Positions 1-64,000 of a stretch of 64,000 bases of DNA are shown in pieces. Both the position numbers and the translations under genes were made by a program. The first letter of the stretch is position 1; each line of letters opens with the position of its first letter. The notes beneath the pieces were generated by a model that did no database searches, was not told the DNA's origin, and saw nothing but the letters and a program-made list of their open reading frames with translations. Origin of the DNA: Gemmatimonadota bacterium (GTDB taxonomy: Bacteria; Gemmatimonadota; Gemmatimonadetes; Longimicrobiales; Gaopeijiaceae); assembly GCA_027623325.1 (NCBI GenBank), contig JAQBXY010000009.1, positions 1-64,000 of the forward strand, in the 5' to 3' direction.

Positions 1-1
1 G

Positions 2-916
2 CGCCGGCTCGCCGGCGTCGCGGTCCCGACGCCCCTGCTCGTCTCGCACTCGATTTCAGAGGACGTAGAGGCTCACGTGCGGCTGAAGTGTGAGAACCTA
101 CAGCGTGCCGGGTCGTTCAAGATTCGTGGCGCCTTCAACTTCGTGTCGCAGCTCTCGGACGAGCAGGTCGCGAGGGGGATCATCACGTACTCCTCCGGGA
201 ACCATGCACAGGCCGTGGCGCTGGCGGGCCGGCTCCGAGGCGTGCGCGTCGTCGTCGTCATGCCCACCACGTCGCCGAAGGTCAAACGTGACGGGGCTGC
301 CCGGCTCGGTGCGGAGGTCGTCTTCGAAGGCACGACGTCCATCGAGCGGAAAGCGCGGGCGGAGGAGATCGCTCGTAGGGAAGGACTGGTGATCGTACCG
401 CCCTTCGATCATCGGCATATCATCGCGGGGCAGGGCACGGTCGGGCTCGAAATTGCCCGCGACTGGCCGGACGTCGACCTGGTGCTCGTGCCGATCGGTG
501 GAGGGGGGCTCGCCAGCGGTGTCGCGGCTGCGGTCAAGCGTATGGTACCGTCGTCGAGAGTGGTCGGGGTCGAGCCGGCCGGCGCTGCCTCGATGCGGCT
601 CGCCCTCGACAACGGATCTCCCGCTCTGCTTCCCGAAATCGATACGATTGCGGACGGGCTCGCACCGGTCATCGCCGGTGAGCTGACCTTCGAACACGCC
701 CGGGACCTCATGGATGACGTCGTCACCGTCGAAGACCACGAGATCCACGCTGCGACGAGCCTCTTGGTCAGTCGCCAGAAATTGATCGTTGAGTTCAGCG
801 GTGCCGCGACGACGGCTGCTCTGCTCTCTGGAAGAGTGAAGGTCGAGGGCCTGCGGGTCGCGGTAGTCATCAGCGGCGGAAATCTCGACCCATCGATTCT
901 CCCTGAATTGGTCTGA
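2..916 (+). CDS. Threonine dehydratase / serine racemase-like PLP enzyme (5' end outside window)
   Basis: This is a fold-type II PLP enzyme expected to deaminate threonine or serine to the 2-oxo acid, or to racemise serine. The frame is open from base 2, and the family's lead-in (GVAVPTPLL) is already readable before the internal GTG at 77, so that GTG is not the true start. The Schiff-base lysine sits in SFKIRGA (Lys codon 119-121). SSGNHAQAVA and the glycine loop GGGGLASG, which binds the PLP phosphate, follow in the usual order. 304 residues are visible. There is no C-terminal ACT regulatory domain, which points to a catabolic dehydratase or racemase rather than the feedback-inhibited biosynthetic IlvA. 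A HAD phosphatase gene follows after 7 bases. Dehydratase and racemase cannot be told apart here. Confidence 0.88.
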   Translation, partial: RRLAGVAVPTPLLVSHSISEDVEAHVRLKCENLQRAGSFKIRGAFNFVSQLSDEQVARGIITYSSGNHAQAVALAGRLRGVRVVVVMPTTSPKVKRDGAARLGAEVVFEGTTSIERKARAEEIARREGLVIVPPFDHRHIIAGQGTVGLEIARDWPDVDLVLVPIGGGGLASGVAAAVKRMVPSSRVVGVEPAGAASMRLALDNGSPALLPEIDTIADGLAPVIAGELTFEHARDLMDDVVTVEDHEIHAATSLLVSRQKLIVEFSGAATTAALLSGRVKVEGLRVAVVISGGNLDPSILPELV

Positions 917-923
917 CGGATCC

Positions 924-1607
924 ATGCGGCGAATCATCCTGTTCGACATCGATGGCACGCTCCTGTCCGGCGGGCCGGCGAAGAGCGCGTTCTGCGAAGC
1001 CATGGTGGAGACCTACGGTACCGCCGGAGAAACCGAGACGGTCAGCTTCGCAGGTAAGACGGATCCACAGATCGCTCGTGAGCTCTTGGCCACAGCGGGT
1101 CTCGCCGATGAGGACATCGACAAGAGCTTCGACCTGCTTTGGACTCGCTACCTCGGCTATCTCGAAGAGCGGTTGCCGGCGGACCCGGTCCGAGTTCTTC
1201 CGGGGGTCGGTGCGCTGCTCGACGCGCTCTCGGCACATGGAGACGTGGGCGTGGGGCTACTGACGGGCAACATTGTCGGAGGCGCGCGCCTCAAGCTGGG
1301 GTCTGGCGGTCTTTGGGATCGGTTCAGCTTCGGGAGCTATGGTTCCGATCATGAGGAGCGCGACGCGCTGCCCGCGATCGCGGTGGGTCGGGCGCAGGCT
1401 CTCTGGGGCGCACTGGTGAACGCGGGGAACGCCATCGTCGTGGGCGATACGCCTCGGGACGTCGCGTGTGGCAAGGCGGGTGGAACGCGCACTCTGGCCG
1501 TGGCGACCGGGCACTTCAGCTTCGAAGATCTCCAGGCCACTGGGGCCGACCACGTGCTCCGTGATCTGACGTCAACGACGGATGTGGTAGAAGTACTAAC
1601 GGGGTGA
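924..1607 (+). CDS. HAD-superfamily hydrolase, phosphoglycolate phosphatase-like
   Basis: A cytosolic 227-residue haloacid-dehalogenase-type phosphatase. Motif I is FDIDGT, with nucleophile Asp8 and acid/base Asp10. Motif II is LLTGN in the middle and motif IV is VGDTPRDV near residue 175. A helical cap fills residues 15-90, as in phosphoglycolate phosphatase and beta-phosphoglucomutase relatives. The substrate cannot be named. The ATG lies 7 bases after the preceding stop, so the two genes are probably co-transcribed. Confidence 0.85.
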   Translation: MRRIILFDIDGTLLSGGPAKSAFCEAMVETYGTAGETETVSFAGKTDPQIARELLATAGLADEDIDKSFDLLWTRYLGYLEERLPADPVRVLPGVGALLDALSAHGDVGVGLLTGNIVGGARLKLGSGGLWDRFSFGSYGSDHEERDALPAIAVGRAQALWGALVNAGNAIVVGDTPRDVACGKAGGTRTLAVATGHFSFEDLQATGADHVLRDLTSTTDVVEVLTG

Positions 1608-1704
1608 AGCGGATCTGTTGTCGCTTGTCCGCCTAGCCGGGCGGAAACATCTTCTGTGGTCGCAGCGAATCGGTACTGGTAGAAAACGCGAACGGGAGCA
1701 CAAC

Positions 1705-2448
1705 GTGTCTAGAGGCGAAGAACGGAGACAGGCCCGCGAGGTCGGATCCGACATGAAGAAGTTCTACTTCCTGTTCGGTGCCGTGGCGGCGATCGGCATC
1801 GGGGTGGTCGGATACAAAGTAGGTTCAGGCGTATTCGGAAGCGCGGTTTCTGCTCCGATCGAGCTCGACTTCGAGAACGACGAGGCTCTCGTCGAGATGG
1901 CGCAGGGCGTCACCAAGGGTGACCCGGATGCGCCGGTCACAATCGTCGAGTTCGGGGACTATCAGTGCCCTGGTTGCGGCTCCTTCGCGCTTTCCGTGAA
2001 GCCGCAGCTGGAACTGACGTTCATCGACTCCGGTCAGGCGAAGTTCGTCTTCTACGACTTCCCCTTGATCTCGATCCACCCGAACGCCTTCATCGCTGCC
2101 CGCGCGGCTCGGTGTGCAGCGGACCAGGACAAGTTCTGGGAGTATCACGAGTCGCTGTTCCGGAACCAGGCCAGGTGGTCATCGTCGGCGACGCCGATCG
2201 GTACCTTCGAAGCGTACGCGGACGACCTCGGGTTGGACGGGGGGGAGTTCGGCTCCTGCCTCAACAGTGAGAGGTTCGCGGACGTCGTTTCCGCGAACAT
2301 GGAGCTGGGGGCACGCATGGGCGTGTCCGGAACACCCACGATTCTGGTCAACGCGAACGGGCAACTCCGTCGCGTGAACAACAACGACTATCAGTCGATC
2401 GCCAGAGCGATCGAGACCATCATGTCCGAAACCCCAGGCTCGAACTGA
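1705..2448 (+). CDS. DsbA-like thioredoxin-fold protein, membrane anchored
   Basis: An exported thiol-disulfide oxidoreductase of 247 residues. A short charged N-terminus is followed by one membrane segment (about residues 20-40), so the catalytic domain faces the periplasm. The redox motif is CPGC (residues 88-91) in a DYQCPGCGSF context typical of the DsbA/DsbG-like thioredoxin_4 family, and a cis-proline loop (SGTPTILVN) is present. I chose the GTG at 1705 because GGGAG lies about 10 bases upstream. The ATG at 1753 is an alternative that keeps the membrane segment. The next gene is a VKOR homologue, and this pairing is a known disulfide-forming module: VKOR passes electrons from the DsbA partner to quinone. 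Confidence 0.85.
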   Translation: MSRGEERRQAREVGSDMKKFYFLFGAVAAIGIGVVGYKVGSGVFGSAVSAPIELDFENDEALVEMAQGVTKGDPDAPVTIVEFGDYQCPGCGSFALSVKPQLELTFIDSGQAKFVFYDFPLISIHPNAFIAARAARCAADQDKFWEYHESLFRNQARWSSSATPIGTFEAYADDLGLDGGEFGSCLNSERFADVVSANMELGARMGVSGTPTILVNANGQLRRVNNNDYQSIARAIETIMSETPGSN

Positions 2449-2465
2449 CAGATCACGTGCACGGG

Positions 2466-2951
2466 ATGAGCGACGCCGAGCGTTCCGTGGCCGGCCCCGG
2501 AGGCTCGGGACCGGCCACGAATCGTATGGTGATCACGCTGCTCTCGTTGGTCGGCTTCTTCGTGGCCCTCTACCTTTGGGCCCACAACGCCGGCCTGACG
2601 GGGCCCATCGTCTGCGGCATCGGCGATTGCGCGACGGTGCAGTCCAGCGAGTACGCGACCATCGGTCCCGTGCCCGTCTCGGCTATCGGCGTGGTCGGGT
2701 ATTTAGCCCTGATACTCCTGGCCTTCCTCGGACTGCAGCCGGCACACCGGGAGTCCAAGATCATCGGTGGACTCCTGTTGGCAGGCTCCGCGGGCGCTGT
2801 AGTCTTCTCGGCGTACCTGACGTACCTCGAGGCGGCGGTCATCCAAGCATGGTGCCAGTACTGCGTGGTTTCGGCCATTCTCATCACCCTGATTTTTCTG
2901 GCGTCCTTGCCCGAAGCCGTACGCCTGAAGGGTCCCCGAGGTAACTCATGA
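2466..2951 (+). CDS. Vitamin K epoxide reductase (VKOR) family membrane protein
   Basis: An integral membrane quinone-linked oxidoreductase, 161 residues, with four hydrophobic segments. The four family cysteines are present: the loop pair Cys50 and Cys55 (VCGIGDCATVQSS) and the quinone-site CxxC at 130-133 (WCQYC). The length fits a stand-alone bacterial VKOR. Its expected job is to reoxidise the DsbA-like protein encoded just upstream. The ATG at 2466 is taken as the start; a GTG at 2457 would add three residues. Its stop overlaps the next start as ATGA. Confidence 0.9.
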   Translation: MSDAERSVAGPGGSGPATNRMVITLLSLVGFFVALYLWAHNAGLTGPIVCGIGDCATVQSSEYATIGPVPVSAIGVVGYLALILLAFLGLQPAHRESKIIGGLLLAGSAGAVVFSAYLTYLEAAVIQAWCQYCVVSAILITLIFLASLPEAVRLKGPRGNS

Positions 2952-3148
2952 GTGAGCCCAGTGTGAAGGTGCGCCTCCTGTTCGTCGACGACGGGTCGTA
3001 TCACCACGAGATCGTGGAGATCCCCGCCAGCGCCTTGGACATCTACGACCGACTCATCGACTGTGTCCGCGAGGATCCGGGGGTTCTGAAACGTGTCCAC
3101 GTCGACATGGGTCGCTTGTGCGCGGCGTACTTGGTCGACGCCGAGTAG
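2948..3148 (+). CDS. Small conserved-looking protein of unknown function
   Basis: A 66-residue acidic soluble protein that I do not recognise. It starts at the ATG of an ATGA overlap with the VKOR gene, so it is translationally coupled to the disulfide module. It has an alternating beta strand and helix pattern (VKVRLLFVDDG, then IYDRLIDCVRED) and two single cysteines, with no signal peptide or membrane segment. The coupling and the codon use like its neighbours argue that it is real. A role in disulfide formation is only suggested by position. The next gene converges from the other strand after 40 bases. Confidence 0.6.
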   Translation: MSEPSVKVRLLFVDDGSYHHEIVEIPASALDIYDRLIDCVREDPGVLKRVHVDMGRLCAAYLVDAE

Positions 3149-3188
3149 CCTTCGTCGATGCACTGTCACGGCCGATCAGAGCGACCGG

Positions 3189-3725
3189 CTAGGCGATAGC
3201 GAGCTGCTCGAGGGTTCGCGCGAGCGTCCACTCCTCGACGATCGAAGGCGGCCATTCGCCACGGGCGGCGAGATCGAGGAGGCGATCGGCCTCTTCCCGC
3301 GCTCGGAGACTGATACTCGCCTCGATGTGCCGGTTGCGGACGGCTTCCTCGAACTCGTCTTCGTCGAGCAGACATATCGGGCCCGAAGAGGGCCGCCAGA
3401 CGTCGAGAAAGAGGTCGGTCGTATGCCAGATCGACCCCGCAATCACGGGCGGCGTGAGGATGTTCGCGTAGAGGCCGCTGAACGATCCGTCCGCCCGGTG
3501 GAAGCGTCCGATATCGTGCCAGACACCGGGGAACGTGAACCAAACCGCCAGTGAGCCAGACTCGAGTGCGACTCGACCCCCGATGGTGATCGCGGCTTCC
3601 AGCTCCATCGGCTCCGAAAGGGTGACGATCACGTCCTCGCGCTCGAAGGCGACACGTTGGTCGTAGATCCGGAGGCCATCCGGCGGGCGGCAATAGTGAA
3701 TCTGAACCCGCCGTGCGCTGCTCAC
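3189..3725 (-). CDS. DUF402 family protein (FomD-like)
   Basis: 178 residues of the DUF402 fold, which in characterised relatives hydrolyses nucleotide or phosphoanhydride bonds. The family signature near residues 95-130 is clear: TDLFLDVWRPSSGPICLLDEDEFEEA, given here as the D-x-F-L-D strand and the terminal DEDEFEEA helix. The N-terminus has IHYCRPPDGLRIYDQRV, also usual. The start is a GTG at 3723-3725 overlapping the TGA of the upstream xdhC-like gene as GTGA. A longer reading of the same frame runs through that gene and is not used. It is the last gene of a five-gene overlapping operon. Its substrate is unknown. Confidence 0.8.
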   Translation of the reverse strand: MSSARRVQIHYCRPPDGLRIYDQRVAFEREDVIVTLSEPMELEAAITIGGRVALESGSLAVWFTFPGVWHDIGRFHRADGSFSGLYANILTPPVIAGSIWHTTDLFLDVWRPSSGPICLLDEDEFEEAVRNRHIEASISLRAREEADRLLDLAARGEWPPSIVEEWTLARTLEQLAIA

Positions 3726-4069
3726 CCCGGGCCATCCTCGCCGGCCGAAACGCGCTCGACGAACACGTCCATGATTCCGCCGCACACGGCTGGACTCCAC
3801 GACAGCAGATCCTCCGTGAGGTCGACCCGGACACGTTCGGCGGCGCCGGTCTGCAACACCCGCCCTGCAGACTCGATGACCTCGGCTTCTCCGCATCCAC
3901 CCCCGACCGTGCCTACGAGCCCCGTGACCGGGTCGACGATCATGCGCGCCCCGACCTTCCGAGGTGTCGAGCCTCGCGTCGCGACGATGGTGGCAAGGAC
4001 GCAAGCGCGTCCGGCTTCCCGGGCTGCGCTCAACGCCTCATCGAGCGTGCGATCGTCCTCGTGCGTCAT
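3722..4069 (-). CDS. XdhC/CoxI-family protein, N-terminal domain only
   Basis: A 115-residue protein matching only the N-terminal XdhC_CoxI domain. It carries ATIVATRGSTPRKVGARM, a glycine-rich GTVGGGCGEAEVI segment and a late CGGIMDVFVE segment. XdhC proteins bind molybdenum cofactor and help load it, sulfurated, into xanthine dehydrogenase or CO dehydrogenase-type enzymes. Here the domain is separate from the Rossmann domain, which the overlapping upstream gene encodes (ATGA overlap), so the usual protein is split in two. The cysteines of GGGC and CGG are retained. No molybdoenzyme is in the window. Confidence 0.82.
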   Translation of the reverse strand: MTHEDDRTLDEALSAAREAGRACVLATIVATRGSTPRKVGARMIVDPVTGLVGTVGGGCGEAEVIESAGRVLQTGAAERVRVDLTEDLLSWSPAVCGGIMDVFVERVSAGEDGPG

Positions 4070-4908
4070 CCGGGGGTCTCCTCGTCCGGTACCTTGAAGA
4101 AGCGCTCCGAAACCCGTTCAACATCCTTCAGCGATCGCCCGGTACCCCCGCGGCTCAACATGACCAGTTCGGCGGCGACGGCGACGGCGATCTCCTCGGG
4201 TGTCTCCGCCCCGATATCGAGGCCTACAGGCGCGTGGATTCGGTCGATGAGGCTGCGGTCGATCCCCTCGTCCACGAGTTGAACGTAGGTCGCGCGCACC
4301 CGTCGTCGGCTGCCGATCATGCCGATATACGCGGGCGCGGGATCGGCCCGAAGGGCCCTGAGTAGGCACTCGTAGTCGTATTTGTGCCCACGAGTCACGA
4401 GGAGAAGATGCGATCGTGCATGGAGCGGTACCTCGGCGAACGGATCGGAGAAGTCCACACGAAGAAGCCGGTCGGCGTCGGGAAAACGCTCTCGGGTCGC
4501 GAAGTCGGGGCGATCGTCGAGAACCACGACCCGGTAGCCCAGCAGGGCCCCGAGATGCGCCATCGGTTGCGCAACGTGTCCGGCGCCGACGACGATGAGT
4601 TCCTGGACGGGTCTCCGCACTTCGAGGTACAGCTCGATCGCACCGGAGTCGGTTTCCACCCTACGCAGACCGTCGTGTGCTCGCGGATCGTCGATGGCGA
4701 GATCCATGAGTCCGACGGCCTCTGCGTCGAGCGGCGCAGAGCCGAGGCTCCCGTGAACAATCGACGTCCCCTCCACCCGCACGCGCGCCAGGCGGTGGCC
4801 GAGGACCTCGGCATCGGGGGACGCCACGACCGTGACCGCCGCGGCCGTGCCGCCTGCTTCAGCGGTCGAGATCAGCAACGCTGACGTCTCAGCAGCTCTG
4901 AGCGTCAT
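4066..4908 (-). CDS. xdhC: XdhC-family protein with Rossmann domain
   Basis: 280 residues. The C-terminal half is the XdhC Rossmann domain: ELIVVGAGHVAQPMAHLGA, then VVVLDDRPDFA, then the hallmark YIGMIGSRRRV. The N-terminal ~100 residues resemble a diverged XdhC_CoxI domain, and the glycine/cysteine motif of the small partner is not evident there. It is expected to act in maturation or sulfuration of the molybdenum cofactor for a xanthine dehydrogenase/CoxL-type hydroxylase. It overlaps the MocA-like gene upstream and the small XdhC gene downstream, each by ATGA, which argues for a stoichiometric complex. Confidence 0.85.
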   Translation of the reverse strand: MTLRAAETSALLISTAEAGGTAAAVTVVASPDAEVLGHRLARVRVEGTSIVHGSLGSAPLDAEAVGLMDLAIDDPRAHDGLRRVETDSGAIELYLEVRRPVQELIVVGAGHVAQPMAHLGALLGYRVVVLDDRPDFATRERFPDADRLLRVDFSDPFAEVPLHARSHLLLVTRGHKYDYECLLRALRADPAPAYIGMIGSRRRVRATYVQLVDEGIDRSLIDRIHAPVGLDIGAETPEEIAVAVAAELVMLSRGGTGRSLKDVERVSERFFKVPDEETPG

Positions 4909-5531
4909 GGGGTCCCCCCACGCGCTGCGACGAACGATTGGGCGTCCGCATAGGCTTCAGGCGTGTCGATGTCCCGTACGGCCCCGGAGTCTTCCGAGGG
5001 TACCAGCCGCGCGGATTCGAGGTGGCGGTGGACGACCGCGCGGGCTCCTCCTTCCAAGCGGGGGTCGAGGAGTTCGGCAAATAGGCGACGCCGGAAGACG
5101 GTCGGGTGGCCGCGCTTTTCGCCCACGACGGGGATCGTGAGATCGGCTCCCGCCTCTGTCGTTGCGTCGAGCAGATCGCGCACGGTCTCCGCTCGGACGA
5201 GAGGATGATCGACCGGGAGATACGCGATGCCGTCCACGGAATCGTCGAGCGAGTCGAGCGCGATGCGCAGCGAGGTGATCGGGCCTTCGCCCGGATCAGG
5301 ATTCACGAGTACGGTGGCGCCACACTTCCGAGCCTCGTCGGCGATGAGGTTCTCTCCGGCACCGGCGACGACCAGCACCGACTCGCACCCACCGTCGGCG
5401 AGGGCCCGAATGACGAGCTGAAGGAAGGTCTCGCCGTCGAGCCCCAGGAGCGCCTTGCGTCGGCCCATGCGCAGCGAGGAGCCCGAGGCCGGCACCACGC
5501 CGATGATGCGCAGCCGAAGGGGTTCACTCAC
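4905..5531 (-). CDS. MocA/MobA-like molybdenum cofactor nucleotidyltransferase
   Basis: A 208-residue NTP transferase (MobA-like fold). The nucleotide-binding loop is VVPASGSSLRMGRRKALLGL near the N-terminus. The metal-binding region reads YLPVDHPLV, and the GEKRGHPTVFRRRLF segment is typical of MocA/PucB-type enzymes. It would add CMP (or GMP) to molybdopterin to make the dinucleotide cofactor of xanthine dehydrogenase-family enzymes. Position next to two XdhC proteins supports this. The start is a GTG overlapping the stop of the fatty-acid oxidation gene as GTGA. A general sugar-nucleotide transferase is the main alternative. Confidence 0.82.
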   Translation of the reverse strand: MSEPLRLRIIGVVPASGSSLRMGRRKALLGLDGETFLQLVIRALADGGCESVLVVAGAGENLIADEARKCGATVLVNPDPGEGPITSLRIALDSLDDSVDGIAYLPVDHPLVRAETVRDLLDATTEAGADLTIPVVGEKRGHPTVFRRRLFAELLDPRLEGGARAVVHRHLESARLVPSEDSGAVRDIDTPEAYADAQSFVAARGGTP

Positions 5532-7714
5532 GCTGCGCTGCGGGGGGTGGGGAAGGCCCGATAGAAGGCCTCGTCCTTCGTGGCGAGGCGCTCGAGAACG
5601 GGCGCCGGCTCGAAGCGGTCGCCGTGTGCCTGATGCAAGACACGAACGATGTCGAGCAGCCCGCGCGGGTGCAGTGTATCCGCGAAACGGAGGAGGCCGC
5701 CGCGGAACGGTGGGAAGCCCGTACCCATGATCATGGCTAGGTCGACGTCTCGTGCTGAACCGACGATGCCGTCCTCGAGCACGCGCGCAGCTTCGTTGAT
5801 CATGGCCACGATGAGCCGGTGTCGGATTTCCTTGTCGGTGAACGGACGCAACGGTTGTAGGACGGCCCCGAGCGCAGTATAGATGGACGGATCGATCCCC
5901 TTTTCTCGACCTTTCTCGTAGGTGTAGAACCCGACCCCACCCTTTCGGCCGAGACGGCCGGTCTGGGCCAGGGCGAGGAGAGCGGGGGCGGGGGCCAGGC
6001 GCGCTCCCAAGCCTTTGTGCAACGACGCCCCGGCGTGGCCCGATACGTCGATCCCCACCTCGTCGATCAACCGGAGGGGTCCCATCGGCATGCCGAAGAC
6101 CCGGGCGACGCGATCGATGTCGGCAATTGATGCCCCTTCGCCAAGCAGATGACCCGCCTCGTTCATGTACGGGCCGAGGATCCGATTCACGAGGAACCCA
6201 GGTCCATCACCGACGACGACGGGCACCTTCCCCAGTCGCAGCGCGAGGGCGTAGATAGTCGCGGTCGTCCGGTCCGTTGTACTTGTTCCCCGGATGACCT
6301 CCACCAGCGGCATTCGGTCGACGGGGTTGAAGAAGTGCATGCCACAGAATCGGTCGGGCCGCTCGAGCGCCTCACTCATTTCGGACACCGACAGGGACGA
6401 CGTATTCGTCGCGAGGACGCAGTCGGCGCTGACGTAGCCTTCGGTCTCACGGAGCACGGCCTTCTTCACGGCCATCTTTTCGACGATTGCTTCGATGACG
6501 ACGTCGGCGTTCGCGAGGCCATGATAGTCGAGGCCACCCGCGATCCGTTCCATATGCTGAGCAGCCTCGCGCCGCGACATCCTGCGTCGCTTTACCGCCC
6601 GATCGAACAGCGAGCGGGCGTGCTTCAGCCCACCCGTCACCGCTTCGTGCTGGATGTCCTTCATATACACGCGGATGTCACGGTGCGCCGCGAGTTGCCC
6701 GATGCCTCCACCCATCACTCCAGCGCCCAGGACTCCCAGGGTATCCACCGGGAGCGCCTCGACGTCACCGCTCGCCTGCAGTGGCAGGCCCGTCCCCTTC
6801 CGCGCCGCCTCGCGCATGTGGAATACATGCAGGAGGTTCTTGCACACCGGCGACACCACCAACTCTGCCGCCGCCCGTGATTCTGCGAGGAGGCTCTCTT
6901 CGACACTCCGCCCGAGGTTTTCTCCGAGCACGTCGAGGATCCTCAGGGGCGCTGGATAGTGGCCCCCGGTCGTCGTCATGACCTTCTTCCGTGCCATGGC
7001 CAAGACGACTCGACGGCCGAGACCGGTCCCCCCGAGCAGGCGCTCGCTCAGCTTGGGTCGAGGGCCGGCCCCATGATCTGCATTCTTGGCCAGCGAAAGC
7101 GCGAAGGCTCGAACCTTGTCCGTGAAGAGCTCGGCGGGAACTACCTCGGACGCCAGCCCGATGCGGAGAGCCTTCTTCGCGTCGACCCGCTTGCCGGTAA
7201 GGAGGAGGTCGAGAGCTGCTCGCAGGCCAATGACGCGCGGCAAGCGGGTGGTCCCGCCCCACGCGGGCAGTATCCCCAACTGGACCTCGGGAAGACTCAT
7301 CGAAGTCTTGGGCGAGTCCGACAGCACGCGCCGATCACACGCCAAAGACATTTCGACTCCGCCCCCCACGCACAACCCGTGGATCGCCGCGACCGTGGGA
7401 ACGGGAAGTGCGGCGAGTTGATCGTAGACGGCCTGTCCCATCCGGATCTGGCGCTCCGCCACAACAGGATCTTCAACGCTTCCGATCTGCTCGATGTCGG
7501 CGCCCGCAATGAACGACGATGGTTTTCCGCTCCGCACCACGACGACCCGAGCCCTCGCTTCGCGGCAGGCGGTGAGCGCCTCCGTCAGCGCTTCTCCAAA
7601 CCGGACCATGACGGGCTCGGTAAGAACGTTTACCGGGCGATCGACATCGTCGAAGGTGATCCAGCCGATGCGATCCGAATCGATCTCGAACGTCGGATTC
7701 ACCTTGGGGGTCAT
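5528..7714 (-). CDS. fadJ: Fatty-acid oxidation complex alpha subunit (enoyl-CoA hydratase / 3-hydroxyacyl-CoA dehydrogenase)
   Basis: A 728-residue bifunctional beta-oxidation enzyme. Residues ~1-200 form the crotonase domain (FIAGADIEQIGS oxyanion strand, then AIHGLCVGGGVEMSLACD). Residues ~310-500 form the NAD-binding dehydrogenase domain (LGVLGAGVMGGGIGQLAA; ATNTSSLSVSEM; GMHFFNPVDRMPLVEV), followed by the C-terminal dehydrogenase domains. The ATG at 7714 gives the usual family length; the frame could be read 22 codons further upstream without support. A terminator-like hairpin lies behind it. The partner thiolase is not adjacent, and instead a molybdenum-cofactor gene set overlaps its 3' end. 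FadJ versus FadB cannot be decided. Confidence 0.92.
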   Translation of the reverse strand: MTPKVNPTFEIDSDRIGWITFDDVDRPVNVLTEPVMVRFGEALTEALTACREARARVVVVRSGKPSSFIAGADIEQIGSVEDPVVAERQIRMGQAVYDQLAALPVPTVAAIHGLCVGGGVEMSLACDRRVLSDSPKTSMSLPEVQLGILPAWGGTTRLPRVIGLRAALDLLLTGKRVDAKKALRIGLASEVVPAELFTDKVRAFALSLAKNADHGAGPRPKLSERLLGGTGLGRRVVLAMARKKVMTTTGGHYPAPLRILDVLGENLGRSVEESLLAESRAAAELVVSPVCKNLLHVFHMREAARKGTGLPLQASGDVEALPVDTLGVLGAGVMGGGIGQLAAHRDIRVYMKDIQHEAVTGGLKHARSLFDRAVKRRRMSRREAAQHMERIAGGLDYHGLANADVVIEAIVEKMAVKKAVLRETEGYVSADCVLATNTSSLSVSEMSEALERPDRFCGMHFFNPVDRMPLVEVIRGTSTTDRTTATIYALALRLGKVPVVVGDGPGFLVNRILGPYMNEAGHLLGEGASIADIDRVARVFGMPMGPLRLIDEVGIDVSGHAGASLHKGLGARLAPAPALLALAQTGRLGRKGGVGFYTYEKGREKGIDPSIYTALGAVLQPLRPFTDKEIRHRLIVAMINEAARVLEDGIVGSARDVDLAMIMGTGFPPFRGGLLRFADTLHPRGLLDIVRVLHQAHGDRFEPAPVLERLATKDEAFYRAFPTPRSAA

Positions 7715-7788
7715 GAGCTGTCGGTCCGATGGGTGAGGGTGGCGCCGGGAGGATACCCTCACAATAGGCGTCGGGGCCACAAAAGGCA

Positions 7789-7822
7789 GCCGCCCGACCC
7801 GCGCGAGGCGGGGCCGGGCGGC
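7789..7822 (-). terminator. Probable rho-independent terminator after the lipoprotein gene
   Basis: A strong GC stem: 7789-7796 pairs with 7815-7822 (8 bp), then an inner 5-bp stem 7798-7802 with 7808-7812, closed by a 5-base loop. Read on the minus strand, the hairpin is followed by TGCCTTTTG, a short U-run. It lies between the lipoprotein gene and the start of the FadJ-type gene and would end transcription of the former. Confidence 0.6.
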
Positions 7823-7862
7823 CGAGTTCTTCGTGTGAGGCGGGCACCCTGCCGCGGGCGGG

Positions 7863-8642
7863 CTAGAGCTTGATGCGCTCCTGCGCGTTGGCGCGCGTGA
7901 GCTGGACCGTCATCGGCTCACCACCTTCCACCGTGATCATGACGTTCCAGTACATCTCCGTGTAGGCGAGCTGATAGCGAGCATGGACCCAGTACACACC
8001 CGGCTTCACCTTGAGATTTCGCCGCGCGATTCCGCTTGCGTCGGTCGTATCGACCACCCAGTCGAGACCCGACGACCGATGAATCGTGGAGAACACGGTC
8101 CCGATCTCGGCGAACGCGTCATCTGCCCAGTTGTCCTGGAGGATCCGGACGGAATCGGACGCCCGGATCGTTCCCTGCTGCATCGCGGTGAAGCTCTCGA
8201 AATCGCGGTCCATCTGGCGCTCTACGCCACCGAGCTGGCCGTCGAAATCCTGCCATTCACGGAAGAGTGCCACGTAGCGGGCCTCTCCACGAGAGAAGCC
8301 CTCCATCGCGGTGTTGAGTTGCTGGAGCGTGTCGCGAATGGTGTTCCATCGTCGAACCGATGCTTCCCACTGGCTCTGTGCCTGTTGAACCTCGGAGCGG
8401 CGATCAATCAGCTCCTGGGGGACCGCAGGTTCCGGCGTGCCGTACTCGCGAGTCAGTGAGTCGAAGACCTGATCGCGGTCGAACGGGATCAGCTGAACCT
8501 CGATGTCGGAGAGGGCACGATTCACTGTGCCATCGCCGTCGGGGTCCGGGAGATCGATCTCCATCGTCACCACGACCTCGGCCGGGCCGCAGGCTCCCAC
8601 AGCCAGGATGAGGCTGAGAGCGAACGGGAGGATCCTCTTCAT
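7863..8642 (-). CDS. Predicted lipoprotein of unknown function with coiled coil
   Basis: 259 residues. The N-terminus is a lipoprotein signal with lipobox LAVGAC (Cys18), so the protein is probably anchored in the outer or inner membrane facing the periplasm. Residues ~75-165 are rich in Q, E, R and W with heptad-like spacing, suggesting a coiled coil. The last ~80 residues look like a small beta-sandwich of the carboxypeptidase-regulatory/transthyretin kind (GIARRNLKVKPGVYWVHARY). I do not recognise a family. A terminator-like hairpin follows. Confidence 0.7.
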   Translation of the reverse strand: MKRILPFALSLILAVGACGPAEVVVTMEIDLPDPDGDGTVNRALSDIEVQLIPFDRDQVFDSLTREYGTPEPAVPQELIDRRSEVQQAQSQWEASVRRWNTIRDTLQQLNTAMEGFSRGEARYVALFREWQDFDGQLGGVERQMDRDFESFTAMQQGTIRASDSVRILQDNWADDAFAEIGTVFSTIHRSSGLDWVVDTTDASGIARRNLKVKPGVYWVHARYQLAYTEMYWNVMITVEGGEPMTVQLTRANAQERIKL

Positions 8643-8717
8643 ATTAACGCTCCGTCGGTCTTCTTGTTTCGAACATCAGGGCAGTAAGAATAGTGGGGGC
8701 AAAAATCGTGATCAACC

Positions 8718-8751
8718 TCGGCTGCCGGACTCGGCCGGCGGCGAGAGCCGA
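8718..8751 (-). terminator. Possible terminator hairpin after the M23 peptidase gene
   Basis: TCGGCT (8718-8723) pairs with AGCCGA (8746-8751), with an inner GCCGG/CCGGC pairing. The stem abuts the M23 stop codon. On the minus strand a run of five T lies about 12 bases beyond the stem, which is farther than in a classical terminator. Confidence 0.35.
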
Positions 8752-9684
8752 TCAGTTCCGAACGTAGTCGGGCAAGATGAACCGGGATGGGTCCTGCGCC
8801 ACGCCGTTCACTTTCACTTCGTAGTGCAGATTCGAAGCCGTAGTGACGCCCGTGCTGCCGACCTGGGCGATCACGTCCCCTCGGATGACTTCGTCCCCGA
8901 CCTGGACTATCACCTTGGAAGCGTGGCCATACAGAGTAGTGAAGCCGTACCCGTGGTCGATCTCGACCGTGAGACCGTACCCGATAATCCACCCAGAGCG
9001 AATCACGCGGCCTTTCGCCGCCGCGAGGATGGGAGTTCCTGCCGGGGCGGAGATATCGATCCCCTCGTGAGGGAGCGGTCGGTTGTGCACGGGGTGCATT
9101 CGCGACTGGGAGAAACGGCTGCTCAGCCAACCCTTCGTCGGGAAGATCGAGGGCGTCGACTCGAACAGGTTGCGATGGGCCATCACAGAGTCCGTTGCTT
9201 CTTCGAGGCTTTCGGACAAGAGGAGCGCGCGGCGCTCCAGCGCACTCAGATCGTAGGATGTCGCGAAAATGGACTTCGTCGTCACTGAATCCGTCGACCA
9301 GAGGGGCGAGGACTCGGGGATCCCGAGTCCCGGACCTCCGACTCCGGCCTGGAGGACCTCCGCGTCGATGACCTCTAGCCCTGCCAGACTCCGGAAGTGT
9401 GCGTCGTCGAGCGCCACCCGGTCGAGCAAGGCTTCGAGTGTCCGCAACCGATCCTGGAATCCGGCCAACTCCGACTCGAGCGCTTGATTGCGCGCCTCGA
9501 GTTGTGCGGCCCTCACTCGAGCGACGCTGTCTGTCCCCAGCACCAGGCCCGTCGCCAATACCATAAATACCGCGAGGCCAACCCCTCCTGACAGGAGACG
9601 CAGGGCGCGTTTCGACAACGTGTATTGCTGGACCGGGCCATCCTCGCCTCTCAGGACGAGAAAGGTCCACCTTTCTCCGGCCAT
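8752..9684 (-). CDS. M23-family murein endopeptidase, membrane anchored
   Basis: 310 residues. An N-terminal membrane segment (about residues 28-48) is followed by a coiled coil of ~70 residues (QLEARNQALESELAGFQDRL) and then a C-terminal LytM/peptidase_M23 domain. The zinc-site elements are all present: HEGID, LYGHASK and HYEV. The enzyme should cut peptide cross-bridges of peptidoglycan from the periplasmic side. With a full active site and coiled coil it resembles MepM-type proteins rather than the inactive EnvC type. ATG at 9684 is preceded by AGGTGGAG; the longer upstream frame lacks support. A promoter and inverted repeat lie upstream. Confidence 0.88.
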   Translation of the reverse strand: MAGERWTFLVLRGEDGPVQQYTLSKRALRLLSGGVGLAVFMVLATGLVLGTDSVARVRAAQLEARNQALESELAGFQDRLRTLEALLDRVALDDAHFRSLAGLEVIDAEVLQAGVGGPGLGIPESSPLWSTDSVTTKSIFATSYDLSALERRALLLSESLEEATDSVMAHRNLFESTPSIFPTKGWLSSRFSQSRMHPVHNRPLPHEGIDISAPAGTPILAAAKGRVIRSGWIIGYGLTVEIDHGYGFTTLYGHASKVIVQVGDEVIRGDVIAQVGSTGVTTASNLHYEVKVNGVAQDPSRFILPDYVRN

Positions 9685-9744
9685 GACTCCACCTAGTTTC
9701 CGTGAACGTTGTGCTACGGACGTCGTACGCTCATGGGGGGACGT

Positions 9745-9766
9745 TGAACTCGTTCGTTCAAGTTCA
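9745..9766 (-). promoter_or_regulatory. Inverted repeat near the presumed transcription start of the M23 gene
   Basis: TGAACT (9745-9750) and AGTTCA (9761-9766) form a perfect 6-bp inverted repeat with a 10-base spacer. It lies immediately downstream of the predicted -10 box for the M23 gene, a usual place for a repressor site or 5'-UTR hairpin. Confidence 0.35.
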
Positions 9767-9773
9767 GCGGTAA

Positions 9774-9803
9774 AAACTACGGGGCTGTCGAACGGGAAGT
9801 CAA
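9774..9803 (-). promoter_or_regulatory. Candidate sigma-70-type promoter for the M23 peptidase gene
   Basis: On the minus strand TTGACT (9798-9803) and TAGTTT (9774-9779) are separated by 18 bases. The site lies about 90 bases upstream of the M23 start, in the 156-base gap behind metG. It is an AT-rich patch in otherwise GC-rich sequence. Assigned by consensus only. Confidence 0.35.
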
Positions 9804-9840
9804 GCAAGCATCCAATAGTTTGTGAATATTGGTGCAAGCC

Positions 9841-11406
9841 TCATCCGTCGGAGTTCCCGGCCCACGAGGGTTCGACCCGTGGAAAGAGGGGAAGCCCCTT
9901 CTCGACCCGACGACCCCTCACGTCGACCGCCACCGCTTCCTCGAGGGTGGGCACACCCGAGATTCCCAGCCAGGTTGCCAGCTGTTCCATCTTTTCGGGC
10001 GTGACGGGTTGAAAGAGGGCGCACAGCACGACGAGTGCCCGCGTGAGCGATGTGAGCGTTTCGTCCAACGCGCCGGGACTGTCGGCGTCTCGGGCCTGAG
10101 TCCACGGCTGTCTCTCTTCCACGTATCCGTTGGCGGTCCGAGCCAGATCCATCGCAGCCGCAAAGGCGTCATGCACTTTGAAAGATGCCATGGAGCTACG
10201 GACCACCTCGAGCGTTTTCCGGATCTCCTCATCGAGGCCCGCACCCGGCGCATCTGGAACGACGCCGTCCCGGTACTTCACGATCATCGAGGTGACTCGG
10301 CTGGCTAGGTTGCCCAGCACGTTCGACAACTCTTCGTACCGGGTCAGAAACCGCTCGGGCGTATAGGATGCGTCGCCACCCGTCGGCATCTCGCGCATGA
10401 GGTACCATCGTACCGCGTCGGTACCGAACTCCTCGCGAAGCGACAGCGGGTCGACAACGTTGCCGAGAGACTTGGACATCTTCGTCTCGCCCACGACCCA
10501 CCAGCCGTGCGATAGGATTCGCTTCGGCACCGGGAGCCCGACCCCCATGAGCAGGGTGGGCCAGTAGACGGCGTGGGTGGTGAGAATGTCCTTGCCGATT
10601 ACGTGGAGGTCAGCGGGCCACCACGAATCGGATACATCTTCGAAGCCCTGGTGGCCGACGTCGGCCGTCGGGTCGATCGCACGCGATGCCGTGAGGTAGT
10701 TGATGAGCGCGTCGACCCAGACGTAGGCGACGTGTTCGCTGTCGAAGGGCAGGGGAATACCCCACGCCACTCGCGACTTCGGCCGCGAGATCGAGAGATC
10801 GCCGAGGGGCTGACGCAGGAATCCGAGAATCTCGTTCCGCCGAACCTCCGGCACGATCCAATCCGGGTTGGCCTCTATGTGCGCCACCAGCGCGTCTTGA
10901 TACGCGCTCATCTTGAAGAAGTAGTTCTTCTCCTCGACGTGGGTGACCGGCTTGCGACAGATCTGGCAGGTCCTTTCTTCGCCGATGTCCTTTTCCGTCC
11001 AGTAGCGCTCGTCGGACACGCAGTACCATCCGGAGTACACGCCCTCGTAGATCTGGTCGAGGTCCCAGAGTCGCTGCACGAAGGCGGTCACTACCGCCCT
11101 GTGCTCGGCCTCGGTGGTGCGAATGAAGCGATCGTGAGAGATCCCTAGACCATCCCACGCCGACTCGAAGCGTTCGGCCATCGTGTCGCACAGTTCGATC
11201 GGCGTCAGTCCGCGTTTCTCGGCCTCGTCCTGGATCTTCTGACCATGCTCGTCGGTGCCGGTCAGAAAGAGGACCTCTCGACCGTTCTGCCGGTGGAAGC
11301 GGGCGAGCACATCCGTCAGGATCGTCGTGTAGGCGTGGCCGAGGTGCGGCTCGCCCGAGGCATAGTAAATCGGCGTCGTGAGGTAGGTGCGCGGTCGCTC
11401 ACTCAT
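9841..11406 (-). CDS. metG: Methionyl-tRNA synthetase
   Basis: A 521-residue class I aminoacyl-tRNA synthetase that charges tRNA-Met. The HIGH motif is HLGH at residues 21-24 and KMSKS is at 309-313. A single CxxC knuckle (CQIC, 147-150) in the connective-peptide region marks the shorter MetG type. There is no C-terminal tRNA-binding (Arc1p/EMAP) domain, which fits the length. The ATG overlaps the stop of the PSP1 gene (ATGA), so the two are translationally coupled in an accA-PSP1-metG operon. Confidence 0.97.
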   Translation of the reverse strand: MSERPRTYLTTPIYYASGEPHLGHAYTTILTDVLARFHRQNGREVLFLTGTDEHGQKIQDEAEKRGLTPIELCDTMAERFESAWDGLGISHDRFIRTTEAEHRAVVTAFVQRLWDLDQIYEGVYSGWYCVSDERYWTEKDIGEERTCQICRKPVTHVEEKNYFFKMSAYQDALVAHIEANPDWIVPEVRRNEILGFLRQPLGDLSISRPKSRVAWGIPLPFDSEHVAYVWVDALINYLTASRAIDPTADVGHQGFEDVSDSWWPADLHVIGKDILTTHAVYWPTLLMGVGLPVPKRILSHGWWVVGETKMSKSLGNVVDPLSLREEFGTDAVRWYLMREMPTGGDASYTPERFLTRYEELSNVLGNLASRVTSMIVKYRDGVVPDAPGAGLDEEIRKTLEVVRSSMASFKVHDAFAAAMDLARTANGYVEERQPWTQARDADSPGALDETLTSLTRALVVLCALFQPVTPEKMEQLATWLGISGVPTLEEAVAVDVRGRRVEKGLPLFPRVEPSWAGNSDG

Positions 11407-12269
11407 GCCGGTGCACCATCTGCTTCGGGTCGCGCAGGAGCAGGCGACCCGACCTCGGCCTTGAGCTCGTCGAGAGAGATGCGGCGCCGATCACCTTCCG
11501 TGCTGCGGAGCGTGACCGTGTCGTGCCAGATATCGACTCCGACGACACGCTCCTCTCCCAGCGAAGTCCGTAGCGTACGTCCCTCGCGCGGGAATCGGCG
11601 ACGCGATTCGACATAGGTGCGGTGTTCGTACATGAGACAGCACATAAGCCGACCGCAGCAGCCGCTGATCTGAGCCGGATTGAGCGAGAGATTCTGGTCC
11701 TTGGCGAGCTGGAGCGAGACGGGCTTCAGTTCCGGCAGCCAGGTCGAGCAGCAAAGCTCTCGTCCGCACCGACCGACCCCCCCCAGCATCGCAGCTTCGT
11801 CACGCACGCCGATCTGTTTCAGTTCGATCCGGGCCCGGAAGGTGCGCGCGAGATCGCGCACGAGTTCCCGGAAGTCGACGCGTTTTTCCGCCGTGAAGTA
11901 GACGGTGAGTTTGTTGCGGTCGAACTGCCACTCGGCCTCGGTGACCTTCATTCTGAGGTTGTGCTGCGTAACGAGCTTTCGAGTTTCCGCTCGGACGCGA
12001 TCTTCGTCGGCCCTCGTGGCGTGCCAGCGTGACAGCTCGTCTTCGCGAGCCACACGCACGACGGAATGTTGGGGGGTCGGCGTTGCACATCCACCGTTGG
12101 ATGAAGAGCACTTGCGCTCGGCGATGGTGCCTACGGCCGAGACCTCTCCGAGGTCCTCACCCCGATCGACCTGCACGATGACATGGCTGCCCGGACGCAG
12201 GTCCATTTCGGAATAGGAGAAGTAGCCCTTCCGGGTCCCCTTGAAACGGATCTCAGCGAATCCCGGCAT
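11403..12269 (-). CDS. ricT: PSP1 domain protein (RicT/YaaT-like)
   Basis: 288 residues with a PSP1 domain. The protein is cysteine-rich: a CSSSNGGC segment near residue 50, and a cluster CGRELCCSTW followed by GCCGRLMCCLMYEH. In the Bacillus relative YaaT/RicT, such cysteines help bind Fe-S clusters in a complex that affects RNA processing and phosphorelay. Conservation of the cluster suggests the same chemistry, though the partners RicA and RicF are not seen here. It starts 4 bases after the accA stop and overlaps metG. Confidence 0.88.
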   Translation of the reverse strand: MPGFAEIRFKGTRKGYFSYSEMDLRPGSHVIVQVDRGEDLGEVSAVGTIAERKCSSSNGGCATPTPQHSVVRVAREDELSRWHATRADEDRVRAETRKLVTQHNLRMKVTEAEWQFDRNKLTVYFTAEKRVDFRELVRDLARTFRARIELKQIGVRDEAAMLGGVGRCGRELCCSTWLPELKPVSLQLAKDQNLSLNPAQISGCCGRLMCCLMYEHRTYVESRRRFPREGRTLRTSLGEERVVGVDIWHDTVTLRSTEGDRRRISLDELKAEVGSPAPARPEADGAPA

Positions 12270-12273
12270 CTAC

Positions 12274-13236
12274 CTATTCTTCGCGCCAGGCGCCGATCGC
12301 CTCGTACTTGGCCCACCGTTGCGCCAACAACTTCTTGGTCGGGAGCTTCTCGAGTTCGCCGACCACTCGATGTAGGCAGGCGCCCAGATTCTGGGCTGTT
12401 TCGTCCCAATCCGCGTGTGCGCCGCCGACGGGTTCGGGCACGATCTCATCACAAATGCCGAAGTCGTGGAGGTCGGTCGCGGTGAGCCGAAGTGCGTTCG
12501 CCGCCTTCTCCTTGTGCGCCGCCGAGCGCCACAGGATCGCTGCGCACCCCTCTGGAGAGATCACGGAGTAGATCGAGTGCTCGAGCATGAGGATCTTGTC
12601 GGTCACTCCGATGCCGAGCGCTCCACCCGACATGCCTTCGCCGATCACGGCCGATACGATCGGCACCTTCAGACGCGACATCTCGCGCAGGTTGAACGCG
12701 ATCGCCTCACTGATGCCGCGTTCCTCGGAACCGATTCCCGGGAACGCACCGAGCGTGTCGATGAAGCTGACTACCGGACGCCCGAACTTCTCCGCCTGCC
12801 GCATGAGGCGAAGGGCCTTTCGGTACCCCTCGGGGTGCGGCATGCCGAAGTTGCGGCGCAGGTTCTCCTTCATGTCGCGGCCTTTCTGCTGGCCGATGAT
12901 CATGACGGAACGCCCCTTCAATCTGCCCCAACCCCCGACGATCGCCTCGTCGTCGCGGAAGTTCCGGTCCCCGTGAAGTTCCACCCAATCGGTGAATATC
13001 CGCTCGACGTAATCAAGGGTGTAAGGCCGCTGAGGATGGCGCGCGACCTGCACTTGCTCCATCGGCTTCAGGTTGTTGTACGTCCGCAACCTGAGGTCCT
13101 CCAGCTTCTCGTGGAGGACCTTCACCTCATCGGACACGTCGATTCCTCTCCGGTCCGCCAGGTCCAGGAGCTTGTTGATCTGATCCTGGATCTCGACGAT
13201 ATCACTCTCGAAATCTAGATGCACGGCGACTGCCAA
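12274..13236 (-). CDS. accA: Acetyl-CoA carboxylase carboxyltransferase subunit alpha
   Basis: 320 residues, the normal AccA length. It is one half of the carboxyltransferase that moves CO2 from biotin to acetyl-CoA, making malonyl-CoA for fatty-acid synthesis. Recognisable segments are the N-terminal LDFESDIVEIQDQINKLLDL helix, IGQQKGRDMKENLRRNFGMP and GIGSEERGISEAIA. No ATG is available: the frame begins with TTG at 13236, and a GTG at 13224 is the alternative. Neither has a clear ribosome site. The beta subunit is not in the window. Confidence 0.95.
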   Translation of the reverse strand: MAVAVHLDFESDIVEIQDQINKLLDLADRRGIDVSDEVKVLHEKLEDLRLRTYNNLKPMEQVQVARHPQRPYTLDYVERIFTDWVELHGDRNFRDDEAIVGGWGRLKGRSVMIIGQQKGRDMKENLRRNFGMPHPEGYRKALRLMRQAEKFGRPVVSFIDTLGAFPGIGSEERGISEAIAFNLREMSRLKVPIVSAVIGEGMSGGALGIGVTDKILMLEHSIYSVISPEGCAAILWRSAAHKEKAANALRLTATDLHDFGICDEIVPEPVGGAHADWDETAQNLGACLHRVVGELEKLPTKKLLAQRWAKYEAIGAWREE

Positions 13237-13288
13237 ATGACGTCAGAGTTACTTCAAGTTTTGTGAAAGGGTCGGTAACCTCGCCGAA

Positions 13289-13314
13289 GGGCTGCCGGCT
13301 TCGCAAGCCAGCCC
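13289..13314 (-). terminator. Hairpin between the M1 peptidase gene and accA
   Basis: GGGCT..GGCTT CGC AAGCC.AGCCC forms a two-part stem with a 3-base loop and one bulge. It sits in the 107-base gap downstream of the M1 gene and upstream of accA on the same strand. There is no T-run on the minus strand, so it may act as an mRNA 3'-end stabiliser or a weak terminator. Confidence 0.35.
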
Positions 13315-13343
13315 GCCCTCAGGGAGCATTCCGGAGAGTCCCG

Positions 13344-15053
13344 CTAGCTGCCCCCCTTCAACACCCAGCCATCGGGGTCGAGGACGATGCGGGTCGGCTC
13401 CGATGCCATCGGCCCGAGCTCCAGAACAGTCTCCCGCTCGAACAGCTCGACATCGGTGCGAACCTCTCCGTCGGGGCCGATCACGGACACGGTCATCGGA
13501 ACCCTGAACGTGGGCCAATCCGCGCGCTGCGTCTGGCGGATGACGAGATCGAGCCTGCCGCCGGATCCGGTCGATGCAGCTGTCCAAACTGGCTCTACTT
13601 CGAAGGTCGGGTACCCCGGCTCGTAGAACCACTGCTGAAAGAACCAACCGAGATCGCGCCCCGAGACTTCTTCCATGACGACCTGGAAATCCTCGGTCAG
13701 CACCGCGGAATGAAGATGGCGGCGGTAGTACTCACGGATCCCGGCGAAGAAGTCCTCGTCACCGACGATCCCTCGAAGCATGTGCAGGAGCCAGCCGCCC
13801 TTCGGGTAGTTGTTCGTATTGAGAAGGGCGAAGAGGTCGGTCTCCGACGGGTCATACATCGGACGATCGGCCTCTCCCGGGCCGAGGATTCGTTGCCGAC
13901 TCGCTTCCATGCGGTCGCGGAAGTTCTCGACACCGTCCGCGGCCTCGAAGAACTGAGCGCCGAAATACGTCGCGAACCCTTCGGACAACCAAAGGTGGTG
14001 CCAACTGGCCTCCGTGACGGCGTCACCGAACCACTGGTGAGCGATTTCGTGAGAGACCGTCCCCTCCATGTTTCGGCCGCCGGCGATGGCACCTTCGGAA
14101 TAGAAGATGGCCGAGGCGTTTTCCATTCCCCCGAATCGTGTGGCCGACTGCACGTTCGCGAGCTTCTCGAAGGGGAAGGGGCCGATCAACTCGCTGAAGT
14201 AGTCCACCATCGCGGCTGCCCGACGAAACGACGGCTCGGCCAGGTCGACGTCCTGGGGGTAGACCCAGGTCGTTACCTCGACACATCCGTCCTCACGCCA
14301 TGTAGCTGGTGCAAGTCCGCAGGCTGCCAGTCCGACGGTCCGGACTTCGAGGTCCGCCGCCCCGATCACCATGTTGTACGGCGAGATCGGGACGCCCACC
14401 TCCCAGACCCAGGTGCGGCGGTCTCCGGTAGGTCCGATAGCGGCGGCCGGTGTTGCGGCCGCCTCGGCGACCAGATGTCCGTTGGCGATCACCTTCCACT
14501 CCACGGGGGCGTGGACCGTATAACGAACCGTCGCCTTGTCGGCTGGGTGATCCACACTCGGGAGCCAGAATCGTGTGCGGTTGGGCCAATTGTCGACGAA
14601 GGCCGACGGTTCGCCGTGGACGTTCTCCCGAATGATCAGGCCGTCGTCCGGAATGCCCTGGTAGTGAACGCTGACCGAGGCGGTGTCCCCCGCCGAGAAA
14701 CGATCGAGCGGCACGGCGAGAATACCGTTCTCGTACCGGTATGTGGCGGCGGACCCGCCGAGCTCGACGCCAAGGACTTCGAGCCCGGAAAAGTCGAGCG
14801 GAAGTGTGGGCCCCTCTTGGCTGACCGCCACGCGCAGCGTTGTGATGCCCTCGAACCAGAGCACTCCCAGGCCGAGCCCGATCTCCACCTCGTAGTGGAT
14901 GACGTCAACGCCCGGGGCGTAAGCCCCCGGCGGCGGCGCGACCCCTGCCGGAATTGGCGCGGGCTCCTGTGCGAGGGACGGCGCCGCGAGCAGTAGGAGG
15001 GCCCCGAGCGTCGAAGGGACGATGCGGGCGAACGCGGAACTGTAACCGGTCAT
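13344..15053 (-). CDS. M1-family (gluzincin) aminopeptidase, secreted
   Basis: 569 residues. A signal peptide ends near AQEP (about residue 29). The substrate-N-terminus motif is GGMEN (308-312). The zinc motif is HEIAH (335-339) with the third ligand Glu358 after the usual 18-residue gap in WLSEGFATYF. The protein stops after the catalytic domain and a short beta domain, lacking the long C-terminal helical domain of PepN. It should remove N-terminal residues from peptides outside the cytoplasm. Its ATG overlaps the stop of the response-regulator gene (ATGA). Confidence 0.92.
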   Translation of the reverse strand: MTGYSSAFARIVPSTLGALLLLAAPSLAQEPAPIPAGVAPPPGAYAPGVDVIHYEVEIGLGLGVLWFEGITTLRVAVSQEGPTLPLDFSGLEVLGVELGGSAATYRYENGILAVPLDRFSAGDTASVSVHYQGIPDDGLIIRENVHGEPSAFVDNWPNRTRFWLPSVDHPADKATVRYTVHAPVEWKVIANGHLVAEAAATPAAAIGPTGDRRTWVWEVGVPISPYNMVIGAADLEVRTVGLAACGLAPATWREDGCVEVTTWVYPQDVDLAEPSFRRAAAMVDYFSELIGPFPFEKLANVQSATRFGGMENASAIFYSEGAIAGGRNMEGTVSHEIAHQWFGDAVTEASWHHLWLSEGFATYFGAQFFEAADGVENFRDRMEASRQRILGPGEADRPMYDPSETDLFALLNTNNYPKGGWLLHMLRGIVGDEDFFAGIREYYRRHLHSAVLTEDFQVVMEEVSGRDLGWFFQQWFYEPGYPTFEVEPVWTAASTGSGGRLDLVIRQTQRADWPTFRVPMTVSVIGPDGEVRTDVELFERETVLELGPMASEPTRIVLDPDGWVLKGGS

Positions 15054-16042
15054 CCTTTGCGCACCTGCTCGAAGGCTTCTACTTCGGTGAAGTCGCGGAA
15101 ACGGCCCCAATACCGGGCGTATGCCTGCGCCATGCGAGGGCGCAGGTCCACACGAGCGGCCCCGACGGATTGATACGCTGCCAGGGCCTCCATCTTCATG
15201 ACCATCTGCACACGCACGTCGACGAAGTGGGAGGGTGTAAACTCGAGCCCAGTCGTGGCGGTCTCGTATCCGAAGACGGTCGGCACTTCGGCGGCGGCCG
15301 TGCGGCCAATCTGCGACGCCTCGAAGCGGGCGGGGTCACGATCGTCCGGCGCCGGCAGATACACCGTCGTGGGTCTCAACTCGTTGATCGTACGACCGAT
15401 CAGGTCTCTCTGACCGTTCATGTTGCCGAAGAGCGTGCGGTCGACCCTCAGCTTGATACCGAGAATGCTCGCCGCGATCGAAGCCGCCTTGAGCTCTGTC
15501 GACGACATGTCGTCCTCGGTCGCGAGCAACGGAACAATCACCACGGAAGCACCTCGCTCCGCGGCGCGCATCAACGTGCCTCCGCAGCCCATCTCCGCGT
15601 CACCCAGTTGACCCTCGATCGCAAGGATGACCTCATCCTTCGTCGGTTCGGGGGCGTCCGCCCGCTCGACCATCGACCAGACTCGACTGACGAAGTCGTT
15701 CTGGCTGAGCGGCTTGATCATCACTTGGTCGGCGCCGGCTCGCAGTGCCTGTTCTTCGTAGTGGGCCTGGGTGTAGCCCGTCGTAACGAGCACGGGGACG
15801 GTGGGTGCCTTCGCGCGCATCGCACGAATGACCGCAAAGCCGTCGGTCCCCGGCAGGTTCAGATCGGTGACCAGGAGATCCCACGAGTCCGAGGCGATGC
15901 GTTTGACCGCCTGATCGCCGTCCTGGGCGTGCGTGACGCTGAAGCCTGGCAACGCGTTAAAGAACGCCTTGACCAGCGCGGCCTGATCGAAGGCGTCCTC
16001 TACGAAGAGGACACGAATGGTTTTGGGCGAATCCGAACTCAA
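15050..16042 (-). CDS. Response regulator receiver fused to a degenerate PIG-L deacetylase-like domain
   Basis: 330 residues. Residues 1-125 are a receiver domain with phospho-acceptor Asp60 (LLVTDLNLPGTDGF), switch Thr at VTTGY and Lys110 (MIKPLS). Residues 136-310 follow the PIG-L/LmbE fold (GCGGTLMRAAERGASVVIV). The catalytic HPDD motif is replaced by QLGD (145-148), and the later D-H zinc site is replaced by DPARF (236-240). One zinc-ligand Asp remains, but the His and the base Asp are lost, so deacetylase activity is unlikely. The start codon is TTG. No histidine kinase lies nearby. The output is probably binding or signalling rather than catalysis, which is inference. Confidence 0.8.
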   Translation of the reverse strand: MSSDSPKTIRVLFVEDAFDQAALVKAFFNALPGFSVTHAQDGDQAVKRIASDSWDLLVTDLNLPGTDGFAVIRAMRAKAPTVPVLVTTGYTQAHYEEQALRAGADQVMIKPLSQNDFVSRVWSMVERADAPEPTKDEVILAIEGQLGDAEMGCGGTLMRAAERGASVVIVPLLATEDDMSSTELKAASIAASILGIKLRVDRTLFGNMNGQRDLIGRTINELRPTTVYLPAPDDRDPARFEASQIGRTAAAEVPTVFGYETATTGLEFTPSHFVDVRVQMVMKMEALAAYQSVGAARVDLRPRMAQAYARYWGRFRDFTEVEAFEQVRKG

Positions 16043-16114
16043 CGCGGCATCAGCAGGGAGAGAGGTGGGTCAGGGGAGCAAGATAGAAGTCGGTCTACAG
16101 AACGATAGGGCCGC

Positions 16115-17326
16115 CTAGGTCGCTCTCGGATCGGGTTCCGGAATAAAAAACCACACGATTAGGCCCATCAGGAGTACACATACGGCCGCCAGTGCCGTAT
16201 TCGAGCCATACCCGATGTACGCGAAGAGGGGTCCGGCCACGACACCTCCCAGCGCGAAGCCCATTTGACCGAGCGCCACCGTCAAGCTCATGAGCGACCC
16301 CCGCCGTTCGTCGGAAACCAGAGCGGTCAGCAGCGCTGAGAAGGGACTCACGCGCATGGCCACGAGCACCATGGTGAGGAAGAAGAAAACGTAGGCGGTC
16401 CACAGGTTCGTGACGACGTGGACCGTCAGGATCATCACGACGGACAGGCCGAGACACGCCATCAGGATGATCCCGCGCCGTCCGATGCGGTCGGAGAGCT
16501 TTCCCGCTCGAGGGCCCGTCAGCACGTTGGCCACGCCACCGATGAGGAACATGACGGCGATCTGGTCGGCCTGGATGTTCAGGTCGCGTTCGAGCCAGGT
16601 CGGCAGGTAGATGACGAAGACCGAGACGCCCAGGAACATCAGAAAGTATGCTGCGGCAGCCCACGCGATCTCGGGACGTCGGAGCATGTCCACGTAGTCG
16701 GCGGCGGCCTTCCCGATCGACAGCCGGTGCGCGGACCGCTTTACGTCCGGCTGAGGGATCTTCGCGATGATCAGCAACACCGTCATCGCCATCGTCCCGG
16801 CGAACAGGTAGAAAGGGGCCCGAAAGCCCCAGCGGCTCGCCATCAGAATCCCCAACGGAATGCCGACGATCTGTCCGAAGGCCGCACCGCTCATGACCCA
16901 GCCCGTCGCCCACCCTCGTCGTTCGTACGGGAGTGAGTCTCCGATGTACGAGACCGCCGCGCCGCTGAGCATTCCGCCGGCAGCGCCCGCAAAAATGCGC
17001 ACGGCCAGGAACGAGTAGTAGCCGGTGACGAATGCGTGGAGGGTGAGCGCGACGGTCATCGTCCCGCATCCCATGATGAGAATGCGTCGACGCCCGAACT
17101 TATCGGAGATGGGGCCCGAGATGATCGCGAAGATCGCCACCATCATCGAGTACACGGATACCAGCGTGCCGAGCACGGCATCGGAGATGCTCAGCTGGTC
17201 GCCGATCATGGGCAGGATCGGCGACAGGATCATCGTCTGGCTCGCCGACGAAAAGACCAGCAGCCAGAGGGTGAACACGATGAGGTACGGCGAAGTTTCG
17301 CCGTTCGTCTGGAGCGGTCGGGTCAA
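16115..17326 (-). CDS. MFS transporter
   Basis: 403 residues with twelve predicted membrane segments, including the motif A loop GPISDKFGRRRILIMG between helices 2 and 3 and a second copy (GKLSDRIGRRGIIL) in the C-terminal half. This is the drug/proton antiporter-like branch of the major facilitator superfamily; the substrate is not predictable. It starts at TTG, overlapping the TGA of the SDR gene (TTGA), so it is translated together with it. Confidence 0.9.
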   Translation of the reverse strand: MTRPLQTNGETSPYLIVFTLWLLVFSSASQTMILSPILPMIGDQLSISDAVLGTLVSVYSMMVAIFAIISGPISDKFGRRRILIMGCGTMTVALTLHAFVTGYYSFLAVRIFAGAAGGMLSGAAVSYIGDSLPYERRGWATGWVMSGAAFGQIVGIPLGILMASRWGFRAPFYLFAGTMAMTVLLIIAKIPQPDVKRSAHRLSIGKAAADYVDMLRRPEIAWAAAAYFLMFLGVSVFVIYLPTWLERDLNIQADQIAVMFLIGGVANVLTGPRAGKLSDRIGRRGIILMACLGLSVVMILTVHVVTNLWTAYVFFFLTMVLVAMRVSPFSALLTALVSDERRGSLMSLTVALGQMGFALGGVVAGPLFAYIGYGSNTALAAVCVLLMGLIVWFFIPEPDPRAT

Positions 17327-18099
17327 CCGCTCTTCCGATCCATATATCCCGGGTAACGCTGCACGGTGGGCATGATCACGAGATTGAAGATGTCCACGTG
17401 TTCCGGAGCATTCGCGACGTAGATGACCGCATCGGCGATGTCGTCGGCCGTGAGGGGGGTCGTGTCGGAGTACACCGACTTGGCGCGCTCGGCGTCGCCG
17501 TCGAAACGGACTTCACTGAATTCGGTCTCGGCCAGGCCCGGATCGACGCTGGACACTCGGATCTTCGTGCCGAGTAGGTCGATGTTCATGGCCTCACTGA
17601 GGGCCCGTACCGCGAATTTGGTCGCGTTGTAGACGGCGCCCTTCGGGTAAACCCAGTGCCCTGCGATGCTCCCGATGTGAATCACGTGACCCGAGTTGCG
17701 CTCGATCATGTGGGGGAGCACCGCGCGCGTCATATACAGCAGCCCCTTCACGTTGGTGTCGATCATATCGTCCCAATGATCGAGCGATCCGTCCTGCAGC
17801 TTGTCGAGACCCTTCGCCTTGCCCGCGTTGTTCAGGAGGATGTCCGGCACCCGTCCGTCCGCCACCAGCCCGTCAACGTAGGCACCGACCGCATGCCGAT
17901 CCGTGACGTCGAGCGCGTGAGCGTGGGCCTCGACGCCGTACTCCGTCGCGAGCGAGGCTGCGAGTGCCTGGACCCGCTCCACGCGTCGAGCCGACAGAAG
18001 GAGATGCGCCCCGCGCTCTGCGAAGTAGCGTGCGCACGCCGCGCCGATCCCGGCGGAAGCGCCGGTAATGAGCACCCATTTTCCAGCGAGTCTGTTCAT
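17323..18099 (-). CDS. SDR-family NAD(P)-dependent oxidoreductase (YdfG-like)
   Basis: 258 residues, classical short-chain dehydrogenase. The cofactor loop is TGASAGIGAACA, NNAG follows near residue 87, and the catalytic Ser/Tyr/Lys appear in HIGSIAG and YNATK. It is closest in pattern to NADP-dependent 3-hydroxy acid (serine/3-hydroxypropionate) dehydrogenases. The ATG is preceded by a 165-base divergent gap shared with the UMF1-type transporter, where no clear promoter was seen. Confidence 0.88.
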   Translation of the reverse strand: MNRLAGKWVLITGASAGIGAACARYFAERGAHLLLSARRVERVQALAASLATEYGVEAHAHALDVTDRHAVGAYVDGLVADGRVPDILLNNAGKAKGLDKLQDGSLDHWDDMIDTNVKGLLYMTRAVLPHMIERNSGHVIHIGSIAGHWVYPKGAVYNATKFAVRALSEAMNIDLLGTKIRVSSVDPGLAETEFSEVRFDGDAERAKSVYSDTTPLTADDIADAVIYVANAPEHVDIFNLVIMPTVQRYPGYMDRKSG

Positions 18100-18264
18100 G
18101 AGCGGGGTGGTGAGGATGGGCTCTTGGATGGCCGCTGAGACTCGCCAAGGCGACCGGCAGATGCAACTGGTGCGTACCGGACCGCGCTTCGACGGACCCG
18201 ACGAGACTTACGGAGGGGTCTTGCAGAGGCTAACGTGGCGCCCGCCCCCCTTACCGGAGACGGG

Positions 18265-19482
18265 ATGGACAAGAAACAAGTCGGAGCATGGGTGCTGTTC
18301 GATTTCGCCAACTCCGTGTATCCCGCCGTGATGACGACGGCGGTATTCCCTCTCGTCTATGTTCAGTCGATCGTCGCGGACGATGCCGGGCGGGGGGACT
18401 TCTTGTGGGGCCTCGGTCTGTCCGTTTCGGCGTTCATCGTCGCGACCTCGGCGCCCCTTCTCGGAGCGATCGCAGATCGGGGTGGCGCGCGGAAGAAGTT
18501 CATGATGGCGTACACCGCGTTGTGTTTGATCGGTGTAGCGTTGATCTCGACAATCGAGGTCGGCATGGCGGTGCGTGGGATTCTCCTTTTCATCGTCGCG
18601 AACGTCGGATTCGAGAGTGCCGTCGTGTTCTACAACGCCTACCTGCCCGACATCGTCCCGGCCGACAAACGAGGACAGGTTTCGGGACTCGGATTCGGGG
18701 TGGGCTATCTCGGATCGGCTCTCGGTCTGATCCTGGCCCTTCAGTTCGTCGACACGATCGAGGTCGTGTGGCTCATCGTCGCCGCGTTCTTCTTCGTCTT
18801 CTCGATCCCCGCCTTCTTGTATCTGCCCGCGGACGAGAAGGGGGAGATGAGCGTCGCCGCCGCCGCGCGGTGGGGACTCACCAATTTCAAGGTGATCGTC
18901 GGCGAGGTGTGGGCTCTCAAGGATCTGAGAAACTTCCTCTTCTCCTTCTTCTTCTACATCGACGGGGTCCTGACGATCATCGCCATGGCCGGGGTCGTCG
19001 CGGCTGGGACCTTCGGATTCTCTCAGTCGGAGACGATCGTCCTCTTCCTGATCGTCCAATTCTCGGCGCTGTTCGGAGCGTTCGCGCTTGCGAAACCAGC
19101 GGACCGGTGGGGTCCGAAGAAGATTCTCAACGGTGTATTGCTGCTGTGGATCACGGCCGGCATCTCCGCGTTCTTCATCCAGGACCGGAGCATCTTCTTC
19201 GGGCTCGCGGTCGTCGCCGGATTCGGCCTCGGCTCGGTTCAGTCGTCGAGCCGAGCCTTCATGGCCTCGCTGATTCCGGATGGCAAGGAGTCCGAGATGT
19301 TCGGCTTCTATGCGCTGTGCGGAAAATCCTCTTCCATGGTTGGGCCCCTGCTCTTCGGGACGGCGGCGGCTCTCGCCGGGGGAAACCAACGCCCAGGATT
19401 CCTGGTGCTGACCGCTCTCTTCGTGATCGGGCTCATTCTGCTCCAGCGCGTGCGGGATCCGCGGGCCCCGGTCACGGCGTAA
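18265..19482 (+). CDS. MFS transporter, UMF1/Atg22-like family
   Basis: 405 residues with about twelve membrane segments. The N-terminal signature WVLFDFANSVYPAVM is typical of the UMF1 (vacuole effluxer Atg22-like) branch, whose eukaryotic members export amino acids. A role in amino-acid or peptide movement would fit the hydrolase-rich surroundings but is only inferred. The ATG at 18265 has GGAGA a few bases upstream; the GTG at 18235 would add ten residues without improving the match. Confidence 0.9.
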   Translation: MDKKQVGAWVLFDFANSVYPAVMTTAVFPLVYVQSIVADDAGRGDFLWGLGLSVSAFIVATSAPLLGAIADRGGARKKFMMAYTALCLIGVALISTIEVGMAVRGILLFIVANVGFESAVVFYNAYLPDIVPADKRGQVSGLGFGVGYLGSALGLILALQFVDTIEVVWLIVAAFFFVFSIPAFLYLPADEKGEMSVAAAARWGLTNFKVIVGEVWALKDLRNFLFSFFFYIDGVLTIIAMAGVVAAGTFGFSQSETIVLFLIVQFSALFGAFALAKPADRWGPKKILNGVLLLWITAGISAFFIQDRSIFFGLAVVAGFGLGSVQSSSRAFMASLIPDGKESEMFGFYALCGKSSSMVGPLLFGTAAALAGGNQRPGFLVLTALFVIGLILLQRVRDPRAPVTA

Positions 19483-19520
19483 CCGTGAGGCCTCACCGCC
19501 CGTGACGTGGAGGTCGGCCG

Positions 19521-19745
19521 GTGCGGTCGTGGGGATCGGGAATCGAGTATGTCGCCCTCCCGAGCTTCTTCCGGCTGCCTCTCGATCGCACGCCGAACGC
19601 TGAGCCGGCCCCCCGCTTCACCGTGATCTCGGCGACGAATCTTCTTGGGCTGTATCTGCAGGGCCGGGATCCTTTCGCGACGTATCGTGATCGGGAGCCG
19701 TATCGTGTGCTGGGTCACACCCTCTTCATATACGACGACAGCTGA
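19521..19745 (+). pseudogene. Orphan C-terminal fragment resembling a GT39-type membrane glycosyltransferase
   Basis: A 74-residue open frame bounded upstream by an in-frame stop at 19503. The text FTVISATNLLGLYL, then DPFATYRDREP and VLGHTLFIYD, resembles the soluble tail of ArnT/GT39-like lipid-linked-sugar glycosyltransferases. The rest of such a protein (10-12 membrane helices, ~500 residues) is absent. It has no ribosome site. It is best read as a leftover 3' end of a deleted gene; a real small protein cannot be excluded. Confidence 0.45.
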
Positions 19746-19746
19746 T

Positions 19747-19977
19747 AGCAGGGCCGAGGCGATCCGCCGAGCCCGTCTCGACGACCTCCGCCTCGCGGTC
19801 CGCGCCCTCACTCACGGCGGTGGTGGTGCTCACGCTGGGCGTGTCGATCGGTGTGACGACCGCGGCCGTAGCAGTCGCCATATTCGTGACCGTCGCGATC
19901 GGTGCGTGTCTGGTTCCGGCGGCGAGGGCCGCTGGTGTGCTCTCGGCCGTAGCGTCGGGGGGGAGTGAGGGCGGGTC
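19747..19977 (+). pseudogene. Remnant of an ADOP/MacB-type ABC transporter permease
   Basis: Frame 1 reads DDLRLAVRALT (to about 19812). Frame 2 then continues SLTAVVVLTLGVSIGVTTA. Together they match the N-terminal membrane entry of ADOP-type permeases (DLRYALR...FTAVVVLTLALGIG). After that the sequence jumps directly to AIFVTVAIGACLVPAARAA, which resembles the C-terminal end (LPARRAARVDP). So a frameshift plus an internal deletion of several hundred codons are implied. The 504 bases between the UMF1 gene and the M20 gene hold only this and the glycosyltransferase fragment. Confidence 0.5.
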
Positions 19978-19986
19978 TTGCTTGGG

Positions 19987-21345
19987 TCAGCTCAGGCCGC
20001 GTGCATCCAACAGCAGGAGCGTCTGGAGCAGCACGTTGCTGCCGTTCTCGATGTCGCTCAGCTCCGTCCGTTCGTTCGGTGCGTGGCTGATGCCATCCAC
20101 CGAGGGGACGAAGATCATGCCGACGGGACAGAGGAGCGCGATGCTCTGAGCGTCGTGCCCTGCTCCGGACGGCATGCGTGAAGCCGAGAGCCGCAGCCCG
20201 GAAGCGGCCTCTTCGATCATGTCGCGGATGCGGAGATCGGTGGGGGCTGCCCCGCTCACGTAGAAGCGGTCGAAGGTGTATACCATGCCCGACGCCGCGG
20301 CGAGCCGGTCGGACTCCGCGGCAATCGCCTCGTAGACCCGAGCGATGCTATCCATGCTGAGGTCTCGAATCTCGAGCGTCATGCGGACTCTGCCGGGAAT
20401 GACGTTCGGTACACCGGGCTCGGCGACGAGACGACCCACCGTGGCGACCTGACGGCCCGGCATGGTCGAGGCGATCCGATGTACCGCGCTCACGAATTGG
20501 GCCGCGCCAACCATGGCGTCCGCCCTCCGATCCATCGGCGTCGTGCCTGCGTGGTTCGTTCTTCCCTCGACCGTAACGTTCCAACGCATGATGCCGACGA
20601 TGCCCTCGACGATTCCGATATCAACGTCGTCTTGATCGAGCACCGCGCCCTGCTCGACGTGCAGCTCGAGGAAGCCAGCGAGTGAGCCCGCTTCGCGCCG
20701 CGCCTCCATCAGCCGATCCGGATCACCGCCGAGCCGCCGGAGGCCCACCCCGATCGTGTAGCCGGAGGCCGTCTCGAGGTCTAGTTCGAAGGCTTCGACC
20801 TCGCCCGCTAGGGCGCGGCTCCCGGTCTTGCCGCCTTCCTCATTCGTGAAGAACGCGACCTCGAGCGGGTGCCGCGTGGTGTGGCCGGCGTCGGCCAAGG
20901 TCGCCGCGACCTCGACGGCGCCCATCGACCCCACCTGTCCGTCGTAGTTACCGCCCCCGGGCACCGAGTCGATGTGAGACCCGAACATGATGGCTCGGCG
21001 TCCGGCCTCGGATCCTGCTTTGCGAGCGATCAGGTTACCCGCGACATCCGTTTTCGTCGTGAATCCCGCGTTCCCGAGCAGGCCGGCGATCCAGTCAAGG
21101 GCCTCGATGTTCGCGTCACTGAAGGCCAGTCGGTCGATGCCTCCGTCGGCGTTGGCGCCGAACGTCGCCAGGGTGCGCATCCTCTCACCGAGTCGGCGTC
21201 CGTCGACCGCCAGCGCCTGACGGGGGGGAGCGAACCACTCGCGGGCGTCGCTCGGCCGGGAAGAGTGGCCGGGCCTGGAGGGGTCGCCGAGCCAGGCGCC
21301 TGTTGCCCCGAGCACACTCAATCGGCTGAAGTGTCGTCGATCCAT
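19987..21345 (-). CDS. M20-family Zn-dependent hydrolase (N-carbamoyl-amino acid / allantoate amidohydrolase-like)
   Basis: 452 residues. The N-terminus MDRRHFSRLSVLGATG looks like a Tat signal, so the enzyme is likely periplasmic. Metal and catalytic elements are in order: FGSHIDSVPGGGNYDG, FFTNEEGG, LELHVEQG, TNHAGTTPMDRR, and late SGAGHDAQ. These mark the HyuC/AmaB/AllC branch, which hydrolyses N-carbamoyl or ureido groups. Export is unusual for this branch. The start was put at 21345 because the upstream extension has no similarity to the family. The gene follows another M20 gene on the same strand after 25 bases. Confidence 0.88.
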   Translation of the reverse strand: MDRRHFSRLSVLGATGAWLGDPSRPGHSSRPSDAREWFAPPRQALAVDGRRLGERMRTLATFGANADGGIDRLAFSDANIEALDWIAGLLGNAGFTTKTDVAGNLIARKAGSEAGRRAIMFGSHIDSVPGGGNYDGQVGSMGAVEVAATLADAGHTTRHPLEVAFFTNEEGGKTGSRALAGEVEAFELDLETASGYTIGVGLRRLGGDPDRLMEARREAGSLAGFLELHVEQGAVLDQDDVDIGIVEGIVGIMRWNVTVEGRTNHAGTTPMDRRADAMVGAAQFVSAVHRIASTMPGRQVATVGRLVAEPGVPNVIPGRVRMTLEIRDLSMDSIARVYEAIAAESDRLAAASGMVYTFDRFYVSGAAPTDLRIRDMIEEAASGLRLSASRMPSGAGHDAQSIALLCPVGMIFVPSVDGISHAPNERTELSDIENGSNVLLQTLLLLDARGLS

Positions 21346-21370
21346 GGAGGGCTCGATTCTGAGGAGGAGG

Positions 21371-22816
21371 TCAGTTCCCGGATGTTCGTCGATAGTCCAA
21401 CGGAGGGTCTCGGTCACCGACGAACGGCACGTACGACCCGGCTCCGCGGCGCTCCTCGAATTCGGCCCGCGCCGCCGCGACGAGTCCAGGGTCCAAGAAG
21501 AAATCGACCGCGCTCCTTGCCACCGTCTTCGCGGCAACGAGCATACCCTTCGTGCCGATGCTCGTACCGGACACGGCCGCAGCCTGCCACGTATGAGAGA
21601 CGACGCCAGGTACGTACGTGGCCGTATTCAGGCCGGTCGTCGGCACGACCCAACTCACGTCGCCGACGTCGCTGGATGCCATACTCGTCGGGGGTGATGG
21701 ATCGAACGGCTGGACGATCGCGGCCGACTCGATCGGGAGCACGCCCGCGGGGAGCGTGGCATACATGAGCTCCGCGAAGCGCCGCTCGCTAGCGTCGTAC
21801 TCAACGCCTCCGACGGTGACGAGGTTGGCGTGCATCACTCGGGCCATGGTCGTATTCGGAAGGATGTTGTAGACGCCGTTCACGATTTCGTGCGTTACCT
21901 CCGTGCCCGTGCCCTGGGCCGCCCCCTCCGACGCGGCGATGAGTCTGTCGAGTAGGGTTCGGACGACCGGTGCGTCCGGGTGCCGCAGATAGTAGTAGAC
22001 CTCTGCGGCATCCGGGACGACGTTCGGGGCCAGGCCACCGTTCGTGATCACATAGTGGATGCGCGTCTCCTGCGGCACGTGTTCACGCATGAGGTTGGCC
22101 ATGAAGTTCATGGCCTCGACCCCGTCGAGCGCGGACCGACCGCGCTCCGGCGCCCGGGCCGCGTGCGCGCTGACCCCGGTGAACCGGAACTTCACGCTGA
22201 TGTTGGCGAGGGTCGAACTGGGACTGGCGTCATTGTGGTCGCTTGCGTGCCATTCGAGCATGGCATCGACGTCTGCGAACAGCCCGGCACGCGACATATA
22301 GATCTTCCCGCCGCCGCCCTCTTCGGCAGGAGTTCCGAAGAGGCGGATCGTACCGGGGCGTCCTGACTCCTCAAGCCAGGCCTTCACGGCGAGCGCGGCC
22401 GCCATCGAGCCGACACCGAAGAGGTTGTGACCGCATGCGTGGCCCGCTGCCTTGCCCGGGATGGGGCTCCGGTTCGGGAATCGATCCTGACCGAGCCCGG
22501 GCAGTGCGTCGAACTCGGCCAGAATACCGATCACCGGGTCGCCCGACCCGTAGCTCGCGACGAACGCGGTGGGCATGCCCGCCACCCCGGCATCGACCGA
22601 GAAGCCATTCTCCGCCAGGTGTGCCTGGAGGGCGCCGGAACTCTGGTGCTCCTCGTACCCCATCTCTGCCAGGTCCCAGATGTGCATTGCCATCGCTTCG
22701 TACGCCGCGGCATGCGCGACGACATTCGCGGTAACGGCCTCCTTGGGGTTCTGTGCTGAGAGGAGGCCCGGCACGACTAATGCGACTGCGACGACGACGG
22801 GGGTGCGAAGGACCAT
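21371..22816 (-). CDS. M20D amidohydrolase, exported (AbgB/aminobenzoyl-glutamate hydrolase-like)
   Basis: 481 residues with a signal peptide ending near LLSAQ (about residue 20). The M20 motifs follow: GILAEFDALPGLGQ, AGHACGHNLFG, GTPAEEGGGGK, LEWHASDHNDASP and SSDVGDVSWVVPT. The long lid segment and the GDVSWVVP end are typical of the AbgB-type M20D group that removes p-aminobenzoyl, indole or similar acyl groups from amino acids. It probably acts in the periplasm on acylated amino acids or dipeptides. It lies upstream of the second M20 gene and is probably co-transcribed with it. Confidence 0.9.
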   Translation of the reverse strand: MVLRTPVVVAVALVVPGLLSAQNPKEAVTANVVAHAAAYEAMAMHIWDLAEMGYEEHQSSGALQAHLAENGFSVDAGVAGMPTAFVASYGSGDPVIGILAEFDALPGLGQDRFPNRSPIPGKAAGHACGHNLFGVGSMAAALAVKAWLEESGRPGTIRLFGTPAEEGGGGKIYMSRAGLFADVDAMLEWHASDHNDASPSSTLANISVKFRFTGVSAHAARAPERGRSALDGVEAMNFMANLMREHVPQETRIHYVITNGGLAPNVVPDAAEVYYYLRHPDAPVVRTLLDRLIAASEGAAQGTGTEVTHEIVNGVYNILPNTTMARVMHANLVTVGGVEYDASERRFAELMYATLPAGVLPIESAAIVQPFDPSPPTSMASSDVGDVSWVVPTTGLNTATYVPGVVSHTWQAAAVSGTSIGTKGMLVAAKTVARSAVDFFLDPGLVAAARAEFEERRGAGSYVPFVGDRDPPLDYRRTSGN

Positions 22817-22987
22817 CGTTCTTCCGGGATGAGGGTGAAGGTCGGCGGTCACAATAGATCGGAATCGACCCGTGCGCCTCCCCCTGGGACGCTCGTAATT
22901 CTGAGCAGCCAACCCTTCACTGGGATGGCGTGGGGCAAGTGGCCCGTACACTTTACGCCTCCTTACCTATTCGCTCGGGAGTTATTT

Positions 22988-24718
22988 GTGCTGGAATCGC
23001 GAAGAGCCCGCTTTCTCGTCCTGATATCGAGTGTTCTGGCCCTGCAGGCGTGCGAGTCCGCTCCTGAGGCCGCCGACCTCGTTCTCACAAATGGGGTCGT
23101 CGCAACGGTCGACGAGGCGCTGCCCGACGCGGAGGCGGTAGCGATTCGTGGGGATCGCATCGTGGCGGTCGGGACGACTCAGGAGATCACACGGTTCATC
23201 GGTGACGGGACGGAGGTTGTCGATCTGGATGGGCGTTTCGTAATGCCCGGCTTCATCGAGTCGCACGGGCACTATATCCGTCTCGGGCAGACCAAGATGA
23301 TCCTCGACCTCACGGATACGCGGAGCTGGGACGACGTCGTCGGAGCGGTCAGGGTGGCTGTATCGGAGTCGGCGCCGGGGGCGTGGATCGAAGGCCAGGG
23401 CTGGCACCAGGAGAAGTGGGATGCCCCCGCGACGGGGCCGGATGTCGTGGATGGCGTGCCGGCTCATGCGACGCTGAGCGCGATCTCGCCGAACAATCCG
23501 GTCATTCTCCAGCACTCGAGCGGGCACGCCGCCTACGCGAACGCGCTCGCCATGGAAATGTCCGATCTCGGGGACGATACGCCGGACCCCCCGGGTGGTA
23601 CGATCGTGCGTGACGCGTCGGGGCACGCCACCGGCCTGCTCCGCGAGAACGCGGACGCACTCGTCTACGACGTCATGCGGGGCACGATGGCGATCCGCTC
23701 AGAGTCCGAGCGGTGGCAGGAGTTCGACCGACAGGTTCAACTCGCGGCGCAGGAGGCACTCTCCAAGGGAGTGACGACCTTTCACGACGCGGGCTCGGAC
23801 TTCGCGACGATCGATGGCCTCAAGCGACTGGCAGACGAGGGGCGGCTCCCGATTCGCCTGTACGTGATGATCCGGTACGAGACGAATGAGTCGATGGCGG
23901 CCAACCTCGGCCGGTATCGAATGATCGGGTACGGCGACAATCACCTCACGGTGCGAGCGATCAAGCGTCAGTTGGATGGTGCGCTCGGCTCACACGGGGC
24001 CTGGCTGCTCGAGCCGTACGAAGACATGGGGAGCAGCATCGGGCTCACGGTCGAGACTCCGGAGGAGGTCGAGGGGTCAGCGCGGATCGCGGCTGAACAG
24101 GGGTTTCAGCTCAACACGCATGCCATCGGCGATCGAGCCAACCGCGTCGTACTCGACATCTACGAACGTGCTTTCGTCGGTCGCCCCGATGGCGACCAGA
24201 TGCGGTGGCGCATTGAACACGCACAACATCTTCATCCCGACGACGTGCAGCGCTTCGCGGACCTGGGCATCATCGCCGCCATGCAGGGTGTGCACGCGAC
24301 CTCCGACGCGCCCTGGATCTACGCGCGCCTCGGGGCGGATCGCGCCGCGAGCGGAGCATATCTGTGGAGATCCCTGATGGACGTAGGGGTGGTCATCGCC
24401 AACGGAACCGACGTTCCCGTGGAGGACATCTCACCGGTCGCGTCGTTCTATTCTTCCGTCGTACGACAGGACAAAAGTGGCCGCGACTTCTTCCCCGATC
24501 AGCGCATGACGCGGATGGAGGCGCTGAGGAGCTACACAATCAACAACGCCTACGCGGGCTTCGAAGAGGCAGACAAGGGCTCGATCACCGTCGGGAAGCT
24601 TGCGGACATCGCAATATTGGATCGGAACCTCATGACGGTTCCCGACGAGGAGCTGCCCGGGGCCCGGGTCGAAATGACGATCGTCGGCGGCCAGATTCTT
24701 TACCGTGCCGGAAACTAG
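22988..24718 (+). CDS. YtcJ-type amidohydrolase, predicted lipoprotein
   Basis: 576 residues. The GTG at 22988 has GGGAG six bases upstream and gives an N-terminus with lipobox LALQAC (Cys20), so the enzyme is predicted to be membrane-anchored outside the cytoplasm. The amidohydrolase_3 pattern is clear: DADAVAIRGDRIVAVG-like strand, GFIESHGHYIRLG with the HxH metal ligands, TFHDAGSDF, NTHAIGDRANR, WRIEHAQHLHP and ANGTDVPVEDISP. The substrate is unknown; the family takes cyclic amides and related compounds. A lipoprotein RidA follows after 19 bases. Confidence 0.9.
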   Translation: MLESRRARFLVLISSVLALQACESAPEAADLVLTNGVVATVDEALPDAEAVAIRGDRIVAVGTTQEITRFIGDGTEVVDLDGRFVMPGFIESHGHYIRLGQTKMILDLTDTRSWDDVVGAVRVAVSESAPGAWIEGQGWHQEKWDAPATGPDVVDGVPAHATLSAISPNNPVILQHSSGHAAYANALAMEMSDLGDDTPDPPGGTIVRDASGHATGLLRENADALVYDVMRGTMAIRSESERWQEFDRQVQLAAQEALSKGVTTFHDAGSDFATIDGLKRLADEGRLPIRLYVMIRYETNESMAANLGRYRMIGYGDNHLTVRAIKRQLDGALGSHGAWLLEPYEDMGSSIGLTVETPEEVEGSARIAAEQGFQLNTHAIGDRANRVVLDIYERAFVGRPDGDQMRWRIEHAQHLHPDDVQRFADLGIIAAMQGVHATSDAPWIYARLGADRAASGAYLWRSLMDVGVVIANGTDVPVEDISPVASFYSSVVRQDKSGRDFFPDQRMTRMEALRSYTINNAYAGFEEADKGSITVGKLADIAILDRNLMTVPDEELPGARVEMTIVGGQILYRAGN

Positions 24719-24737
24719 GAGAGCAGAATTGAGACAC

Positions 24738-25226
24738 ATGAATCGTACGGTGCTCGCGCTGTTCGCCCTTGCTGCGATGTCGGCGTGCACGCTCGAAGAG
24801 CGCACCGATCGAGCCGTACCCGTCGTGGAATCCACGCGCCGCCAGATCATTCAGCCGGAGGGTGTCGCCCGCCTCCCGATCTTCTCGAGCGCGGTCCGGA
24901 GCGGCGACTTCATCTTCCTGTCGGGGGCGCTCGGGGCTCTGCCGGGCGTCAGCCCCCCGCAGCTCATAGCGGGTGGAATCGGGCCCGAGACACGGCAGAC
25001 GATGGACAACATCATCGCGGTCCTCGCGGCTGCGGATGCGACGCTCGACGACCTCATCAAGTGTACGGTCTTCCTCGCGGACATCGCCGACTACGCGGCG
25101 ATGAACGCCGTGTACGCCGAGTACTTTCCCTCGAATCCCCCCGCGCGTTCTGCGTTGGCCGGGAGCGGGCTGGCGCTGGGCGCTCTGGTCGAAATCGAGT
25201 GCATTGCGGCGGTCCCAGAGGGGTAG
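24738..25226 (+). CDS. RidA-family protein with lipoprotein signal
   Basis: 162 residues. The N-terminus MNRTVLALFALAAMSAC is a lipoprotein signal (Cys17), followed by a complete RidA/YjgF domain: FIFLSGALGALPG, DATLDDLIKCTVFLADIADY, and PPARSALAGSGLALGALVEIE. The arginine that grips the substrate carboxylate in imine-hydrolysing RidA proteins is present in PPARS. RidA proteins are usually cytosolic, where they hydrolyse reactive enamines/imines, so an exported form is unusual. It probably works with the exported amidohydrolase encoded just upstream. Confidence 0.88.
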   Translation: MNRTVLALFALAAMSACTLEERTDRAVPVVESTRRQIIQPEGVARLPIFSSAVRSGDFIFLSGALGALPGVSPPQLIAGGIGPETRQTMDNIIAVLAAADATLDDLIKCTVFLADIADYAAMNAVYAEYFPSNPPARSALAGSGLALGALVEIECIAAVPEG

Positions 25227-25229
25227 CCC

Positions 25230-25976
25230 TCAGCCGAGCGGGCGCCCTCCGTCGACCGGAATGACGACCCCGGTCACGAAGGACAGGTGGGTGGCCGCAG
25301 CGTAGATCGTCGCGGCCACGTCTTCGGTGGTCCCCAGTCGTCCCAACGGGGTCTGTTCGATCATTCGTGAACGCACGGCAGGGTCCCAACCCTGCGTCAA
25401 CTGCGTGTCCACGAGGCCCGGCGCGACCGACACGACTCTGATGTCCGGGGCGAGCGCCCTCGCGAGTGATAGGGTCATGTTATCCATCGCCGCCTTCGAG
25501 GCGCAGTACGCGACGTTGCTCCCGTTCGCCATCCGCGATGCGAGCGACGACACGTTCACGATCACCCCGCCTCCGTCGGCTGTGAGGAGCCCACGAAAGC
25601 AGCGCACGGTAGCGAAGGCTCCACGCACGTTGGTCTGGAAGATCGTGTCGAAGAAGTCGTCGTCCAGGGCGTCGAGATCACCGTGGGGGATGACCCGAGT
25701 GGTCGCCGCGTTGTTCACCAGAATGTCGAGTCGTCCCTCGATGGAGGCCACCGAATCTGCAGCCTTCGCGAGCGCCGCGGAGTCCGTGGCCGATGCCTGG
25801 ATTATTCGGTGCCCCGCTCCGGGAAGGGTGGCCATCGTGGCTTCGGCGCCCGCAGCGCTGTCGCGGTGTGTGATGACGACCCGTGCCCCCGCGTTCGCGA
25901 AGATGCGGGCCGTGGCGGCCCCGATCCCGCGACTGCCTCCGGTAACGAGTGCGACCTTACCTTCCAACTCAGGCAT
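25230..25976 (-). CDS. SDR-family oxidoreductase (FabG-like)
   Basis: 248 residues, classical SDR. Cofactor loop VTGGSRGIGAATA, NNAATTR near residue 87, catalytic Ser/Tyr/Lys in NVSSLAS and YCASKAAMDN, and the C-terminal GVVIPVDGGRPLG. It resembles 3-oxoacyl-ACP reductase-type enzymes, but several substrate classes share this pattern. It converges on the RidA lipoprotein gene with only 3 bases between stop codons. Confidence 0.88.
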   Translation of the reverse strand: MPELEGKVALVTGGSRGIGAATARIFANAGARVVITHRDSAAGAEATMATLPGAGHRIIQASATDSAALAKAADSVASIEGRLDILVNNAATTRVIPHGDLDALDDDFFDTIFQTNVRGAFATVRCFRGLLTADGGGVIVNVSSLASRMANGSNVAYCASKAAMDNMTLSLARALAPDIRVVSVAPGLVDTQLTQGWDPAVRSRMIEQTPLGRLGTTEDVAATIYAAATHLSFVTGVVIPVDGGRPLG

Positions 25977-26145
25977 CCTGTTGACAATCCGATGTTGGGG
26001 TGGCTTGTGGAGCGATCCAAGCTGATGCCGCGGCCGCGCTTATGCGAGCCGCCGCGCTGTCGTCGCCCCTCAGGTTCGAGTTACCTTGCAGCACAGGCGT
26101 CTTCCGAGCGCGGGCCGACCGTGTTCCGGTCGCGCTGGGTAGAGG

Positions 26146-27258
26146 ATGGAGGGGTGGATGATGACGAGGATGTCGACGACCCAGCGGGGACTCATGTTCA
26201 CACGCTGTATGTTCTGCCATAGGCCGTTCCCGGAGAACGAGCAGCTCGCGCATATGTCGCGGGGGCGCAAGATCGCATACGACCCCGCGAACGGTCGCCT
26301 GTGGGCGGTGTGCGAGAGTTGTCATCGCTGGAACCTGGCTCCCATCGAGGAGCGGGAAGTCGCCCTCTATGAATTGGAGCGGCTCGCCCGCGACCACGCG
26401 CGCCCGATGAGTCACACCGCGAACGTGTCTCTCATGCACGCGGGACCGCTCACATTAGTCCGTGTAGGCTCCGCGGGCCTCGTGGAGCAGGCCTGGTGGC
26501 GCTATGGCCGGGAGCTGCGGAAGCGCAAAACGTCGTACGAGAGCAAACGCTCCAAGGTCACCGCCTATACGTTCGGCGCGATGCAATATCTCGGTGACAT
26601 GGTCGGCTTCTCCGATGGCGACGTCCCGATCGACTGGGAGGACACGCCGGTCGCCGACGTCCTCCGCTGGCGACGCTTCGGTTGGGCCGCGTGGCACGGT
26701 CGAGAAACATGTCCGCACTGCAAGAGCACACTCCGCGCGCTTCGTTACGATCTCGGATGGTGGGTATACCCGCTCCGCGGAGCCGACGGGCGCCTCGGGG
26801 TGGGCGTCCCGTGCTAACGGTGCGATCCGTGGACTCCTGAGAAGGTCTATCAGCTCCACGGCGACGTGGCCGAGAATGTGCTTCGCCGCCTGCTCGCCTA
26901 TCAGAACATCGGCGGCGCGAGCGAACGCCGGATCGTCGAGGCGGCCACAGCGATCGAGCGGGCCGGCTCGGCCGGAGAATTCGCACTCGACGTCACGAAC
27001 CAGCGGCGCTCGCTCTGGAAGATGGTTCAAACCGGAACGATCGGGCTCGAAATCGCTCTGAACGAATCGGTGGAGAAACGAATGCTCGACCTCGAAGTCC
27101 GTGCCCTGGAGTTCATCTGGAAGAGGGAAGAGGAGCTCGCCCGCATCATCGATCAGGAGCTTACGCCCCGGCGCATGCTCGAGGCCCATTTGAGGCACCT
27201 CCCGATCAAGCTCCGTCCCCGTCTCCCGCGCTTCATCGCGGAGGGGGAGCGGGGGTAA
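26146..27258 (+). pseudogene. Zinc-ribbon protein gene interrupted by an in-frame TAA
   Basis: One frame runs from 26146 to 27258 (about 370 codons) but carries a TAA at 26815-26817. Before it: a CMFC...CESC zinc ribbon, a ~100-residue middle region and CPHC. After it: RCDPWTPEKVYQLHGDVAENVLRRLL, written here only as far as the helix, then a helical tail ending IAEGERG. The stop falls inside what reads as PC-stop-RC, the second half of a second CxxC pair. So the intact protein would have two zinc ribbons. The family looks like uncharacterised proteins of Gemmatimonadota and actinobacteria. Initiation is likely at ATG 26158 or 26161, after GGAGGGG. Coding character stays normal past the stop, which argues for a recent mutation or a sequence error. 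Confidence 0.7.
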
Positions 27259-27344
27259 GCGGGGCCTCGTCGTCGCGCCCTGCAGGATCGCGCGCCTCGG
27301 CGCTCTCGCTGGCTCGCGAACTCTCGCTACACCACACTAGGTTG

Positions 27345-27368
27345 TCCGGATCGTTCCTCCCATCCGGA
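27345..27368. promoter_or_regulatory. Perfect inverted repeat before the 3-keto-sugar operon
   Basis: TCCGGAT (27345-27351) and ATCCGGA (27362-27368) form a perfect 7-bp inverted repeat around a 10-base spacer. It ends 8 bases before the GTG start of the first gene. The geometry suits a dimeric regulator or an mRNA hairpin that hides the ribosome site. No separate Shine-Dalgarno sequence is visible there. Confidence 0.45.
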
Positions 27369-27376
27369 CCAATACC

Positions 27377-28867
27377 GTGTCTGACGAGCTTTCACGCAGG
27401 GACTTCGTCTCCACCTCTTCGAAGTTGGCTCTCGGCGGAATGATCGTACCCCGCCACGTGCTGGGCGGGCGCGGCTTCCGGGCCCCGAGTGACGTGCTCA
27501 ACGTCGCCATGATCGGGGCGGGAGGCATGGGGGCGGAGAACGCCCAGAAACTCGGGAGTGAGAACATCGTCGCCGTGTGTGATCTCGATCACTCGCTCGT
27601 GGCCAAGAAAGTTCTCGAACGCATGACCGATCGGGATGGAAGTCCCCGTGAAGAAGGGGTCCGTTGGGCCGAGCAGTACGAGCGAGCGGTCAAGTATACC
27701 CGCTTCGACGAAATGCTGGCCCAGCAGTCCGACATCGATGCCGTCGTGATCGCTACGCCGGACCACACGCACGCCGTAATGGCCGCGGCCGCGATGAAGG
27801 CCGGGAAGCACGTCTATGTACAGAAGCCGCTCACCTACTCGGTCCACGAGGCGCGGGTTCTCCAGGAGCTGGCGAACACCACCGGAGTGGTGACCCAGAT
27901 GGGGAACCAAGGCCATTCGTCGGACGAGGCGCGCCTCATCAACGAGTGGATCCAGGCGGGGGTGATCGGCACCGTCCATGAGGTCCACGTGTGGACGAAT
28001 CGCCCGATCTGGGCGCAGGGCCTTATGCGTCCCGCACCGATGGAGGCGGACTTCGATCCGATGTCGGCCGATCGGTCCTGGTGGCCGGGCTCGGTCGCGG
28101 CGGCGCAGGCGTCCGGACTCCATGCAGATTTCCCCGTCCCCGAGGGGTTCGACTGGGACCTCTATCTCGGACCGTGCGTCCGTGAGGTGAAGTACCACCC
28201 GATCTATCATCCCTTCCACTGGCGGGGCTGGGTGGACTTCGGTGTCGGCGCCTTGGGCGACATGGGCGCCCACCTCATCGACCACCCGTACTGGGCGCTC
28301 GGACTCGGATACCCCACCACGGTCGAAGCCACGTCCACGCCGTGGGGCGGTCCTTCGGATGATCCGGTCTCGTACCCGATGGCGATGAAGGTGCACTACG
28401 AGTTTCCCCGTCGCGGACTCATGCCTCCCGTCGATCTCCACTGGTACGACGGGGGCCTCATGCCGAAGCGACCCGATGAGCTTCCCGCCGACGTCGAGCT
28501 GGAACGGGGCGGGGGCGTCATCTTCGTGGGTGAGCGCGGGATCCTGATGCACGAGACGTATGGGGAGAATCCGCAGCTTTTCCCGCAGGAGTTGCAGGAG
28601 GAGGCCGATGCCCTTCAGTGGAGATTCCCACGGATCGAAGTGAGCCACGAGATGAACTGGGCGAATGCGTGCAAAGGTATCGGCACCGCGACGAGCCCCT
28701 TCTCGTATGCGGCTCCCCTGACCGAGGTCATGCTCCTCGGACTCGTCGCGCTACGTGCGGGGCAGGGCTTGAAGATCGAGTATGACGCGGTCAACATGCG
28801 CGTCACGAATTCCGAGAAGGCCAACGCCTTCCTGAAGCGAGAGTACCGCGAGGGGTGGTCGTTATGA
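27377..28867 (+). CDS. Gfo/Idh/MocA-family oxidoreductase, Tat-exported
   Basis: 496 residues. The N-terminus has a twin-arginine motif SRRDFVS followed by a hydrophobic stretch, so it is expected in the periplasm folded with its cofactor. The Rossmann motif is [14 protein letters not shown] (about residue 42), and the family dipeptide EKP appears as [12 protein letters not shown]. The C-terminal oxidoreductase domain carries [14 protein letters not shown]. It likely oxidises or reduces a sugar hydroxyl at C3 with tightly held NAD(P). The start is GTG. The stop overlaps the DUF1080 gene as ATGA. It opens an eight-gene operon. Confidence 0.9.
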
Positions 28868-29598
28868 CGCGGCTGCATGCGACCGTTCGGTTGAGCCTGC
28901 TGTTCGTTGTCGCGATGGGTAGCGCAGCTTGCGTGGGCGCCCAAGCTCCGAGCGGCGCGGACGGGGCGTCCATGAACACGCTCACCGCGGCGGAGCGTGC
29001 CGCGGGCTGGCAACTTCTCTTCGATGGCACATCGCTCACGGGTTGGCAGGCGTACGACGACGCAGGGCCGCCTGAAGGATGGGCGGCTGTCGACGGGACG
29101 CTTTCGCGCGTGGGGCGAGGCGGTGACATCATCACCGACCGGGAGTTCGCGAACTTCGAGTTGTCGGTCGAGTGGCGGGTCGAAGCCGCCGGAAACAGCG
29201 GGGTCTTCTACCGCGCGGCCACCGGCGAGGAGTGGGTGTATCACAGCGCGCCCGAGATGCAGGTCCTCGACGACGCTGGCCACCGCGATGGCCAGAATCC
29301 CCTGACGAGCGCGGGCGCGAACTATGGACTTCACGCGGCGCCGCGCGGTGTAGTGCGAGCCGCGGGGGAGTGGAATCAGGCCCGGATCGTGGTCGAAGGT
29401 GATCGGGTCGAACATTGGCTCAACGGGACCCGGGTGGTCGCGTACGTGCTGGGGAGCGCCGAGTGGGAAGCACTCGTGGCCGGCAGCAAGTTCGTGGAGT
29501 GGCCCGCGTACGGGCGCGCCGAACGGGGGCACATCGGCCTGCAGGATCACGGCGACCCCGTCTGGTTCCGGAACTTCAAGCTCAGGGAGATCCGATGA
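28864..29598 (+). CDS. DUF1080 (3-keto-disaccharide hydrolase-type) protein, exported
   Basis: 244 residues. A signal peptide with a possible lipobox (GSAAC, Cys22) is followed by a concanavalin-like DUF1080 domain (Pfam 3keto-disac_hyd): [48 protein letters not shown], and [21 protein letters not shown], quoted only by its start and end. Members of this family cleave glycosidic bonds of 3-keto-glycosides by elimination or hydrolysis. It is sandwiched by ATGA overlaps between an exported dehydrogenase and an exported isomerase-like gene. Confidence 0.9.
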
Positions 29599-30449
29599 TC
29601 GATCGTCGCGGATTTCTCGCTGCGGTACCCGCGACCGCCTACGCCTCGAAGCGGGCGCTCTCTCAGGGCGGGGCGTCCTTTTCGAGGGACGTAACGCTCC
29701 CGATCGATCGAATCGGCGTGCAACTGTATACGGTCCGAAACGAGATGGCGGCCAATGCGGACGCCACGCTCGCCACGATCGCGGAGATCGGGTACGCCGA
29801 GGTCGAACTCGCCGGCCTCTACGGGATGACCGCGCGTGAGATGCGCGCGAAACTCGACGCCGTGGGGCTTCGAGCGGCGTCGAGCCACCATGGCATCGAC
29901 GAAGTCCGCTCCGGCTGGGAGCGCACGCTTGCGGCCGCGCAGGAGCTCGGGCAGAGCCAGGTGGTCGTACCGGGGCTTCCCGGCAACGAACGCTCCGCCG
30001 AAGGGCTGAGACGCATCGCGGAAGACTTCAATCGAGCGGCAGAGGCAGCCCGCGCGGCAGGTCTGCGCTTCGGGTACCACAATCACGAATGGGAATTCCG
30101 ACCGCTCGAAGACGGGAGCGTGCCGATGGAGTTGTTGCTCGATGGGACCGAAGCGGAGCTCGTCGACTGGCAGATGGACATCTTCTGGACGGTCCACGGA
30201 GGCGGGGATCCGGCTCGGGCGATCCGGGCCCGGAGCGGTCGCGTGACCAGCGTCCACGTCAAAGACCGCACGGCAGCGGGCGACATGGTCGACGTTGGAG
30301 ACGGAATCATCGACTTCTCTCGCCTCATCCCGTTGGCGGAGGGACTGGGCCTGAGACACGCCTTCGTCGAGCACGACCAGCCCCAGGATGCACTTGCGAG
30401 CGTGCGCCGAAGCTTCCGCCACATGATGCTCAACCCGGGTCGGCCATGA
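29595..30449 (+). CDS. Sugar phosphate isomerase/epimerase-like TIM barrel, Tat-exported
   Basis: 284 residues. [15 protein letters not shown] is a twin-arginine signal. The rest is an AP_endonuc_2/xylose-isomerase-like TIM barrel: IGVQLYTVRNEM, IGYAEVELAGLYG, FGYHNHEWEF (metal-site His), DWQMDIFWTVHGG, VHVKDR and FVEHD. In 3-keto-sugar clusters such proteins isomerise, epimerise or hydrate the keto sugar. Export indicates that it acts on a free sugar in the periplasm, not on a sugar phosphate. It overlaps both neighbours (ATGA). Confidence 0.88.
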   Translation: MIDRRGFLAAVPATAYASKRALSQGGASFSRDVTLPIDRIGVQLYTVRNEMAANADATLATIAEIGYAEVELAGLYGMTAREMRAKLDAVGLRAASSHHGIDEVRSGWERTLAAAQELGQSQVVVPGLPGNERSAEGLRRIAEDFNRAAEAARAAGLRFGYHNHEWEFRPLEDGSVPMELLLDGTEAELVDWQMDIFWTVHGGGDPARAIRARSGRVTSVHVKDRTAAGDMVDVGDGIIDFSRLIPLAEGLGLRHAFVEHDQPQDALASVRRSFRHMMLNPGRP

Positions 30450-32230
30450 GGCGCAAGGCGCAGGAAGAGTACGATGTCATCATCGTGGGATCCGGCGCGG
30501 CCGGCGGCATGTGCGCCTACGTGCTCGCCTGCTCCGGAGTTCGGGTCCTGCTCCTCGAAGCGGGACGCGACTACGATCCGGTCGTCGAGACCCCGATGTT
30601 CCAACTCCCGAAGGACGCGCCCATGAGGGCCGCGGGTACGCCCGAGAAACCGTTCGGCTTCTACGATGCCACCGTCGACGGGGGTTGGCGGGTCCCCGGG
30701 GAGCCGTATTCGAGCGCCGAAGGCACCGACTTCATGTGGTGGCGGGCGCGCATGCTCGGGGGGCGCACCAACCACTGGGGTCGCATTTCGCTGCGAATGG
30801 GACCGTACGACTACAAGCCGTATTCCCGCGATGGCCTCGGATTCGATTGGCCCATGTCGTACGACGATATGGCGCCGTACTACGACAAGACCGAGAAGCT
30901 CATCGGCGTGTACGGATCCAACGAAGGTCTCGAGAACACGCCCGATTCTTCGCCAGGGGTGCTCCAGCCTCCGCCGGCACCACGGGCCGAAGAACTCCTG
31001 ACGCAGAAGGTCTGCCGGGACATCGATATTCCGGTCATTCCGGCGCACCTCGCGATCATGACCCAGAGGCAGGACGCCGATCGCCTGGCCGGTGAACTGT
31101 GGCCGAATCATGCGCGTGCGCGGCAGGTAACCGCCGACTCGATGCGGTCGAGGGCGGCTTGTTTCTTCGCGACTCCGTGTGGTCGTGGCTGTTCGATCAA
31201 GGCCAACTTCCAGTCGCCTACCGTTCTGCTGCCCCCTGCGCTCGCGATGGGGAATCTCGACATCCTCACCGACGCAATGGTGCGCGAGGTCACGGTCGAC
31301 CGGACGGGCCGGGCCACAGGCGTTCACTACATCGACAAGCGAACCCGTCTGGATGAGCACGTCTCGGCCCGAGTGGTTGTGGTCGCCGCGAGCGCACTAG
31401 AATCTGCGCGTATCTTGCTCAATTCGAAGAGCAACCTCTTTCCCGATGGGCTCGCCAACGGCAGCGGGCTCGTGGGCAAGTACGTGATGGATACGGTAGG
31501 CGCAGGCGTCAGCGGGCAGGTCCCGATGCTCGAGAACATGCCGCCGCACAACGCCGATGGGGCGTCGGCCATGCATCTCTACATGCCGTGGTGGCTCTAT
31601 CAGGAGCAGGCGCGTGGCCAGCTCGACTTCGCCCGTGGATACCACATCGAGTTCGGCGGCGGACGAAAGATGCCGGGTTTCGGTGCGTTCGGAGGGATCG
31701 AGCCGCTCACCGGCGGGTCGTACGGCCAACAGTTCAAGGAAGATTGCCGACGCTACTACGGATCGTTTCTCGGCTTCGATGGCCGCGGAGAGATGATCCC
31801 GAACGAAGACTCCTACTGCGAGGTGAATCCGGACGAGGTCGACCAGTGGGGCATCCCCACACTTCGCTTCCACTGGAAATGGTCCGAGCACGAGTTGAAC
31901 CAAGCGCGCCACATGCAGCAGACCTTCGCAGGCATTCTCGAGGAGATGGGTGGACGGGTGCTGAGTACCGTGCAGGCCGACGGCGCCGACGCGATCGCTC
32001 GTCCCGGACAGATCATTCACGAGGTTGGAGGTGTGATCATGGGCGACGACCCCTCCCGTTCCGTCCTCAACCAGTTCTGTCAGTCGTGGGAGGTGGACAA
32101 CCTATTCGTGACCGACGGCGGATGTTTTGTCTCGAACGCGGACAAGAATCCGACGCTCTCGATCATGGCGATCGCTTGGCGGGCCTCGGACTACATCGTC
32201 GAGCAGCTTGGCGCGGGGAGTCTCGGATGA
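30446..32230 (+). CDS. GMC-family FAD oxidoreductase (sugar 3-dehydrogenase catalytic subunit-like)
   Basis: 594 residues. The FAD loop is VIIVGSGAAGGMCAYVLA (residues 11-28), the GMC N-terminal region has MLGGRTNHWGRISLRM, and the C-terminal domain has the catalytic HEVGGVIMGDDP and NLFVTDGGCFVSNADKNPTL, given as its two ends NLFVTDGG and NPTL. It has no signal of its own. The next gene has a Tat signal and encodes the Gluconate_2-dh3 partner; in such pairs the small subunit carries the large one across the membrane. It likely oxidises a sugar or glycoside to its 3-keto form. A longer in-frame reading from 30089 lies over the previous gene and is rejected. Confidence 0.9.
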   Translation: MRRKAQEEYDVIIVGSGAAGGMCAYVLACSGVRVLLLEAGRDYDPVVETPMFQLPKDAPMRAAGTPEKPFGFYDATVDGGWRVPGEPYSSAEGTDFMWWRARMLGGRTNHWGRISLRMGPYDYKPYSRDGLGFDWPMSYDDMAPYYDKTEKLIGVYGSNEGLENTPDSSPGVLQPPPAPRAEELLTQKVCRDIDIPVIPAHLAIMTQRQDADRLAGELWPNHARARQVTADSMRSRAACFFATPCGRGCSIKANFQSPTVLLPPALAMGNLDILTDAMVREVTVDRTGRATGVHYIDKRTRLDEHVSARVVVVAASALESARILLNSKSNLFPDGLANGSGLVGKYVMDTVGAGVSGQVPMLENMPPHNADGASAMHLYMPWWLYQEQARGQLDFARGYHIEFGGGRKMPGFGAFGGIEPLTGGSYGQQFKEDCRRYYGSFLGFDGRGEMIPNEDSYCEVNPDEVDQWGIPTLRFHWKWSEHELNQARHMQQTFAGILEEMGGRVLSTVQADGADAIARPGQIIHEVGGVIMGDDPSRSVLNQFCQSWEVDNLFVTDGGCFVSNADKNPTLSIMAIAWRASDYIVEQLGAGSLG

Positions 32231-32898
32231 GCGAGGACAAAGGCATGTTCCCCATGGACCGGCGACAGGCTCTCAAGGTGATGGCGATTGCCGCCGCGTC
32301 TCCCACACTGGCGGCGTGCGCTCCGGAAGACGGGACTGTCGACATCGCTGCGGTCCCTGCACCGACGAGCAATCCGCTAGCGGCCGGCACGGCCTGGGAC
32401 CCGGATCTCGTGGCTCCTTCGATTCCTTGGGAGCGCACGCTGACGGCGGACGAGCTCGAGTCGCTGGCTGTTTTGTGCGACGTGATCATCCCGGCCGATG
32501 AACGGTCGCCCTCGGCGAGCGCGGTCGGTGCCCCTGACTTCATCGACGAGTGGGTTAGCGCGCCCTACCCGGGCAACGAGCGTGATAACGTCGTCGTACG
32601 TGGCGGATTGATTTGGCTCGACCGGGAAGCCGCCGAACGATTCGGCCCCGGACTGCGCTTTCGAGACCTCACCGCCGAGCAGCATCGAGTGATCTGTGAC
32701 GACATCTGCTACCTGCCCGACGCTTCGGAAGGCTTCGAGGCGGCGGCGCGCTTCTTCGACAAGGTCCGTGACCTGACGTCGACCGCGTTCTGGACGACGA
32801 CGCAGGGCATGCAGGATCTTCAGTATGTCGGCAACGTGCCACTTCCCCGATGGGACCCCCCGCCGCCCGAAGTACTTCGACATATCGGCATCGAGTGA
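32227..32898 (+). CDS. Gluconate 2-dehydrogenase subunit 3-type protein, Tat signal
   Basis: 223 residues. MDRRQALKVMAIAAA is a twin-arginine signal, followed by LAAC, which could be a Tat lipobox (Cys29). The Gluconate_2-dh3 domain follows: ESLAVLCDVIIPADERSPSA, and a late FFDKVRDLTSTAFWTTTQGM written here as its RDLT...TTTQG core. It forms the small subunit of membrane-linked GMC dehydrogenases and is needed for their export and assembly. The third subunit of such complexes, a cytochrome c, is not encoded nearby, so the electron acceptor is open. Confidence 0.88.
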   Translation: MSEDKGMFPMDRRQALKVMAIAAASPTLAACAPEDGTVDIAAVPAPTSNPLAAGTAWDPDLVAPSIPWERTLTADELESLAVLCDVIIPADERSPSASAVGAPDFIDEWVSAPYPGNERDNVVVRGGLIWLDREAAERFGPGLRFRDLTAEQHRVICDDICYLPDASEGFEAAARFFDKVRDLTSTAFWTTTQGMQDLQYVGNVPLPRWDPPPPEVLRHIGIE

Positions 32899-32941
32899 CC
32901 CCGCCGCACCGACGTCCACCGACTTCCCCTATTGAGCTCAC

Positions 32942-34411
32942 ATGACTGAAACTGGATCGTCGACACCCGCGGTCAACACCTCGAGGCTCTTCCTCGGCAG
33001 CTGCGTCGCGTTGATCGCGACCTCGGTGGCCTTCGCGACGGTGGGCGCCGTGATGCTGGCGTTGAAGCGCGACTTCGTTCTGACCAACGAAGAGGTGGGG
33101 TGGATTGGAGGAGCAGCCCTCTGGGGATTCGCGATATCTCAGCTCGTGTTCGCACCACTCGCAGACTCGCTCGGCATGAGGACGCTGTTGCGCTTCGCTT
33201 TCGTCGGGCACCTCGCGGGTTCGTCCATCATGATTTTCGCGGGAGGATTCTCATCCCTGTTCGCGGGTGCACTCGTGATCGCGATGGCGAACGGTCTGGT
33301 CGAAGCGGCGTGTAACCCGCTTGTGGCTGCGCTGTACCCGGACAACAAGACGGTGAAGCTGAACCAGTTTCACGTCTGGTTCCCCGGTGGCGTGGTACTC
33401 GGGGGACTGGCCGCGTTCGGGCTGGATTTCGTGGGTGTGACAGACTGGCAGATCAAGATCGCCCTCATTCTCGTCCCGACGTTGGCGTACGGATTCCTGA
33501 TTCTCCGTGAGCCGTTTCCTCCTACCGAGGGTGTCGATGCGGGGGTGAGCATGGGTGAGATGTTCAAGGCCGCGTTCACGACGCCCCTGATGTGGGTCAT
33601 GCTGGTGGCCATGGCGATGACCGCGTCCGTCGAGCTCGGACCGAACCGCTGGGTTCCGGCCGTGCTCCAAGCGGGCGGCATCGCCGGCATACTGGTGCTC
33701 GTGTGGATCAACGGCCTCATGGCCGTGCTGCGGTACCGGGCGGGCGCGGTCGTTCACCGTTTCTCTCCTACGGGGCTGCTGCTCGGCTCGGCGCTCGTGG
33801 GCGGCCTCGGCCTCTTCGCTCTGAGCTACGCGCAGGGCACCGCCCTGACCTTTGCTGCAGCGACGGTCTTCGCGGTCGGGGTGTGTTACTTCTGGCCGAC
33901 CATGCTGGGAGTCGTCTCCGAGCGGATTCCCCGTTCCGGCGCGTTGGGGCTCGGACTCATGGGCACTGTGGGGATGGCGACCGTCGGGCTCATCACGGCG
34001 CCACAGATGGGGAGGATCGCGGACGAGTACGCCCATGGCGTGCTGCCAGTCCTGGAGACTGTTCAACTCTTCGATCGTGCCGAACGCCTGCTCAGCGACC
34101 GAACGGACGACGATGCCCAGGCCTCGATGGCGGCGATCATGGTGGTGGCGAGGGCGTATCAGACTTCGCCCACCCTTCCATCGCCCGCGACGGCCAATGC
34201 GCTGCGGACCCTCATCGCGTCCGACGTCGACGCTTCGCTCGTGGCCGAGGCACAGTCGATCCTGGGACCGGCCGACAACTATGGAGGGAAGATCTCCTTC
34301 CTCTATGTCGTCCCTTTGTGCGGGATCCTGCTCCTGATCTTCGGCGGCCTGTATACGCGTGATCGGCAGACCGGAGGATACCGGGTCGAAAGTATCGAGG
34401 CGGCCGATTGA
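32942..34411 (+). CDS. MFS sugar-type transporter with a long insertion before the last helix
   Basis: 489 residues. About twelve membrane segments with sugar-permease-like features (early GWIGGAALWGFAISQLVFAP, and FVGHLAGS). Residues ~361-449, between helices 11 and 12, form an unusually long hydrophilic loop predicted to face the periplasm (FDRAERLLSDRTDDDAQA...SILGPADNYGGK, quoted as its ends). It separates the five exported proteins of the operon from two cytosolic ones, so it probably imports the keto sugar or its product. Its stop overlaps the next start as TTGA. Confidence 0.88.
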   Translation: MTETGSSTPAVNTSRLFLGSCVALIATSVAFATVGAVMLALKRDFVLTNEEVGWIGGAALWGFAISQLVFAPLADSLGMRTLLRFAFVGHLAGSSIMIFAGGFSSLFAGALVIAMANGLVEAACNPLVAALYPDNKTVKLNQFHVWFPGGVVLGGLAAFGLDFVGVTDWQIKIALILVPTLAYGFLILREPFPPTEGVDAGVSMGEMFKAAFTTPLMWVMLVAMAMTASVELGPNRWVPAVLQAGGIAGILVLVWINGLMAVLRYRAGAVVHRFSPTGLLLGSALVGGLGLFALSYAQGTALTFAAATVFAVGVCYFWPTMLGVVSERIPRSGALGLGLMGTVGMATVGLITAPQMGRIADEYAHGVLPVLETVQLFDRAERLLSDRTDDDAQASMAAIMVVARAYQTSPTLPSPATANALRTLIASDVDASLVAEAQSILGPADNYGGKISFLYVVPLCGILLLIFGGLYTRDRQTGGYRVESIEAAD

Positions 34412-35592
34412 CCATTCGGTACGGCATGGTGGGTGGTGGGCCCGGAGCCTTCATCGGGGCGGTGCACCGGATGGCGGCGGTGCTCGACGGCCGCTTCCAA
34501 CTCGTGGCGGGGGCCTTTTCCTCGGATCCGGCCAAGTCCGCCGAGATGGGTCGGGAATTGGGGATCGACCCGGGGCGGGCCTACGCATCGTATCTCGAGA
34601 TGGTCGATAGGGAAGCAGCCCGGCCGAAGGCCGAACGGATACAGGTGGTCGTCATCGTTACGCCCAACCACCTGCACTATCCGGTCGCCCTCAGTTTCAT
34701 GGAGGCCGGGTTCCACATCGTCTGTGACAAGCCGCTGACCACGAGCGTCGCCGATGCCGAGTCACTCTGCCGACTCGCCGAGGAGCGTGGCCTCGTCTTC
34801 GCGGTTACACACAACTACACCGGGTACCCGATGGTGAAAGAGGCCCGGGAGAGAATCAGGGACGGAGAACTGGGCGCCCTCCGAAAGGTCGTCGTCGAGT
34901 ACAGCCAGGGGTGGCTATCCACGCTGCTCGAGGCCGAGGGGCAGAAGCAGGCGGAGTGGCGAGCCGACCCAGAACGTGGTGGGGCGTCGGCCGTCCTCGG
35001 GGACATCGGCTCTCACGCGCACAGCCTCGTGCGGTACGTGACAGGACTTGAGGTGCAGCGGCTCTTCGCCGATCTCGGTACGGTCGTCGAGGGCCGCCAC
35101 GTCGATGACGACGCGACCGTGCTGCTCGAATTGGATGGTGGTGTGCGTGGTGTTCTTCTCGCTTCGCAGATCTCTACGGGAGAGCGCAATCACCTGCGAC
35201 TGCGTGTATACGGAAGGGACGGTGGCCTCGACTGGTGCCAGGAAGATCCGGAGCGGCTCCGGATCCTCTCGCCGGACGGATCCGAGCGCATTCTGTTCCG
35301 TGGCGCGGGGACTCGTTCCGGGGCGGCTCTCGGCGCGACGCGAATTCCCGCCGGACATCCAGAGGGCTTCATCGAGGCCTTCGCGAATCTATACCGAAGC
35401 GTTGCCGCCGCGGTGCGCGGTCGGGAGTCCGGGGCGCGGACCGGATCGGGTGCGGGTGACGAGTCCTCCGATGCCGGCTTCCCGACCGTCCGAGATGGAG
35501 CCCGCGGAGTCCACTTCATTCACCGTGCACTCGAGAGCAACCGCCAGGGCGGCTGGGTCGACGCGGCCTACACGCCACCAGGAAGCTCCTGA
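34408..35592 (+). CDS. Gfo/Idh/MocA-family oxidoreductase, cytosolic
   Basis: 394 residues without an export signal. The Rossmann motif is [17 protein letters not shown] at the very N-terminus. [13 protein letters not shown] carries the family's catalytic-region lysine, and [15 protein letters not shown] the C-terminal domain signature. The start is a TTG overlapping the stop of the transporter gene; the ATG at 34426 would cut off the first beta strand. It is probably the cytosolic NAD(P)-dependent enzyme that reduces or further oxidises the imported 3-keto sugar. Confidence 0.9.
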
Positions 35593-35623
35593 GGGCCTGA
35601 ACTTCATCGGACGAGAACCCGTC

Positions 35624-36625
35624 ATGAGTAGACCCGTCACGTTGTTCACGGGCCAGTGGGCCGACCTGCCCCTTTCGGAGCTCGCCGAGAAGGCGGCACA
35701 GTGGGGGTACGACGGACTCGAACTCGCCTGCTGGGGCGATCATTTCGACGTCGTCCGAGCGGCGGAGGACCCGGACTACTGCGTCGCCCAGCGGGAGATG
35801 CTGGGTTCATTCGGGCTCGATGTCTTCGCGATCAGCAACCATCTGGTCGGCCAGGCGGTGTGTGATCTGATCGATGGCCGGCATGAGGCCATTCTTCCCC
35901 GGCACGTGTGGGGTGACGGTGAGCCGGAAGGGGTGCGGAGCCGGGCGGCCGAAGAGATGAAGCAGACGGCGCGTGCCGCCGCGAATCTCGGGGTGTCCGT
36001 GGTCAACGGCTTCACCGGGAGCTCGATCTGGCATCTGCTCTACGGCTTTCCTCCGGTTCCCGAGGCCATGATCGAGGCCGGCTTTGCCGACTTCGCTGCC
36101 CGTTGGACCCCGATTCTGGACGTCTTCTCCGAAGTCGACGTGCGCTTCGCTCTCGAGGTCCACCCGACCGAGATCGCCTTTGACATCGTGACCGCAGAAC
36201 GCGCCCTGGTGGCTGTCGAGCACCATGATGCCTTCGGCTTCAACTACGACCCGAGCCACCTCGCCTATCAGGGCGTCGACTGCGTCGAGTTCATCTCTCG
36301 CTTCGGGCCGCGTGTGTACCACACGCACATGAAGGACGTGTGGTGGTCCGACAAGCCGATGCCTTCCGGCGTCTTTGGTGGCCACCTCCCGTTCGGTCAC
36401 CGGGATCGGTGTTGGGATTTCCGTTCTTTGGGCCGCGGGCACGTGCCCTTCGAGGACATCATCCGGGCGCTCAACCGCGCCGGGTACGAGGGGCCGCTGT
36501 CCGTCGAGTGGGAGGACTCCGGCATGGACCGGGAGCACGGGGCGGAGGAAGCGTGCGCTTTCGTTCGGGACCTCGACTTCCCGACTTCCGATTCAGCGTT
36601 CGACGCGGCGTTTGCGGAACGCTGA
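35624..36625 (+). CDS. Sugar isomerase/epimerase-like TIM barrel, cytosolic
   Basis: 333 residues, no signal peptide. Xylose-isomerase-like TIM barrel: [72 protein letters not shown] and [13 protein letters not shown]. Conserved His, Glu and Asp residues needed for metal binding are in place. It pairs with the cytosolic Gfo/Idh/MocA enzyme, mirroring the exported pair at the front of the operon. ATG at 35624 was chosen because the upstream part of the open frame overlaps the previous gene. Last gene of the operon. Confidence 0.9.
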
Positions 36626-36669
36626 CGATGGGCGGCCCGACGGGGCACCCCTGCCCAGCCGGAGCCTAC

Positions 36670-37125
36670 TCAGCCGGCGGCTTCGATTCCGGCTTCTGCC
36701 AGGAGCGCCTGCAGCGAATCGGTAAGGGCGTTGTGTTCCTCGATCGTCGCACGGCACGACGTTTCGGCCGTCCGAAGACGACGCTCGCGCCCATCCCAGA
36801 CTTCCACGGAGTCATTGTAGCTGTCGAAGAGCTCGAGGTATTCGTCGTAACGGCCCGCCGGGACGCCGCGACGGTCCATCGCCTCGAAGCTGTCGACACG
36901 ATTCTTGAGCGAGTCGATCGTGATACCGAGGACGAGGAGAGAAGACTCGCTGGTCTGCAGTGATCCCTGGCAACGACCCGCACTCACCCGTGCACGGTAG
37001 AGCGCGTCACGCAGGCGGTTGATCTCGTCCGAAGTCTGTTGGCGCTCGACGAGGCGCACGACCCCCAGAAGAATGACTCCACCGACGGCTGCGGCGGCGA
37101 GCGAGGCGACGACGTTCTTCGCCAT
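36670..37125 (-). CDS. Single-pass membrane protein with periplasmic coiled coil, unknown function
   Basis: 151 residues. One N-terminal membrane segment (VASLAAAAVGGVILLGVV) is followed by a helical, charged domain with coiled-coil character and two cysteines (GRCQGSL and TSCRATI). I do not recognise a family. ATG at 37125 is used. A GTG at 37134 would overlap the multicopper oxidase stop as GTGA and add three residues, a pattern common in this genome. Position suggests a helper of the multicopper oxidase, without direct evidence. Confidence 0.6.
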   Translation of the reverse strand: MAKNVVASLAAAAVGGVILLGVVRLVERQQTSDEINRLRDALYRARVSAGRCQGSLQTSESSLLVLGITIDSLKNRVDSFEAMDRRGVPAGRYDEYLELFDSYNDSVEVWDGRERRLRTAETSCRATIEEHNALTDSLQALLAEAGIEAAG

Positions 37126-37130
37126 CGGGC

Positions 37131-38813
37131 TCACCGTCCTTCGCCCCCCACCGTGAAGCTGAACATCATGCCCGCGTGAAGGTGCTCCGCGATGTGGCAG
37201 TGCACCATCCACTCACCCGGGTTCGACATCTCGATGAGTAGGTCCACCGTCGAGCCGACGGGCACGATCGCGGTGTCCTTCCAGACGAGGTTTTCGTTCT
37301 CGACGTCGTCCATCGAAAGGACCAGGAAGCGCTGTCCGTGAACGTGAATCGGATGATTCATCGGATGAAAGGAGTCCGGCGTATTGAAGATGCGGACCTT
37401 CACTACATCCCCGACTGCGAAGCGCCAGTCGATATCTTCATTCTCCGCTCCGCTTCTCCGGTCCTTGAGGACCCAGGTGACCTGCTCCGCGGTGGAGAGC
37501 CAATTCATCATCGGCATGGCGTCGTTCCACTCCATGGGCGGCACGTAGAGCGTGTCGGCTTCCATGGCGAGGACGATGGACTGCGGCAGGTCGAGGATGC
37601 GAACGGTCGTTTCGAGCTCGTAATCCGGGGCCCGCCCGAAGAGTGGCCGGAAGGCGTCGATATCCGAGATGACCGCGTCGTGGGAACGGAGGGTCTCAAA
37701 CGCAGAAGAAATCGAGGCCTCGGCGGTTTCGTCGGCCACGGTGACCAGCGACAGCGTATCGACGTGCGGGTAGAACTCGCCGCGGAAATGATTGATGGCC
37801 TGGATCGTGTTCGAGATCGCGATTTCGCCCGGCTCGTCGAAGCGCACATCGACCACATAACGTTCAGCGGGAGCGATCACGACCGATCCGACCCACTGCT
37901 CTCGCTCGAAACGCCCGACGTCCGAAGCGACGACTTTCACTCGAGCCCCGCCGAACGTCACGTTGAACGTCCTCGAATTGGCGACGTTGGTCAGGAAGAA
38001 GCGCACCACTTCGCCGCGCTGCACATCGAGTCGGTAGTCCGTCTCGCCATTCACCATCATGACGTTGCCGAAACGACCCATGAGGGCGTGCGTCGGTGCA
38101 CGGTCGCCCCACGGCAACGCCCCCTGTGCGTCCATGAGGATATCATCGAGGACGAAGACTTCTTCGCGATGTGCGGGACCGTAGTAGTCGGGATCCGGCG
38201 AGGTGACGAGCAGGTTGCCGAACAGACCCAGATCCTGCTGAACGTCTTCGCGGACGTGGGGGTGGTACCAGTACATGCCGGCGTCCGGCACGTGGACTTC
38301 GTAGGTGAAACTCTCCCCCCGTTCGATGGCGGCCTGGCTCACGCCGGGTACACCGTCGAATCGGTTGTCCAACCGGACGCCGTGCCAGTGGATCGTCGTC
38401 GGCATCTCGATTTCGTTCGTGACCCGAATGATCAGCGTCGCATCGCGCGGGGCCTGAATCAGCGGGCCCGGGTACTGCCCGTTGTAGCCGAACATGATCA
38501 TCTCGTGACCGTCGATGGTCCGGCGTACCGTGGACACCGAGATTTCGAGTGTGTCTCCGTCTGCCATCGAGACGACCTCGGACGGACGGGCCTCCGGGAA
38601 CATCGATGCGGCCATGCCCTCGCCCGGCATGAAGGGGCCCACCACCGGAACGGCACCCTCGAGCCCCGGAAGCATGGGCATGTTCGCGTCCATGGGGACC
38701 ATCCTCCAGCCGCCCACAGCTGTCATGCCGTGCATCTCGTGCTGGGCACTCACAGCGGCCGGCAACGATGCGGCGATCGCCACGACCCACCAACTTCCAT
38801 GCCGCCGCTTCAT
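37131..38813 (-). CDS. Multicopper oxidase, secreted
   Basis: 560 residues with a signal peptide ending near VSAQ (about residue 24) and a Met/His-rich stretch right after it (HEMHGM, MDANMPM). All copper motifs are present: HWHG (142-145), YWYHPHVRED (~187), HPMNHPIHVHG (~483) and HCHIAEHLHAGMM (538-550) with a Met axial ligand of the type 1 site. It should oxidise metal ions, phenols or similar donors and reduce oxygen to water in the periplasm. The Met-rich segment hints at copper or manganese handling. Divergently arranged with the spermidine-synthase-like gene; an inverted repeat lies between them. Confidence 0.92.
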   Translation of the reverse strand: MKRRHGSWWVVAIAASLPAAVSAQHEMHGMTAVGGWRMVPMDANMPMLPGLEGAVPVVGPFMPGEGMAASMFPEARPSEVVSMADGDTLEISVSTVRRTIDGHEMIMFGYNGQYPGPLIQAPRDATLIIRVTNEIEMPTTIHWHGVRLDNRFDGVPGVSQAAIERGESFTYEVHVPDAGMYWYHPHVREDVQQDLGLFGNLLVTSPDPDYYGPAHREEVFVLDDILMDAQGALPWGDRAPTHALMGRFGNVMMVNGETDYRLDVQRGEVVRFFLTNVANSRTFNVTFGGARVKVVASDVGRFEREQWVGSVVIAPAERYVVDVRFDEPGEIAISNTIQAINHFRGEFYPHVDTLSLVTVADETAEASISSAFETLRSHDAVISDIDAFRPLFGRAPDYELETTVRILDLPQSIVLAMEADTLYVPPMEWNDAMPMMNWLSTAEQVTWVLKDRRSGAENEDIDWRFAVGDVVKVRIFNTPDSFHPMNHPIHVHGQRFLVLSMDDVENENLVWKDTAIVPVGSTVDLLIEMSNPGEWMVHCHIAEHLHAGMMFSFTVGGEGR

Positions 38814-38845
38814 CGAGATCGACCCCTCCGGTGTCCTAATGCAGA

Positions 38846-38901
38846 GCTTGCCAGACGCTCAGGCCCTCGAAGGTCGTAGCAGGCCCGCAGTACTGGCAAG
38901 C
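38846..38901. promoter_or_regulatory. 9-bp inverted repeat in the divergent multicopper oxidase / membrane synthase promoter region
   Basis: GCTTGCCAG (38846-38854) and CTGGCAAGC (38893-38901) are perfect inverted copies separated by 38 bases, inside the 111-base divergent gap. The arms are 47 bases apart centre to centre, between four and five helical turns, compatible with a regulator dimer pair or looping. Confidence 0.4.
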
Positions 38902-38924
38902 CGATCACCTCCCCATTTCGAGTC

Positions 38925-41372
38925 ATGACACCAGAGCCCGAATTCCCTGTGCGCGACGCCCCTTCCGAAGCGGGATTCCTCCCCGTCCTGATCCTCCTGT
39001 TCATTGGGAGTGGGTGCGCGGCTCTGATCTACGAGGTCGTCTGGTTCCAGATGCTCCAGCTCGTCATCGGATCGACGGGCATCTCGTTGGGTGTTCTCCT
39101 CGGCGCCTTCATGGCCGGCATGTGCATCGGCAGTCTCGCTTTGCCACGGTTCGTCCCCATCGATCGGCACCCGCTCCGCGTCTACGCCGTCCTCGAGTTG
39201 GCGATCGCGGCGGTAGCCATCGCCCTGCTCGGACTGATCCCGTTGGTGGGCGGCGCCTATGTGGCGATCGTCCCCTCGGGGCTGGCCAGTGTGCTCTTCC
39301 GAGCCCTACTTGCCGGGCTGCTGCTGCTCCCGCCGACCATTCTGATGGGCGCCACCCTCCCGGCCATCGCACGCTATGTCGAGGCCACGCCGCGCGGCGT
39401 CTCGTGGATGGGTTTCTTCTATGGCGGCAACATCGCGGGCGCGGTCGCCGGCTGCCTTTTGGCCGGCTTCTACCTCCTGCGGGAATACGATACGGTGGTC
39501 GCGACCTTTGCGGCCGCCGGCATCAATGTCGTCGTGGCGACTTTGGCGGTCGTGTTGGCGACCACCCGGGCTCACCGACCGACGGTGGTCGAGACGGTCG
39601 AGGCTCCAACCATCACCAGCGGTCGCCACCGCACGATCTTGATCGCCATAGGTCTTTCTGGCTTCGTTGCGCTCGGATCGGAGGTCGTGTGGACGCGCCT
39701 GATGGCCCTCATGCTGGGGGCCACGACGTACACGTTCTCGATCATCCTGGCGGTATTCCTGGCGGCGCTGGGTGTCGGGAGCGCCGTCGGGTCGTACGTA
39801 TCGAGGCACTCCGCCCGCCCCCGGACACTGTTTGGTCTTTGCCAGGCGGGTGCCGTAGTGGGCGTGGCATGGACCGCCCATGCGATCGCGGAGCAGCTTC
39901 CCTTCTGGCCGATCAATCCTTCGATCGCATACGAGCCCGCCTTCGTCTTTCAACTCGACCTTGCCCGCGCGCTCTGGGCACTCGCGCCGGCCCCACTCCT
40001 ATGGGGCGCGAGTTTCCCGCTCGCGGTCGCGGCTGCGGCCGAGAAGGGGCAGGATCCCGCGGCTTTGCTCGGACGGGTTTATGCAGCCAACACCATCGGG
40101 GCGATCTGCGGCGCGATCCTGTTCGGCATTGTGATGGTGTCGTGGTTCGGCACGCAGAATGCACAGCGCGCGTTGATCATCTTCTCCGCGCTGTCCGCGC
40201 TTCTCCTCCTCGCGCCTGTCTTGCTGCGCGCGCCGGAAGGGAGAGATGGCTGGCCCGCCCGCGTACGACTACCGGTCGCAGGAGCCGGTGTAGTCGTCGC
40301 AATCCTCCTCATTGTGGGAGTTTCGCCGATCCCACCCGTGCTGATCGCGTACGGCCGCTATGCACCCACGTACGACCCGCCGGTCGCCCTCTACGTCGGG
40401 GAAGGCCGGAACTCGTCGGTTGCGGTCACCGAGCTTTCGGACGGTACCCGAAACCTCCACATCGGCGGCAAGGTCGTGGCGTCCACAGAGCAGCAGGACA
40501 TGCGACTCCAGGGCATGCTCGGACACCTGACCGCCCTCCTCCACGATGACCCCAAGTCGGTGCTCGTGGTCGGCTTCGGCGCTGGCGTCACCGCGGGCAC
40601 CTTTGTGACCCATCCGGGCATCGAACGCATCGTGATCGCGGAGATCGAGCCACTCATCGTGCGGCAGGCCTCGAGCTATTTCACCGAGGCGAACAATGCG
40701 GTGCTGGACGATCCGCGCGTCGAGGTCGTCTTCGACGATGCGCGCCACTTTCTTTTGACGACCGACGAGAGGTTCGATCTCATTACCTCCGATCCGATCC
40801 ATCCGTGGATGAAGGGCGCGGCCGCCCTGTACAGCGAGGAGTATTTCCGTCTCGCGAGTAAACACCTCAACGAGGGCGGCGTGATCACCCAGTGGGTGCC
40901 GCTCTACGAGAGCAGCACGGAAGCCGTGAAGAGCGAGATGGCCACGTTCTTCCAGGCGTTCCCCGAGGGGACCGTGTGGGGCAACACCTACGACGGCAGC
41001 GGCTACGATGTCGTGATGGCGGCAAAGGCCGGACCCATGGAGATCGACCTGGATCGTTTCGTCGCCCGTCTGCAGTCCCCGGATCACTCGTTGGTCGCCA
41101 TGGATCTGACCGAGGTAGGCTTTTCCCGGACGATGGATCTCCTGTCCACCTACGCCGCCAACTCGAGCGACCTCGAGGGATGGCTGGCCGATGCCGAGAT
41201 CAACCGTGATCGCAGTCTGCGGTTGATGTACTTGGCGGGACTCGGTCTCAACAACTACACCGCGGCCTCGATCTACTCGGAGCTGATGGAATTCCGTTCG
41301 TTCCCGGCGCGCGTCTTCACGGGAGAGTTGGGTCGGGTCCAGCTACTCAGGGCGTTGATGGGTTTCCGGTAG
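38925..41372 (+). CDS. Fused membrane protein with spermidine synthase-like domain
   Basis: 815 residues. Residues ~15-480 contain about twelve membrane segments (first one LPVLILLFIGSGCAALIYEV). Residues ~488-700 are a spermidine-synthase-like methyltransferase-fold domain: GRNSSVAVTEL, VLVVGFGAGVTAGTF, VVFDDARHFLL and ITSDPIHPWMKGAAALYSEE. The canonical active-site sequence of true spermidine synthases is changed here to SDPIHPW, like other fused members of unknown substrate. Polyamine synthesis should therefore not be assumed. It is divergent from the multicopper oxidase. Confidence 0.85.
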   Translation: MTPEPEFPVRDAPSEAGFLPVLILLFIGSGCAALIYEVVWFQMLQLVIGSTGISLGVLLGAFMAGMCIGSLALPRFVPIDRHPLRVYAVLELAIAAVAIALLGLIPLVGGAYVAIVPSGLASVLFRALLAGLLLLPPTILMGATLPAIARYVEATPRGVSWMGFFYGGNIAGAVAGCLLAGFYLLREYDTVVATFAAAGINVVVATLAVVLATTRAHRPTVVETVEAPTITSGRHRTILIAIGLSGFVALGSEVVWTRLMALMLGATTYTFSIILAVFLAALGVGSAVGSYVSRHSARPRTLFGLCQAGAVVGVAWTAHAIAEQLPFWPINPSIAYEPAFVFQLDLARALWALAPAPLLWGASFPLAVAAAAEKGQDPAALLGRVYAANTIGAICGAILFGIVMVSWFGTQNAQRALIIFSALSALLLLAPVLLRAPEGRDGWPARVRLPVAGAGVVVAILLIVGVSPIPPVLIAYGRYAPTYDPPVALYVGEGRNSSVAVTELSDGTRNLHIGGKVVASTEQQDMRLQGMLGHLTALLHDDPKSVLVVGFGAGVTAGTFVTHPGIERIVIAEIEPLIVRQASSYFTEANNAVLDDPRVEVVFDDARHFLLTTDERFDLITSDPIHPWMKGAAALYSEEYFRLASKHLNEGGVITQWVPLYESSTEAVKSEMATFFQAFPEGTVWGNTYDGSGYDVVMAAKAGPMEIDLDRFVARLQSPDHSLVAMDLTEVGFSRTMDLLSTYAANSSDLEGWLADAEINRDRSLRLMYLAGLGLNNYTAASIYSELMEFRSFPARVFTGELGRVQLLRALMGFR

Positions 41373-41400
41373 CGCCTAGCCACGGCGGGCGGCCGTTCGC

Positions 41401-41919
41401 CTAGTTGCCGTACCCGAACGCGGCGCAGTTCTCCTGCTGGAGCGCACCGTGCCCCACCATCGTGTGCATCATGCCACTTCGCGACATGCCTCGAAACACG
41501 ACGGGCCCGGTCCACAGGGGGGATGCTGAATCATCGTCCGGCTCGAGCGTGATCACGACGATGAACTTGTTCCACTGGACCGACCCGCGGGCCCTCAGCT
41601 GCCCATCGAGCGCTCCGATCCGGACGACCTGAGTCAGGTCCGACGTGGCAACCCACGCCACTAGGTAGCCGCCGCTGGGTGCGCGCATCCGCGCCAGCGA
41701 GACTTCGACGTCGTACACGTAGCTGCCGTCCGATGCGAGGGCGACCGCGAACGGCGACGAGCCCGACACGGACACTTCGGCGGAGCCTTTTGCCAGGCCC
41801 GTGCCCGGGATGTTCTTCGTCGTGACGAGTTCGAACGCGTAGTACTCGGGGCCCGGGGCCGGCACACATACCGACCCCGGTGAACCGAACGTCGTCAGCA
41901 ACGCCGCGAGCAGATACAT
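41401..41919 (-). CDS. Small secreted protein of unknown function
   Basis: 172 residues. A short hydrophobic N-terminus (MYLLAALLTTFG) suggests export. The rest is beta-rich, with strands such as VYDVEVSLARM, GGYLVAWVAT and NKFIVVITLE and a C-terminal MMHTMVGHGAL. I do not recognise a family. It lies 26 bases downstream of the LVIVD-repeat gene and ends an operon of secreted proteins. Confidence 0.65.
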   Translation of the reverse strand: MYLLAALLTTFGSPGSVCVPAPGPEYYAFELVTTKNIPGTGLAKGSAEVSVSGSSPFAVALASDGSYVYDVEVSLARMRAPSGGYLVAWVATSDLTQVVRIGALDGQLRARGSVQWNKFIVVITLEPDDDSASPLWTGPVVFRGMSRSGMMHTMVGHGALQQENCAAFGYGN

Positions 41920-41945
41920 GTCAAAGCGTCGGGGTAGTCAGCGGG

Positions 41946-43298
41946 CTACCGATCGTTGTCGCTGATCGGGCGCGTGACGACCGGGCGATCCCAGTTCTGT
42001 GCCGACGAGATGTTCGGGTAGCCCCAGTCCTCTCCATTCCAGCCCTGGAACCCATCCATCCTCATGGTCCAGAGTCCGGTCGACATGTCGCTGATGACGA
42101 TGAGCCCGTCTGCGTTGCGGACGTCGACCCCGAACGCGCCATTGAACTGCGAGTAACGGTCGGTGTTCGGTGGGCCGATGTACGTGTCGTAGTAACCGAC
42201 CGTAACCGGGTTCAACGGGTCCTGGAGGTTGAAGATCTGCAGGCCGTCGAGGTAGCCGGACACGAAGACGTACGGCCAACGCACTTCGTGATTGTGGACG
42301 AGGTTGCGCCAGTCGGCGGTGAACGCCGAAATCGGCGAGTTGATGTTCATACGCTCGCCCTCGAGGGCGGGCTGCAGATCGAAGATCCGCAGGGGCGCGT
42401 ACTGGTACTCCGTCTCGGCGATCACGTAGCGCCCGTCGGGACTCGGGGTGAAGGTGTGCCCGTAGTTGACCCCGCTGACTCCTGTCAGGGTGATGCGTAG
42501 CTCGGGGTTCTGCAGGTTCGAGACGTCGTAGATGTAGTACCCGCCGGTCCCGCCGCCGTAGAAGCGGTCTTCGCCCGTGTCCGGATGGTAGCCCACGTAG
42601 AAGTCGTGATATCCGCGGCCACCACCGCTGCCTAGCGCACTCTCCGGTACTGGCACCATCCCGACCCGTGCGTTCGCGAGGTTTCCGTCGACGATCATGC
42701 CCAAATCGTAGATCAGGGCTCCGGGCGCGTTCGCCGTCGTGAAGAGATAAATCCGGTCGTTGGAGTGTTTGTAGATGAAGATGTTGTGGAAGCCGCCGGG
42801 CATCTCTGGCTCGCGGATTCGTGCGACTTCCCGAACCGTCGACGCATCGGGAAGACCCGTGACATCCAGAATGACCGCGCCGAGGTCGGTGTCCGGACCA
42901 CCCTGCCCGAATTGGAGCGACTGGACCAGGTAGTAGCGGTCGTTCCACTTGAAGTGCTTCACGTCCATGCCGCCGGTCCGCTGGTGGAGGTCCTGATTCT
43001 CGATTCTCCACTGGTAGAGCAGCTTGGGGCGCTCGGGATCTTCGATGCTGATGATGTCGGTGCCCTTCGGCCCGTCGAAACCGTAGACCATACGAGCCAC
43101 GTAAACGAACGGCCGATGCATTTCCTGCTCGACATCCATGTCGGCTACGGAGAGCCGCGGTCCGAGCGGCAGGTGACCGAGCACCTCCACGTTGTCGCTG
43201 CCCCGTCGCAGGGGAGACCACGGAACCTGCTGTGCGACGATGGGTGTCGTGACCGCGAGCAGCAGAGCGGCAGCGGCGAAAGAGCGGACGTTCTTCAT
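41946..43298 (-). CDS. Secreted LVIVD-repeat beta-propeller protein
   Basis: 450 residues. Signal peptide MKNVRSFAAAALLLAVTTP to AQ (about residue 23). The body has LVIVD-type repeats of a seven-bladed propeller: DIISIEDPERPKLL, AVILDVTGLPDAS, YYIYDVSNLQNPELR, LRIFDLQPALEG and LQIFNLQDPLNPV. No catalytic residues are evident; such proteins bind partners at the cell surface. AGAGG-type spacing (AGAGG, 5 bases, ATG) supports the start at 43298. Confidence 0.85.
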   Translation of the reverse strand: MKNVRSFAAAALLLAVTTPIVAQQVPWSPLRRGSDNVEVLGHLPLGPRLSVADMDVEQEMHRPFVYVARMVYGFDGPKGTDIISIEDPERPKLLYQWRIENQDLHQRTGGMDVKHFKWNDRYYLVQSLQFGQGGPDTDLGAVILDVTGLPDASTVREVARIREPEMPGGFHNIFIYKHSNDRIYLFTTANAPGALIYDLGMIVDGNLANARVGMVPVPESALGSGGGRGYHDFYVGYHPDTGEDRFYGGGTGGYYIYDVSNLQNPELRITLTGVSGVNYGHTFTPSPDGRYVIAETEYQYAPLRIFDLQPALEGERMNINSPISAFTADWRNLVHNHEVRWPYVFVSGYLDGLQIFNLQDPLNPVTVGYYDTYIGPPNTDRYSQFNGAFGVDVRNADGLIVISDMSTGLWTMRMDGFQGWNGEDWGYPNISSAQNWDRPVVTRPISDNDR

Positions 43299-43374
43299 CT
43301 GGACCTCTGAGAAAGCCATGGAAGCGAAGTGACCAAAGTGCGTCGGGCTTAGGTGGAAGAGCAAATGGGCCGGC

Positions 43375-46122
43375 TTATCGCCGATCGGCCCACCAGTCGT
43401 CATTCAAGATCGTGACACGCCGCTCGAAGCTCTGCCCGTCCACGGAGAGAACCAACCGGTAGTCGCCCGCGGGTGCGTCGCTGAACGCGAAGCGCATGCG
43501 CTCGGCCGGGGACGGACCGCCGCGCCCGCCGAAGCCGCCACCTCCACCGCCTCGGCCACCACGATCGGCCGCTTCCCGGAGACTCTCGCGTTCGGCCTCG
43601 GATCGCTCCAGGCGTCGTTGCATGTCCCACTGCACCGCGTGCACACCGGCCGTTGTCTCTCCTTCGAGCACCGAGATCGGAACTGCACCCTGGTACACGG
43701 TGATCGTGACGTCGCCACGCGCATCGTTCCTGAGGTAGTAGTAAAGCGAAGCCCCGGCCGCCTCACTCTCACCGTCGAAGTTCGACGATGAGGAGTTGGT
43801 GCGGTTGTCGGCGATCCAGCGAACCTCGGATTCGGGCGTGAAGAAGTACGCGTCCTGCGCCAACACCGCCGGGGTGAGTTCTACGAGGGGCGCGATGTCC
43901 GCGACGTAGATGCCACGGCCGTGGGTCCCCACCACGAGGTCGTTATCACGTTCCTGGATCTTCATGTCGTGCACCGGCACCGTCGGCATATCGAGCTTCA
44001 TGCTCGACCAGCGAGCGCCGCCGGTGTTGGACACCCACACCTGGAACTCCGTGCCGACGAAGAGCAGGGCAGGGTTCTGATGGTGCTCGCGAATGACGTT
44101 CACCGGGCCGCTCGGGAGGTTCGACGAGATCGAAGTCCAGCTCGCGCCGAAGTCGGTCGTCTTGTACACGAAGGGACGGAAATCGTCGTTCCGATATCCT
44201 GTGTACGAAACGTACGCGGTACCGAGTTCATGGTGAGAAGCCTCGACGCGGCTCACCCAGTAGTTCGGGTTGTTCGGGATGTTGTCGCTGACCAACGTCC
44301 AGGTCGCGCCGCCGTCTTGGGTGACCTGAACGTTGCCATCGTCGGTTCCGACCCAAATGAGTCCCGCCTTGATCGGCGACTCGTCCATGGTGGAGATCGT
44401 GCCGTACTGGATGTTGCCATCACCACCCTTGCCGGTGGTCAGCGTCGCTGGGTCGTTCTTGCTCAGGTCCGGACTGATGACCTCCCAGCTTTCGCCTCGG
44501 AACGCCGAGCGCATGAGCTTGTTGCCTGCGTGGAACACGACATCACAATCGTGTGGAGAAACGAGGATCGGCGCGTTCCAGTTGAAGCGCATGTCAGGGT
44601 CGTCGATTCGAATGTTCTTGCGCTCGCCCGTGAGGAGATCGAGTCGACCGATGGGCCCGAACTGTGACTCGTTGTACAGGTAGCGGTTCTCGCACGTCTC
44701 GAACTCGTTGTACATGCCGTCGCCGCCGCCCACCCGTTCCCACATCTCGAAGGTGAGCGGGCCGCCGGCCGGGTTGGTGTTGTAGGCCATACTCGACCCG
44801 TTGTCCTGCAGCCCTCCCGCGATGCGATACGGACGCGAGTTGTCGAGGCCGATCGAATAGAACTGGGCGAGCGACTGGAAGTCCGGGTGGTACCAGTTCT
44901 CACCGCCGTCGTAGCTGATGCCGAGGCCGTGGTCGTAGCCGAGGATCATATGCCGGGAGTCGGCTGGATTGATCCAGAGCGCGTGGTCGTCACCCCCGAA
45001 TCCGAGCGGCTGCCGTTCCCACGTCTCGCCGCCATCGGTCGTGCCCCATGACGCGGCAGAAAGTACGTGGACCGACTCGGGGTCGTTCGGGTCGATGATG
45101 ATCTGCCCGTAGTAGTAGGCCGGCCCACCACCGATCGACTGCCCTTCCGGACTCGCACGATCCCAGGTGAGTCCACCGTCATCGGAGCGGTACACCTCGC
45201 CCCCGATCATTCCGCTGCTCGACTTGTGGTCCAGGAGTTCCTGGCGCCGATCGGCATCGGACATGTCCTTCTTGTTGGCATTCTCGACTGTCACATAGAC
45301 AATGCGCGGATCACGTTCGTAGACGTCGACGCCGATGCGACCGAGCATCCCTTCCGGGAGTCCTTGGCCGATCTGGATCCAGTTGCTGCCCCCGTCCGTG
45401 GACTTGTAGAGACGGCTGCCCGGTCCTGCCAGGTCGAACGTATACGGGAGTCGCACCTTGTCGTAGCTCGCCGCGTAGAGCGTGTTCGAATCTGTTGGGT
45501 CCATGACGACATCGACGACGCCGATTCGTCGACCCTCGACCTGCGGCCCGAGGACGCGGTTCCAGCTCCTGCCCCCGTTCGTCGACTTGTAGAGTCCACG
45601 CTCCTCGTTCTCTGAGTACAGGTGCCCGAGCACGGCGACATAGACCGTGTTCGCGTCGGTCGGATGTACGACGATTCTGCCGATGTGATGGGAGTCCGGC
45701 AGGCCGACGTTGGTCCAACTCTCGCCTGCGTCCGTCGACTTGTAGACGCCGTCCCCCCAATACGAACTCCGCGAGTTGTTCCCCTCGCCCGAGCCTAGGT
45801 AGAGGATATTCGGGTCCGACGGTGCAACCGCGATGGCACCGATCGAGAAGACGCCTTCGTGTTCGAACAAGACGTCGAAGGTGATTCCGTTGTTGTCGGT
45901 CTTCCACAGGTGCCCGGAAGCCGTGGCCGCGTAGAACGTGTACGGCTGCTGACTCGGCACCGCGAGGTCGACGAAGCGACCGCTCTGGCGGGTAGGCCCG
46001 ATCTCGCGGTACGCGAGGTTCGACAGGACCGCCTCGTTGAGATCTTGGGCCGTAACCGGTGCTACTGGAAGGAAGTTTGCACCGAGAACCGCCAGGCAGA
46101 GTGCGCTTCGAAGGGACTTCAT
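43375..46122 (-). CDS. Sortilin/VPS10-like Asp-box (BNR) repeat protein, secreted
   Basis: 915 residues with a signal peptide ending near TAQDL. At least eight Asp-box repeats (S/T-x-D-x-G-x-x-W) are visible: STDAGESW, STNGGRSW, STDGGSNW, SDDGGLTW, TTDGGETW, SYDGGENW, TQDGGATW and TTDFGASW. These form a ten-bladed-type propeller as in sortilin/VPS10 and xyloglucanase-like proteins, but no glycosidase catalytic pair was identified. A glycine-rich tract (GGRGGGGGGFGGRGG) separates a small C-terminal beta domain that resembles a secretion/FlgD-like fold. Start at 46122 follows GGAG at 9 bases; ATG 46137 is the alternative. It lies between the M14 peptidase and LVIVD genes. Confidence 0.88.
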   Translation of the reverse strand: MKSLRSALCLAVLGANFLPVAPVTAQDLNEAVLSNLAYREIGPTRQSGRFVDLAVPSQQPYTFYAATASGHLWKTDNNGITFDVLFEHEGVFSIGAIAVAPSDPNILYLGSGEGNNSRSSYWGDGVYKSTDAGESWTNVGLPDSHHIGRIVVHPTDANTVYVAVLGHLYSENEERGLYKSTNGGRSWNRVLGPQVEGRRIGVVDVVMDPTDSNTLYAASYDKVRLPYTFDLAGPGSRLYKSTDGGSNWIQIGQGLPEGMLGRIGVDVYERDPRIVYVTVENANKKDMSDADRRQELLDHKSSSGMIGGEVYRSDDGGLTWDRASPEGQSIGGGPAYYYGQIIIDPNDPESVHVLSAASWGTTDGGETWERQPLGFGGDDHALWINPADSRHMILGYDHGLGISYDGGENWYHPDFQSLAQFYSIGLDNSRPYRIAGGLQDNGSSMAYNTNPAGGPLTFEMWERVGGGDGMYNEFETCENRYLYNESQFGPIGRLDLLTGERKNIRIDDPDMRFNWNAPILVSPHDCDVVFHAGNKLMRSAFRGESWEVISPDLSKNDPATLTTGKGGDGNIQYGTISTMDESPIKAGLIWVGTDDGNVQVTQDGGATWTLVSDNIPNNPNYWVSRVEASHHELGTAYVSYTGYRNDDFRPFVYKTTDFGASWTSISSNLPSGPVNVIREHHQNPALLFVGTEFQVWVSNTGGARWSSMKLDMPTVPVHDMKIQERDNDLVVGTHGRGIYVADIAPLVELTPAVLAQDAYFFTPESEVRWIADNRTNSSSSNFDGESEAAGASLYYYLRNDARGDVTITVYQGAVPISVLEGETTAGVHAVQWDMQRRLERSEAERESLREAADRGGRGGGGGGFGGRGGPSPAERMRFAFSDAPAGDYRLVLSVDGQSFERRVTILNDDWWADRR

Positions 46123-46151
46123 TGTGAATGACTCCATCGTCGTAGTTCGTG

Positions 46152-49091
46152 TCAGCTGATGGGGGTGTCGCCGGGCTTGCCCGCGTCGAGGTCGTTCCAG
46201 TTCAGGATCGTGTTGAAGCCCAAGAAGAACGTCCCCTGAGTTTGCCACCGCCAGAACGGGCGGATGGCGAACATGACGACGTGGCCATCCCCGACGGCTG
46301 CATCGACGACCTGCGCCTTACCGGCCAGCGCTTCGCCGCCGCCGAGTGTGCCAGACAAGAGGATCTGGTTGGCCTGCTGAGGGAAGCGCATGACGACGCG
46401 TGGGCGGTTGCCATCATCCCCGCCGAATCCGAACTGGGCCGCAATCGCCCTGAACTCTGCCATTTCGTCCACGGGCGCTGCTCCACCACGGCCACCCCGA
46501 CCGCCCCGACCCTGCTCCTCAGGAAGCTCGAAGGGCGACAGCTCAGGCCGGTTGGCCATCGGTGTGGTGTTCTGCCACGGGCCACCGCCCCGTCCGAATC
46601 CGCCGAACCCTCCCCCCCCGAATCCACTACCTCCGGCAGAAAGCACGAGGTCGTTCTTGAAGAAGACCGGCAACTGGTCACCGCTGTATCCGTAGGCGAT
46701 CGGGCTGGTCTTGTCGGAGATGATACCGCGGTGAATCGAACCCGGTGCGACGAGGTCCGCGGGACTCTCGACCGTCACTCCGGATGTGAGTCCGTACTCC
46801 GGGAAGATCGATGCGGTCGCACCTTCGACGAGGAGCGTACCGCCCTCGCGGACGAAGTTCGCCAACTCGACGAGACCGTCGAAACCCATCCCGCCCCGAA
46901 TGTCATCACTCTCGTCGATGCCGCCGAGATTCGGCGTCTCCGCGCTCCGTCGGTACGGAAGCGGGAGCTCTCCGGTCATGGCGATCCCGTTGACCTGTGA
47001 CTGCGCGTCTCCCCCTACGTGGGGATAGATGATGACGTCGTACTTCGCGCGAAGATTGCCCTCACGCAGCTTCTGGTCGGCGAAGTACTCGTAGGGAACT
47101 CCGTAGTGATCGAGAGCGCCTCGGACCCAGCCCTCGTCCTGCGTGCGCTGCCACGAATGGACGTAGCCGATGCGCGGCACATCGAGTTCGTGCGTGGCGA
47201 CATCCGGCATCGTGTTGGTGCCCCACGCCATGAGGCCCAACTCCTCGATGCTTTGCTCCAGTACCCGGCGGTCAGCAGCGGGGATGATGAACGCGCCTGC
47301 ACGGAACTGATGGCCGTCCATCTCGAAGTCGGCTTCTGCGGCGTGCATGGTCACGCCGGCATGACGAAAGCGGAACGCCATGAGGTTGTTGTCGGTCGTA
47401 TGATCGATGACGACGATGCTGCCGCCGCCGTCGATGTTCCCGCGGCGGCTCGCCGGTTGGGTGAGCCGCGTCATGTCCGATTGCAGGACGGCGGGGTCCG
47501 AAATCTCGTCCAGGTCGACATTGCGCATGAGCTGGAACGTCCAGCCCGTATCGTCGTAGGGGCGCGGGTTGTCGAGCGAGAACTGCTGTAGAGAGAGGTA
47601 CATGTCGGCGAGGGTACGGAATGGCTGGTCCGCCCGAATGATGTAGTCACCTTCGGCGACGTTGACCCCTCCGACGCTGAAGTCTTCGTCCGCCTGGTGG
47701 ATTTCGAGGCCCTGACGCATGAGTTCGTTGACCGCGTCCGCTGCGTCCGCCCGACGACGCTGCTCGGCGGGGATGACCCAAGCGTTGATAGGCCCTTCCA
47801 CGCCTCGACGAACCGAACGCTTGTTCTTGGTCCAGTAGTTTTCGAGGAACAGGGACGCGTGGTCGGCCGTGTACTTCAAGGAGAAGAGCACGCCAGACTG
47901 CTGGATGTTCGTGTTGTTGCGGGGTCCCCACGCGATTTCGGGAAGTGGCGGATTGGGTCGGTACCACTCACGGCTGGTTCCCGTGTTTCCGACGCGCAGC
48001 GTCCGGTTCTGGGGGCCGTAGCCGGCGACCTCGTAGAAGCGTCCGACCGCGTTGTGGCCATGCGCGATCGTGAACATGTAGTTCGGCGTCCACCCGTCGT
48101 AGAAGTTGTAGGTCCAGACGCCGGGCACGTCCCGCTTCGACATCTCGAGGACGTCATTCTCAGCGAGCATCCACCACTCTGTGATGGTGATCGCGTCGAA
48201 CGCTTCGTTGTAGGGACCCGTGCCGGTCGACGAGTAGAGGTAGTTCTGTGCCTCGTGGAGGTCGTGCATGATCGTCGGAGCCCACTCGAGCTGCAGCGCG
48301 TTCACGTTCTTGGTGAGCATGAGCATCTGGCCCATGGCGTCACGGTTGTTGTCATGGGCGACGTACTTGCCCCAGTACATCAGAGGCAGCCGGGCTTCCC
48401 CCTCGGGCCGACCCTTATTGAAGTAGTAGGTATCGACCTGCTTTTCCCGGCCATCCACCTCGATGACAGGCGTGATGAACGTGATGATGTTGTCGCGGAT
48501 GGTGCTGATGAAATCGGAGTCTTGAACGACGAGCCGGTAGGCCAGCTCCTGGAGCATCTCCGGACCGCCGTTCTCCGTCGAATGAATCCCACTCGTGAGC
48601 CAGTAGATCGGCTTGGCCATCTCTTCGATGAGCTGCCGCGCGCGATCCTCGGGGGTGCGTCGCGGATCGGTCAGCTCCTGCAGGTAGCCCTTGTACGTTT
48701 CGAGACTGGCTATAGTCGCTTCGTCGGCGATCGCCATGACGATCATCTCTCGGCCTTCCTCGGTCTGCCCCATCGACATGACCGTGGCGCGCGGAGATGC
48801 GTCCGCGATGGCACGCAGGTACCGGTGAATGTCGGCGGCGTACGTCAGTTCGTCCGGAGTCCCGACGATGCGCCCGTGAAAGTCGAGCGGTGTGGGGACC
48901 GTTTCGGAGGCGGGCAGGTGATCGACGAGTTCGGTCGTGATCCGGTCGTCCTGGAGGTGCTCGGCGATGAGACGTGTGTACTCCTCGTCGATGCGCTGGC
49001 TTCCTCGGGACGTCTGTGCTGCCGTGACCGTGGGCGTCGCGATTGCGGCGACGAGCATCGTCCAGACGAAGCGACGGACGTTGCGATACAT
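46152..49091 (-). CDS. M14-family zinc carboxypeptidase-like protein, secreted
   Basis: 979 residues. Signal peptide ends near TAAQT (about residue 26). The zinc pair HxxE is in GIHSTENGG (His170, Glu173), and a further His lies in MHDLHEAQ (276-279). The first 350 residues are the peptidase, followed by a large domain with a class I glutamine-amidotransferase-like segment (YDVIIYPHVGGDAQ; FVREGGTLLVEGAT). Two glycine-rich tracts lie near residues 815-880. AGGGGGC sits 4 bases before the ATG. It is first in a secreted-protein operon and probably trims peptides outside the cell. Confidence 0.88.
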   Translation of the reverse strand: MYRNVRRFVWTMLVAAIATPTVTAAQTSRGSQRIDEEYTRLIAEHLQDDRITTELVDHLPASETVPTPLDFHGRIVGTPDELTYAADIHRYLRAIADASPRATVMSMGQTEEGREMIVMAIADEATIASLETYKGYLQELTDPRRTPEDRARQLIEEMAKPIYWLTSGIHSTENGGPEMLQELAYRLVVQDSDFISTIRDNIITFITPVIEVDGREKQVDTYYFNKGRPEGEARLPLMYWGKYVAHDNNRDAMGQMLMLTKNVNALQLEWAPTIMHDLHEAQNYLYSSTGTGPYNEAFDAITITEWWMLAENDVLEMSKRDVPGVWTYNFYDGWTPNYMFTIAHGHNAVGRFYEVAGYGPQNRTLRVGNTGTSREWYRPNPPLPEIAWGPRNNTNIQQSGVLFSLKYTADHASLFLENYWTKNKRSVRRGVEGPINAWVIPAEQRRRADAADAVNELMRQGLEIHQADEDFSVGGVNVAEGDYIIRADQPFRTLADMYLSLQQFSLDNPRPYDDTGWTFQLMRNVDLDEISDPAVLQSDMTRLTQPASRRGNIDGGGSIVVIDHTTDNNLMAFRFRHAGVTMHAAEADFEMDGHQFRAGAFIIPAADRRVLEQSIEELGLMAWGTNTMPDVATHELDVPRIGYVHSWQRTQDEGWVRGALDHYGVPYEYFADQKLREGNLRAKYDVIIYPHVGGDAQSQVNGIAMTGELPLPYRRSAETPNLGGIDESDDIRGGMGFDGLVELANFVREGGTLLVEGATASIFPEYGLTSGVTVESPADLVAPGSIHRGIISDKTSPIAYGYSGDQLPVFFKNDLVLSAGGSGFGGGGFGGFGRGGGPWQNTTPMANRPELSPFELPEEQGRGGRGGRGGAAPVDEMAEFRAIAAQFGFGGDDGNRPRVVMRFPQQANQILLSGTLGGGEALAGKAQVVDAAVGDGHVVMFAIRPFWRWQTQGTFFLGFNTILNWNDLDAGKPGDTPIS

Positions 49092-49230
49092 GGTGCCCCC
49101 TGGTGTGTCAGGATATTGTGGTGATCGGGTGGCCCGCGGTGATCCCAGGCCATCGGTGTACGTAGGACCCGCGAGCAGGATCAGGTGCTGACGGACTGAC
49201 TCCGCGGTCACTCGTGGGGAGAGTCAAGCT

Positions 49231-49908
49231 ATGTCTCACAGCGTTCGAAGGCATCTGCGCGTGGACGTCGCTGCATACGATGCGACGATTCGCCGATTCA
49301 TTCCGGGCTACGTCAGCATGCTCGAGACCGCGGCCGAAGCTGTCGCTGCCGTCAAGCCTGGTCTCGTGGTGGATCTCGGTGCTGGGACCGGAGCGCTTTC
49401 CGAAGCGCTTTTGTCCCGTTCCGAAGTCGGGACGGTGGAGCTCCTCGATGTCGACGCCCAGATGATGCACCGGGCGCGTGCGCGCCTCGAAGTCTTCGGC
49501 GATCGGGCCCGGTTCACTCTGCGGTCCTTCGACGAGGCCTTCTCCCCCTGTGATGCGTTCGCTGCCTCCCTCTCTCTCCACCACATCCCTACGCTTGAGG
49601 CGAAATCGGCACTGTTCGAGAGAGCGTTCCAGGCGTTGAGTCCGGGAGGGGTGTTGGTGAACGCCGACGCGAACATGCCCACAGAACCGCGAGCTCGGGA
49701 ACGACTCTTCGATATGTGGGCCGCCCACATGGTCGCCTCGGGCATCACGGCGAAGAGGGCCCGTCAGCATTTTGAGCATTGGGCGAACGAGGACACCTAC
49801 CTACCCGTGGACGCCGAGCTCGCGGAGTTGCGCACGATCGGCTTCGAGGCCGAACGGGTCTGGGAGCGCGGTCCGATCGGCGTCGTGGTCGCTCGGAAAC
49901 CGGCCTAG
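49231..49908 (+). CDS. Class I SAM-dependent methyltransferase
   Basis: 225 residues. Motif I is LVVDLGAGTGALSEALL, motif II ends in VELLDVDAQMM with the acidic residue for the SAM ribose, and post-motifs ASLSLHHIP and LSPGGVLVNADAN follow. A methyltransf_25-type small-molecule methyltransferase; no substrate can be named. It is divergent from the M14 operon over 139 bases and converges on the metacaspase-like gene with a 4-base gap. Confidence 0.85.
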   Translation: MSHSVRRHLRVDVAAYDATIRRFIPGYVSMLETAAEAVAAVKPGLVVDLGAGTGALSEALLSRSEVGTVELLDVDAQMMHRARARLEVFGDRARFTLRSFDEAFSPCDAFAASLSLHHIPTLEAKSALFERAFQALSPGGVLVNADANMPTEPRARERLFDMWAAHMVASGITAKRARQHFEHWANEDTYLPVDAELAELRTIGFEAERVWERGPIGVVVARKPA

Positions 49909-49912
49909 GCTC

Positions 49913-50827
49913 CTAACGGCCGGGCGCGAACAGGGCCTTCGCCCCCGCTCCCGTCAGTTGAGGGACTTGGACGAGGTCGTCGCGCAGCAGTCGCGCGGCC
50001 ACGGCGGCCATCACCTCTTCGTAGGTCGTGCTCTCGGTTGCGGCCCGTAGTTTTTGAACCAGGTAGGTCGTGAAGGCTCCGTGCTGCGCGGGAATGCCTC
50101 CGTCCCCTGTCGGGAATGAGCCCTCGAGCGCCGACTGGTTGGGGGCCGCGCCGGCCAGCTCGACGATCGATGCACCCCCGTCGGCCATCGTCTCGCGATC
50201 GAACCGTTGTCGGACGGCTTCGGGTTCGTTGCCGTCCTCCGGGGGCAGGGGGCGTTCGAGCGAACGCGTTCGCATTTCGCTGCCTCGAGTGGCGGTTCCC
50301 GAGTGGCAGCTGTCGAGTATGACCACGGCGCTCGCTGGCACCGTCGACAGCCACATCCGGAAGTCGTCGTCGCGAATGTCGTTGGCACTCGAATTGGCCA
50401 GGATGTCGGTGGGAGCCAGCGTCTCGTCGAGGCCGTCGGGCTCGTCGCCGTCCAGGTCGAAAGCCTGCGCCCCGTGGCCCGCGAAATAGAAGATGGCCAG
50501 GTCGTCGGGTCCCGCCCGGGACGCCAACCACTCCGTGATGGCCAGGTGTATGGCTGCCTTCGTCGCTTCACGGCTCAAGAGTGTGAGCGTGTTCGCCTCG
50601 GCCAATCCCCACCGTTCGATGAGCACCTCTCGCATGAGCAGTGCGTCACTCTCCGCACCCTGAAGATCCCTCCCAGGCTCGTCTTCGTACTCCATGTAGT
50701 CGTTGATGCCGACGAAGACTGCGTACTTGTCCTGTTCAGCGGCCATCACGCTCGTGGCGGGGAGGCCCCACAGGGCTAGGACGATTCCGATACCCCGAGG
50801 GTAGGGAAGGGGGCGACGCGTCGGCAC
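49913..50827 (-). CDS. Secreted caspase-family (metacaspase-like, C14) protease
   Basis: 304 residues from a GTG start. A signal peptide ends near VMAAEQ (about residue 31). The caspase-fold p20-like domain carries the full His-Cys dyad: His118 in YFAGHGAQ and Cys174 in LDSCHSG, with the acidic S1-pocket residues DLDGDEPDG between. Such enzymes cut after Arg or Lys. It is 9 bases downstream of the acetamidase gene. Export is a point against an intracellular death role and for extracellular or envelope processing, which is inference. Confidence 0.88.
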   Translation of the reverse strand: MPTRRPLPYPRGIGIVLALWGLPATSVMAAEQDKYAVFVGINDYMEYEDEPGRDLQGAESDALLMREVLIERWGLAEANTLTLLSREATKAAIHLAITEWLASRAGPDDLAIFYFAGHGAQAFDLDGDEPDGLDETLAPTDILANSSANDIRDDDFRMWLSTVPASAVVILDSCHSGTATRGSEMRTRSLERPLPPEDGNEPEAVRQRFDRETMADGGASIVELAGAAPNQSALEGSFPTGDGGIPAQHGAFTTYLVQKLRAATESTTYEEVMAAVAARLLRDDLVQVPQLTGAGAKALFAPGR

Positions 50828-50836
50828 GGTGCCGCC

Positions 50837-51808
50837 CTACCGCGGCAGGTACTCCTTGGGAAACTTCGCGACCACGGTATAGATCGGGTCCACGATGTTG
50901 CCGATCGTGCTCTCGCCCAGCTGACCGACGAGCATGTAGGCGTCCCACTTCCCGAAGCCGTAGTCCTCGACCAGCCACTCCACGAGCTCGACGTGTGCGA
51001 GGCGGAAGGCATCGATGAGCGGCCGCGCGCTTCCGGCCACCATGATGTGGGTCTCGTCCTCGAGCCGAGGCCAGGCGATCTGTTTGCCGCGGACGAGGTC
51101 GATCTTCAGGGTCACGTCCATGGAGGTCTCGAGTCCGGTACCGTTGACCTCACCCTCACCCTGGCGAGCGTGCCCGTCGCCGAAGTAGAAGTACGCGCCG
51201 TCGTTGAAGATGGGCAGGTAGACGACCGTCCCCTCGCGCACTTCGGGCACGTCCATGTTGCCCCCGAAGTTGCCGGGCCACAGGCCGGCGAAGGCCTCCT
51301 CGTTGGCCGGGGCCACGGCTACGCGACCCAGCATGGGTTGCAGATCGATCGTGATCTGGCCCATCTCGGAGTCGGGCAGGTCGACCGTACCGGTCATCGC
51401 CTGACCATCGAGGCGCCACTCATAGCGTCGGGCCTCGATGGGGTCGTTGAGGAGCCTGAGGCGCGAGTCGGTCGCAAGGCCGCCGAAGTCCGAATAGAGC
51501 TGCACGCCGGCCAGGTTGTGGTTGGGGCGCACTCGGATGATCTCGACGCGCAACATGTCGTTCGTCGTCGCGCCCTCCACATAGAAGGGCCCGACTTCAC
51601 CCGGGAATGCGCCGCCGCCTGGGTTGTAGTAGTCGCCATGCATGGTCCGGGACACGAGCACCGTTCCCGGGGCGATCCTCGCGACGGGTTCCCTCACGGC
51701 GAAGGTCGGGTACCCGATCGTGGGCTCGAATCTCAGGGTATCCTGAGCGGACAATGGAATCGCGACGGTCCACATCACGGCGGGCAGAATGAACGAGCGG
51801 ATCCTCAC
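50837..51808 (-). CDS. Acetamidase/formamidase family protein, exported
   Basis: 323 residues. Start is GTG 51808 with GGGAGG eight bases upstream, giving a signal peptide VRIRSFILPAVMWTVAIPLS to AQ. The FmdA_AmdA fold is recognisable from GPFYVEGATTNDMLRVEI, NFGGNMDVPEVREGTVVYLP (given as its NFGGNMD core) and GDGHARQGEGEVNGTGLE. Family members release ammonia from short amides. Export is unusual for the family, though typical of this genome's hydrolases. Confidence 0.88.
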   Translation of the reverse strand: MRIRSFILPAVMWTVAIPLSAQDTLRFEPTIGYPTFAVREPVARIAPGTVLVSRTMHGDYYNPGGGAFPGEVGPFYVEGATTNDMLRVEIIRVRPNHNLAGVQLYSDFGGLATDSRLRLLNDPIEARRYEWRLDGQAMTGTVDLPDSEMGQITIDLQPMLGRVAVAPANEEAFAGLWPGNFGGNMDVPEVREGTVVYLPIFNDGAYFYFGDGHARQGEGEVNGTGLETSMDVTLKIDLVRGKQIAWPRLEDETHIMVAGSARPLIDAFRLAHVELVEWLVEDYGFGKWDAYMLVGQLGESTIGNIVDPIYTVVAKFPKEYLPR

Positions 51809-51876
51809 GTTGCGACCTCCCAGGTGTCGTTGAGTGGTCGGCAATGTGCGCGTTCTGTACCGCGGTCGCGAGCCCT

Positions 51877-51896
51877 GCCGGCGGCGCGGGGCCGGC
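51877..51896 (-). terminator. Weak hairpin downstream of the asparaginase gene
   Basis: GCCGGC (51877-51882) and GCCGGC (51891-51896) can pair around an 8-base loop. No T-run follows on the minus strand. The hairpin lies in the 112-base gap after the asparaginase stop and before the acetamidase start, so it could be a transcription end or a chance GC palindrome. Confidence 0.25.
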
Positions 51897-51920
51897 CTAC
51901 GAGTGGAGCACCTGAGGGAT

Positions 51921-53162
51921 CTATCCTCGAGGTGATCCTTCGAGTAGACCCTCGAGCGGCTCCTCACGGGCACCGTTCTCGTCGCACACGGCGAAGGTGG
52001 ACTCGCCCGAGCCGTACATCGCGACGCCGGCGTACTCCCCGGCCTTGTTCAGAATGAAGAAACGGACGTCGAAGTTGGGTAGGCTCCGCTCGTTCAGGAG
52101 ACGAGCCTCCACGGTGTTGCCCTTGATGCGCGTGAGTGCCGCCATCCCGGCGTCCTTGGGCGACATCCCCTGCCGCATGAACTCCACGATGAGAAACGAG
52201 GCACAGTTGTAGAGGTTCGCCTCTCCGCGACCCGTTGAGCCCGCGGCTCCCACTTCGTTGTCGACGTACTGACCGGCTCCAAGAATCGGCGAGTCGCCGG
52301 CGCGTCCCGGGATCTTCCACGACAGGCCGCTCGTCGTCGTGACACCGCAAATATCTCCGGAGGCCGATACGGCCTCGACGCTCGTGGTGCCCCAGTACGA
52401 GTCGGGGTCGATGAGGCCGTCATCGACCATTGAAAGCCCGGCCGCCTGCCCGGCTTCGTGGAAGCGCATCAGTCGGCCCGCGTGCTCCTGATCGGGCAGC
52501 GGGATGACACCGCCGGGACCCCGGCGTCGGATCGTGTCCGGATCGGTGTCCTCGCCAGGGCGTCCTGAGCCGTTCAGACGCTCCTGTGGGTCGAGCCAGT
52601 GCCCAGGGTCGACCCGCCGACGCCATTCCAGCCATAGGCGGCGGGACGCCTCGGTGTTCAGGTCGGCCTCGATCTCGAAGCCGAGCGCCCGAGCGAACTC
52701 TCGAGCACCCTCGCCCACGAGGAGGTGATGGTCTGTCAGCTCTGCGACGGCCTTCGCCACGAGCGAGGGGGTACGTACACCTTCGATGCCCGCGACACCT
52801 CCGGCCCACCGACGGGGCCCGTGCATGAGGCAGGAGTCGAGTTGAACGACCCCGTCTGCGTTGGGAAGACCACCGTAGCCGATGCCCCGTTCGTCAGGAT
52901 CCAACTCTGGGATGTTGACGCCGGCCACGAGCGCGTCCAATACGTCCTCTCCGGAGGTGATCCCCCGGAACGCTCGTTCGATTCCCGTCTCCGGCCCACC
53001 ATTCCTATAGCGAACACTGCTGACGTCCGAGACGCACAGGGGTCGACTCCTCCGGAGGTGCACGGCCGGGGCGCCGATGTTCGGTGTCGCCTGGAGGGCC
53101 GAGGGAGTTGCCGCGGCGGCCACGCCAGCCGCAGTGGTCCGAACGAAATCGCGTCTGTCCAT
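51921..53162 (-). CDS. Glycosylasparaginase / isoaspartyl peptidase-type Ntn hydrolase, Tat-exported
   Basis: 413 residues. MDRRDFVRTTAAGVAAAATP is a twin-arginine signal. The T2-family cleavage region reads SYWGTTSVEAVSASG, with Thr259 aligned to the autocatalytic nucleophile; the preceding residue is Gly, not the Asp of classical HDT sites. The pocket motifs KIPGRAGDSP and GAAGSTGRGEANLYN follow as usual. It should mature into two chains and hydrolyse GlcNAc-Asn or beta-aspartyl bonds in the periplasm. GGAG lies 8 bases before the ATG; ATG 53207 is an alternative with no better support. Confidence 0.85.
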   Translation of the reverse strand: MDRRDFVRTTAAGVAAAATPSALQATPNIGAPAVHLRRSRPLCVSDVSSVRYRNGGPETGIERAFRGITSGEDVLDALVAGVNIPELDPDERGIGYGGLPNADGVVQLDSCLMHGPRRWAGGVAGIEGVRTPSLVAKAVAELTDHHLLVGEGAREFARALGFEIEADLNTEASRRLWLEWRRRVDPGHWLDPQERLNGSGRPGEDTDPDTIRRRGPGGVIPLPDQEHAGRLMRFHEAGQAAGLSMVDDGLIDPDSYWGTTSVEAVSASGDICGVTTTSGLSWKIPGRAGDSPILGAGQYVDNEVGAAGSTGRGEANLYNCASFLIVEFMRQGMSPKDAGMAALTRIKGNTVEARLLNERSLPNFDVRFFILNKAGEYAGVAMYGSGESTFAVCDENGAREEPLEGLLEGSPRG

Positions 53163-53323
53163 CGAGAGGCTCCAGGTTGGACTCACAGTTTGGCTGGACA
53201 CCATAGCATGGCGCTCGGCAGGTTGCGACGGTCGGGAGAGCACATCCGGATTCAAGGATCGAGCACGTCGGCACCGCTGTCGGGTGTTCTCGCTTCCGGG
53301 TCACGCTCCCGCGTGATGATGTT

Positions 53324-53364
53324 GCCTACCGCCGAATGATGATCCCGAACATGGATCGGTAGGC
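53324..53364. terminator. Composite inverted repeat downstream of the amidase gene
   Basis: Outer arms GCCTACC (53324-53330) and GGTAGGC (53358-53364) enclose an inner stem GATCC (53341-53345) / GGATC (53353-53357) that stacks directly on the right arm. It lies 32 bases beyond the amidase stop on the minus strand, in a 233-base gap that otherwise holds nothing recognisable. There is no T-run. Confidence 0.35.
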
Positions 53365-53395
53365 CGTCCCGAGCGCCCGATGGTTCGGAATCTCC

Positions 53396-54952
53396 CTAGC
53401 GAACCAGCGCTGGGGTGGTAGGGGGTGGCTTCCTGTGGAGTGTAGCCTGCTCGAACGCATAGGCGATCCGGATCAGCACGGGTTCGGACCAAGCCTCACC
53501 GTAGATCTGTAAGCCCGCCGGAAGCGTCTCATTCCAGACGAACCCCATCGGCACCGTGATCGCCGGGAAGCCAGTCGGTGGTGAGAGCGTCGCGCTGTTG
53601 TTCCCGTGCGGAGAGGTCAGGTCGCCGACGAGGCGAGGAGGGTTGTTCCACGTCGGGTACACAATCGCGTCGACATCGAATGCTTCCATGGCCGCGCGCA
53701 TGCCGGTGCGGAAGCGTTCCTCCGCCTGTGCGCCCCGGACACATCCCTCGTTCGTTTCGGGCGTGCCTTCGAAGTCGAGGAAACGCCGTACGGTGGGCAT
53801 GACCGTCACGTGCACCTTCCCACCTTGCTCGATCTCGGCCAGCGTGCGTACCGGAGGCTCGGGGAGCGTCGCCAGGTAGTTCTCGATGTCGTATCGAAAA
53901 CGGGAGCAGCCGGTTCCGCTCCGCAGGCTATCGAGGTCTGTAACATGGAAATCCCGTACGACCGTGGCTCCGAGGCGTTCGAGATCGTTCAGGGCTTCGG
54001 TGAAGCGGACCAAAATCTCGGGGTCAGCCGTTTCGGTGTACGTGATCTGGCCCACGACGCCGATGCGGAGGCCGTCGAGGTCCCGAGTCAGATAGTCCAG
54101 GTACGACGCGGGTCGGCGCTGGTCGGCTTCGGCGGTAACGGTATCGGCGGGATCCGTGCCCGCTATGACGTCGAAAATCCGGACCGCGTCTTCGACCGTG
54201 CGCGTCATGGGCCCACCGATATCCCGATGTGCAAAGAGCGGAATGATCCCGTCTCGGCTCGTGAGGCCCTGCGTCGACCGGATGCCGACCAACGCGTTGT
54301 GACTCGACGGCCCCCGGATGGAATTCCCGGTATCGGTGCCCAGCCCGACGAGGCCGAAGTTGGCGGCGACGCTGGCGGCCGTTCCGCCGGAAGATCCGGC
54401 CGTAACCCTGTTCAACTGATAGGGATTGAACGTCCAGCCGGGGAGCATGGAGCCGACGGTCTCGAACGCCGTGAACGCAAATTCCGCCAGGTTGGACTTC
54501 GCCAGGACGATCGCTCCTGCTTCGCGGATCTTGCGGATCTGGAAGGCGTCGTCCGAAGGGATCGACCCGGCAAGCGTTGCCGATCCACCCGTGGTTGGCA
54601 TGTCGTGGGTGTCGTAGTTGTCCTTTACGATGAACGGAATGCCGTGCAGCGGCCCGGTCAGCTGACCCGTACTGCGTAGGGCGGCGTCCAGTTCATCGGC
54701 CCGAGCGAGCGCGGCCGGATTCACGGCGATGATCGCGTTGAGAGCCGGGCCGCGCTTGTCATACGCGGCGATCCGATTCAGATACGCCTGCACCAGCTGG
54801 CGTGCCGAAAGAGTCCCGGCGAGCATCGCTCGATGCGCTTCGGCCACCGTCAGCTCCATGAGCTCGACGCCGCCGACCGTCTGGGCCCGGAGCGGTGAAG
54901 CGAACACGGAAAGCGTAGCGGCCAGGAAGATCCAAGAGCGTTTGTTGTTCAT
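53396..54952 (-). CDS. Amidase-signature family amidase, secreted
   Basis: 518 residues with a signal peptide ending near LRAQ (about residue 24). The Ser-cisSer-Lys triad is complete: Lys110 in GIPFIVKDNYDT, cis-Ser in TAGSSGGTAASVAA (187-188), and nucleophile Ser211 in GTDTGNSIRGPSS. It hydrolyses amide bonds of unknown substrates outside the cytoplasm. The pattern resembles Glu-tRNA(Gln) amidotransferase A-like bacterial amidases, but the signal peptide excludes a GatA role. ATG 54952 was chosen for the signal peptide; the longer frame lacks similarity. Confidence 0.9.
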   Translation of the reverse strand: MNNKRSWIFLAATLSVFASPLRAQTVGGVELMELTVAEAHRAMLAGTLSARQLVQAYLNRIAAYDKRGPALNAIIAVNPAALARADELDAALRSTGQLTGPLHGIPFIVKDNYDTHDMPTTGGSATLAGSIPSDDAFQIRKIREAGAIVLAKSNLAEFAFTAFETVGSMLPGWTFNPYQLNRVTAGSSGGTAASVAANFGLVGLGTDTGNSIRGPSSHNALVGIRSTQGLTSRDGIIPLFAHRDIGGPMTRTVEDAVRIFDVIAGTDPADTVTAEADQRRPASYLDYLTRDLDGLRIGVVGQITYTETADPEILVRFTEALNDLERLGATVVRDFHVTDLDSLRSGTGCSRFRYDIENYLATLPEPPVRTLAEIEQGGKVHVTVMPTVRRFLDFEGTPETNEGCVRGAQAEERFRTGMRAAMEAFDVDAIVYPTWNNPPRLVGDLTSPHGNNSATLSPPTGFPAITVPMGFVWNETLPAGLQIYGEAWSEPVLIRIAYAFEQATLHRKPPPTTPALVR

Positions 54953-54974
54953 CGCGCCAAGGTAGGTTGCTCGG

Positions 54975-55682
54975 CTACCGGCCCGCCAACTCACGAGCGC
55001 GGATCCAGACGCGGTCGAACATCTCCTCGGTCAATTTGCCCGTGAAGGTGTTCTGCTGGCTCGGATGGTAGGAGCACAGGAGCGTCGGCGCATCGGGCAG
55101 AGGCACCTCGGTTGCGTGTCCGAAACGCGGCCTGGGGCGCGGCACGAGAATTCCGCGGTCGCCGAGGACACGAAGCGTTTGTGCGTAGGCAAAGCTCCCA
55201 AGGCATACGATTACGCGGAGCTTCCCAAGGAGTTCCAACTCGGCATGCAACCAGTCCGCGCACGTATCTCTCTCCTGCGGCAGCGGTTTGTTCGCCGGGG
55301 GCGCGCATCGCACGGCTGCGGTCACGAGCAAGCCATCGAGCCGCAGGGCGTCGTTGGATGTGACCGACTCGGGCTGACTCGCGAAGCCGGCACGGTGGAG
55401 CGACCGAAAGAGCCACTCACCTGAGCGGTCACCGGTGAACATTCGACCTGTTCGATTGGCCCCGTGCGCTGCGGGCGCGAGGCCGACGACCAACACCGAG
55501 GGATTCGGGTCGCCAAAGGAGGGCACCGGGCGCCCCCAGTAGGTCTCGTGCCGGTACGCCGCTCGTTTGTCCCGTGCGACTTCCTCCCGCCAGGCGACCA
55601 GGCGCGGACATCGACGGCAGGAGGTGATCTCGGTCTGGAGCGCTTCGAACTCGATCCGCGCGCCGCGTCCCGGTGAGGTCAG
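54975..55682 (-). CDS. Uracil-DNA glycosylase, UdgB-type (family 5), probable CTG start
   Basis: A DNA-repair enzyme of about 235 residues that removes uracil or deaminated bases. Motif 1 is GLAPAAHGANRTGRMFTGD, and the HPS motif appears as CSYHPSQQN. Iron-sulfur cysteines are seen in CRRCP, VRCAPPANK and VCLGSF. The conserved N-terminus (FEALQTEITSCRRC) has no ATG, GTG or TTG before it within the plausible range. The best start is a CTG at 55682 that overlaps the upstream TGA as CTGA, matching the genome's overlap habit. The open frame continues to 55871 but there runs over the next gene. Confidence 0.85.
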   Translation of the reverse strand: MTSPGRGARIEFEALQTEITSCRRCPRLVAWREEVARDKRAAYRHETYWGRPVPSFGDPNPSVLVVGLAPAAHGANRTGRMFTGDRSGEWLFRSLHRAGFASQPESVTSNDALRLDGLLVTAAVRCAPPANKPLPQERDTCADWLHAELELLGKLRVIVCLGSFAYAQTLRVLGDRGILVPRPRPRFGHATEVPLPDAPTLLCSYHPSQQNTFTGKLTEEMFDRVWIRARELAGR

Positions 55683-55996
55683 AGGGCGTTCGCGGTTTCG
55701 ATGATTTCCGAGAGGAGGAGGCCGACTGCTTCGGCCGTCAGGCCCGATCCGACCGAAGACTCTGCGTTCGATTCTTCCGCGCCGGTCCTCCAACTCATGA
55801 CCCGGACCCCGAAAGAACCTGCGGCCTCCGCATCGATCCGGATTCCGCGCTCGAGCCCTTCCTTGAACCACTCGAGCCTTCGGTGTGCATCGCCCTTGGT
55901 CAGGTCCATGCCATTCGCGAGTGCGAAGACGTTGAGTCGGGCGTCGATCGTACCGAACGGTCCGGCGTCTCCGGTTTCCTCATGCTTCTCGTCCAT
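55679..55996 (-). CDS. Small soluble protein of unknown function
   Basis: 105 residues, acidic, no signal or membrane segment. A visible core is IDARLNVFALANGMDLTKGD and a helical end GLTAEAVGLLLSEIIETANA. I do not recognise it. The ATG at 55996 has GGAGG eight bases upstream; the ATG at 56011 would add five residues. Its stop overlaps the glycosylase start, so the two are coupled. Confidence 0.6.
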   Translation of the reverse strand: MDEKHEETGDAGPFGTIDARLNVFALANGMDLTKGDAHRRLEWFKEGLERGIRIDAEAAGSFGVRVMSWRTGAEESNAESSVGSGLTAEAVGLLLSEIIETANAL

Positions 55997-56049
55997 CGTC
56001 CCATCCTCCATGCCCAGAGTCCTCGGTCCCCCTGGACCGAAGTCGAAAA

Positions 56050-56652
56050 CTACGCTCCTCCCGGCCCCCCGGGCACGATCATGATGTGCGCTCGGTAGTT
56101 CCCGGGAAACATCAGCCACGGCTGACCATTCATGGCCGGATCGGTCGAAAGACCGGTCGACTCTTCGGTCGCCCATGGGATGTATACGGTGTGGAGGCGA
56201 GACGCGCCCTCGAAGGTGCCCGCGGTCGGATTCCAGCTCGCGACCGGCCCGGTCAAAGAGTGGAACGCTGCGGGGCTCGCGGGCATTGCGAAGGTACCGT
56301 CTGCCGCACCGGCGGCGCGCATGCTGTCACGCTGGGGCTCGACAATGCCGCGGGCCGTGAGCTCGCGCCCATACGCCATCATGGGCTCCAGCGAGTTGTG
56401 GTAACAGGCAACGTGATAGGTATCGTTTCCAGGGGCGTCGGCCAGACAAACCATGTCTCCCGAGCCCTGACGAATCACCGTGAGCTCACCTGCGACCCGG
56501 TAGCCCATAACCGTGGCACCCGCGCGCTGCGCCTCGGGGAGGGGCAACACGGCTCCGACGATCTGTTGCGGGATTGGGGCTACCTGCGCGGAGACGGCAC
56601 TTGGTGCGAGGGCCGCGAGAAGTGTGAAGAGTCGAAGGGACTGCGGGCGCAT
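56050..56652 (-). CDS. Secreted protein of unknown function
   Basis: 200 residues. Signal peptide MRPQSLRLFTLLAALAPSAV to AQ (about residue 23). The mature part is beta-rich and contains VICLADAPGNDTYHVACYHN-like text (actual MVCLADAPGNDTYHVACYHN core at residues ~66-85) with two cysteines that could form a disulfide, and a GGPGG end. No family recognised. Confidence 0.65.
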   Translation of the reverse strand: MRPQSLRLFTLLAALAPSAVSAQVAPIPQQIVGAVLPLPEAQRAGATVMGYRVAGELTVIRQGSGDMVCLADAPGNDTYHVACYHNSLEPMMAYGRELTARGIVEPQRDSMRAAGAADGTFAMPASPAAFHSLTGPVASWNPTAGTFEGASRLHTVYIPWATEESTGLSTDPAMNGQPWLMFPGNYRAHIMIVPGGPGGA

Positions 56653-56739
56653 GGCATCCTCAAGAAGCTGCGGTTACGAAGGTCGGGTGGTCGTCTTGGC
56701 AAGTCGTGCAGGAATGTACGAGCCGGAGGTGTACTTCGC

Positions 56740-58290
56740 CTACTCGGACGCCGGCGTATCCCGACGGGCGAGCCCACCGCGGTCCACTTTGCCGAGGTGG
56801 GTCCGTGGCAGGTCCGCCAGGAATGCGATCGAGCGCGGATACTTGTACGGCTCCAGGCGGCCCTTCGCCCAATCCTGCAACTCCGTGGCGAGTTGGTCCG
56901 AGGCCGCGACGCCATCCTCGAGAACGACGAACGCGCTGGGCTTGACCAGACCGTCCGCGGTCTTCATACCGACGACCACGGCTTCACGGACTCCCGCGTG
57001 TTCGAGTAGGCAATTCTCCAGCTCGACAGGAGACAGCCACTTCCCGCTGACCTTCAGCATGTCGTCCGCGCGCCCGCCGTATGAGACGTAGCCCTCGGCG
57101 TCGATCCTGATCATATCGCTCGAGACGAACCATCCATCGCGGAAGGCAAGGCGGGTCTTGTCTTCGTCTTGCCAATATCCGAGGGCAAGCGAGTCGCCTC
57201 GGACCCACATGACTCCCACTTCGCCGACCCCGACCTCAGTGCCATCCGCCTCGCACGCTCGTACCTCGAATCCAGGCACGACCTTCCCGAGCGTCCCAGG
57301 CCGCAGGTCGTCCACTGTGTTGGAGATGAAGATGTGCCACATCTCAGCCGTGCCGAGGCCGTCCAGAAGGGGCACGCCGAAGTGTTCGTTCCACCTTCGG
57401 TGTAGCTCCTCGGGCAGCGCTTCGCCGGCTGATGTGGCGAGGCGAAGGGACGAGAAATCCTGCTCGTCGACCGTCTCATGGCCCACCAGGTTGTTCACCA
57501 TGGTCGGCACGTTCACCAGGACCGTCGGCCGGAAGCGGGCGATCTTCTCGAAGAGTGTCTCGGCCGTGCAGCGCTCGGGAAAAAGCGCGGCCGTCGCGCC
57601 CACGGAGAAGGGGAACAGCAAGTTCGTCCCCGTCGCGTAGCCGAAGAAGAGTTTCGGAACCGACAGGGTGACGTCCTCCGCGCGCATCCCGAGGATTCCT
57701 TTCCCGTAAAGCTCGGTCGTGTTCGCGAACGATCGGTGGGTCTGGACGACGGCTTTTGGGTCGCCGGTCGTCCCGCCGCTGAAGAGGAAGATCGCGGCGT
57801 CATCGGGGCTGCACGGGTAGGTGATCACGTCGGGATCGACGTCGGAGAGACGAGCTTCGAACGCGGGGCCTCCGACCGATACGAGCGTAGGTCCAGGCTG
57901 GGCCGCCGCATCCGCCGCCTCGGTGAACGTCGTCATTACATCTTCGTCGACGAGGGCGGCGACCGACCCCGTGTAGTCGAAGAAGTACCGGATCTGATCG
58001 CTGGCTAGCTGTGGATTGATCATCACCACCACGCCACCCATGCGAAGGGCGCCGAAGAGAGCGCCCACGTAGTCCGGACCGTCGGGCAACGCGATGACGA
58101 CCCGATCACCAGGTTGGACGCCAGAATCCAGAAGGATGCGTGAGTACCGGCCCGAGAGGTCGTGCACCTGGGAGTACGACCACTCTCCGGCGTCCGTCAG
58201 GAGCGCGCGTCGCGCCCCGGAACCCTCGGCGATCCGGTCTCCGAGAAAGAAATCGAAGACATTAAAGGTCGTGGGTGGCTCGAAAGTCAT
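56740..58290 (-). CDS. Benzoate/aminobenzoate-CoA ligase-type AMP-forming enzyme
   Basis: 516 residues, adenylate-forming superfamily. The phosphate loop is FSGGTTGDPKAVVQTH (~residue 170), then GATAALFPER, DGLGTAEMWHIFIS, GYWQDEDKTRLAFRDGWF (core GYWQDED) and GRADDMLKVSGKWLSPVE. The C-terminal catalytic lysine is kept in THLGKVDRGG. The pattern is that of the benzoate-CoA ligase family, which includes 2-aminobenzoate-CoA ligase. It would activate an aromatic acid to its CoA thioester and start the pathway encoded divergently to its right. Confidence 0.87.
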   Translation of the reverse strand: MTFEPPTTFNVFDFFLGDRIAEGSGARRALLTDAGEWSYSQVHDLSGRYSRILLDSGVQPGDRVVIALPDGPDYVGALFGALRMGGVVVMINPQLASDQIRYFFDYTGSVAALVDEDVMTTFTEAADAAAQPGPTLVSVGGPAFEARLSDVDPDVITYPCSPDDAAIFLFSGGTTGDPKAVVQTHRSFANTTELYGKGILGMRAEDVTLSVPKLFFGYATGTNLLFPFSVGATAALFPERCTAETLFEKIARFRPTVLVNVPTMVNNLVGHETVDEQDFSSLRLATSAGEALPEELHRRWNEHFGVPLLDGLGTAEMWHIFISNTVDDLRPGTLGKVVPGFEVRACEADGTEVGVGEVGVMWVRGDSLALGYWQDEDKTRLAFRDGWFVSSDMIRIDAEGYVSYGGRADDMLKVSGKWLSPVELENCLLEHAGVREAVVVGMKTADGLVKPSAFVVLEDGVAASDQLATELQDWAKGRLEPYKYPRSIAFLADLPRTHLGKVDRGGLARRDTPASE

Positions 58291-58433
58291 GGCGGTGGCG
58301 GGACGGGGCGGTGGCGACGCTGGTCCGCGCGGCCGGTGGTGCGTGACGACATGTGGGGGCTAGAATGGACATCCCTGGAATGGAGGTCAATCGAAGGCCC
58401 CACTCTTCGCCCTCTCCACCGTCCCGAGACACC

Positions 58434-59183
58434 ATGCCCGTCCATCGTTGGGCCGAGATGACATGGGAAGAAGTGCGAGACCAGGATCGTGCCGGCTCTG
58501 TGGCGATCCTCCCGGTCGGGGCGGTCGAGGCCCACGGTCCTCACCTCCCTTTGGGGACCGACGTGATCATCGCCGAAGCCATGGCGCGATCGTGTGCCGA
58601 GTTGTTGAGCGAGCGCGGCCTCACGGCTTTTGTCCTTCCGCCACTGTGGTATACTGCCGCCGAATTCGCGGATACCTTTCCTGGTACGGTTGGCATCGAC
58701 GGACGGACGGTGTCCGATCTGATCGTTCAGATCGCGACCTCACTCGAGAGGCATCAGATCACGACCTTGGCGATCGCGAACGCACATCTCGATCCGGCGC
58801 ACCTCGGCTCGTTGCGGGCCGCATCAGCCGCCGCACCGGCGGGGACGCGGATCGTGTTTCTCGATCTGACACGCCGTCGGGTCGCGGAACGGTTGACCGA
58901 GGAGTTCAGGACCGGAGCCTGCCACGCGGGGCGGTTCGAGGGCAGTGTTGTGCTGGCTGAGGCACCGAGCTTGTTTCGCCGCGATATCGCGGCGGAGCTG
59001 GAGCCGAATCCTGCGAGTCTTTCGTCGGCGATCCGGGACGGCCACCGTACCTTCGAAGAAGCCGGTGGCTCGAGGGCGTACTTTGGATGGCCCGCCGACG
59101 CGACTGCAGAGGAAGGGCGTGAAACGGTGAAGACTCTGGGGATCTTGCTGGCCGACGCTGTTACGACGGAGGGTGCGGAGTGA
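58434..59183 (+). CDS. Creatininase-family amidohydrolase
   Basis: 249 residues. Metal-site elements: GAVEAHGPHLPLGTD (Glu, His, Asp ligands), ANAHLDPAHLGSL where the usual NGHGGN is changed but a His is retained, and CHAGRFEGS in place of the usual HAGE-ETS, keeping His and a Glu. The family hydrolyses cyclic amides or opens C-N bonds. In this aryl-CoA cluster it might act on a ring-derived amide or imine, which is inference. ATG 58434 is used; 27 further upstream codons have no similarity. Its stop overlaps the SDR as GTGA. Confidence 0.8.
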   Translation: MPVHRWAEMTWEEVRDQDRAGSVAILPVGAVEAHGPHLPLGTDVIIAEAMARSCAELLSERGLTAFVLPPLWYTAAEFADTFPGTVGIDGRTVSDLIVQIATSLERHQITTLAIANAHLDPAHLGSLRAASAAAPAGTRIVFLDLTRRRVAERLTEEFRTGACHAGRFEGSVVLAEAPSLFRRDIAAELEPNPASLSSAIRDGHRTFEEAGGSRAYFGWPADATAEEGRETVKTLGILLADAVTTEGAE

Positions 59184-59956
59184 GCAGTCTCGTTGGATAC
59201 AATGCCGTCATCACCGGCGGTGGGCGCGGAATTGGGGCCGCGGCCGCCATCGCGCTCGCTGAGGCGGGTGCAAAAGTCGCGGTGGTGGCCCGAAACGAGG
59301 GCCAGGTGGTGGAGATCGCTGCTGAACTGCGCTCGAACGGCCACGAAGCGTTCGCTTTCCGTTGCGATGTGGCCGACCCACGTGAGGTCAGGGATCTGGC
59401 GCTGTCAGCTCGAGAGGCCATGGGCCGCATCGATATCCTGATCAACAACGCGGGGACCGCCACCTCGAACCCGATTTCCCGGATCACCATTGCCGAGTGG
59501 CGGCACATGATGGATGTAAACGCCACCGGCACCTTCCTGTGCACCCAGGCGGTCTACGACAGTATGGCCGAGCGTCGCTGGGGCCGGATCGTGAACATCG
59601 CCTCTATCGCCGGGCTCCAGGGCGACAAATACATCAGCGCCTATACCGCAGCGAAGCATGCGGTCGTCGGGTTCACCAGGGCGATGGCCGTCGAGTCCAA
59701 AGGGACGGGGATCACCATAAACGCGGTGTGTCCGGGCTACGTCGACACTCCCCTCACCGACGAGACCATCGCGAGAATCATGCATCACACGGGCAAGTCG
59801 TGGCAGGAGTCGTTGACCTCCCTGCTGGAACAGGCCGGGCAGCCGCGACTCATTCGAGCTAACGAAGTCGCCGAGGTGATCCTCGATTTTTGTTTGGAAG
59901 AAGCGCTTGGGCGCACCGGCGAGATCGTCGTCCTTGATGGGACCGAGACGCGGTGA
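59180..59956 (+). CDS. SDR-family dehydrogenase of the aryl-CoA cluster
   Basis: 258 residues from a GTG start. Cofactor loop ITGGGRGIGAAAAIAL, NNAGTATS, catalytic residues in NIASIAG and YTAAKHAVVG. It resembles 3-hydroxyacyl-CoA dehydrogenase-type SDRs and would oxidise a hydroxyacyl-CoA during ring-opening or side-chain degradation. It is joined by 4-base GTGA overlaps to the genes on both sides. Confidence 0.88.
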   Translation: MSSLVGYNAVITGGGRGIGAAAAIALAEAGAKVAVVARNEGQVVEIAAELRSNGHEAFAFRCDVADPREVRDLALSAREAMGRIDILINNAGTATSNPISRITIAEWRHMMDVNATGTFLCTQAVYDSMAERRWGRIVNIASIAGLQGDKYISAYTAAKHAVVGFTRAMAVESKGTGITINAVCPGYVDTPLTDETIARIMHHTGKSWQESLTSLLEQAGQPRLIRANEVAEVILDFCLEEALGRTGEIVVLDGTETR

Positions 59957-60366
59957 CGTTCGAACGCATCAATCCCGAAGCGCTGGGCCCGCCCCGCGGC
60001 TGGACCAACGGCATGTTGGGACCGGCAGGCGGTCGTGTACTCTTCATCGCGGGCCAGGACGCCGCGAACGCTGACGGCGTCGTGACGACAGACGACTTCG
60101 TGGAGCAGTTCGACATCGTCTTGGGGAAGATGATGTCGGTCGTCCGTGAGGCAGGCGGAGACGCCGGTTCCATCGGGCGTATCACGTTGTTCGTGACAGA
60201 CCTCGACGCGTACCGGGCCGCTCGCAAGGAGATCGGAGAAGTCTATCGGGCCCACATGGGTCGACACTTTCCGGCCATGGCGCTCGCGGAAGTGTCACGG
60301 CTCGTAGACCCTCGGGGCAGGGTGGAAATCGAGGCGACCGCAGTCATCGCGGCGGATGCGCCGTGA
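59953..60366 (+). CDS. RidA-like protein lacking the carboxylate-binding arginine
   Basis: 137 residues from a GTG start. YjgF/RidA fold: GRVLFIAGQDAANADG, MMSVVREAGGDAGSIGRITLFVTD, and RHFPAMALAEVSRLVDPRGRVEIEAT. Where imine-hydrolysing RidA proteins have Arg (P-A-R), this one has Met (FPAMAL). That places it outside the classical deaminase group. In a CoA-thioester pathway the substrate would have no free carboxylate, so the loss could reflect a specialised substrate. Overlaps both neighbours (GTGA). Confidence 0.85.
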   Translation: MTFERINPEALGPPRGWTNGMLGPAGGRVLFIAGQDAANADGVVTTDDFVEQFDIVLGKMMSVVREAGGDAGSIGRITLFVTDLDAYRAARKEIGEVYRAHMGRHFPAMALAEVSRLVDPRGRVEIEATAVIAADAP

Positions 60367-61160
60367 TCGACCCGAAGTCTTTCCTCTACGCGGTCGACCC
60401 CGCGACCGGCGTGGCGACGCTGACGTTCGATCGCCCCGAGCGACTCAACGCGCTGACCTTCGAGGTCTATGACGAGTTGCGGCGCACGTTCTATGAGTTG
60501 CACGACGAAGAGGCGGTTCGTGTTGTGGTGCTGACGGGCTCCGGCCGCGGGTTCTGCTCGGGCGGGGACGTCGAGGACATCATCGGCAGGCTGTTCGAGC
60601 GGGATATGCGGGGCCTGCTCGAATTCACGCGTATGACCTGCGACCTGATCCTCTCCATTCGCCGCTGCAGGAAACCGGTCATCGCCGCGTTGAACGGGAC
60701 GGTCGCCGGAGCGGGGGCGGTCATCGCGACCGCGTGTGACATGCGAGTCGCGGCCGAGTCGGCGAAGATCGCCTACCTCTTCACGCGGGTCGGGCTCTCG
60801 GGGGCTGACATGGGCGCGGCCTGGATGCTGCCGCGGATCGTCGGACTCGGGAAGGCGAGTGAACTGCTCATGACCGGCGATTTCATCAGCGCGGAGGAGG
60901 CACACCGGATCGGGCTGTACAACCGGATCGTGCCCGACGGCACCGCGCTCGAAGCCGCCACCGAACTGGCCAGGAAGCTCGCTCGAGGCCCGTCGTTCGC
61001 TCTGGAGATCACGAAGGACTCGCTAAATCGTGAGGCGAGCATGGACCTGGTCGGGGCATTGGAGGCGGAGGCTCAGATCCAGGCCGCCCTCATGCTGCAT
61101 CCCGACTTTCGCGAGTCGTACGACGCGTTCGTCGAGAAGCGCGACGCGAAGTTCCTCTGA
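60363..61160 (+). CDS. Enoyl-CoA hydratase/isomerase family protein
   Basis: 265 residues, crotonase fold, GTG start overlapping the RidA gene. Oxyanion-hole strands are SGRGFCSGGDVEDI and ALNGTVAGAGAVIATACD. One catalytic-position residue is changed: the usual Glu-x2-G of hydratases appears as LSGADMGAAWMLPRIVG, so it may be a hydrolase or isomerase rather than a simple hydratase. It fits the ring-cleavage or beta-oxidation part of an aryl-CoA pathway. An acyl-CoA dehydrogenase gene follows after 5 bases. Confidence 0.88.
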   Translation: MIDPKSFLYAVDPATGVATLTFDRPERLNALTFEVYDELRRTFYELHDEEAVRVVVLTGSGRGFCSGGDVEDIIGRLFERDMRGLLEFTRMTCDLILSIRRCRKPVIAALNGTVAGAGAVIATACDMRVAAESAKIAYLFTRVGLSGADMGAAWMLPRIVGLGKASELLMTGDFISAEEAHRIGLYNRIVPDGTALEAATELARKLARGPSFALEITKDSLNREASMDLVGALEAEAQIQAALMLHPDFRESYDAFVEKRDAKFL

Positions 61161-61165
61161 TCGCG

Positions 61166-62356
61166 ATGTCTGACACGCACACGGTACGCGCCTTTCTCGA
61201 AGCCGAGCACCATCCGTGGGGTGCGGAAGTCGCGGCGTTCGCCGCTCGCGACCTGATGCCCCGTGCCGAGGCCCACGACGACGAGTCGGGTCGCGTCGAA
61301 GCCCGGGCCCTTCTCGCGCTGATGGGCGAGGAGGGCGTGTTCGCACCGATCGGGACTCGTGACCTGCGGGGATGCTGCCTCGCGAGAGAGGTGATCGCGG
61401 CTGCGTCGCCCCTGGCCGACGCCGTATGGGCACTTCAGGGACTGGGCATCACACCGCTCTTGCTGGCGGGCACCGACGCACAGCGCGAACAGTGGGCCAA
61501 GCCTGCACTCGCCGGCGACCTCATGGCGGCATTCGCGATCACCGAACGGGAGGCGGGCTCGGACGTCGCCGCCATGAAAATGCGGGCGGTGCGCGATGGC
61601 GACGACTACGTGCTGGATGGCCACAAGTGGTTCATCAGCAACGCGGGGATCGCCGACTACTACGTCGTGTTCGCATCCACCGATCCCGGCGCCGGGAGTC
61701 GCGGCATAACTGCGTTCGTGGTCCCGGCTGATACGGCGGGCCTCCGCTTCGTTGGCGCACAGCTCATGAGCGCCCCGCACCCCCTCGGGGAGCTCTCCTT
61801 CGAGGCGTGCCGCGTGCCCGCTTCGAGCCGCGTGGGAGAGGAGGGGCGCGGCTTCATGATCGCGATGGCGACGCTCGACCAACTGCGCCCCACCGTAGGG
61901 GCGGCCGCGTGCGGCATGGCGGAGCGCGCCCTCCGGGAGGCTCTCGATCATGCGATCGGGCGTGAGCAGTTCGGTCAGCCGATCGCGGACTTCCAGATCA
62001 TCCAGGACAAGCTCGGCCGGATGGCGATCGAGCTCACCGCGGCGCGCATGCTCGTGTACCGTGCTGCGTATGAGAAGGACCTCGGGGCCGAGCGCATTAC
62101 CACAGAGGCCGCGATGGCGAAAGCGTTCGCGACCGAAGCCGCGCAGAGGATCATCGATGATGCCGTTCAGATTCTGGGCGGACGGGGAGTGATGGCGGAC
62201 CATGCCGTCGATCGGCTGTACCGGTCCATCCGGTCGCTGCGGATCTACGAAGGCACGACCGAGATCCAGCACCTGATCGTCGCGGGGAAAATGATCGCGG
62301 AGGCAAAGGCCGAAGCGGCGTCGCGCGGTCGTGGAGCGGAGGCGGCGCCCGAGTGA
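61166..62356 (+). CDS. Acyl-CoA dehydrogenase
   Basis: 396 residues, the normal length of a flavin acyl-CoA dehydrogenase. [18 protein letters not shown] binds FAD and substrate, [16 protein letters not shown] and the C-terminal [19 protein letters not shown] and [18 protein letters not shown] carry the FAD-binding and catalytic-region signatures; the late YEGTTEIQ is the usual C-terminal motif. It introduces a double bond into an acyl-CoA intermediate. Its stop overlaps the next GTG as GTGA. Confidence 0.9.
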
Positions 62357-64000
62357 GGGTCCTCGTGGTCGGAGGGGGCCCGTCGGGCCTCTACTTCGCG
62401 ATTCTCATGAAGCGGGCGGACGCCGAGCACGAGGTCGTGGTTCTCGAGCGCAACAAGCCTGATGACACGTTCGGTTTCGGGGTGGTCTTCAGCGATGCCA
62501 CCATCGCCGAAGTGGAAGAGGCCGACGCCGAGACCTACGGCTCGATCACCGAGCACTTCATACGCTGGGACGATATCGACGTCCACTACGGCGGAGAGTT
62601 GATCCGTTCCACCGGGCATGGCTTCAGCGGGATGAGTCGCCAGAAGCTGCTGACGGTGCTGCAGCGGCAGGCGATCGCGGTCGGGGTCGATGTGCGTTTC
62701 GAAACGGAGTACACGACGCTGGCGGACTACCCCGGCTACGACGTCGTTGTGGGAGCGGACGGAGTGAACTCGGTGGTCCGTGACGAGTTCGCCGAGCGTT
62801 TCGGTCCCACCTTCGATTGGCGCCCGAACCGATTCGTCTGGCTCGGCACGACCAAGCCATTTCCGGCCTTTACTTTTTACTTCCGAGAGAACGAACACGG
62901 ACTCTGGCGGGTGCACGCGTACCAGTACGAGCCCGGTCACTCGACGTTCATCGTGGAGTGTACCGAGGATACCTGGCGTTGCGCCGGCATGGACAAGGCC
63001 TCCGAGGAGGCGTCGAGGACCTACTGTCAGGCGCTATTCGCTGACCATCTCGACGGCCATGAGCTGATCGTGAACAAGAGTGTGTGGCGGAGCTTTCCGA
63101 CGATTCGGTGCGAGCGGTGGTCTGCCGGACCGGTCGTTCTGATGGGGGACGCGGTGCACACCGCGCACTTCTCCATCGGGTCAGGGACGCGCCTGGGGAT
63201 GCTGGATGCCATCGTGCTTCGGGATGCACTCGTGTCGGAGGCGAGTGTCGAGGCTGCGCTCGCCGTGTACGAGGGTGAGCGGCGTCCGGCCGTCGAGTCT
63301 CTTCAAAGGGCGGCGCAGGCGAGCCTGGAATGGTTCGAAGCGACCGAGCGGTACGTGAAGCTCGATCCGCTTCAGTTCACCTTCGCGCTGCTGACGCGCT
63401 CGCTCCGAATAACCCACGAAGATCTACGTCAGAGAGACCCGGATTTTCTGGTCGAGGTCGACGCCTGGGTCGCTCGCGAGGCGGAGCGCCAGAGTAGCGT
63501 GCGTGTGGGCCGGGACACGCCACCCATGTTCACGCCGTTCCGTCTTCGAGATCTGGTGATTCCCAATCGAATCGTCGTGTCGCCCATGTGTCAGTACACG
63601 GCGGTGGAGGGCACCGTCGGCGATTGGCACATGCAGCACCTGGGAAGTCGTGCAGTCGGCGGGGCTGGTCTGGTCTACGCCGAAATGACCGACGTCTCGG
63701 AGGAGGCGCGGATTTCACCGGGCTGTGCCGGACTGTATCGACCCGAACATGTGGGAGCATGGAGGCGCATCGTGGACTTCGTGCACGGCCAAACGTCCGC
63801 GAAGATCGCCATGCAACTCGGCCACGCGGGGCGAAAGGGGGCGACGAAGAACCTCTGGGAGGGTGACAGCGAACCGATGGAGGCGGGCGCCTGGGATATC
63901 GTCTCGGCTTCCCCGATTCCGTACTTCCCCGATCGGAGCCAGACGCCACGCGAGATGACGCGCGCGGACATGGATGCCGTCGTTCGGGATTACATAAGGG
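62353..64000 (+). CDS. Bifunctional 2-aminobenzoyl-CoA/salicylyl-CoA monooxygenase-oxidoreductase (3' end outside window)
   Basis: 549 residues are visible and the frame runs off the window. Residues 1-385 are an FAD aromatic hydroxylase: VLVVGGGPSGLYFAILMKR, DVVVGADGVNS, and GDAVHTAHFSIGSGTRLGM. From about residue 392 an Old Yellow Enzyme domain begins (FTPFRLRDLVIPNRIVVSPM, then DWHMQHLGSRAVGGAGLVYAE and MQLGHAGRKG). This fusion is the known arrangement of 2-aminobenzoyl-CoA monooxygenase/reductase and of proteins named salicylyl-CoA 5-hydroxylase/oxidoreductase. It would hydroxylate and then reduce the CoA-activated ring. The start is a GTG overlapping the acyl-CoA dehydrogenase stop. Confidence 0.9.
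   Translation, partial: MRVLVVGGGPSGLYFAILMKRADAEHEVVVLERNKPDDTFGFGVVFSDATIAEVEEADAETYGSITEHFIRWDDIDVHYGGELIRSTGHGFSGMSRQKLLTVLQRQAIAVGVDVRFETEYTTLADYPGYDVVVGADGVNSVVRDEFAERFGPTFDWRPNRFVWLGTTKPFPAFTFYFRENEHGLWRVHAYQYEPGHSTFIVECTEDTWRCAGMDKASEEASRTYCQALFADHLDGHELIVNKSVWRSFPTIRCERWSAGPVVLMGDAVHTAHFSIGSGTRLGMLDAIVLRDALVSEASVEAALAVYEGERRPAVESLQRAAQASLEWFEATERYVKLDPLQFTFALLTRSLRITHEDLRQRDPDFLVEVDAWVAREAERQSSVRVGRDTPPMFTPFRLRDLVIPNRIVVSPMCQYTAVEGTVGDWHMQHLGSRAVGGAGLVYAEMTDVSEEARISPGCAGLYRPEHVGAWRRIVDFVHGQTSAKIAMQLGHAGRKGATKNLWEGDSEPMEAGAWDIVSASPIPYFPDRSQTPREMTRADMDAVVRDYIR

Follow-up and report, generated by a model that had tools for sequence, protein, structure and literature searches.

Proteins of the LmbE/PIG-L superfamily (PF02585), such as MshB, BshB and TT1542, carry a metal motif composed of H-X-D1-D2 and a distal histidine, with D1 acting as the base (PMC4101496). 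In MshB, His13, Asp16, His147 and Asp15 are used, and His144 and Asp146 are also important (PMC4101496). Response regulators that have metabolic-enzyme domains and occur in narrow lineages are known as well, archaeal examples among them (PMC5847659). Our literature search, which did not cover the main output-domain reviews and therefore weighs little, returned no published description of a PIG-L domain as the output of a response regulator. In degenerate GGDEF and EAL outputs of response regulators, the receiver controls an enzyme-derived, non-catalytic domain that acts by binding.

The window studied here, a stretch of Gemmatimonadota DNA of 64,000 nucleotides taken at its full length, contains a response regulator gene at 15050..16042 on the minus strand. 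It encodes a 330-residue protein in which a receiver precedes a pseudo-PIG-L/LmbE output domain. The receiver (residues 8-128; 15659..16021, minus strand) was recognised by the Pfam scan, where Response_reg (PF00072) matched residues 11-121 with an E value of 4e-23, and by residue conservation in f1, the window's own family of Gemmatimonadota. The phospho-acceptor D60 (codon 15863-15865, minus strand), T88 and K110 (codon 15713-15715, minus strand) are all intact. Among distinct f1 receivers, D60 was found in 33/33, threonine or serine at position 88 in 33/33 and K110 in 32/32. In the AlphaFold model of the regulator (mean pLDDT 80.6), the receiver matches solved folds with Z values up to 22. 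By its receiver fold, acidic pair, phospho-acceptor aspartate, Thr/Ser and lysine, the protein belongs to the response regulators. It does not belong to the DNA-binding classes (OmpR, NarL and others), which have an HTH output: the Pfam scan gave Response_reg and PIG-L only, and the second domain folds as LmbE. The genome has 17 HATPase_c and 10 HisKA matches, all of them off the 91-kb contig that carries the window, and the regulator was therefore considered an orphan.

The start codon was TTG or GTG in nine of the ten cases checked, which comprised the window gene (TTG, 16040-16042) and close relatives; ATG appeared only in L040. Such weak start codons may keep the regulator protein scarce. 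A promoter scan found nothing.

The output domain spans residues 137-328 (15059..15634, minus strand). As a single sequence, it gave a Pfam match to PIG-L at residues 147-235 with an E value of 8e-4 and 20.3 bits, under the 28.2-bit cut-off; PIG-L was matched by 18 of 20 relatives at E values up to 0.01. A profile built from 20 related output domains matched TT1542 (1uan, 6e-22), BC1534 (2ixd, 6e-18) and BshB (6p2t, 1e-17). The modelled domain superimposed on 2ixd, 6p2t and 1uan with Z values of about 21-22 over 183-190 residues. Because profile and fold matches agree, the assignment to the LmbE/PIG-L superfamily, by fold and descent, is sound and not due to chance. A reading of the sequence without database searches (the sequence-only reading) had described a receiver with intact Asp60 and Lys110 fused to a PIG-L/LmbE-like domain and had proposed structure prediction as a check; the description holds on both counts, and the predicted output domain does take the LmbE fold.

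Catalytic positions were placed by alignment to 1uan and 2ixd. Where HPDD is expected, the window protein has QLGD (residues 145-148; 15599..15610, minus strand), and where HPDH is expected it has DPAR (residues 236-239; 15326..15337, minus strand). Two of the three zinc ligands are gone, His13 of MshB corresponding to Q145 and His147 to R239, and only the third, Asp16, is kept as D148. The base, Asp15 in MshB, has become G147, and neither helper residue survives: D236 stands where MshB has His144, and A238 where it has Asp146. The protein thus does not possess the H-X-D-D plus His site with a catalytic aspartate that characterizes the zinc deacetylases. The change from HPDD to QLGD had been seen correctly in the sequence-only reading, and its term pseudo-deacetylase suits a domain from which both histidines and D1 have disappeared. 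Two of its details need amending. The distal motif, given there as H-x-x-D-H turned into RDPAR, is indeed altered, but its canonical form in homologues is HPDH. The first histidine and the catalytic aspartate of HPDD are lost as stated, but the second aspartate, a zinc ligand, is kept as Asp148, which that reading had omitted.

To find out whether the QLGD change is conserved had also been suggested, and it proved to be family-wide. In the 32 distinct f1 fusion sequences compared, position 145 was never histidine and was arginine in 21/32, position 147 was glycine in 32/32 and never the catalytic aspartate, and position 148 was aspartate in 29/32 and glutamate in 3/32. Arginine occupied position 239 in 23 of the 30 fully readable copies. 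All f1 copies thus share the substitutions at 145 and 147; the distal motif is more variable. Glu148 occurs only where Arg239 is missing (3/3), a covariation suggestive of an Asp148-Arg239 salt bridge taking the place of zinc, but all three cases belong to one clade. We also considered a compensating zinc site made of other histidines or cysteines. Among the ten closest relatives, the output domain has no conserved histidine and a single invariant cysteine that is also found in stand-alone deacetylases, and such a site was rejected; a non-canonical metal site was excluded at the level of residue conservation. With the catalytic zinc site absent across f1, we infer that the output domain cannot run the known LmbE reaction and would have no deacetylase capacity by that route.

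Could the domain still be catalytic under receiver control, through another metal site or without metal? Asp148 is kept, if as glutamate in three of the 32 sequences, and Asp234 is common. The hydratase GalB (5cgz, Z 21.7) has the LmbE fold too, which is thus able to change its chemistry. Moreover, one sampled fusion outside f1 keeps both HPDD and HQDH. Against this, the window protein has lost two of its three ligands together with the base and both helpers, the residues that could bind metal instead are either not conserved or ordinary for deacetylases, and Asp234 is not conserved in deeper members. We judge continued catalysis very unlikely.

The fusion with the intact site came from a census of 395 sampled Gemmatimonadota genomes (E < 1e-30), in which the receiver-PIG-L fusion was present in 33 genomes of f1 (counting that of the window) and in one other. 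Other phyla were covered by one scan with a single protein, set to pick up close relatives; plasmid matches were PIG-L deacetylases or unannotated stretches. The outlying fusion (L071, genome G215) belongs to another family of the class. It has the same architecture as the f1 fusions and the same ARYWGRF C-terminal motif, but its HPDD and HQDH are intact and its neighbours differ. Downstream of it and adjoining its end lies a gene that looks ATP-grasp-like by eye (L103:1085-2150). In its genus, the five other genomes contained no further intact fusion. For a single origin of the G215 and f1 fusions the support was 68, and alternatives gave AU p values of 0.55 and 0.65. As the tree does not decide between a shared and a separate origin, loss of catalysis after fusion is no more than plausible.

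Selection on the gene was estimated by comparing it with eight relatives at 67-74% identity. In both domains, pN/pS was 0.23-0.40 and dN/dS about 0.10-0.26, the latter with dS near saturation, and in closer pairs the receiver and the output domain gave similar values. Dozens of output-domain positions are invariant among ten relatives. Purifying selection thus acts on both domains to a similar degree, and the protein is a maintained pseudoenzyme.

The gene has nonetheless been lost or damaged in several relatives. In G147, from the same genus, the order is MFS-M1-accA, and a short scar (L135, about 4190-4450, minus strand) joins the first ~10 and the last ~15 codons of the regulator gene, a clean deletion. 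The regulator is absent from G185 and G141, where the MFS gene directly precedes accA, and only a C-terminal remnant is left in G276. One copy carries an internal deletion (L060, G309) and others are frameshifted (L009/L063 in G104; L011/L044/L056 in G062), some of which may be assembly errors. Since the gene is deleted or frameshifted in several relatives, its function is dispensable. These losses would also be expected if the enzyme had become useless after fusion and the whole protein were decaying. Such decay is hard to reconcile with the low dN/dS of both domains, with the many invariant output-domain positions and with a Gly147 invariant over deep branches, and part of the frameshifts may not be real; we regard it as unlikely.

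The distribution of conserved residues differs from that of an enzyme. In stand-alone deacetylases, conservation peaks at the HPDD helix (0.90), and in the fusions at residues 299-328 (0.71). No part of the output domain is better conserved than the C-terminal subdomain (residues 255-328, YETATTGL...ARYWGRF...EVEAFE; 15059..15280, minus strand), although within it the conserved stretch 309-318 is modelled at pLDDT < 50. Gly147, Asp148 and the glycine stretch 152-155 (GCGG) are nearly fixed in the fusions. To judge from these profiles, constraint is shifted from the active site toward the C-terminal end, with Gly147, Asp148 and GCGG as exceptions. The strong conservation of the C-terminal subdomain would also suit an output domain that serves for oligomerisation only, leaving the work to the receiver as in single-domain regulators. 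LmbE proteins do oligomerise; BshB forms a hexamer, presumably assembled from strand-exchange dimers (PMC4101496). However, the conservation of Gly147, Asp148 and the 152-155 glycines is not obviously needed for oligomerisation alone, which makes this explanation quite unlikely in our view.

Around the copies checked, and within the stretches covered, the locus reads SDR-MFS-RR-(M1)-accA-PSP1, RR being the regulator. Upstream lie an MFS transporter gene (16115..17326, minus strand) and, in closer relatives too, a short-chain dehydrogenase (SDR) gene (17323..18099, minus strand); divergent from the latter is a gene for an Atg22-like MFS transporter (18235-19482), kept beside the block in relatives. 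Downstream are genes for what we take, from sequence and family knowledge, to be an AccA-like acetyl-CoA carboxylase carboxyltransferase alpha subunit (12274..13236, minus strand) and a PSP1/RicT-like protein (11403..12269, minus strand). MFS, accA and PSP1 are the stable neighbours. The M1-family peptidase gene (13344..15053, minus strand) is an optional cassette. Its ATG overlaps the regulator stop by four bases (ATGA, 15050-15053), which bears out the overlap described in the sequence-only reading. The regulator occurs without M1 in L037 and L041-L043, and M1 without the regulator in G147; in L041 and L042, the regulator stop overlaps the accA start instead (TGATG). As the two genes are gained and lost separately, their association is incidental. 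M1 was accordingly rejected as the main functional companion, and its description as an odd companion of the regulator is better replaced by that of a removable cassette. In G120 (L007/L053), regulator and M1 form one open frame of 895 aa with no intervening stop, and an internal ATG precedes the M1 signal peptide; this joint frame may be genuine or may result from misassembly.

Because the zinc site is lost while the switch is intact, the output domain probably works via binding and not via catalysis. The repurposing proposed in the sequence-only reading fits the purifying selection, the family-wide change and the intact receiver. The domain may bind a ligand or a partner, and may do so as a sensor or as an output. 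M1 as a meaningful companion of the regulator finds no support. Our preferred reading, with a probability of roughly 0.6, is that of an orphan regulator in which phosphorylation controls a non-catalytic binding domain. As the intact receiver suggests, Asp60 would be phosphorylated by a histidine kinase encoded elsewhere. Phosphorylation would alter the pose of the pseudo-deacetylase or its oligomeric state, and with it the grip of the domain on an anionic ligand or a protein partner. Contact may involve the conserved C-terminal subdomain and the mouth of the former active site, where arginine often replaces zinc ligands. Speculatively, an anionic ligand could sit in the Arg-substituted pocket, or the partner could come from the accA block, which would be the first place to look since the regulator and accA sit together in it and in some copies overlap. 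A more specific version holds that, once zinc was gone, the Rossmann-like LmbE fold again acquired a loop rich in glycine (G-D-x-x-x-G-C-G-G, following the first strand) and a pocket lined by arginine. The former deacetylase would then bind an anionic metabolite under the control of phosphorylation, possibly with a link to the accA block. We give this version little credence; if true, response-regulator outputs that bind ligands would gain a new class.

Overall, the family is a clear case of a catalytic site lost throughout in an enzyme domain joined to an intact phosphorylation switch. The phylum also has a fusion with an intact site as a natural counterpart, and by comparing the two the change from an enzymatic to a binding output becomes approachable. 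Annotation of these genes as PIG-L deacetylases would be incorrect. From general knowledge, the logic resembles that of the degenerate GGDEF and EAL outputs, although fold and ligand are unrelated. With the LmbE/PIG-L superfamily, the window protein shares the fold, the order of elements, the GCGG helix start and Lys283, and with TT1542 in particular the RYWG...E C-terminal motif; it departs from the superfamily in lacking the HXDD plus His motif, in having glycine in place of the base and in being fused to a receiver. Like response regulators with enzymatic outputs, it combines an intact receiver with an enzyme-derived domain over a narrow lineage range (PMC5847659), but unlike them its enzyme domain is, by sequence, catalytically dead.
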